This document shows, in pieces, positions 1 to 25,308 of a stretch of 25,308 bases of DNA. A program made the translations under genes and the position numbers. The notes under the pieces are model-generated. The model was not told where the DNA came from. It did not search any database and saw nothing but the letters and a program-made list of their open reading frames with translations. The stretch comes from a virus: IMG/VR virus record IMGVR_UViG_3300030102_000699, positions 288 through 25,595 of that record, one strand, 5' to 3'. Within the stretch, counting starts at the first letter, position 1. Every line of letters begins with the position of its first letter.

Positions 1-419
1 GTCTAGAGTATACGCAGATTACACCACGCAAAATAAAAGGCGACCCAGAGTTAACTGCGGAAGCACGTGGTATTATGGGTAAGTTTGTAGAAACGGGTAT
101 TCAAGATTACATTATTAATGACCCAGAATATAATGGCCTGACAACATCTATTGAAAAGAAAGCTGCTCTACGTGCAAGAGTAAATGAACTGAGGTCAGAA
201 GCACGTTCTAGGGTACTGAACGTAAAACAATATGTAGACATAGAAGACCAGAGACGTATAGCACGTGCAGTATACTTTAACGTACCGTCATCTAAGCGTG
301 ACCTAATTGCTTTATATTATAATAGAGAAACAGGAAAAGATTTAGGTGACACAAAAGATTATTTAACTGCTATAGCTGTAGCAGATAAACATCCTGAACT
401 ACAAATTAATCTAAAATAA
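1..419 (+). CDS. C-terminal part of a virion-associated protein (partial)
   Basis: An open frame enters from the left edge (first complete codon at position 3) and stops at 419. About 138 residues are visible, so the first internal Met at 75 is probably not the start. The fragment is charged, helical and rich in Arg, Lys and Glu, with no enzyme motif or membrane segment that I can see. It is the last gene before a strong terminator and points the same way as the late genes at the other end of the window. I therefore infer the end of a large structural or internal virion protein. The exact family is not recognised. Confidence 0.7.
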   Translation, partial: LEYTQITPRKIKGDPELTAEARGIMGKFVETGIQDYIINDPEYNGLTTSIEKKAALRARVNELRSEARSRVLNVKQYVDIEDQRRIARAVYFNVPSSKRDLIALYYNRETGKDLGDTKDYLTAIAVADKHPELQINLK

Positions 420-420
420 C

Positions 421-446
421 AGGGGGCAATTAAGCCCCCTCTTTTT
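421..446 (+). terminator. Rho-independent terminator between convergent units
   Basis: A perfect 7-bp GC-rich stem (AGGGGGC / GCCCCCT) with a 6-nt AATTAA loop is followed by CTTTTT. It begins two bases after the stop of the rightward virion gene. Read on the other strand, the same hairpin contains the stop of the last leftward gene and is followed by a weaker U-rich stretch (TGTTATTTT), so it may also end the early transcript. Confidence 0.9.
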
Positions 447-588
447 GTAACCATATCCAAAAGTCTGCTGGCCCTGTGCGTATGCAATCACATACTGTAT
501 TAATGATAGCCATACTGAACATATAACCGAACCACATGGCTATCACTCCAATGCATAGGTACAATAGTATCCTACCTATTATCTCCAT
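430..588 (-). CDS. Small membrane protein, last gene of the early unit
   Basis: This 52-residue protein starts at an ATG inside the end of the MazG gene (17-bp overlap), after a purine-rich GGGGGTG stretch. Residues about 4-30 form a continuous hydrophobic segment, followed by a short polar tail with Cys-Asp-Cys and a Trp-rich end, as expected for a single-span membrane protein. The same frame is open further upstream, but that part lies wholly in the MazG gene and the coupled start fits better. The stop falls in the terminator loop. Function is unknown. Confidence 0.55.
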   Translation of the reverse strand: MEIIGRILLYLCIGVIAMWFGYMFSMAIINTVCDCIRTGPADFWIWLQKEGA

Positions 589-952
589 CACCCCCAAGTG
601 TACCTCGCTCACTTCGTCCTGACAGTTTAGCGTAATTCTCAGAAGCAATATCAGAAAGATTGAAACCCAAGTCATGTGCCAAAGCTGCACAATACCATAA
701 GACATCCCCAATCTCCGCTGCTATTTCAACCTTCTTTACTTCAAATGATTCCTTGTCTGCCCCATCTCTAATGAACTTCTTTACTTTGTTGGCAACCTCA
801 CCTGCCTCACCAGCCAAGCCAAGCGCAGGATAAAGTATCCTATGCGTGGCAGGGTATATGGCAAACTTAACCGACTTACGTTGGTACTCGTCAAGCTGCA
901 TGTCTTTGTACCGTTGCTGTAACCATTCCTTCGCTTCTTGCTCCAAACTCAT
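572..952 (-). CDS. mazG: MazG-like nucleotide pyrophosphohydrolase
   Basis: The 126-residue protein has the all-alpha NTP pyrophosphohydrolase signature: GEAGEV with Glu49 and Glu52, then EIGDVLWY with Glu80 and Asp83, which together bind Mg2+. MazG enzymes convert NTPs or dNTPs to NMPs plus pyrophosphate. In marine phages they are thought to adjust nucleotide or alarmone pools. I chose the ATG at 952 because AAGGAG lies seven bases before it; the frame stays open further upstream only across the preceding gene. It shares an operon with ribonucleotide reductase, which fits a nucleotide-metabolism role. The true substrate cannot be read from sequence. Confidence 0.85.
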   Translation of the reverse strand: MSLEQEAKEWLQQRYKDMQLDEYQRKSVKFAIYPATHRILYPALGLAGEAGEVANKVKKFIRDGADKESFEVKKVEIAAEIGDVLWYCAALAHDLGFNLSDIASENYAKLSGRSERGTLGGDGDNR

Positions 953-1448
953 CGAACAACTCCTTTGTTTTCTTCTGCGAAATTTTGAACCATTCCAGCT
1001 TTCGCTCACTTGCTTCTACCTCAAACAAGCTATGCAAATCTTTTTCTGCTTTAGTATTGTCTTCTACACGTAGTTTACACAGCAACTTGAACTCTCTGAA
1101 TGGGTCAGCAGTCTGGTAGCTTCCAAGTCTGTTCTCAGCAACCATTGCCTTACCAATCTTTACCCATCCTTTACGCAAGGGGTGTATTATTGCGTACACA
1201 TCACCTGCTTTTTCTTGATGGTAAAGACGTGTGACAAGTTCGTTGATGTCATTTACAGATGTATTTTGAAACACAATCTTGTCCATCTTACCACCCTGCT
1301 GTAAGTAACCTTCTAGTGTTCTGTACTTACGCTTGTAAAAGATTAATCCAACAGGACTCATGTGATGGTTCTTTCCGGGGTTGCGCCAAGTTGTACCATC
1401 AAAAACTTTACCGTCTTCTCTAACATCCCAATTTTCAGGCTTCTTCAT
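891..1448 (-). CDS. T5orf172 / GIY-YIG-like domain protein
   Basis: The 185-residue protein has an N-terminal part of about 80 residues with no domain I know, then a GIY-YIG-superfamily-like core of the T5orf172 kind. The core shows YAII at 85-88, VKIGK at 96-100, Arg107, YQTADP at 111-116, the AEKDLHSLFE helix at 134-143 and EWF at 152-154. Such domains are usually nucleases or nuclease-derived DNA-binding modules. GGAG lies just before the ATG. The 3' end overlaps the MazG gene by 62 bp, unusually long for this genome. It could be a homing-type endonuclease or a DNA-binding protein; the sequence does not decide. Confidence 0.7.
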   Translation of the reverse strand: MKKPENWDVREDGKVFDGTTWRNPGKNHHMSPVGLIFYKRKYRTLEGYLQQGGKMDKIVFQNTSVNDINELVTRLYHQEKAGDVYAIIHPLRKGWVKIGKAMVAENRLGSYQTADPFREFKLLCKLRVEDNTKAEKDLHSLFEVEASERKLEWFKISQKKTKELFDEFGARSEGMVTATVQRHAA

Positions 1449-1677
1449 TTTCTTCTCCTTCCTTTTGTTGCGGAATAAAAAACTTGTTCAGCATCTCTAG
1501 CTTATCGTGATAGTCTGCTACGTGTCCAAGTTCAATCTCGATTGCTTCTTGTATATCCTGATGCTCACCAATCCCTGCTGGATGTTCAAGCAACACCTCT
1601 ATATTAGCAAGATGTTTATTGATATGTCCAGCAAAATGTGACCGGGCTGCATTAATCAGTACCTGCCTCACGCTCAT
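1435..1677 (-). CDS. Conserved-looking hypothetical phage protein
   Basis: An 80-residue, predominantly helical protein with several His residues and a Glu-rich tail. It resembles small helical proteins I have seen in marine phages but has no named function. GGAG precedes the ATG by eight bases. It overlaps the upstream 44-residue gene by 26 bp and the downstream T5orf172-like gene by 14 bp, consistent with coupled translation in the early unit. Confidence 0.7.
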   Translation of the reverse strand: MSVRQVLINAARSHFAGHINKHLANIEVLLEHPAGIGEHQDIQEAIEIELGHVADYHDKLEMLNKFFIPQQKEGEENEEA

Positions 1678-1786
1678 CTTCTTTCTCCTTCTCTTTTAGT
1701 TTCATCCACTCTTCATAACATGGATGGTTTTGGGGCGGGTCATATTGAATCCACCCCTCACCCTGTTTCCATATTAGTTTACTCAC
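1652..1786 (-). CDS. Small hypothetical protein, GTG start
   Basis: This 44-residue protein begins at a GTG overlapping the end of the preceding small membrane gene by eight bases (GTGAGTAA). It has an aromatic N-terminal half (WKQGEGWIQYDPP) and a highly charged Lys/Glu C-terminal half. The C-terminal codons also carry the ribosome-binding site of the next gene. The composition looks protein-like and fills an otherwise empty stretch after ribonucleotide reductase. Function unknown. Confidence 0.5.
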   Translation of the reverse strand: MSKLIWKQGEGWIQYDPPQNHPCYEEWMKLKEKEKEDEREAGTD

Positions 1787-1907
1787 TATTCTGCTTCCTA
1801 AATCTATGTTTGAAGAACACAACTAGGTTAAGGGTGGTGTTTACTGTAATCATCACGAGTATCCACCACTGCCACCACAGCAAGTCTAATCCACTACACT
1901 CTATCAT
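1779..1907 (-). CDS. Small Trp-rich membrane protein
   Basis: The 42-residue protein starts at a TAATG overlap with the ribonucleotide reductase stop. Residues about 8-32 are strongly hydrophobic with a WWQWW cluster, followed by a basic KHRFRK tail, giving a single-span topology with a cytoplasmic positive end. No function is recognised. The coupled junctions on both sides support real translation. Confidence 0.55.
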   Translation of the reverse strand: MIECSGLDLLWWQWWILVMITVNTTLNLVVFFKHRFRKQNSE

Positions 1908-3847
1908 TATGCTGCTGTCAAGTCAACAACTTCACAGACACCTGCTGTACAAGCTAACTCCCTGCCACCTGATGTAGTGTCTTCCTTCTCAAACTCTTGC
2001 AGTGCCGTCCAGTCAATAGAACGTGGCATCAAGGCTTGCAGTTCAGAGTATTCATCAGCATCAATGTCCTGATATGGTGCTTGTTTATATGTATGCTCAC
2101 TGAAAGGCAGGAAGCTAATGCCTGACACTTCATCAAAGTGTTCATACACCCAAGAGCCTACATCCATCCACTCATGCTCTTTTACAGATATAGTGACAGA
2201 TGGTTTGTGTTCACACCAATGACGCTGATACTTTAGCCACAGGTCTAGCTGCTGAATAGCTGTCATCTCAGTGCGTGTTACCGCAGCAATAGGAGACTTC
2301 ATTGGAAAGCTAAACACTGTAGTTGAGTCAGGCTTCATGACATCAGGCTCTGCAGGAATACCAGCATTAATCATGAACTGTGTCAATGGGTCTTTGTTAT
2401 CACCACGTACAGTACGAATGTAATACGGATTGTGACGAGCATGAATACCTGACGCACTATCAACTAACTGCGACACTGTACCTGATGGCTTAACACAAGT
2501 GATTGCTGTAGAAACAGGGATACCAATTGCATGAGCGACAGACTCATTTGTATTGATAGCCATCTGCTTTAACTCTTCCAGCACCTCATTGATGTTCATG
2601 CCATACTGTGCGCTTTTACCTGACAGGATGTCATTGTCCATGATACCTGTTAGTGATACACCCAATAAGCGTTCTTCCTCTGTGTTGTCCTTCCATATCT
2701 TACGCAAGTATTTGAAGTCAGTCAGTGTGGATTGGAACGTACCTAGAATAGTAGCTAGTCTAACCTTCTTTGCTAGGTCATCTACGCTATCCGTAGCACG
2801 TGCAACTACCTCAGACAAGTTACAGAACTGATATGGACGTAATATAATTTCACTACAGGGGTTACATCCGAAATCATGTTCTGCATCTCTGCGTCCGTTC
2901 TTGGCTGCTTGCTTCTGTGCAGACTGACGGTTGAAGATACCACGCTCACCTGACTTACTTTCGTACAGTGATAGCCATTCACGCATGAATGTACCCATCT
3001 GTGGCTTCTCTTTGTAGGCAACGCTGTTGTTTGCAAGCGCACGTTGTCCTTCGTTCTCCCACCATTGACCTGCTTTAGCATGACGCATCTGGTCATCGTT
3101 CAGGTTTGACAGGCTGATGAGTGCGCTGCGTCTGACCCCACCGACAACTACAACCTCACCAATCTTACACATCATATCGTGACATTCAATAGGATACAGT
3201 CTGCGACCTTTTGCACCTTTGAAGATGTCAATGATAAACTCAAACAACTCTTCCAATGGGGCAGGGCCAGATGCTCTACCACCAAATGTCTTGAGCCTTG
3301 CACCTGCAGGACGTACCTCTGATACATCCCATTGTGGTATCTGTCCTGCATACAGCATGGCAATCAACTCACGTAATGACTTAGCCCAGCCGGGTCTGCT
3401 GTCACCTACCTTGATTACTGTGCTTGTGCTATGCATATCTTCGTTTACGATAGGTAGCTTTTCAACGTGATGACGTTCTACTGAGAAGCCAACACCTGTG
3501 CCACACATAAGGATATACATTGTCTCATCAAACGCACGTGGGCTATCCACTGGTACATATGAGCAGTTATAGCCACCTACATGGCAACGGTCTAGTGCAG
3601 GACCTGCTGTCATTAAGGCTCTCATGCTAGGCATAATCTCTTGATTAAGCACGGCCTGTTCTAGTTCATTACGTGTGCTATCGTCCATCTTGTAGTTATG
3701 CTTCTTCTCAAGATGCTTCTGCATGTAATCAAAATAACGGCCTACTGTTTCAGACCATGTTTCTCGTCTCTGTTCATCTTCTTTCCACCTTGCATAACGA
3801 GACAAGGCAATAAAGTTTTGATAATCTGTAGGTAAATAATTGTTCAT
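1907..3847 (-). CDS. nrdJ: Adenosylcobalamin-dependent (class II) ribonucleoside-triphosphate reductase
   Basis: The 646-residue enzyme reduces ribonucleotides to deoxyribonucleotides using a B12-derived radical. Key residues can be read: the finger-loop site at 327-333 (GCNPCSE) with Asn329, the candidate thiyl Cys331 and Glu333; the redox partner Cys342; an N-terminal partner at Cys95; and a C-terminal CxxxxC pair at 633 and 638 for re-reduction. It is shorter than the roughly 740-residue Lactobacillus monomeric enzyme. AGGAG lies before the ATG. B12 dependence means it works without oxygen or an iron subunit but needs host cobalamin. It supplies dNTPs for replication alongside MazG and the polymerase genes. 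Confidence 0.93.
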   Translation of the reverse strand: MNNYLPTDYQNFIALSRYARWKEDEQRRETWSETVGRYFDYMQKHLEKKHNYKMDDSTRNELEQAVLNQEIMPSMRALMTAGPALDRCHVGGYNCSYVPVDSPRAFDETMYILMCGTGVGFSVERHHVEKLPIVNEDMHSTSTVIKVGDSRPGWAKSLRELIAMLYAGQIPQWDVSEVRPAGARLKTFGGRASGPAPLEELFEFIIDIFKGAKGRRLYPIECHDMMCKIGEVVVVGGVRRSALISLSNLNDDQMRHAKAGQWWENEGQRALANNSVAYKEKPQMGTFMREWLSLYESKSGERGIFNRQSAQKQAAKNGRRDAEHDFGCNPCSEIILRPYQFCNLSEVVARATDSVDDLAKKVRLATILGTFQSTLTDFKYLRKIWKDNTEEERLLGVSLTGIMDNDILSGKSAQYGMNINEVLEELKQMAINTNESVAHAIGIPVSTAITCVKPSGTVSQLVDSASGIHARHNPYYIRTVRGDNKDPLTQFMINAGIPAEPDVMKPDSTTVFSFPMKSPIAAVTRTEMTAIQQLDLWLKYQRHWCEHKPSVTISVKEHEWMDVGSWVYEHFDEVSGISFLPFSEHTYKQAPYQDIDADEYSELQALMPRSIDWTALQEFEKEDTTSGGRELACTAGVCEVVDLTAA

Positions 3848-3851
3848 GGGG

Positions 3852-3998
3852 TCACTCCTGTATTGTTCTTATATTACGTATTCTAATGCCTTCTATGTCG
3901 TAGAGGTATTCCTCTACACTCTCTTCCAATTCCTCTGCCACATTTTCATCTGCCGGAACTGGGTATTCTTCTGGGTCTACATCCATCGTAAGAAACAT
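3852..3998 (-). CDS. Small acidic hypothetical protein
   Basis: A 48-residue, strongly acidic protein (many Glu and Asp, ending with a more basic stretch RIRNIRTIQE). It starts one base after the DUF3310 stop, and its own stop lies a few bases before the ribonucleotide reductase start, where its last codons form that gene's AGGAG site. An internal Met5 is an alternative start. Function unknown; the tight fit between two firm genes is the main support. Confidence 0.55.
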   Translation of the reverse strand: MFLTMDVDPEEYPVPADENVAEELEESVEEYLYDIEGIRIRNIRTIQE

Positions 3999-3999
3999 C

Positions 4000-4290
4000 T
4001 TAACTCTTATCATCGTAGTAGCCCTCTACTTCTGTTGTCAATTTGTCCAGATACCACTGTGCTTTCTTCAAGTCTTCAGTACCATTCTTGTAACGGTAAC
4101 GCCAGAGATACTTCATGATGTTGCCCTGCAAGTAGAACTCAAACCCATCACCAAGTGCCGCAGCAATAGCATCAATACATTCAATGCCTGAAGCATTATA
4201 ATGTGGTGGTTTGTTTACCATGTCACTCTGAGCATTAGCTTGCTTTTCTTTTTCAATACTTTTCATTATATTCATATAACTTGTCATCAT
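4000..4290 (-). CDS. DUF3310 family protein
   Basis: The 96-residue protein carries the hallmark pattern of DUF3310: KPPHYN at 27-32, an ECIDAI helix and GNIMKYLWRYRYKNG at 57-71, followed by DLKKAQWYLDKL. This family is widespread in phages. It is often labelled a nucleotide kinase, but without firm biochemical proof as far as I know. It starts in an ATGATG run overlapping the upstream stop; the second ATG is an equally good start. It lies beside ribonucleotide reductase in the nucleotide-metabolism section. Confidence 0.85.
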   Translation of the reverse strand: MMTSYMNIMKSIEKEKQANAQSDMVNKPPHYNASGIECIDAIAAALGDGFEFYLQGNIMKYLWRYRYKNGTEDLKKAQWYLDKLTTEVEGYYDDKS

Positions 4291-4643
4291 GCACTCCCTT
4301 CTGTTTTAGTTCCAAAGTCAATCTTTACTACGTTGCCCTCTTCGCTAACAACTTCTGGCTTTCTTTCTAACTCAACATCGTAGTGTCTGTCAACCTTTTC
4401 CATCACATATTCGTGAACTAAATCACGGAAGTCTTCATTCAATTCCATTACAGGAATTGTTGATGCCAGCATTTTACAGAAGTGCATAACCTGAAAGTAG
4501 TCTTCATCGTCAAGGTCATTCTCTGGTTGTGTTATAATGGCTACGTCAATCTCTCCGTTCCACATACCCTTACTATCACGAGTAGGTCTAACACGCACAA
4601 CAAAATCTTCTGCTTCAATTTTTTCTAGTTCTATCTTAGACAT
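4287..4643 (-). CDS. Hypothetical protein of the replication operon
   Basis: A 118-residue acidic protein with no motif I recognise. It seems to have an N-terminal beta-rich part (about 1-40), a helical middle and a short C-terminal strand. AAGGAG precedes the ATG by about eight bases, and the stop overlaps the DUF3310 start. Its place directly after endonuclease I suggests an accessory role in DNA or nucleotide metabolism, which is only inference. Confidence 0.7.
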   Translation of the reverse strand: MSKIELEKIEAEDFVVRVRPTRDSKGMWNGEIDVAIITQPENDLDDEDYFQVMHFCKMLASTIPVMELNEDFRDLVHEYVMEKVDRHYDVELERKPEVVSEEGNVVKIDFGTKTEGSA

Positions 4644-4645
4644 AT

Positions 4646-5107
4646 TTACTTACTCCTTTTTAATTTTGTACCTGAAAACTTAATGAAGTCAGGGTAGTTG
4701 TTCTTGCCTTTTTCTTTTAGCCATTCTTCTGGAATGACACGTTCGGCTACCTTGAACCCATACTTGTCACACCATGCACCGTATGTTGACTTAGCACCCT
4801 TGCGTAACTTACGTCTGCTATTTTCAAACACAAACCGTATGTCTAACTTAGGATGTTGTTTTTTTATGGCAAGATGTTTACGTCTATCAGCAGTAGTAAA
4901 CATGCCCTTAGTCTCAATTATAATACCATTATCCAACACGAAGTCTGGGGTATATGTACGATAGGCTAGGTCTTCCCACTCTATCTTCATACACTCGTAA
5001 GCATACCCAATGTTCTGCTCTTCGAGTGCCGCAGCAATCTTAACCTCAAGACCACTGCGATACCCATACTTACGTGCGGCTCTGAACTGCTTATAGTTAG
5101 GCGACAT
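4646..5107 (-). CDS. T7 endonuclease I-like Holliday junction resolvase
   Basis: The 153-residue protein matches phage T7 gene 3 endonuclease I in length (149 aa) and in its catalytic residues, which fall at nearly identical positions: Glu21, Asp55 in TPDF, and Glu65 and Lys67 in ETKG. T7 endonuclease I resolves branched DNA and breaks down host DNA. I chose the ATG at 5107, which overlaps the exonuclease stop by 11 bp. A TTG at 5134 would add nine residues but places more sequence inside the upstream gene. With the exonuclease and SSB it forms a recombination and DNA-processing set. Confidence 0.92.
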   Translation of the reverse strand: MSPNYKQFRAARKYGYRSGLEVKIAAALEEQNIGYAYECMKIEWEDLAYRTYTPDFVLDNGIIIETKGMFTTADRRKHLAIKKQHPKLDIRFVFENSRRKLRKGAKSTYGAWCDKYGFKVAERVIPEEWLKEKGKNNYPDFIKFSGTKLKRSK

Positions 5108-5966
5108 TTGCTTTGTACTTGTCTGCAAGTTCAACGTAGTCTACTAACTTAGGCATTGCAGCTTTTGACATCACAGCAGGAAGCTGAACTGTATTAGGCC
5201 AGCAATCCTTTCTATATGCACAGAAGCTACAGTTCTTGTTCAGAACCTTGTTGCCCGTAGGTTTTCCCCTAAATGTTTCCTCTTCTGCCTCGTAACAACG
5301 CTCAAACTTATTGTTGTCTAAATCAGACACCAACTGTTCTATCTTACTAACCTCTTCGTCAATGTCAAGACCTGTTGCCGGAACATACTTAAACTGTCCA
5401 TTAGCCTTGTTGACTACCCACCAGCCACCAGCTTTCTTGCCGGATGCTTTAGCATACCCTGCTAGTTGTGCAACGTACCCAAAGGAATCATTGCTTGCCA
5501 GAGTATTGTAGGATTCAAACTTGTTTGTGTATGACCAGTTTGAAGCTGATTTAATATCATCAACTGCATCCCGAATGACAATATCATATGTGCCAGACAC
5601 GTTACTATTACTGAGGTTAAGAGTAACTTTTTTACTATCTTCATATTTTACTCCCGCTTCTGTTAATAGTCCTTTGAAGACAGCTTCAACGATGTCTCCA
5701 ATCATCATGTTCATCACGAATGTAGTTGGCTTTGGTAGACCAACCTCTGGCTTGTTTTTCTCGTACCAGAGTTGGCAGGAAGGTCTGCCTACGTTTGACA
5801 TACGCAAGCTGAACTTCCCACCCCTCTTGTGTCCACCAAACTGCCGACTCAACGCATCTTTTATGTCGCTTGCTACTTGGTCAATGGTTTTATCAGACAT
5901 TGTAGATTTGCCTGATACTGCATCTTCCAAGTACTGATGCAATGCGAGTTCAGCAGGATGGTTCAT
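5097..5966 (-). CDS. PD-(D/E)XK exonuclease of the RecB/Cas4 type with an Fe-S cluster motif
   Basis: The 289-residue protein has a RecB-family nuclease core: Glu94 in GDIVEAVF, Asp128 in TYDIVI, the DIK motif with Asp137 and Lys139, and QLAGY with Gln167 and Tyr171. Four cysteines frame the core: Cys64 (RPSC), then Cys246, Cys249 and Cys255 (CSFCAYRKDC). This is the arrangement that binds a 4Fe-4S cluster in Cas4 and AddB. It probably takes the place of T7 gp6 exonuclease, resecting DNA for recombination and degrading host DNA. The start overlaps the SSB stop by TAATG. There are no CRISPR genes nearby, so a CRISPR role is unlikely. Confidence 0.88.
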   Translation of the reverse strand: MNHPAELALHQYLEDAVSGKSTMSDKTIDQVASDIKDALSRQFGGHKRGGKFSLRMSNVGRPSCQLWYEKNKPEVGLPKPTTFVMNMMIGDIVEAVFKGLLTEAGVKYEDSKKVTLNLSNSNVSGTYDIVIRDAVDDIKSASNWSYTNKFESYNTLASNDSFGYVAQLAGYAKASGKKAGGWWVVNKANGQFKYVPATGLDIDEEVSKIEQLVSDLDNNKFERCYEAEEETFRGKPTGNKVLNKNCSFCAYRKDCWPNTVQLPAVMSKAAMPKLVDYVELADKYKANVA

Positions 5967-6868
5967 TACGCTACCTCGTCTTCCTCAATCTCAATATCAA
6001 CCAAGCTATCTACAACGTCCACGTCATCGTCATCCATGTCAGAGTTAGCTTTTTCTGCCCATGCGTTTGCGATGTACGAGTTGTAGTTATCCACCCATGA
6101 CATGAAGTCAGCAAACATTGCTTGGTCTTCGTCACTGATGTTGATTGTGTTTGAGACATCTAGCGACACTACTGGAAGGTAAAAGGCATTACCATTAGGT
6201 AACTTTCTTTCCTGAGTGTTAGCCGTAATGATGTGCTGTACAGGAAGACGCTGCATCTTTGCAAGTGAGGTAAAACTCTCACCGACAATCTTGAAAGCAT
6301 CTCGATTGTCAATCTCCCAAATGAATGGCACTGCCCCTAAGTCAGCAGCATCTCCATTAACGGTGATGGCATCGTTAAGTTCTACCGTACCAAGTACAAC
6401 ACGAACACGTTTAATCTGCTTGATTAACTCTTGTGTCTTCTCAGGCAGAGCCTTGAAGTCCTTGATGTAACCAGCAGGTTTGCCACAGTTAAAGCCACCG
6501 TCATTATCCTTGAGGTCAATGTTCAAGTCATCATTCATAAGTGTTTTAATGTAGCGATTAGGAGCATCACCCATGCCACGTACAAAACGCTTGTACATGA
6601 AACGCTGCATGAATGGACGCATCTTAATAGATGAAGCGTAGTAAGTGTCACCATCAGGAACTTCCAGCTTGTATGTACCGCCAGATACTACTTCCATGTT
6701 GACCATCTTACCTTTTACTTCGGTCTGCCCCATGACGGGGCTGTGATTGATACGCAAACGAGCAAGCGTACTGGACTTTTGCTTTTGGTTAGATGCCTCA
6801 GAGGCAATCCCCATTGCTTTAGCCATAGCAGCGTAGTTATTAGCATCAATTGTAGTCAGTTGTGTCAT
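5966..6868 (-). CDS. Single-stranded DNA-binding protein (probable)
   Basis: The 300-residue protein ends in a long acidic tail (DMDDDDVDVVDS...IEIEEDEVA), the feature by which phage SSBs such as T7 gp2.5 recruit polymerase and helicase. The body mixes beta-rich segments with aromatic residues and has no catalytic motif. Position between the polymerase and the nucleases matches gp2.5 in T7-like genomes, and it is preceded by its own consensus-like promoter. A ribosome-binding site (GAAGGAG) lies before the ATG. The assignment rests on tail and context rather than a recognised OB-fold signature. Confidence 0.72.
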   Translation of the reverse strand: MTQLTTIDANNYAAMAKAMGIASEASNQKQKSSTLARLRINHSPVMGQTEVKGKMVNMEVVSGGTYKLEVPDGDTYYASSIKMRPFMQRFMYKRFVRGMGDAPNRYIKTLMNDDLNIDLKDNDGGFNCGKPAGYIKDFKALPEKTQELIKQIKRVRVVLGTVELNDAITVNGDAADLGAVPFIWEIDNRDAFKIVGESFTSLAKMQRLPVQHIITANTQERKLPNGNAFYLPVVSLDVSNTINISDEDQAMFADFMSWVDNYNSYIANAWAEKANSDMDDDDVDVVDSLVDIEIEEDEVA

Positions 6869-6901
6869 ATTTTTTCTCCTTCTATTTGTGAAAGTCTGAT
6901 A

Positions 6902-6930
6902 GTTATATCAGCTTACATCCTTCGTGTCAA
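6902..6930 (-). promoter_or_regulatory. Sigma70-type promoter for the SSB-recombination-RNR section
   Basis: On the leftward strand, TTGACA (6925-6930) and TATAAC (6902-6907) are separated by exactly 17 bp. The site mostly overlaps the last codons of the polymerase gene and lies about 35 bp before the SSB start. It could boost expression of SSB and the genes after it independently of the replication genes upstream. Confidence 0.7.
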
Positions 6931-8947
6931 GCCAATTTGGTCCAATTTTTGCCTCAAGAAGTAGTGGTACATTAAACTTAATACCCCAACGTGTAGTAAT
7001 CAAATCAGGTAAGTCTCTGTTTGTCTTGTTTATTGCTTCGACTACTGCTCGTTCTTCTTCAGGGTGTACGTCAATAACAATACTGTCATGAACTGTATTG
7101 ACTATACATGATTTCATTTGGGATAGCAACCCCTCAATGTGCATTAATGCAATAGGCACAATGTCTGCTGTGGCAAATGATTGCACAGGGTAGTTCTTTA
7201 TCTGCGTAAAGTGTGATACCCTGCCGCTTGCCTTACGTACAACATCAGGAAAAGCAAACTCTCTGCCTGAAGGTGTGCGTATTACACCAGTGTTCAGAGC
7301 CTCTTTAGCCAATTTGGTATGCCAAAGCCCAATACCTTCGTACTTCTCTGTGAAGTGTGTGTAGTACTTTGCTTCGGCTGGTGTGCGTCCGAACCCTGTT
7401 GCCCCGTAAAGGGGCGCAAAGGTGTGCGCTTTCGCAGTCTGTCTATCCGTAGGCTGACCAGCATTAGTAATAACTTTAGCGGTGTATGAGTGTACATCAA
7501 ACCCAGTAGAAACTTCTTCAATAGCTACTCCATCTTGTGATAGGTAGGCGGCAGCACGAAACTCTAGCTGTGCAAAGTCAGCTTCAAGTATCTTGCCACC
7601 ATCCCACCGTGATACAAATACTTTCTTTACAGGGAACGTACCACCACGTGGCATGTTCTGCATGTTAGGGTCAGCACCTGAGAACCGACCAGTGGCAGTG
7701 CGATGCTGAAGCAGACGCACGTGCAGTTTACCATCTGACTTAGTGTGTGTTGAGATACCATCAACGAATGATGACAGGTATGTATCCACGGCACTGAGCC
7801 TACGAACTTTGGCAAGGAAGTCTGCCGCATCGGACATGCCCTTTGCCTTTGCAATATTCTCAAGTGTCTCTAGGTTCTGCTTACTTGTAGTGAACCCATT
7901 AGCACTTGCCCATTTAGCAGAAGGTGGTTTGAACTTGAGGCCAGCAATCTCGCTAGTGGGGTTGAAGAGAAAACCTGCTGTATCACAGGTAGTACAACGA
8001 TTAGGTCTTGCATATGGTGTACCATCCTTCTTTGTCTTAGTTATGTATCCTGACCCAGAGCAATCTGTACATTGAACCGCTTTGGTTTTATACAGACGCT
8101 CTGTGCCAGACGACAGGAGATTGCGGAAGTCATGCTCATCCATGTAAGGGTCAATCGTATTAGCCCAATACGTTTTATCTAGAACCTTACGTGAGTAGAT
8201 GACCCATGACAACTGCTCTGGGCTATTCAGATTGATAGGTGTGTCACCCATCAAATCACGTACATGCTTTTGCAAATCCTTTAGTAGTGTATCCTTTTCA
8301 TTCTCAAACTCCTTGCGTACATCTTCCAATGCAGCAGTGTCAACAGTGAAACCTGATTGATAGATACGTGCTAGTGATACACACACCTGATTGGTCAAGG
8401 TAACTGTATCGTACAGCCGACTGTCTGTCGTATTCAAACGCCACATCAGCTTGTTACTCAACTGCTGTGTAGCATGAAGGTCAGCAGACAGATACTCCTT
8501 CAGTTCATCAATAGGAATATCACGGGTAGAGTATCCCTTCTTGAAGTACTCTTTCAGTGTGTCTTGCTTCTTAGTATCTAATTCATATCTCTCAGCACAA
8601 GCCTCGAGAGACAGTGGCTGTTTCTGACCACGCTGCAATACATACTCAGCAAGCATAGTATCGAACACAGGTCCATCATATTTAAAACCTGACTCCCACA
8701 GCCACAGCAAATCGTGGGCTGCATTGTGCATGATAAGTACAGTTGCCTCATCCAAGAACCACTGAACCCTCTCATGGTAATCGTGCTGGCTCTCATGCTC
8801 AGAGTGGTCAAACGGAAAGTGCATCTCAACATCTTGGTCAGTCAGCACACCAACCATAGTCAGTGAGTTCTCTGGCTCAAAAGGGTCAAGATGCATCTTG
8901 CCATCACGATGCGTTACTGTATTTTCTACGTCTAATGTTACTTTCAT
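6908..8947 (-). CDS. polA: Family A DNA polymerase with a DnaJ-type zinc insertion
   Basis: The 679-residue replicative polymerase has an N-terminal 3'-5' exonuclease: Exo I Asp6/Glu8, Exo II Asn75/Asp79, Exo III Tyr152/Asp156. The polymerase domain shows motif A with Asp457 (ADFAQLEFR), motif B at 502-515 (Arg502, Lys506, Phe510, Tyr514) and motif C His620-Asp621-Ser622. Between them, residues 293-325 carry two cysteine pairs. The first is CTDCSGSG, a textbook DnaJ CxxCxGxG unit; the second is CTTCDTAG. A DnaJ-like centre is known from phage HMO-2011. Phe510 aligns with E. coli Pol I Phe762. The start overlaps the helicase stop (TAATG). Confidence 0.95.
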   Translation of the reverse strand: MKVTLDVENTVTHRDGKMHLDPFEPENSLTMVGVLTDQDVEMHFPFDHSEHESQHDYHERVQWFLDEATVLIMHNAAHDLLWLWESGFKYDGPVFDTMLAEYVLQRGQKQPLSLEACAERYELDTKKQDTLKEYFKKGYSTRDIPIDELKEYLSADLHATQQLSNKLMWRLNTTDSRLYDTVTLTNQVCVSLARIYQSGFTVDTAALEDVRKEFENEKDTLLKDLQKHVRDLMGDTPINLNSPEQLSWVIYSRKVLDKTYWANTIDPYMDEHDFRNLLSSGTERLYKTKAVQCTDCSGSGYITKTKKDGTPYARPNRCTTCDTAGFLFNPTSEIAGLKFKPPSAKWASANGFTTSKQNLETLENIAKAKGMSDAADFLAKVRRLSAVDTYLSSFVDGISTHTKSDGKLHVRLLQHRTATGRFSGADPNMQNMPRGGTFPVKKVFVSRWDGGKILEADFAQLEFRAAAYLSQDGVAIEEVSTGFDVHSYTAKVITNAGQPTDRQTAKAHTFAPLYGATGFGRTPAEAKYYTHFTEKYEGIGLWHTKLAKEALNTGVIRTPSGREFAFPDVVRKASGRVSHFTQIKNYPVQSFATADIVPIALMHIEGLLSQMKSCIVNTVHDSIVIDVHPEEERAVVEAINKTNRDLPDLITTRWGIKFNVPLLLEAKIGPNWLDTKDVS

Positions 8948-10167
8948 TATGCTTCATACCTCGCTGTCTTGTAATCTAGTTCGCAGTGTACCACACCGTG
9001 CCACCCTGTCAACTTGTTTTTTACCACGTTCAAATGTCTTTGTGTATCTTCCTCATCCTGCCCATCAACGACAGGGTTCTTAGCAATTAGAATCATGAGG
9101 TCAGCTTCAGCAGCCTTACCTGTGCGTGAACCTTCCATCATGGATTGGTTGAGAAGTACCTTACCCTCTGCCTCTGCTGATAGCTGAGACATATAGAAGA
9201 TAGCACATTCATGTTCCTTTGCAATCTGACGGGCATGAACAGCGTTAGCCTTCAGTGCCTCATCCTGTCTTGCATATCCACCTTTGGCAAACTTGTCACC
9301 CATATCAAGCAGTACAATGTCTGGCTTGTATGTCTTGCAGATAGACTCTACCCACGCCATGTCACGACCAGTGGCATCCTTAATCTTGATGCGTTCCTTC
9401 ACTGGCTGGTACAGGTCACGTGCCTTGCTAGGATTCTGCTTGATATCCTTCATGGTCATGCCTGTTGCAGCAGTCAGGTATCTTGCACCCACACGGTGAT
9501 AGCCTTCTTCGTTACACAGGACAATGCAGTTAGCACCCTGATGTGCAAACCCACTGGGGCTGGCAATCAGTGACGCATGGAAAGATGTCTTGCCTGTGTT
9601 TGGTCTAGCACCAATCTCAATCAGGTGTCCTGCATTTACTCCTTCCACCTTACGTGTCAGGCTAGGGATATTGAATGTCCACCGTGCCTCAAGGTCAGCC
9701 TTAGACATCAGTGTGTCCATGTCGATGTCATCCCACTCAACCCGTAGGTCAGGGGTAAAGTCATCACTGTACTGCTCAAGCAGATTACGTAACGGCTCAA
9801 GCGTAGCCTTCTCACCATTCACATAGTCAAAGCCTAGATTGGCAATGTCTTCGCCAACTACCTGTTGAAACAGCTTGGACAATACCTCACCTGCAATGTC
9901 ACCGCCAAGTGGCTCTTCCTTCTTGATGTTGTGAAACAGAGCAGAGTAGGCTTGCTTCTGTGCCGTAGTCAGTGTTGGGTTGTCCGACATGAACAACGCC
10001 TGTACCTCATCAGGTGTTACAGTACGCTCGTAACGCTGCATTGCAGTATCAACTGTCTGCTTAATCTTGCGTACATCCTTGCTGAATAGCCTGTCAGGAC
10101 AACGTGCGCCACGATGGTCATCGTAGAACTCTTTGTTCATGAGGCTTCTAACCAGTGATAATTCCAT
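8947..10167 (-). CDS. DnaB/gp4-type replicative helicase
   Basis: The 406-residue protein has a helical N-terminal region of about 165 residues followed by a RecA-type ATPase: Walker A at 186-194 (GARPNTGKT) and a Walker B-like KPDIVLLDMGD strand. A later MSQLSAEAE segment and EGSRTGKAAEADL fit the DnaB/gp4 helicase core. It unwinds the fork as a ring, 5' to 3'. No zinc or TOPRIM domain is present, so priming is done by the separate protein encoded just upstream. That gene overlaps this one by 20 bp. Confidence 0.9.
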   Translation of the reverse strand: MELSLVRSLMNKEFYDDHRGARCPDRLFSKDVRKIKQTVDTAMQRYERTVTPDEVQALFMSDNPTLTTAQKQAYSALFHNIKKEEPLGGDIAGEVLSKLFQQVVGEDIANLGFDYVNGEKATLEPLRNLLEQYSDDFTPDLRVEWDDIDMDTLMSKADLEARWTFNIPSLTRKVEGVNAGHLIEIGARPNTGKTSFHASLIASPSGFAHQGANCIVLCNEEGYHRVGARYLTAATGMTMKDIKQNPSKARDLYQPVKERIKIKDATGRDMAWVESICKTYKPDIVLLDMGDKFAKGGYARQDEALKANAVHARQIAKEHECAIFYMSQLSAEAEGKVLLNQSMMEGSRTGKAAEADLMILIAKNPVVDGQDEEDTQRHLNVVKNKLTGWHGVVHCELDYKTARYEA

Positions 10168-10939
10168 TCAGTTCATCTCCTATCTCGTTAAGTCTGTCTA
10201 TGTCTAATACGTTACGATACTTCAGGTCATCTGTCAAGCGTAACACCCTGACGTTATCTACGTGACCTCTCAATTCTTTTGCAAACGCCAATGTCTTTGG
10301 TAAGGCATCGGGGTCTAGTGCAACGATTGCTGCTGAGAACTGTGAGAGATACCTCTTGTGTCCTTCGGATAACGATGTTCCCAACACAGCAACACCTACA
10401 AAAGCATCGTCACCCACAACTGCGGCACTCACACAGTCCTCAACAACTACAGCTACCTTACCACAACCAAAAGAATAAGGCAAGCTGCTTTTACCATACC
10501 GCTTCCACTTGGGAAGTCTTTTCTGTACGGCTCGTCCTGCAGCGTCAACAACCAAACCGTCATGCAGGACAGGGAATACAACACGGTCTTCTTTTACATC
10601 ATACATCAACCCGTGTGTATCAAACTCTAAACCCCACGTAGCACAGAACTTATCAATCTGATAGCTACTGTGATTGTGTACTACGTATGGGGGCATTACA
10701 AACTTCTCATCTACAAACCTTTCAACATCATTCATACTGGCACGTATATCATCTGTTGTCAACTGTACACGTGTGCCACCCTTAACACCACAAGATGCTT
10801 TGTAACAATTCCATACAAGTGAACCCATGTTATTGGTCACTGTGAATGTCTTGTACCCACCACAGTTAGGACAATTCATTCTCTTTGTACTTCCATTTGG
10901 AATATCAATATCACTTATAGTGTTATATATATTATTCAT
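10148..10939 (-). CDS. DNA primase, stand-alone zinc plus TOPRIM protein
   Basis: The 263-residue protein corresponds to the primase half of T7 gp4. A zinc ribbon is formed by Cys23, Cys26, Cys45 and Cys50. A TOPRIM core follows with Glu167-Asp168 (VVVEDCVSAAVV) and the metal-binding Asp209-Pro-Asp211. It makes RNA primers for lagging-strand synthesis. Primase and helicase are split into two overlapping genes here, rather than fused as in T7. The start at 10939 follows a distant GGAAAG; no better start is visible before the zinc ribbon. Confidence 0.9.
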   Translation of the reverse strand: MNNIYNTISDIDIPNGSTKRMNCPNCGGYKTFTVTNNMGSLVWNCYKASCGVKGGTRVQLTTDDIRASMNDVERFVDEKFVMPPYVVHNHSSYQIDKFCATWGLEFDTHGLMYDVKEDRVVFPVLHDGLVVDAAGRAVQKRLPKWKRYGKSSLPYSFGCGKVAVVVEDCVSAAVVGDDAFVGVAVLGTSLSEGHKRYLSQFSAAIVALDPDALPKTLAFAKELRGHVDNVRVLRLTDDLKYRNVLDIDRLNEIGDELNGIITG

Positions 10940-10942
10940 GTA

Positions 10943-11860
10943 TTAATCACTTTCCTTTGCGGCACTTGCTGTACTTGTACCATGATTTTTACGCTGCGTC
11001 AATGCATAATCTGCACTAGTCAGTGTATTTTTTAAGTAGGGTGTGACCGATTGTGCATTAGCATGTCCTGTTACCGACATTATTTGTCCAATACCGACAC
11101 CAGCCTCAACCATCTCTGTTGTGCCTGTCCTGCGTAGGTCAGACAGTCTCAGTTCCTTTGGCAACCCTGCCTCATCCATAATCTCACGTGCGTGTAGTGG
11201 TAGCTTTGTGAGTGAGTAGGGTTGGTATACACCACGTATGGGATTAGGTCTAGGGGCTACATATTCTTGGAAGCCAAAGTCCTCATTCTGTTGTACAAGC
11301 ATTGTGTATAACTCATCTGATATAGGCAAGAACACCTCTGCTCTACGCTTTGACTGTTCAATATGTACTGTTTGGTCAACTAGATTGACACTATCCCATG
11401 TCAGCATACGCATATCACCCAGACGTTGACACCATTCGTATGCCATTTGTGCGATAAGACCGATGTTACGCCACCTAAAATCGCTGTAGGCTACGTTCAG
11501 GAAGGTCTGGACATCATCCCTACCCCAGACAACCTTACGCTTCTCTACGGCTCTCTTACGCACGATAGCGAAGGGATTGGTCTGGCACAGTTCTTCACGC
11601 ACACCGTGATTAAACACGATGCGTGTCACAGAGATGGTATGGTTGGCAAGATGTATACCACGTTCACACCACTCATTGTATGCAGTTTTTGCCATACGTG
11701 TTGTAATTTTGTCACACTCGTAGTGGCAGAGGGATTGACCCTCCGCCTGAGTAGTGAGCAGCACGTTCAGAAAATACTTATACTGCGCTTTAGTTTCATC
11801 ACGTAACTGTTTGAAATCAAAGGACGAAGTATAATCATGTACTAGCTTCTGAAGTTTCAT
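10943..11860 (-). CDS. int: Tyrosine recombinase (phage integrase)
   Basis: The 305-residue protein has an N-terminal SAM-like DNA-binding domain (about 1-100) and a C-terminal catalytic domain. Box I gives Arg146 (QRLGDMR); a Lys around 171 lies in the beta-hairpin; box II gives Arg243, His266 (TGH) and nucleophile Tyr275 (TPYLK). The usual HxxR histidine is Ser240 (LSDLRR), a known but less common variation. Integrases insert phage DNA at a host site, often a tRNA gene. No tRNA fragment or obvious att core is visible here. It sits within the replication operon, TAATG-coupled to the DUF932 gene. Confidence 0.9.
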   Translation of the reverse strand: MKLQKLVHDYTSSFDFKQLRDETKAQYKYFLNVLLTTQAEGQSLCHYECDKITTRMAKTAYNEWCERGIHLANHTISVTRIVFNHGVREELCQTNPFAIVRKRAVEKRKVVWGRDDVQTFLNVAYSDFRWRNIGLIAQMAYEWCQRLGDMRMLTWDSVNLVDQTVHIEQSKRRAEVFLPISDELYTMLVQQNEDFGFQEYVAPRPNPIRGVYQPYSLTKLPLHAREIMDEAGLPKELRLSDLRRTGTTEMVEAGVGIGQIMSVTGHANAQSVTPYLKNTLTSADYALTQRKNHGTSTASAAKESD

Positions 11861-12714
11861 TATGCTGCCACCAATTTCTGAAAGTGTGAACTGTCAATCC
11901 ACTGTCCAACTTTATTCTCACGATTGAACATGGTCACTGCCGCAGTGTCGTGTCCTGTGTTACGCATTGTAAAACCGTTACGTTCATCTGCGTATGAAGC
12001 GTAGTTAGTAAACGCTGAGTACAGGGCGAAGACATTACGTCCACGTGTGCTTACCTCTTGATTGTACAAGATAAACATCTTATCTGCTGCACGTTCTGAA
12101 CCCATCAGCTTTTCCAAGAAAGCCCGAACATCTACAGTTGCAAGGCTACGATTAGCCCACTCTTGTAAGCGTCTAGTCTGCATCTGGAAGTCATCGTTAG
12201 ACTTACGTAGCTGGCTGGCAAAGCGTTCAACGCTGAACCCTGATGTGTTCTTGCGTCTCACCTTGTCATGCTCACCACGAATCATGCCGTTGGTACAGAA
12301 GAAATCAATAGCCCCGAAGAACACCTGATTGGAACAGCTACCATCCACAGCACGTAGCGAGATAATACGCTGTGCTACAGTTGTCTCGTGTCTGTCCGTT
12401 GTAATCTTGGTGGTCACATTAGGCAGGGTGATGTCCATCAAAGCCCACGCATTGTTCTTGGCTGACTTCCAGTTCACTGTTGCACCCTCTACCTCGTAGG
12501 GTGATAGCTTCTCAAGCATGGTGTCTTGCACCTTGTTGAAGAACTTGGTATGTGTCTCTGTGTTGAAGTCATTACCGACTACACCCAGATACTCACCCGT
12601 ATCTGTGTTAATCACATACTTTTTGTCAGCGACTTTAGTGGGTTCATAGCCCAGATTAAAGTCAAGGTTTTCAGGTACTTGGTCAATCAAGTTAGATACA
12701 TAGTCTAGTGGCAT
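11860..12714 (-). CDS. DUF932 family protein
   Basis: The 284-residue protein fits the DUF932 phage/plasmid family: an N-terminal DTGEYLGVVGNDF segment, then VFFGAIDFFCTNGMIRGEH in the middle and a helical C-terminal half. Its biochemical role is unknown; members usually lie in early or conjugative gene blocks. AAGGAG precedes the ATG. It is the first gene after a promoter at 12762-12790 and heads the replication section, which may reflect a takeover or replication-support role (inference). Confidence 0.8.
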   Translation of the reverse strand: MPLDYVSNLIDQVPENLDFNLGYEPTKVADKKYVINTDTGEYLGVVGNDFNTETHTKFFNKVQDTMLEKLSPYEVEGATVNWKSAKNNAWALMDITLPNVTTKITTDRHETTVAQRIISLRAVDGSCSNQVFFGAIDFFCTNGMIRGEHDKVRRKNTSGFSVERFASQLRKSNDDFQMQTRRLQEWANRSLATVDVRAFLEKLMGSERAADKMFILYNQEVSTRGRNVFALYSAFTNYASYADERNGFTMRNTGHDTAAVTMFNRENKVGQWIDSSHFQKLVAA

Positions 12715-12761
12715 AATAAATCTCCTTTCGTTGCCGTTAACTGATGTCTTGGTATATAGAT

Positions 12762-12790
12762 ACTATAAGGCAGACCGCCATATATGTCAA
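12762..12790 (-). promoter_or_regulatory. Sigma70-type promoter for the DUF932-integrase-replication section
   Basis: On the leftward strand, TTGACA (12785-12790) and TATAGT (12762-12767) have a 17-bp spacer, beginning TATAT. The site lies in the 114-bp gap before the DUF932 gene, leaving a leader of about 40 nt. The same TTGACATATAT start recurs at 14993-14998 and 15480-15485. Confidence 0.78.
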
Positions 12791-12828
12791 GCATATTTCT
12801 AGTAACACTTAGTCACGTTCTCCTTGTA

Positions 12829-12891
12829 TCATAATGAGTTTATATAAGCAACCAATAATGTTGCAGCAAGTATACCTAACGCAATACCCAT
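12829..12891 (-). CDS. 20-residue hydrophobic peptide
   Basis: The start overlaps the preceding stop in a TAATG junction, and GAGGATGATG precedes it. The peptide is almost entirely hydrophobic (MGIALGILAATLLVAY then INSL) and would span a membrane once. Peptides this short are hard to prove; the junction and composition are the only support. Confidence 0.35.
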   Translation of the reverse strand: MGIALGILAATLLVAYINSL

Positions 12892-13154
12892 TACTCATCA
12901 TCCTCTATATCCTCTAGTTCAGACCATTCATAATCACCATAATAGTTTCTATTACCATGCTCACAAGTTGGCTGTTCCATTACCATGTGATTTGCAATAA
13001 AATGGTCAGCACCATCAAGTCGTTGTATTACGTCATAGTCAATAGGACATTTCTCGTCTGTTGCTCTGTTGAAATCTTTGATGGCATTAACAATATCGAG
13101 CATACGATTTACCTGCCATCCCTCTAGTTCCATTACGATTGTCTTTGTTGTCAC
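12891..13154 (-). CDS. Hypothetical acidic protein, GTG start
   Basis: I place the start at GTG 13154 because AAGGAG lies seven bases before it and GTGA overlaps the preceding stop; an ATG at 13175 would add seven residues but has no good site. The 87-residue product has a central HFIANHMVMEQPTCEHGNRN stretch with several His and one Cys, and an acidic tail. No family recognised. It belongs to the leftward island of small genes. Confidence 0.6.
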   Translation of the reverse strand: MTTKTIVMELEGWQVNRMLDIVNAIKDFNRATDEKCPIDYDVIQRLDGADHFIANHMVMEQPTCEHGNRNYYGDYEWSELEDIEDDE

Positions 13155-13684
13155 GCTGCTTCTCCTTTCATCCAATGTGGCATACTACGCCCTTTGTTAT
13201 AGCTGGCAAACTTAGATTTGTCAACCTTGTAAAATGCACGATATGCTTTTATAGGCCAGTGTTCATCTGTCTTGAGATGGTCAAGCCCACTGAAGCATTG
13301 TGGGTGAGGGGTCACAAAGTTTGTGTAGTCAGGCATATACTTTGCTCCCTCTACTAATGCATCATAGTGACGCATAGATGCATGGCCTGTGTTTGTTTCT
13401 CCTGTACTCCTGACAGGGTATCTGTACATATACTCATCGTTCATTGCTTTGAGTAGACGCAAACCAAACTTGTAATTCATCACGTTGTCTCTCACCCATA
13501 CAGTACATGGGTGTGGTACGTACGCTTTCTTGTACAACCCAGCTTCCTCTGCAAACTCAGGCGCATGGATACGCACAGCAGTGTTCAGCATCTGTGCTTC
13601 TTCTAACACCATCTTGATAACGTGTTCATCACATAGTTGCTTTGCGATTGCATCAGGGTGGTGGTCAATAATAAATCTATTCAT
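13151..13684 (-). CDS. Conserved phage protein of unknown function
   Basis: The 177-residue protein belongs to an uncharacterised family common in phages. It is recognised by an N-terminal DxxPxxxAxxxCDEHVIKM block (about residues 7-25), EEAQMLNTA, HPCTVWVRDN with an NYKFGL helix, and NDEYMYRY. The many conserved His, Cys and Glu residues look like a metal or nucleotide site, but I know of no assigned reaction. Its stop is coupled to the next gene by GTGA, and its start lies inside the end of the previous gene. Confidence 0.75.
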   Translation of the reverse strand: MNRFIIDHHPDAIAKQLCDEHVIKMVLEEAQMLNTAVRIHAPEFAEEAGLYKKAYVPHPCTVWVRDNVMNYKFGLRLLKAMNDEYMYRYPVRSTGETNTGHASMRHYDALVEGAKYMPDYTNFVTPHPQCFSGLDHLKTDEHWPIKAYRAFYKVDKSKFASYNKGRSMPHWMKGEAA

Positions 13685-13856
13685 CTTCCATTACCTCATA
13701 TGTTGTAAACTGTGCTAATCCTTCACGCCAATCTGTCTCATCATAGTCTGTCCATTCTTCTGACCTATCACTATTTAGTTCCTCTAGTATCATAGGCAGT
13801 GTCATTGTATAGACACAACCATCCTCTACATCACGAATTTTGTATGTCTTACTCAT
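13677..13856 (-). CDS. Small acidic hypothetical protein
   Basis: The frame is open to 13913, but the upstream part lies over another small gene. The ATG at 13856 overlaps that gene's stop (ATGAGTAA) and gives a 59-residue acidic protein. It has a beta-like N-terminus (KTYKIRDVEDGCVYTMTL), then a helix and a Trp/Asp/Glu-rich segment. Function unknown. Confidence 0.55.
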   Translation of the reverse strand: MSKTYKIRDVEDGCVYTMTLPMILEELNSDRSEEWTDYDETDWREGLAQFTTYEVMEDE

Positions 13857-13977
13857 CGTCATCTTCCTCTTCATCAATCTCAAACAGGATACGAATGTAT
13901 CCCTCGTCTTCACCTACATTGTGCCACCCATAAGTAGGGCAGGTATCTAACCACTCAAAAAACTCTTCTCTAGTCAT
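13849..13977 (-). CDS. Very small acidic hypothetical protein
   Basis: The 42-residue product starts with MTREEFFEWLDTCPTYGW and ends in a run of Glu and Asp. It is coupled on both sides: the start overlaps the upstream stop (ATGA) and its stop overlaps the next ATG. Similar short acidic proteins follow in series here. Function unknown. Confidence 0.55.
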   Translation of the reverse strand: MTREEFFEWLDTCPTYGWHNVGEDEGYIRILFEIDEEEDDDE

Positions 13978-14120
13978 CCTACTATCCTTTCTATTATCCC
14001 ACCTATGGCTACATACACCATGTAACCAAACGCAGACCAGATTACAATGAATCCAACAATGCTTGTGTCGCAGTAACCGTAGTCATCTTTCAGTCCTAGC
14101 CTTCTCAGTATCCTATTCAT
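13974..14120 (-). CDS. Small single-span membrane protein
   Basis: A 48-residue protein with a basic N-terminus (MNRILRRLGLK), a hydrophobic span at about 20-45 and no further domain. The start lies inside the end of the upstream gene (8-bp overlap) and the stop is ATGA-coupled to the next gene. The positive-inside rule predicts a cytoplasmic N-terminus. Function unknown. Confidence 0.52.
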   Translation of the reverse strand: MNRILRRLGLKDDYGYCDTSIVGFIVIWSAFGYMVYVAIGGIIERIVG

Positions 14121-14343
14121 CTGTTTTCTTTCCGTCTATGATGTCTTGTATAGCGTAATCAAAGTTATCCCATGAGATGCCGTAGTTAGCATCAAAGCTG
14201 TTCGCCACAATATGCAACACCTCTTCCATTTCATCTTCGGTCAGTGTCACATCCATCTGTTCGCACACAGACTCAACGTCTGCAATGTGCCAATCGTTTG
14301 AGATGTATGGTGTGCCATCTTCGGTGTATTTAACGTGTGCCAT
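14113..14343 (-). CDS. Small acidic hypothetical protein
   Basis: The 76-residue protein has a beta-strand start (MAHVKYTEDGTPYISNDW) and then two predicted helices rich in Glu and Asp. AGGAG lies just before the TAATG junction with the upstream gene. No known family. It resembles other small acidic early phage proteins, some of which bind host enzymes, but nothing here shows a target. Confidence 0.6.
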   Translation of the reverse strand: MAHVKYTEDGTPYISNDWHIADVESVCEQMDVTLTEDEMEEVLHIVANSFDANYGISWDNFDYAIQDIIDGKKTDE

Positions 14344-14513
14344 TATTCATTCTCCTCAAATATCATGTCCTCATGAATTTCAAAATCACCACCGACTGTT
14401 ACCCAATCCACATTATCTGCCCCTGCTTTGGCGATGACTTCATCCATATCCTTTGCCTCAATCAAGGCATCCTTATACACATACTCTGTTGCCATTACTT
14501 TATATCTAGGCAT
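14343..14513 (-). CDS. Small hypothetical protein
   Basis: I start this 56-residue protein at ATG 14513 (MPRYKVMATEYVYKD) because AGGAGA lies six bases before it; an in-frame ATG two codons earlier sits directly against that site. The pattern of strands and a helix (EAKDMDEVIAKAGADN, then DWVTVGGDFEIHED) looks like a compact alpha-beta fold. Function unknown. Confidence 0.55.
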   Translation of the reverse strand: MPRYKVMATEYVYKDALIEAKDMDEVIAKAGADNVDWVTVGGDFEIHEDMIFEENE

Positions 14514-14661
14514 CTTCATTCTCCTTTGGATACCATACATCTACATCACACCCACAGTTAGGGCAGTGTAAGTTCGTGACCATAGCCATGTTTTCAGACT
14601 CCTCTGATATGTCATGGTCTCCGCCCCATATCAGTTCTGTTTTACAATGCCAGCAATTCAT
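14506..14661 (-). CDS. Small zinc-ribbon protein
   Basis: The 51-residue protein has two CxxC knuckles, Cys3/Cys6 and Cys33/Cys36 (with Cys38), a typical zinc-ribbon spacing. WGGDHD at 12-17 recalls a family of short phage zinc proteins I have met as hypotheticals. Such proteins often act as adaptors or transcription modulators. The start is coupled to the upstream stop (ATGA), preceded by GAGGAG. Role unknown. Confidence 0.65.
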   Translation of the reverse strand: MNCWHCKTELIWGGDHDISEESENMAMVTNLHCPNCGCDVDVWYPKENEDA

Positions 14662-14945
14662 TTGTCAATCTCCTCTGTCAGTGTCCAGCTATGGCGGCAA
14701 TTAGTCTGCCAGTTATCGTCAATCCAATCACACTCATAGACTGTGCATACAATTTTATCTCTGTCCTCGTCATGCCAGACATTCATGTCAAACATTCTGT
14801 CACCTATCTGATACCCATACCAATCATCCCCATCACCCCAGATTTTGTAGTGTGGCAGTGCGTCAGTATCATAGTAGGTAATCAAATCCTTGCGTTCATG
14901 GTCAGATAACACAAGGTCAAAGCCACTGTCATAATTGTCACTCAT
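14658..14945 (-). CDS. Hypothetical protein rich in Asp and Trp
   Basis: I choose ATG 14945, preceded by GGAGAG and overlapping the upstream mini-gene by ATGA; an ATG four codons earlier has no ribosome-binding site. The 95-residue acidic product has many aromatic residues (about seven Trp) in a likely beta-sheet (YKIWGDGDDWYGYQIGDRMF). No known family. Confidence 0.6.
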   Translation of the reverse strand: MSDNYDSGFDLVLSDHERKDLITYYDTDALPHYKIWGDGDDWYGYQIGDRMFDMNVWHDEDRDKIVCTVYECDWIDDNWQTNCRHSWTLTEEIDK

Positions 14946-15034
14946 CTGTCTCTCCATCCTATGTATAGCATTATAAGTATGCCTGTTATATATGTCAACA
15001 CTAACGCCTGATTGAATATTTCTGCACCTGTCAT
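14942..15034 (-). CDS. 30-residue membrane peptide overlapping a promoter
   Basis: GGAG precedes the ATG by about eight bases and both ends are ATGA-coupled. The peptide has a single hydrophobic stretch (about residues 10-25) and a basic end. The codons for LTYITGILIM also spell a consensus promoter (14970-14998). The frame may be a real tiny gene with an embedded promoter or a chance opening around it. Confidence 0.4.
   Translation of the reverse strand: MTGAEIFNQALVLTYITGILIMLYIGWRDR
14970..14998 (-). promoter_or_regulatory. Perfect-consensus sigma70-type promoter
   Basis: On the leftward strand, TTGACA (14993-14998), a 17-bp spacer starting TATAT, and TATAAT (14970-14975). Both boxes are exact matches to consensus. 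It would start transcription around 14963 and drive the run of small genes from 14945 leftward. Confidence 0.8.
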
Positions 15035-15075
15035 GTTAAAGTCTCCCTGTATAAAGTGATGCAGGGCGTATCCAT
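15031..15075 (-). CDS. 14-residue mini-gene candidate
   Basis: It is TAATG-coupled to the upstream mini-gene and ATGA-coupled to the 30-residue membrane peptide. The product begins MDTPCITLYR. Its last codons contain the GGAG site of the next gene. It may serve only to carry ribosomes from one frame to the next. Confidence 0.25.
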   Translation of the reverse strand: MDTPCITLYRETLT

Positions 15076-15127
15076 TACGCATTTTTGAGGGGTGTTCTGG
15101 CTGTACTGCACCATTCACCCTGCATCA
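15057..15127 (-). repeat. 10-bp inverted repeat
   Basis: TGATGCAGGG (15057-15066) and CCCTGCATCA (15118-15127) are perfect complements 51 nt apart. The pair encloses the two mini-genes. In RNA it would hide the start of the first mini-gene, so it could act as a translation switch. There is no U-tract, so it is not a terminator. Confidence 0.55.
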
Positions 15128-15128
15128 T
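15075..15128 (-). CDS. 17-residue mini-gene candidate
   Basis: AAGGA lies seven bases before an ATGATG start, an excellent ribosome-binding site. The product begins MMQGEWCSTAR. The stop overlaps the next mini-gene start (TAATG), and the start lies inside one arm of the inverted repeat. The length gives no coding evidence of its own. Confidence 0.3.
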   Translation of the reverse strand: MMQGEWCSTARTPLKNA

Positions 15129-15141
15129 CCCCTATTCCTTT

Positions 15142-15294
15142 CTACTTCCTGTCTTTTGTCATGCTATCAAGATGTTTCTTGATTTCATGCACTTGCATCC
15201 ACGCTTCTTGGAAATGCCACTTGTGCTTACGCACCTGTTTCATGTCCATTGTCTTGCGCTTTTCTGTCTTGCGCTTTGAGTTTGTTGCGGTCAT
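15142..15294 (-). CDS. Small basic helical protein
   Basis: The 50-residue product is rich in Lys, Arg and His, with a repeated SKRKTEKRKT opening and an amphipathic helix (WHFQEAWMQVHEIKKHLDSM). AAGGA precedes the ATG by five bases. The charge suggests nucleic-acid or membrane-surface binding. No family recognised. Confidence 0.55.
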   Translation of the reverse strand: MTATNSKRKTEKRKTMDMKQVRKHKWHFQEAWMQVHEIKKHLDSMTKDRK

Positions 15295-15368
15295 GCTTTT
15301 CCTTTCTCTTTCTGTTAGGCACTACTTGTGTGCGTCTCCTTGAGGATAACATAGCCTTTGCTACTGGA

Positions 15369-15536
15369 TTAACCCTTGAGAACCGCACGAATACCTGCCC
15401 CTACTATTAGCACACCCACTGTGTATGCCGCAAGCGGTACTATACCTGTTGAATAAAGAATATCGTGACCAGACATATATGTCAAGACACTGCCTAACGA
15501 TAGGCACATTACTGTCAATGCTTTTTCTAGTCTCAT
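15369..15536 (-). CDS. Small two-span membrane protein
   Basis: The 55-residue protein has GGAG before its ATG and two hydrophobic stretches (about 6-21 and 31-50) joined by a short polar turn, ending in a basic tail, as in a small hairpin membrane protein. Codons for LTYMSG carry a promoter-like sequence (15457-15485). Role unknown; a membrane-acting early protein is possible. Confidence 0.55.
   Translation of the reverse strand: MRLEKALTVMCLSLGSVLTYMSGHDILYSTGIVPLAAYTVGVLIVGAGIRAVLKG
15457..15485 (-). promoter_or_regulatory. Promoter-like element within a small membrane gene
   Basis: TTGACA (15480-15485), a 17-bp spacer beginning TATAT, then TATTCT (15457-15462) on the leftward strand. 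It is the weakest of three elements that share the TTGACATATAT start, because its -10 box matches only four of six positions. Confidence 0.45.
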
Positions 15537-15597
15537 CTTTTTCTCCCTGCACTTTCTCTGATAAGTTTATGGATATCTTTTCTGCTTCTAAGTATAG

Positions 15598-15831
15598 TCA
15601 TACTATAGCCCTCATATTATTGTCAACTTCCCATGCAGTTACTGTCTCAGCCATACGCACTGCCTCATCCCATGTGTTATGTGACGAAAGATGAAAGCAT
15701 CTGTCTGTAACTTCACTGCATACTTCAAGTGTCCAGCACCCGATGTCCTTGATAATAGTCACCCTGTCCTGACAGTTAGTGCCACGATACACACCCTTGG
15801 TGCCATCTTGTAAGCGAAAATTACTCATCAT
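15598..15831 (-). CDS. Hypothetical protein
   Basis: The 77-residue protein looks like a compact beta-rich domain with a C-terminal helix (WDEAVRMAETVTAWE) and three or four scattered Cys. GGAG lies nine bases before the first of two adjacent ATGs. A TTGACA box sits at its 3' end (15621-15626) but lacks a convincing -10. Function unknown. Confidence 0.6.
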   Translation of the reverse strand: MMSNFRLQDGTKGVYRGTNCQDRVTIIKDIGCWTLEVCSEVTDRCFHLSSHNTWDEAVRMAETVTAWEVDNNMRAIV

Positions 15832-15837
15832 TATTAA

Positions 15838-16182
15838 TTACTCCACCCTAAATATTTCTGTTACGTCAATTTCTATCAGTTCTTCTTTCTTGAATTGCTG
15901 ATAATCTTCATGTAAATCTGCTATACTATCCAGCCATTCATCATAGTGGCAGTGTGTGCAGATATACTCTTTTATAGACAGGCTGTTTGTTTGTACCCCG
16001 TCCATATCCCTGTTGATGTATGCGTGTGCAAATGCCACCGCATCTGCGGCACGGTCTAATCCCTTGATAAGATAGTCCATGCCACCTTTGAATTTCCAAT
16101 ATGCATTACCGTTTGCATAACGCCCATCTTCAGTATGTGCGCCATAGTTTTCCAGTATCTGCGTTGATATTACATATGCCAT
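15838..16182 (-). CDS. Hypothetical protein with a strand-rich N-terminus
   Basis: The 114-residue protein begins MAYVISTQILENYGAH, with a YWKFKGG segment and a helix (DRAADAVAFAHAYI), then an ICTHCHYDEW stretch and an acidic end ending in IDVTEIFRVE. Short phage proteins starting with this kind of VISTQILENYGAH sequence are familiar to me as hypotheticals in marine phages. No enzyme motif seen. Confidence 0.68.
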   Translation of the reverse strand: MAYVISTQILENYGAHTEDGRYANGNAYWKFKGGMDYLIKGLDRAADAVAFAHAYINRDMDGVQTNSLSIKEYICTHCHYDEWLDSIADLHEDYQQFKKEELIEIDVTEIFRVE

Positions 16183-16185
16183 GTG

Positions 16186-16368
16186 TCAATACCCCATGTC
16201 CTGTTTGAAGTTTTCATATAAATCACGCCACGCCTGTTGCATATAATCGTCAAAGACGTGTTGCCTGTCCATTACATATTGGGCAAATTCTTTTTGTTCT
16301 GACCGTTCCATGTATGGGTTGACCCGATACTTACACTCTTGGCGTAAGTTTTCCAACGCATTGTCCAT
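16186..16368 (-). CDS. Small helical hypothetical protein
   Basis: The 60-residue protein is almost wholly helical and polar, with many Gln, Arg and aromatic residues (QYVMDRQHVFDDYMQQAW). GGAG precedes the ATG by eight bases. It ends three bases before the next gene. No family recognised. Confidence 0.6.
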   Translation of the reverse strand: MDNALENLRQECKYRVNPYMERSEQKEFAQYVMDRQHVFDDYMQQAWRDLYENFKQDMGY

Positions 16369-16383
16369 TTGATAATCTCCCTG

Positions 16384-17007
16384 TTACTTTATGCCGTGTA
16401 TTCTGCGCCATGCCACCCATGTCACGGCTTGCAATTCATATGATTTGACCCGCTTGTTCTGATACCTCAGTTTTTTGGCGGCAGTCATGTATGCCTGTTG
16501 TATCTCCCGATATTCCACCTTACCCACGGCAGATTTGTCTGAGGTCAGATTGACACGTTCCATGTACGCAATATTCCTTGCGTGTCCGTCTACTGTACAC
16601 GTGTCCTCTCCCATGATGTTCTCATAGAAACAGGTAGTTTTCTGTCCACTAAGTTTGATTTTCATAGAGTCATAGTCATGGTTTTCTTGCATAATTTCCC
16701 ATGCCTTGACCTTGTTCTGAGTATAGGTGGACACTTTGAAAGAGTCCATATCCTCGCCCCTGATATGATGGTCAATTAGTTCACGTGCATTGCGTATATT
16801 TGTCTCCCACTTGTTGTTGGGTGACAGTGCAGACACTACCCCTGCCGCAAGAAAAGTGGTGATACCGAAATCCTCAGACATCTGTTGACACTCTTTGTGT
16901 GCGTCCAGATACCAGACAATCCCATCACGTTTTTCCTGTGGTGTGGATAGCTTCCAGATAGAAATGATATTTGCAACCATTTCATCCATAGATAATTTGG
17001 TAGCCAT
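16384..17007 (-). CDS. Helical protein resembling HhH DNA-glycosylase-like phage proteins
   Basis: I start at ATG 17007, preceded by GGGAG; an upstream ATG at 17049 has no such site. The 207-residue protein is helical, with an AAGVVSALSPNNKWETNIRNA block, a KVKAWEI helix and then LSGQKTTCFYENIMG followed by CTVDGHARNIAYM. The order of a helix-turn-G-x-K element and a VDxHxxN loop recalls helix-hairpin-helix base-excision glycosylases and their uncharacterised phage and actinobacterial relatives. The catalytic Lys/Asp pair is not clear to me. A role in repairing or modifying DNA is a hypothesis only. Confidence 0.6.
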   Translation of the reverse strand: MATKLSMDEMVANIISIWKLSTPQEKRDGIVWYLDAHKECQQMSEDFGITTFLAAGVVSALSPNNKWETNIRNARELIDHHIRGEDMDSFKVSTYTQNKVKAWEIMQENHDYDSMKIKLSGQKTTCFYENIMGEDTCTVDGHARNIAYMERVNLTSDKSAVGKVEYREIQQAYMTAAKKLRYQNKRVKSYELQAVTWVAWRRIHGIK

Positions 17008-17052
17008 GTTGGTCTCCCTTTTGGTTGTTGGTGTGTATACAAGGCACAACCC

Positions 17053-17082
17053 ACTTTACGTGGATTGCACCCCTAGTGTCAA
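17053..17082 (-). promoter_or_regulatory. Weak promoter-like site
   Basis: TTGACA (17077-17082) on the leftward strand with an 18-bp spacer to TAAAGT (17053-17058). The -35 is exact but the -10 matches only four of six positions. It lies in the 71-bp gap before the glycosylase-like gene. Confidence 0.35.
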
Positions 17083-17444
17083 GCAGCTTTACGTGCCGCC
17101 CACCCTCTAGGTGAACAGGCAAGCTGAGTAATACTGGAAACGTCAAAAGCCCCCATGTCAATTTCATGCGGACGCTTGGACAATTCCTTGTCTACAGCAG
17201 TCATAAGCAATTCAAATGTGCAGATAGAGTGTGACAAAATGCGTCCACCATATTCTGCTTTTAATTGCCTAGCCGCCACCCGACTAGCCTTGTATAAGCG
17301 AGTCTTAGACAGATTAAGCCCTGTCTTTTTCTTATACTTTGTGGCAATACGAGCGAATTTAGCCTGATTGCGTTCAGATAAATTCTGACCTGTCAAGCCT
17401 GTTGACTGTTTCCAATAAGACACCACGAAAGATACATTAGCCAT
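17079..17444 (-). CDS. Basic hypothetical protein, first gene of the leftward unit
   Basis: The 121-residue protein is strongly basic through its first 70 residues (KFARIATKYKKKTGLNLSKTRLYKASRVAARQLK), then helical and more neutral. The charge suggests binding to nucleic acid. It is the first gene after a promoter at 17484-17513, so it is probably among the earliest expressed. GGAG lies in the leader before the ATG. No family recognised. Confidence 0.65.
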   Translation of the reverse strand: MANVSFVVSYWKQSTGLTGQNLSERNQAKFARIATKYKKKTGLNLSKTRLYKASRVAARQLKAEYGGRILSHSICTFELLMTAVDKELSKRPHEIDMGAFDVSSITQLACSPRGWAARKAA

Positions 17445-17483
17445 AATAAAATCTCCTGTTTAGTTGTTGGCTGTGTTAGGCAG

Positions 17484-17513
17484 ATTATGCCTTGTATACA
17501 CACGCAATGTCAA
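17484..17513 (-). promoter_or_regulatory. Main leftward early promoter (predicted)
   Basis: TTGACA (17508-17513) and CATAAT (17484-17489) on the leftward strand with an 18-bp spacer. Transcription would begin near 17476 and reach the first gene after about 30 nt. The -35 box overlaps one arm of a 10-bp inverted repeat, so a bound protein or a hairpin could control it. Confidence 0.72.
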
Positions 17514-17561
17514 GAGGGGCAGTGCTTAACTGTCAAAAGACTAGCGCAATCGCCCCTCTTG
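17511..17561. repeat. 10-bp inverted repeat at the early promoter
   Basis: CAAGAGGGGC (17511-17520) and GCCCCTCTTG (17552-17561) are perfect complements with 31 nt between. The left arm overlaps the -35 box of the early promoter. No U-tract follows on either strand. It may be an operator or the base stem of an RNA element. Confidence 0.7.
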
Positions 17562-18161
17562 TATATGTTACAACCACGCAAGCACCAATTCTGGACTAAA
17601 TACGGTCTATCAGCGAAATATGCCAAGTCATAAGTCAGGCGTCAATTCCTGTGTTTAGACATTACTTGCGTTCCATTTGTAGATTAGGTGTGGCTTGCGT
17701 ATACCGACTTACAGTCACACGGGCTAGACAACAAACAAAACTAGCCCCTTCATTTATCGCCCATCACACTTTGACCACCCGTGGTTTTCTGGTCGCACCT
17801 ATCCTGTCATATGTACACCCCACTTGGTGATGCACACGGTTTCAGGACGGTTTACGCCCTCGCACTATCCCACGTAGCCCGCCCTATAGTCTGGCATGGT
17901 GGATGTTCGCCCAGCTAGACGGATTTCTCCCGTCATGATTGCCTAGTATTATGAGGTCTGCACCTGCGGCTTTTGGGTAACCCGTAACCCTGATATTATG
18001 GTGGCATTTCTGCCCTTAACTGTCAAGCCTGTATCAAGTTGCCGTGGCGATTAGATAAATCAGGCTCTAGAAAACCTAGCAGGAAAACGTGTCTTTTTCC
18101 GTTTCTGGCCAACCGCGTGTTGGTCGCTGTCTTCATGGTTTTATCTTAGCACCAGATAAAA
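17511..18161 (-). ncRNA. Candidate large structured RNA
   Basis: About 650 bp without a credible gene, roughly half G+C in places against AT-rich DNA on the right. Many short hairpins can be read: 18139-18146/18154-18161; 18082-18087/18095-18100; GGCA-GAAA-TGCC at 18003-18014 on the leftward strand; GACGG/CCGTC at 17918-17922/17930-17934, with GAAA at its tip on the same strand; 17720-17726/17741-17747 (GGGCTAG/CTAGCCC); 17511-17520/17552-17561. A long-range helix pairs 17576-17586 with 17687-17700. GAAA tetraloops appear only on the leftward strand. It could be a stand-alone RNA or a long leader. No tRNA or tmRNA pattern was seen. No known family can be assigned by eye. Confidence 0.5.
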
Positions 18162-18240
18162 ACGAAAAACAAGAAAAAAATAAATTATTTTACAAAGCAT
18201 TGTTTTTGTTAAGTTTTTTTATTGGGTATCTGGGGCAGAT
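18162..18240. other. AT-rich segment, possible unwinding region
   Basis: A run of A-rich then T-rich DNA with the inverted pairs AAAAACAA / TTGTTTTT and AAAATAA / TTATTTT. It lies between the divergent units and next to repeats. Easily melted DNA in this position could serve as a replication origin; the sequence alone cannot show this. Confidence 0.35.
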
Positions 18241-18423
18241 TGTTTGTGTTCATGATTAGTTTCTAGTTCGTTCCTGTTTCGTTCTAGTAGAAAATACCAG
18301 CAGGGCAGATAATGAGAACAGAACAAGAACGCTTTACGTGTATATATATGGTGTTTGCTAGGGGGGTATAGTCTGGGCAAAATATATGCACCGATACTAT
18401 CTTTTTACGTGCAATCTTAAAAA
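18241..18423. other. Non-coding stretch without clear features
   Basis: I see no gene here. There is a short pyrimidine-rich part (GTTCGTTCCTGTTTCGTTC near 18268-18286), with a roughly complementary GAACAGAACAAGAACG stretch near 18315-18330, which may form an imperfect stem. No promoter with good boxes was found. Confidence 0.4.
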
Positions 18424-18439
18424 GTTAGTACAAACTAAC
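18424..18439. repeat. 16-bp palindrome, possible operator
   Basis: GTTAGT ACAA ACTAAC: six-base perfect arms around a four-base centre. The size and symmetry fit a dimeric repressor site. No repressor gene is recognised in the window. Confidence 0.5.
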
Positions 18440-18516
18440 ATTTATTCTGCGTCAATTCATATGGTATCAGTTACCGATAGCAGATAAAGTGCTGATTTAA
18501 TTGTCTTTTTAACTTC

Positions 18517-18568
18517 AGGTTGCAAAAACCCTGCCCCATTTTCAGGCATAGGTTGCAAAATCGCCCCA
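18517..18568. repeat. Two-copy iteron-like direct repeat
   Basis: AGGTTGCAAAA occurs at 18517-18527 and 18550-18560, 33 bp apart, about three helical turns. Each copy is followed by GCCCCA (18533-18538 and 18563-18568). TTCAGG precedes or overlaps both copies. Direct repeats on one DNA face are typical of initiator or regulator binding. Confidence 0.5.
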
Positions 18569-18600
18569 ATTCAATGGCTTGGGCGTGAGCCACCCCCCGG

Positions 18601-18612
18601 GTACGTACGTAC
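18601..18612. repeat. 12-bp self-complementary GTAC repeat
   Basis: GTACGTACGTAC is its own reverse complement and follows a CCCCCCGG run. It may be a protein site or simply a short tandem repeat. Confidence 0.45.
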
Positions 18613-18775
18613 ATATACACATAAATACACAGATTAGGAATATTAAGTGTTAACCACAAGGGTAACTGTCAAACATATACACAGCTAGTTGCACAAAAAA
18701 TAGGCAGAATAGGTGGGGGTGTGTGGACTATGCAACACATCTGAACAAAAAGATGTTAAATATATATAAAAGGGG

Positions 18776-18804
18776 TTGACACTTGACCCATTTTTGAGTA
18801 TAAT
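18776..18804 (+). promoter_or_regulatory. Late/rightward promoter, perfect consensus
   Basis: TTGACA (18776-18781), a 17-bp spacer and TATAAT (18799-18804), all exact. A second set overlaps it: TTGACC at 18783-18788, 16 bp, TATAGT at 18805-18810. It lies about 130 bp before the first rightward gene. Confidence 0.82.
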
Positions 18805-18820
18805 TATAGTATAACAAAAC

Positions 18821-18893
18821 ACACTTAAAGTGTATCACTTAAATATTATTAATATTATCTTGTTAAATACACTTACAATGAACACTATAAGTG
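18821..18893. repeat. ACACTT/AAGTGT operator-like motifs in the rightward leader
   Basis: ACACTT-A-AAGTGT (18821-18833) is a 13-bp palindrome just after the promoter. CACTTA recurs at 18836-18841 and 18870-18875, with its complement TAAGTG at 18888-18893. A related TTAAGTGTTAA lies at about 18643-18653. The clustering around one promoter suggests repressor or activator binding. Confidence 0.5.
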
Positions 18894-18934
18894 ACATTGC
18901 TAAGTAATAAGATACGTGCTATAGGATTTTTCCC

Positions 18935-19156
18935 TTGACAAAATCTAAAAAATCAGTAAAACTATACACAGATAATGTACTTGATGCATTTTACGAAGCT
19001 ATACGTACTAACTCATTAGACCGCTTGCATATCCCCCATAGTGATGTCTTTTACGTGCGTCAGGCAGTTGAGGCGCACTACGGGCGTAAGTTCACTCTCA
19101 AGCATGTAGAGGACGCTATGAGAGCAGAGGGATGGAAAGAGCCAAATGAGCCATGA
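18935..19156 (+). CDS. Small hypothetical protein, TTG start
   Basis: The first codon is TTG, with AGGA eight bases before it and a stop (TAA, 18908-18910) closing the frame just upstream, so no ATG alternative covers the conserved-looking part. The 73-residue product is basic and helical (KSKKSVKLYTDNVLDAFYEAI ... HVEDAMRAEGW). The stop is ATGA-coupled to the next gene. It is the first gene after the rightward promoter. No family recognised. Confidence 0.65.
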   Translation: MTKSKKSVKLYTDNVLDAFYEAIRTNSLDRLHIPHSDVFYVRQAVEAHYGRKFTLKHVEDAMRAEGWKEPNEP

Positions 19157-19380
19157 GTTTTACAGCAGTAATAATCGCATGTCACATTGCTAATGCAGAC
19201 ATGTGTATGACAATCACAGACAATCGTGGGCCATATGATACAGAAGATAGGTGCAAAGCACGTATCAGTGAGATGGCACATGACTTGATAAACCTGTGGA
19301 CATCCCAGCGTATGCCTATGGTATTTAAAATGACAAGCTGCGTACATCCAGATACTTTTATAGAGAAGACACATACATAA
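19153..19380 (+). CDS. Small Cys-containing, possibly exported protein
   Basis: The 75-residue protein has a short hydrophobic N-terminus (SFTAVIIACHIANA) that could be a weak signal peptide, then Cys18, Cys33 and Cys63 around DNRGPYDTEDRCKARISEM. Short phage proteins with this GPY...C...R..EM...C layout are known to me as hypotheticals, possibly with a disulfide in the periplasm. Coupled to both neighbours (ATGA and TAATG). Confidence 0.62.
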   Translation: MSFTAVIIACHIANADMCMTITDNRGPYDTEDRCKARISEMAHDLINLWTSQRMPMVFKMTSCVHPDTFIEKTHT

Positions 19381-19682
19381 TGGCTGTAGAATATCGTGGA
19401 ATAAAGTTTCCCGGTTATAATAAACCTATTAAGTCTAATCGCCCCGGTAAGAAGAAAATGGTTCTTGCTAAAGATGGCGATAAAATTCGTTTGATTCATT
19501 TTGGTGCTACAGGCTATGGTCACAACTATAGTGCTGCAGCACGTAAGTCATTCCGTGCGAGACACAAGTGTGACACAGCTACGGACAAACTAAGCGCACG
19601 TTATTGGGCATGTAGAACATTATGGGGTGGTGCAGGTGGAAGCACAAAGTCATCACCAAAATCTCGTAAAGGAAAATACTAA
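19380..19682 (+). CDS. Conserved basic marine-phage protein
   Basis: The 100-residue, Lys/Arg/Gly-rich protein has the pattern KIRLIHFGATGYG, then KSFRARHKCDTATDKLSARYWACRTLW. This is a signature I associate with a widespread family of small marine-phage proteins of unknown function, usually near structural genes. The two Cys and many basic residues suggest a small nucleic-acid or metal-binding fold. TAATG coupling joins it to both neighbours. Confidence 0.75.
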   Translation: MAVEYRGIKFPGYNKPIKSNRPGKKKMVLAKDGDKIRLIHFGATGYGHNYSAAARKSFRARHKCDTATDKLSARYWACRTLWGGAGGSTKSSPKSRKGKY

Positions 19683-20284
19683 TGGCATACAAAGTAAAAA
19701 AGGGCGACACCCTATCGCAGATTGCTAAAAGCAAAGGCGTGACCTTACAGGCACTGTTGGCAGCTAATCCAAATATTAAAAATGCAAATAAGATTCGTGT
19801 TGGTCAGTCTATCAAGATGCCTGACACAAAAAAGATGCCCGGAAGCAAGGGTGGCCCATACGGTCGCTTGTCACAGACAATGATGAACATGTTGGGTATT
19901 GGCAATAAAGATGATGACAAGCAGTCTACAGTTACTACCATTATTCGTAAAGAGGTTAAAGACTCTGGCGCACAGACATCTGCCACACCTAAAAAGGAAA
20001 GGGCAGCAAAAGACAAAAGGTCTGGTCGCAGTGAGATACTGAAGAAAGCAGAACAAGAAAAGAAACGCAAGCAAGCACGTAAACGTCCTGCAGTTCCCGG
20101 TCCAGATGTTGCTGCGGCTAAAGGTGGCATGATGAAGAAGACACAGATGTCAAAAGGTGGCATGGCAAATGGTAAGATGCACATGTACACAGGCGGTGGT
20201 GCTGTAAAAGATAATCTGAATCCCGGTTTAAAAGCATTACAAAAGGAAGCACCAGAAGTAGTAGCTAGAATGCTCAAGAAGTAA
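19682..20284 (+). CDS. LysM-domain protein with a basic, Gly-Gly-Met-containing tail
   Basis: Residues about 3-46 form a clear LysM domain (YKVKKGDTLSQIAKSKGVTL ... NKIRVGQSIKMP), a fold that binds N-acetylglucosamine in peptidoglycan. The rest of the 200 residues is low-complexity and basic, with KGGMMKK, KGGMANGK and TGGGAVK units. There is no signal peptide or hydrolase domain. A virion or lysis-related protein that touches the cell wall is likely; the basic tail is like those in two other proteins of this operon. Confidence 0.78.
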   Translation: MAYKVKKGDTLSQIAKSKGVTLQALLAANPNIKNANKIRVGQSIKMPDTKKMPGSKGGPYGRLSQTMMNMLGIGNKDDDKQSTVTTIIRKEVKDSGAQTSATPKKERAAKDKRSGRSEILKKAEQEKKRKQARKRPAVPGPDVAAAKGGMMKKTQMSKGGMANGKMHMYTGGGAVKDNLNPGLKALQKEAPEVVARMLKK

Positions 20285-20583
20285 TGGCTTCCAGAATACC
20301 TAGAAAAAAAGGTCAGCCAGCTAAAAGTAAAAAGCATAGTGACCTGTACACAGACGAAGACCCAAAGGGTACAATCAAGGGTCTAAAGTTTGCTACCGTA
20401 AAAGATGCAGAAGCATCTGTACGTAAGATAAAATTATCTACCAGAAGTCACAATCATAAAACACAAGCTGCTATAGCTATGGAGCAACGGGCTAAAGCCG
20501 CAGGTAAAATAGCAGCAGCTAATGTATACAGACGTTTTATAGAATCACAGAAGAAGAAAACACGTGCATCCCGTAGAAGCTGA
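20284..20583 (+). CDS. Conserved basic phage protein
   Basis: The 99-residue basic protein begins RIPRKKGQPAKSKKHSDLYTDEDPKGTIKGL and continues with HNHKTQAAIAMEQRAKAAGK and AANVYRRFIES. I recognise this as a recurrent phage protein of unknown function. TAATG-coupled to the LysM gene; its last 20 bp overlap the next gene. It may bind DNA or act as a minor virion part. Confidence 0.72.
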   Translation: MASRIPRKKGQPAKSKKHSDLYTDEDPKGTIKGLKFATVKDAEASVRKIKLSTRSHNHKTQAAIAMEQRAKAAGKIAAANVYRRFIESQKKKTRASRRS

Positions 20584-21088
20584 CATCCGCAAGTGGTCGC
20601 ACGACTTTCTTGAAGTACCTAGCAAAATGCTAAATGGGCTACCGCCCTGCCCATATGCAAAGCAAGCATGGTTGGACAATAAAGTTGTATTCAGTATTAA
20701 TACTGGTATAGATGGTCTAATAAAAGCAGTTACAGACTTTGACCAACACGATTATGATATTGTAGTATGGGCAAGTGAAAACCTACCTGTCATGGAATAC
20801 TTAGATGGGTACTGTGATGGCATAAACGAAGCTATGTCTATTGCAGGTAAAGATATGCACCTGATGGTGTTTCATCCAGACTACGATGCAGAAGAAGCAG
20901 GTCTGGAATTTTTAGTAGATGATGTTACAGACGAAGACCTTGAGTATTGTATGGTGTTCGTACAACGATTGTCCACACTGGATGATGCATCATTAAGTTT
21001 AGAAAAGTCAGGATACTACCAGCACTTTCCTGACGATGTTTATCAATCACTCGTGCTGGACAGACGGAGACTTCGTAATGGCTGGTAA
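20564..21088 (+). CDS. Hypothetical acidic protein with a LNGLPPCPYA motif, GTG start
   Basis: The 174-residue protein starts at GTG inside the end of the previous gene; no ATG is available before WSHDFLEVPSKMLNGLPPCPYAK. The motif around CPYA is shared with a marine-phage family and loosely recalls DUF1415 proteins. The rest alternates strands and helices with many Asp residues, so an enzyme is possible. Function unknown. Confidence 0.68.
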   Translation: MHPVEADIRKWSHDFLEVPSKMLNGLPPCPYAKQAWLDNKVVFSINTGIDGLIKAVTDFDQHDYDIVVWASENLPVMEYLDGYCDGINEAMSIAGKDMHLMVFHPDYDAEEAGLEFLVDDVTDEDLEYCMVFVQRLSTLDDASLSLEKSGYYQHFPDDVYQSLVLDRRRLRNGW

Positions 21089-21242
21089 AACAAAAATGGC
21101 TAAAAAGAAAATGATGCGTGGTGGTGTTGCCAAAAAGAAAATGCGTGGCGGTGGCATGGCTAAGATGGCGCAGAAGAAAATGATGCGCGGTGGAATGGTT
21201 AAGAAAAAAATGATGCGTGGTGGCGCAGTTAAAAAGAAGTAA
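21078..21242 (+). CDS. Lys/Met/Gly-rich tandem-repeat protein
   Basis: The 54-residue product is built almost wholly of KKKMMRGG-type units (four or five imperfect copies). I start at ATG 21078, which overlaps the previous stop; the frame is open further upstream but only over that gene. The extreme positive charge suggests packing against DNA or acidic capsid surfaces. Proteins of this sort recur in marine phages without assigned function. Confidence 0.62.
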   Translation: MAGKTKMAKKKMMRGGVAKKKMRGGGMAKMAQKKMMRGGMVKKKMMRGGAVKKK

Positions 21243-21243
21243 G

Positions 21244-21363
21244 ATGAAACGTGCTGCAATTAGATATTTAGGATGGGGCTTACTATACATATGTAAGTTC
21301 TTTAGTTCCATAGCCAATTGGTTTTGGAAGAAGCACAAGCACGTGCTGGATTGGAATGACTAA
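21244..21363 (+). CDS. Small basic-aromatic protein, probably membrane-associated
   Basis: The 39-residue product has a hydrophobic, aromatic centre (YLGWGLLYICKFFSSIANWFW) and a basic KKHKHV tail. It begins one base after the previous stop and is TAATG-coupled to the next gene. The placement fits a real gene in this compact operon. Function unknown. Confidence 0.5.
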   Translation: MKRAAIRYLGWGLLYICKFFSSIANWFWKKHKHVLDWND

Positions 21364-21722
21364 TGCCTGTATTGGCTTCGGGTTCAAAGTTTGTAACACA
21401 TGCTACGGCATTGACAGGTACAACTGATACTGATTGCTATGTTGTACCTAAGAACTTTTCATCTCACGTAGAACATCTAATGATTGCTAATAATGATTCT
21501 AGCAACCGTAACTACACACTTAAATATTATGAAAAAGATACAAACACTACACATACACTTGTATCTAGTCATGCAGTATCAGGTGCGTCAATAGAGTCTG
21601 TGTTTACTGTAGACAAACCTTTGTACATTCATGCGGAAGATAAAATCATAGTAGCTGCAACAACAGGAAATACATTAACTGTAGTTGTAGCAGCAGAAGA
21701 GTTCTATGACCCAAATAGGTAG
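21363..21722 (+). CDS. Beta-rich small structural protein (probable)
   Basis: The 119-residue protein is nearly all predicted beta-strand with many Thr, Val and Ser (HVEHLMIANNDSSNRNYTLKY, then LYIHAEDKIIVAATTGNTLTV). The regular strands and lack of catalytic motifs fit a virion decoration, head-fibre or tail-attached protein. Located among structural and lysis genes. The role is inferred from composition and context. Confidence 0.62.
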   Translation: MPVLASGSKFVTHATALTGTTDTDCYVVPKNFSSHVEHLMIANNDSSNRNYTLKYYEKDTNTTHTLVSSHAVSGASIESVFTVDKPLYIHAEDKIIVAATTGNTLTVVVAAEEFYDPNR

Positions 21723-21724
21723 TA

Positions 21725-21937
21725 ATGATGGCAACACGTAAAGCACCCAAGAAACCTGCTAAAAAGAAAAGCACTGTAAACAAGGCAGGTAACTATACCA
21801 AGCCTGAAATGAGAAAGCGTCTGTTTAACAAAATTAAAGCTGGCTCACGTGGCGGAAAGCCGGGTCAGTGGTCAGCAAGAAAAGCGCAGTTGCTTGCTCT
21901 TGAGTACAAAAAAGCAGGTGGCGGTTATAAAAGCTAA
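21725..21937 (+). CDS. DUF5872-like basic protein
   Basis: The 70-residue basic protein ends with GNYTKPEMRKRLFNKIKAG, then SRGGKPGQWSARKAQLLA and YKKAGGGYKS. This matches my memory of the DUF5872 pattern (YTKPxLR ... GGKPGQWSARKAQ), found in phages, giant viruses and bacteria. Its biochemical role is unknown. Two ATGs in a row could serve as start. TAATG coupling links it to the next gene. Confidence 0.72.
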   Translation: MMATRKAPKKPAKKKSTVNKAGNYTKPEMRKRLFNKIKAGSRGGKPGQWSARKAQLLALEYKKAGGGYKS

Positions 21938-22341
21938 TGGCTGCAAAACTGAACGAGAACACTGAGGTTGCGTTACCCCTTCGCAACATAATCAGTATGG
22001 TTGCCGCAGCCTCACTCGCAACGTGGGCATACTTTGGTATCATAGAGCGTCTTAATCAGATAGAGACAAACATCACAATGATGGAGTCTGACTTAGGACA
22101 GAACACTGAGTTTCGTATTAAATGGCCTCGTGGCGAGATGGGCAGCTTACCTGCCGACAGTGAACAGTTCATGTTAATTGAACATCTTGCTGACCAGCTA
22201 GACGAACTGACAGCACAGATAGATGAAGGTCGTGCGCCACATGACCAACAACAGAAACTAACTTTGGAGTTTTATGAGAAACGTATCAGTGCCATAGAAG
22301 CACGGCTTGAGAAAATGCGAAACGGAAATCATGGTGACTGA
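21937..22341 (+). CDS. Membrane-anchored coiled-coil phage protein
   Basis: The 134-residue protein has one hydrophobic span at about 16-38, then helical, charged sequence likely to form coiled coils (at about 40-55 and 80-130), with a conserved-looking middle, KWPRGEMGSLPADSEQFMLI. I have met this middle motif in marine-phage lysis regions. Topology and place, with holin and lysozyme downstream, suggest a role at the inner membrane during lysis or DNA ejection, which is inference. Confidence 0.68.
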   Translation: MAAKLNENTEVALPLRNIISMVAAASLATWAYFGIIERLNQIETNITMMESDLGQNTEFRIKWPRGEMGSLPADSEQFMLIEHLADQLDELTAQIDEGRAPHDQQQKLTLEFYEKRISAIEARLEKMRNGNHGD

Positions 22342-22549
22342 AACAATTACTCTTATACTTTATCTTGCAGGAGATGTAGCTGAACACACAGCATTTGAAA
22401 AGCTGTCAAAGTGTTTAAAGGCTAAACGCATGATAGAAAGAAACCTGTATCAAGACACAGGTAATGTGCGGTACTCTTGTGAAAACAAAACAGTTGAAAT
22501 CAGCAAAGGTCCAGACGGAAAGAATTACATAGTAAAGATTGTGGAGTAG
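22331..22549 (+). CDS. Small protein with hydrophobic N-terminus and paired Cys
   Basis: I choose ATG 22331 (GGA just upstream, overlapping the previous stop) over an ATG at 22307 that would lie deeper in the previous gene. The 72-residue product has a hydrophobic N-terminus (TLILYLAGD), a KCLKAKRMIERNLY helix and a second Cys in YSCEN, resembling the Cys-containing protein at 19153. A periplasmic disulfide protein is possible. Confidence 0.58.
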   Translation: MVTETITLILYLAGDVAEHTAFEKLSKCLKAKRMIERNLYQDTGNVRYSCENKTVEISKGPDGKNYIVKIVE

Positions 22550-22552
22550 CAA

Positions 22553-22990
22553 ATGTTAGCAGAGATAGCCGCAGCCAATGCAGCATTTGCAGCAATCAAG
22601 ATGGCTATCCAAAACGGACGTGAGATAGCTGACGTTGCCACACAAGTAGGCAAGTATGTAAATGCCACAGAAGACCTACGAAAAAAGGGCGAGAAGAAAA
22701 AACGCAGTGCAGGTGGTGCAGACTTAGAAGAGTTCATGCATCTTGAAAAGCTGAAGCAGCAAGAAGAAGAACTGAAGCAGCTTATGATATACACAGGCAG
22801 ACCCGGACTGTGGCATGATTGGATAAGGTTTCAGGCACAGGCACGTAAAGATAGACTAGCTGCAGCAGAGGCACATAGACGAAAAATAAAGCAGTGGACT
22901 GAGATAGCTATTATTATTTTACTATGCGTATTTGGTTTAGTTGCTCTTGCTGCACTATTTAGCTGGGCTATATTTTTAAGGGATTTGTAA
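22553..22990 (+). CDS. C-terminally membrane-anchored phage protein
   Basis: The 145-residue protein begins LAEIAAANAAFAAIKMAI, has a charged helical centre (DLEEFMHLEKLKQQEEELKQLMIYTGRPGLWHDW) and ends with a strong transmembrane span at about 116-142. I recognise the pattern from many marine phages, where it lies near the holin and structural genes; its role is not established. The topology, a long cytoplasmic coiled coil with a C-terminal anchor, is visible directly. Confidence 0.75.
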   Translation: MLAEIAAANAAFAAIKMAIQNGREIADVATQVGKYVNATEDLRKKGEKKKRSAGGADLEEFMHLEKLKQQEEELKQLMIYTGRPGLWHDWIRFQAQARKDRLAAAEAHRRKIKQWTEIAIIILLCVFGLVALAALFSWAIFLRDL

Positions 22991-23238
22991 TGACGCTTAA
23001 AGGACCACAGAAAAGCCTAAAGGCGTGGACTAAACAAAAGTGGAGAACTAAAAGTGGGAAGCCGTCTGGAAAAACAGGAGAACGGTACTTACCTACTGCG
23101 GCTATCAAAGCATTGTCACCGCAGGAGTATGCGTCCACAACTGCTGCTAAAAGAAGAGGAACTCGTGCTGGTAAGCAGTTCGTCAGACAGCCTAAAGCGA
23201 TACAAAAGAAAACAGCCAAATTTAGAAGGGGCGTATAA
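22990..23238 (+). CDS. Conserved basic phage protein (KQKWRTKSGKPS type)
   Basis: The 82-residue, very basic protein shows KAWTKQKWRTKSGKPSGKTGERYLPTAAIKAL and AAKRRGTRAGKQFVRQP, a pattern I associate with a common marine-phage hypothetical family. The charge suggests DNA or virion-interior binding. TAATG-type junctions join it to both neighbours. Confidence 0.73.
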   Translation: MTLKGPQKSLKAWTKQKWRTKSGKPSGKTGERYLPTAAIKALSPQEYASTTAAKRRGTRAGKQFVRQPKAIQKKTAKFRRGV

Positions 23239-23633
23239 TGCTACAAGCACTGATAGGACCAGCGACTGAAATCATCGGCAAGTTCGTTGAAGATAAAGAC
23301 CAGAAGAATAAGCTGGCACATGAAATTGCTACAATGGCAGAGCGTCATGCACAGGAGTTGGCTAAAGGTCAGCTTGCCATAAATGCAGAGGAAGCAAAAA
23401 GCAAAAATATATTCGTAGCTGGTTGGAGACCTTTTGTTGGTTGGACTTGTGGACTTGCTTTGTTTGTGCATTTTCTTGCTATTCCTATTGCTGATGTGGT
23501 AACAGCTTACATGGGTTATCAGGCTATGTCATATCCTGCATTTGATATGGACACACTAATGACTGTGCTGCTTGGCATGTTGGGCTTGGGTGGACTCAGG
23601 ACATATGAAAAACAAAAAGGTTTAACCAAGTGA
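23238..23633 (+). CDS. Holin of the three-TM superfamily
   Basis: The 131-residue protein has a polar helical N-terminus (about 1-55), then NIFVAGWRPFVGWTCGLALFVH (58-79) and further hydrophobic stretches at about 79-93 and 107-122, ending LGGLRTYEKQKG. The WRPFVGW segment and the GLGGLRTYEK end are the hallmarks of the Holin_3TMs family (PF11351). Holins open the inner membrane so that the lysozyme can reach the wall. Lysozyme follows two small genes later. Confidence 0.85.
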   Translation: MLQALIGPATEIIGKFVEDKDQKNKLAHEIATMAERHAQELAKGQLAINAEEAKSKNIFVAGWRPFVGWTCGLALFVHFLAIPIADVVTAYMGYQAMSYPAFDMDTLMTVLLGMLGLGGLRTYEKQKGLTK

Positions 23634-23737
23634 GTGGTATAATATTAATACTACGTAGATTGTTTACGTATAACCATGTGGGTGATTTGTCTCAGCATAG
23701 ACAACACACACTTCGCTATGAGGACTTGTGTAAGTAA
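23630..23737 (+). CDS. Very small basic protein, GTG start
   Basis: GTGA overlap with the holin stop and TAATG overlap with the next gene frame a 35-residue product with a short hydrophobic start (IILILRRLF) and a His/Arg-rich rest. Without it there would be a 100-bp gap, rare in this operon. Coding status rests on those junctions alone. Confidence 0.42.
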   Translation: MSGIILILRRLFTYNHVGDLSQHRQHTLRYEDLCK

Positions 23738-23946
23738 TGGCTGATTGGTGGAGAAGATGGCTGCAATTTAATGTTACAGCCAAGCTAACTATGATTGCTT
23801 CGGTTGCAATGTCATGGCGTTGTGCAGAGTGGTTTATGAATCTGGAAGACCCAACAACACAGCAGTCTGCATTTGTTTCTGTTATCATGGGTGTTATGAC
23901 AGGTGTGTATGGTATTTATCTAGGCAGAGAAGCGAAAGGTAAATAA
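23737..23946 (+). CDS. Small two-span membrane protein between holin and lysozyme
   Basis: The 69-residue protein has hydrophobic stretches at about 16-33 and 45-62, joined by MNLEDPTTQQSAF, and a basic end. Proteins with the DPTTQQSAFVSV motif are familiar from marine-phage lysis cassettes. It could be a second holin, an antiholin or a pinholin; which one cannot be told. Confidence 0.7.
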   Translation: MADWWRRWLQFNVTAKLTMIASVAMSWRCAEWFMNLEDPTTQQSAFVSVIMGVMTGVYGIYLGREAKGK

Positions 23947-24435
23947 ATGAAGTACATTCGCACACATCTTATTAAGAAACTTATAGAGCATGAAGGTCTG
24001 CGTCTTGAAGTGTATCAGGACACTCTAGGCATTGATACAATCGGTGTTGGTAGAAACCTTGAAGACAGAGGCATTACCAAAGAAGAGTTAGATGCTCTGG
24101 ACCTTCCTAGCATTGACGCTGTATATGAACACGGTATTACAGAGGCAGATGCTGCTTATCTGTTAGAGAATGACGTGCAGATAGTTGAGGATGAACTGTT
24201 GAAAGCGCACCCTTGCGTGGCAGAATTAGACTCTGTACGTCAGCTTGTACTGGTAGACATGGCATTTAATATGGGTGTGCCACGTTTATGTAAGTTCAAA
24301 AAAATGTGGGCTGCTATACACGAAGAAGATTTTCGTACTGCAGCAAAAGAAATGCTTGACAGTAGGTGGGCTGTTCAAGTAAAATCACGTAGCCATAAAT
24401 TGGCTCATGCTATGCATCACGGAGAATTAAAGTAA
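23947..24435 (+). CDS. T4-type lysozyme (endolysin, GH24)
   Basis: The 162-residue protein matches T4 lysozyme (164 aa) in size and active site: Glu16 in EHEG, Asp25 in YQDTLG and Thr31 in DTIGVG, with exactly the spacing of T4 Glu11, Asp20 and Thr26. It cleaves the glycan chains of peptidoglycan to free progeny. There is no signal peptide or SAR-type anchor, so it depends on the holin for export. The stop is TAATG-coupled to the following gene. Confidence 0.93.
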   Translation: MKYIRTHLIKKLIEHEGLRLEVYQDTLGIDTIGVGRNLEDRGITKEELDALDLPSIDAVYEHGITEADAAYLLENDVQIVEDELLKAHPCVAELDSVRQLVLVDMAFNMGVPRLCKFKKMWAAIHEEDFRTAAKEMLDSRWAVQVKSRSHKLAHAMHHGELK

Positions 24436-24785
24436 TGGCATATATTGAAAATGGCGTACTTTACGCAGGAAAATATAGAAAAGGTCAGTCTGGCAGAAAA
24501 AGGCTTGGAGTAGCTACTGAAGCAGACTATGCAAATCCTAGTATTGAAAAAATAGGGCCGGGTGCGGTTGAAACAGCCAAAAAAGCAGCAGGTGCTGTAG
24601 TAGATGCAGTTACCGGTTTGTTTGGCGGTGATAAAAACGATGACGATAAAAAAGATAGCATAGCTGCAAAAATAGGATTTAATAAAGGTGGCTATACTGG
24701 TAAACCACGCAAAGGTCATACCGACTATCGTTTCAACAAAGGTGGCATGGTTATGTCATCTACAAATAATTTGAAAAAGAAATAA
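24435..24785 (+). CDS. Hypothetical protein with KGG repeats
   Basis: The 116-residue protein has a polar N-terminus (MAYIENGVLYAGKYRKGQSG), a small Ala/Gly/Val helix at about 46-66 (AVETAKKAAGAVVDAVTGLFG), an acidic DKNDDDKKD segment and two FNKGG units before a LKKK end. The KGGM element is shared with the proteins at 19682 and 21078. No known function; a small virion protein is plausible. Confidence 0.65.
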   Translation: MAYIENGVLYAGKYRKGQSGRKRLGVATEADYANPSIEKIGPGAVETAKKAAGAVVDAVTGLFGGDKNDDDKKDSIAAKIGFNKGGYTGKPRKGHTDYRFNKGGMVMSSTNNLKKK

Positions 24786-24829
24786 TGTGGCCCTATAATA
24801 TAGAAGAAGCAGCATGGCTAGAGAACTAA
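24785..24829 (+). CDS. 14-residue mini-gene candidate before the terminase
   Basis: TAATG-coupled to the previous stop and running 16 bp into the small terminase gene. The product is MWPYNIEEAAWLEN. It may be a translational relay that also carries the terminase AGAAGAAG ribosome-binding site. Too short to judge by composition. Confidence 0.25.
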   Translation: MWPYNIEEAAWLEN

Positions 24830-25185
24830 ACGAAAAGCAACAGAAGTTTCTTGAAGTCCTCTTTGAAGAGGCTGGCGGTGACGTAGTTGCCGCAAAGAAA
24901 CTGGCAGGGTATTCAGAGAATACGCCAACAACTGCTATTGTAAGAGGTCTCAAAGAAGAGATACTTGAAGCAACACAGATGTACATGGCACGTAATGCAC
25001 CGAAAGCTGCAATGGCTATGACCCACGCTTTGTATGACCCAACTGAACTTGGTATTCGTGATAAGATGTCAGCAGCCAAAGAATTGCTTGACCGTACAGG
25101 TTTGATTAAGACAGAGAAGGTGCAGGTAGAAGCAGCAGGTGGTGTGATGCTTATGCCAGCTAAAGCACCTAGTGAAGATGACTAG
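24814..25185 (+). CDS. Terminase small subunit
   Basis: The 123-residue protein opens ELNEKQQKFLEVLFEEAGGDVVAAKKLAGYSENTPTTA, the classic helix-turn-helix start of small terminases (NxxQxxFxxxL ... AxxxAGYS). The C-terminal half is helical with a short tail for contact with the large subunit. It recognises packaging DNA and loads the motor. The large-subunit gene begins inside its last eight bases, as is usual. Confidence 0.85.
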   Translation: MARELNEKQQKFLEVLFEEAGGDVVAAKKLAGYSENTPTTAIVRGLKEEILEATQMYMARNAPKAAMAMTHALYDPTELGIRDKMSAAKELLDRTGLIKTEKVQVEAAGGVMLMPAKAPSEDD

Positions 25186-25308
25186 AACAGCAGGACAGTG
25201 GAAACTTCCACAGCCAACCGACATTAAAGAAGAAAACGAATGGGTACAGATACCACGTATTGCACGTACTGTACCATTCGGCTACAAGCAAAACGAAGAA
25301 GACCCCGA
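25178..25308 (+). CDS. Terminase large subunit, N-terminal fragment
   Basis: The ATG at 25178 overlaps the small-terminase stop and the frame stays open to the window edge (43 residues). The sequence WKLPQPTDIKEENEWVQIPR is followed by IARTVPFGYKQNEEDP. The PFGYK.xEEDP element is typical of the N-terminus of large terminases of marine and T7-like phages. The ATPase and nuclease motifs lie beyond the window, so the call rests on this element and the neighbour. Confidence 0.75.
   Translation, partial: MTRTAGQWKLPQPTDIKEENEWVQIPRIARTVPFGYKQNEEDP

Follow-up and report, generated by a model that had tools for sequence, protein, structure and literature searches.

What is encoded in the roughly 650 bp that separate two divergent gene blocks in a marine phage genome? 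We analysed 25,308 nt of viral DNA (the window), a portion of a 25.6-kb IMG/VR record, in which the initial annotation had placed a possible large structured RNA at 17511-18161. Our analysis indicates that the minus strand from 17989 to 17511 very probably carries a conserved, structured, trans-acting phage RNA. Comparison with related loci, the decisive line of evidence, suggests a new RNA family, unmatched in Rfam, that is carried by marine phages of the HMO-2011 type.

The locus and its gene-order slot

The window comes from an HMO-2011-type marine phage, judging by its DNA polymerase (6908-8947, minus strand). Along its full length this protein shares 75.6% identity with the polymerase of Puniceispirillum phage HMO-2011; its identity with the polymerases of the Roseobacter phages CRP-345 and CRP-1 is 69-70%. 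Phages of this type are among the most abundant marine phage groups (PMC9038755), and a polymerase of the same type (66-86% identity) is present in 12 of 16 records bearing the RNA. A leftward block, with the polymerase and a tyrosine integrase, and a rightward block, with a phage lysozyme and a small terminase subunit, diverge around 17.4-18.9 kb. Three genes are referred to below:

10943-11860, minus strand: tyrosine integrase, in the leftward block
17079-17444, minus strand: 121-aa gene without a Pfam or PHROG match, the usual downstream neighbour of the RNA
18935-19156, plus strand: divergent 73-aa gene that borders the opposite side of the slot

With this integrase, the phage may be temperate. 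In most loci with informative flanks, the RNA lies between a homologue of the 73-aa gene and the leftward genes. The gene that follows it usually encodes the 121-aa protein; L032 and L049 have a homologue of HMO-2011 gp01 there, and in L028 and L098 the downstream gene is different again. The slot coincides with the strand switch and the GC-skew turning point, beside an AT-rich conserved non-coding block. A non-coding block at 18604-18880 shows patchy conservation that reaches as far as HMO-2011, CRP-1 and CRP-345 (81-89% identity) and contains a rightward promoter-like site (12/12) at 18776-18804; it is likely a late promoter or replication origin region.

The interval 17511-18161 had been singled out partly for its composition, and its G+C content (47.9%) is indeed above that of the DNA to its right (34.8% in 18162-18900). 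It had also been credited with at least six short perfect hairpins, a count that proves to be at chance level against shuffles: shuffled sequences average 2.0 hairpins with stems of at least 6 where the interval has 3 (a number reached in 95 of 300 shuffles), and 8.0 with stems of 5 where it has 9.

Homologues of the element

In blastn comparisons of intergenic DNA, 17449-17989 is 88-90% identical to L005 and L007, identity with L001 and L003 is 73-79%, and a deep conserved core at about 17724-17805 recurs in many further loci. A search with the 121-aa neighbour protein supplied 24 loci, and others came from core-based pattern scans and a protein-alignment search. The window and 34 other loci score at E below 1e-23 (nhmmer, core covariance model), scores that arise by construction for most of the 35, which built the model; L019, L024, L073 and L094 were not among the loci it was built from, L164 and L175 joined later, and some loci are near-duplicates. 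Altogether, about 35 viral contigs carry the minus-strand element from 17511 to about 17989 in this gene-order slot. Across homologues of 17511-17989 there is no shared coding frame, in agreement with the initial view that the interval holds no credible gene; an intact protein frame in relatives had been named there as evidence against an RNA. Open frames in L001, L002 and L014 were considered as a coding reading and rejected, not being common to the window, and viral matches L095-L097 and L099-L106 were set aside as chance.

The RNA was sought in nine isolates (HMO-2011, CRP-1, CRP-345, CRP-2, CRP-603, CRP-207, CRP-3, CRP-738 and HTVC033P) and found in none of them, so the phage group can do without it. 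Isolated phages gave nothing in blastn with other members of the RNA, and a pattern scan of bacterial genome contigs yielded nothing beyond short matches to the P5 hairpin of the kind expected by chance. We found no earlier description of the RNA in the literature searched, and the words 'non-coding' and 'intergenic' do not occur in the principal paper on HMO-2011-type phages (PMC9038755). In group B, for instance in L045 and L051, the RNA-bearing stretches have 31-36% G+C, close to the range given for likely pelagiphages (PMC9038755). Carriers of the RNA therefore probably infect more than one kind of host.

A covarying core with three pseudoknots

The conserved part and its elements, listed 5' to 3' along the RNA with each contact beside its hairpin, are:

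17511-17989, minus strand: conserved part of the structured RNA (5' end 17989, 3' end 17511), from identity, core model and covariation
17915-17946, minus strand: 5' stem with inner hairpin GACGG-GAGAAAU-CCGUC (17918-17934), from alignments
17881-17895, minus strand: P1 hairpin with a 7-nt loop
17864-17890, minus strand: pseudoknot 1 (PK1), P1 loop 17886-17890 (ACUAU) with 17864-17868 (AUAGU)
17801-17848, minus strand: P2 (GUCCUG/CAGGAU) closing the P3 hairpin, with conserved ACCAAG loop
17773-17794, minus strand: P4 hairpin GACCA/UGGUC, from alignment A2 and part of model R1
17780-17874, minus strand: pseudoknot 3 (PK3), junction 17870-17874 (CGUGG) with P4 loop 17780-17784 (CCACG)
17721-17747, minus strand: P5 hairpin with conserved 13-nt loop UUUUGNNNNNUGU
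17676-17735, minus strand: pseudoknot 2 (PK2), P5 loop 17731-17735 (UUUGU) with 17676-17680 (ACAAA)
17688-17720, minus strand: P6 stem GUGUG/CACAC with inner hairpin, from the group A alignment; missing or substituted in some subgroups

This structure is supported by covariation in sequence-based alignments. In alignment A2, which holds 31 sequences of the 190-nt core, 86.3% of cells in the core helices are paired, against 29-42% with the partners shifted by 1-3 columns, pairing being counted in the same sequences from which the structures had been derived. Change on both sides is seen in 24 of 29 core pairs, and the core covariation score is 0.520 against 0.249 for shuffled data, with no shuffle as high; the controls preserve column make-up or relatedness, never both, and the shuffles carry no phylogeny correction. 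P1 (94% paired, both-sided change in 4/4 pairs) and P5 (100% paired across the 31 sequences, 4/6 pairs compensatory) are also recovered by RNAalifold unaided. P2 and P3 also show both-sided changes, and are 75.7% and 68.8% paired in an alignment whose register drifts between groups. The sequence of the 5' stem depends on the subgroup, yet a stem is retained immediately before GCGAAC.

The three long-range contacts covary as well. PK1 is 93.9% paired in the 31 sequences, with 2-3 pair types per position and both-sided change in 5/5 pairs. PK2 joins five variable bases of the P5 loop to the five bases after AAUCU, and forms 77 of 85 possible pairs in 17 distinct combinations (shuffled mean 57; 0/20000 as high), among them UUUGU/ACAAA in the window, UUAGU/ACUAA in L003, UUGGU/ACCAA in L001, UCUGU/ACAGA in L032 and GAGAU/AUCUC in L071. 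For PK3, with the register chosen identically for real and shuffled data, all 40 of 40 pairs form, in 8 distinct combinations (CGUGG/CCACG, AGUGG/CCACU, CUAGG/CCUAG, CGAAG/CUUCG and CGGAG/CUCCG among them; 0/20000 shuffles as high), when the L011-type group (L011, L066, L068 and L069), in which the contact is not formed, is excluded; with that group included the count is 46 of 50 (0/20000 shuffles).

The 3' domain, the terminal stem and the strand

17574-17685, minus strand: 3' domain, with covariation in three subgroups
17665-17670 with 17577-17582, minus strand: P7, CGCAAG/CUUGCG
17654-17658 with 17596-17600, minus strand: P8, in the 3' domain
17620-17631, minus strand: CUUG-loop hairpin, in the 3' domain
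17511-17561, minus strand: 3' terminal stem-loop CAAGAGGGGC...GCCCCUCUUG, with an internal GCGCUAGUC/GACAGUUAAGC motif also present in relatives

In 3/3 subgroups a long-range helix closes the 3' domain, with the CUUG-loop hairpin inside. Its pairs read CGCAAG/CUUGCG and CACAAG/CUUGUG in one subgroup, CUCAA/UUGAG and CCCGA/UCGGG in another, and are of the AUUAUAUGA/UCAUAUAAU type in the third. The domain is 99.6% paired in group C, 88.3% in group A and 91.1% in group B, with compensatory changes in all three. The stem-loop that follows is, from its sequence, the probable 3' end of the RNA, and the T-run after it is weak. The conserved part in the window measures 479 nt, and the whole element, with 3' domain and terminal stem, about 480-520 nt.

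Across all alignments, the best-supported helices contain 43 G-U against 4 A-C cells when read on the minus strand. Since a plus-strand reading would turn the G-U cells into mismatches, the minus strand is the RNA. The leftward RNA proposed at the outset is therefore borne out by these counts, and comparison of relatives reveals extensive compensatory changes specific to that strand, but the original argument from GAAA loops is weak. As initially stated, 18003-18014 gives GGCA-GAAA-TGCC when read on the minus strand, but this hairpin falls outside the conserved RNA, on its 5' side, and the closest relatives do not retain it. The hairpin at 17918-17934 has a 7-nt GAGAAAU loop rather than a tetraloop, and this loop is kept in L005, L007, L032 and L049 and is almost unchanged in L030. 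Folding-energy z-scores (-2.6 plus, -1.7 minus) do not discriminate between the strands. The conserved RNA does lie within 17511-18161, but conservation with the closest relatives begins only at 17989, so that the approximately 170 nt at the right end are probably upstream or promoter sequence. Thus the conclusion of a large structured RNA is supported, and the reasons first offered for it were weaker than the conclusion itself.

Promoter-like sites and predicted transcripts

18184-18212, minus strand: candidate promoter upstream of the RNA, TTAACA-17-AATAAT (10/12), on weaker evidence
17484-17513, minus strand: separate promoter-like site for the downstream gene, TTGACA-18-CATAAT (11/12)

We infer that the element is transcribed as a separate RNA. 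Promoter-like sites precede it in L032 (TTGACA-17-TATACT, 11/12) and L047 (TTGACC-17-TATGAT, 10/12), from which transcripts of about 515-520 nt are predicted; for L038, a promoter-like site at the expected place before the RNA was not reported. In the window, initiation from the site at 18212-18184 would give a predicted transcript of about 667 nt. Upstream of the RNA in L001, L009, L012 and L088 there are repeated TTGACA-17-TAGCGT (or similar) modules, with GCCC...GGGC inverted repeats near the -10, resembling tandem operator-controlled promoters.

Modular divergence and other occupants of the slot

Homologues diverge in modules across the relatives. L164 and L175 retain the core and the 3' domain with the P5/PK2 hairpin exchanged for another insert, a replacement that, at the level of sequence, suggests domain swapping. 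A second structured RNA type, which looks related, occupies the same slot in L008, L009, L010, L012 and L088; its positions in four of them are:

L008, 1-420: second RNA type
L009, 3530-3960: second RNA type
L012, 3460-3890: second RNA type
L088, 1980-2470: second RNA type

Like the window RNA, it has a CGAAC start, a similar GACC(A/T)AG motif and the same kind of terminal stem, and, except in L088, it shares its 5' stem with L001. Unlike the window RNA, it has different central and 3' domains, and it scores at most 7.9 bits with the core model. The slot holds a short protein frame (MAKARLGKRERAKLREV...) in L002 (3000-3665) and L004 (3350-4001), and other sequence in L014.

What the RNA may do

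We propose that the minus strand from about 17989 (with a possible start near 18177) to 17511 would encode an autonomous non-coding RNA. In its compact folded form a stem would immediately precede the 190-nt core, three covarying pseudoknot-type contacts would form within and close to that core, and a 3' domain closed by the long-range helix would follow, with the terminal stem last. Made during infection and folded, it would act in trans, in kind like GOLLD and ROOL. Action in trans is what we infer to be most likely, because of the size of the RNA, its structure and its dedicated slot.

One way of acting in trans would be through a specific target, as a decoy, an antisense RNA or a counter-defence factor, rather than as a self-assembling particle, and we entertain this reading tentatively. 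GCGAAC, ACCAAG, AAAUC, GGGCG and the P5 loop are nearly invariant outside helices, as binding sites might be, and phage ICP1, whose most abundant transcript is a large non-coding RNA (PMC7567579), offers a precedent for high expression of such RNAs in infection. However, our analysis identified no target or partner, and the swapping of whole domains does not point to one fixed antisense target.

Another way to view the element is as a cis-regulatory leader of gene 17079-17444, a riboswitch-like element or attenuator located in its 5' untranslated region. The RNA usually lies directly upstream of this gene on the same strand, and its terminal stem could serve as an attenuator. We nevertheless consider a leader improbable, because the separate 11/12 promoter-like site follows the RNA and because the next gene varies. 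Relatives have sigma-70-like TTGACA...TATAAT sites in the same place after the RNA, and the changes of downstream gene in L032/L049 and L028/L098 leave it in constant association with no one gene or function on the same transcript; its size and three pseudoknots are also beyond those of usual leaders. An element acting as DNA (a replication origin, or protein-binding sites with cruciforms and inverted repeats), to which the strand switch, the skew turning point and the adjoining AT-rich block would be suited, is very improbable, given that the helices tolerate G-U and not A-C on the minus strand, that long-range pseudoknots covary, that 18604-18880 is a better origin candidate, and that an origin would not be conserved in a slot which in relatives holds a protein frame or another RNA.

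Comparison with known large RNAs

GOLLD, described partly from marine samples, and ROOL are RNA-only nanocages whose function is unknown. To our knowledge, very few large ornate RNA classes have been recognised in bacteria or phages. With its length of several hundred nucleotides, covarying structure and pseudoknots, the trans-acting RNA that we propose here is a large ornate phage RNA in the same sense, so that the initial likening to GOLLD and ROOL was apt as to kind; membership in either is unsupported. As had been anticipated, no family could be assigned: the window and its relatives gave no Rfam match at gathering score and only unrelated weak scores at relaxed thresholds. Neither the GOLLD model (RF02032) nor the ROOL model (RF03087) matched at E<=1 in 12 records (the window's and 11 relatives), and 14 control genomes were likewise without a match, which leaves the sensitivity of both searches uncertain.

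Like GOLLD, the window RNA is a large ornate phage non-coding RNA with loop-junction contacts found by covariation, and with one part conserved and another variable; unlike GOLLD, it is shorter, is arranged differently and has no tRNA nearby. ROOL is likewise a phage RNA of about 500-650 nt with several pseudoknots. It frequently, if not strictly, lies near tRNA genes, whereas the 25.3-kb window contains no tRNA and no tRNA island. An approximately 800-nt transcript of ICP1 without an orf has been likened by length to GOLLD and ROOL (PMC7567579); it belongs to a different phage, and is comparable with the window RNA by size and lack of an orf alone.

In ROOL and GOLLD, loop-junction contacts predicted by covariation are bridges between copies in RNA-only cages (PMC12286853). 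Because PK2 and PK3 resemble such contacts, the window RNA might, by analogy, assemble through them into a particle or scaffold, a mechanism that is our best guess, though a speculative one. That it constitutes a further class of RNA, unrelated in sequence to GOLLD and ROOL, self-assembling via PK2 and PK3, and with interchangeable domains in one slot of abundant marine phages, is a broader suggestion and a rather doubtful one. This RNA family, represented by about 35 natural variants and showing domain swaps as well as three or more covarying tertiary contacts, lets one ask whether RNA cages, as in GOLLD and ROOL, are a general phage strategy.
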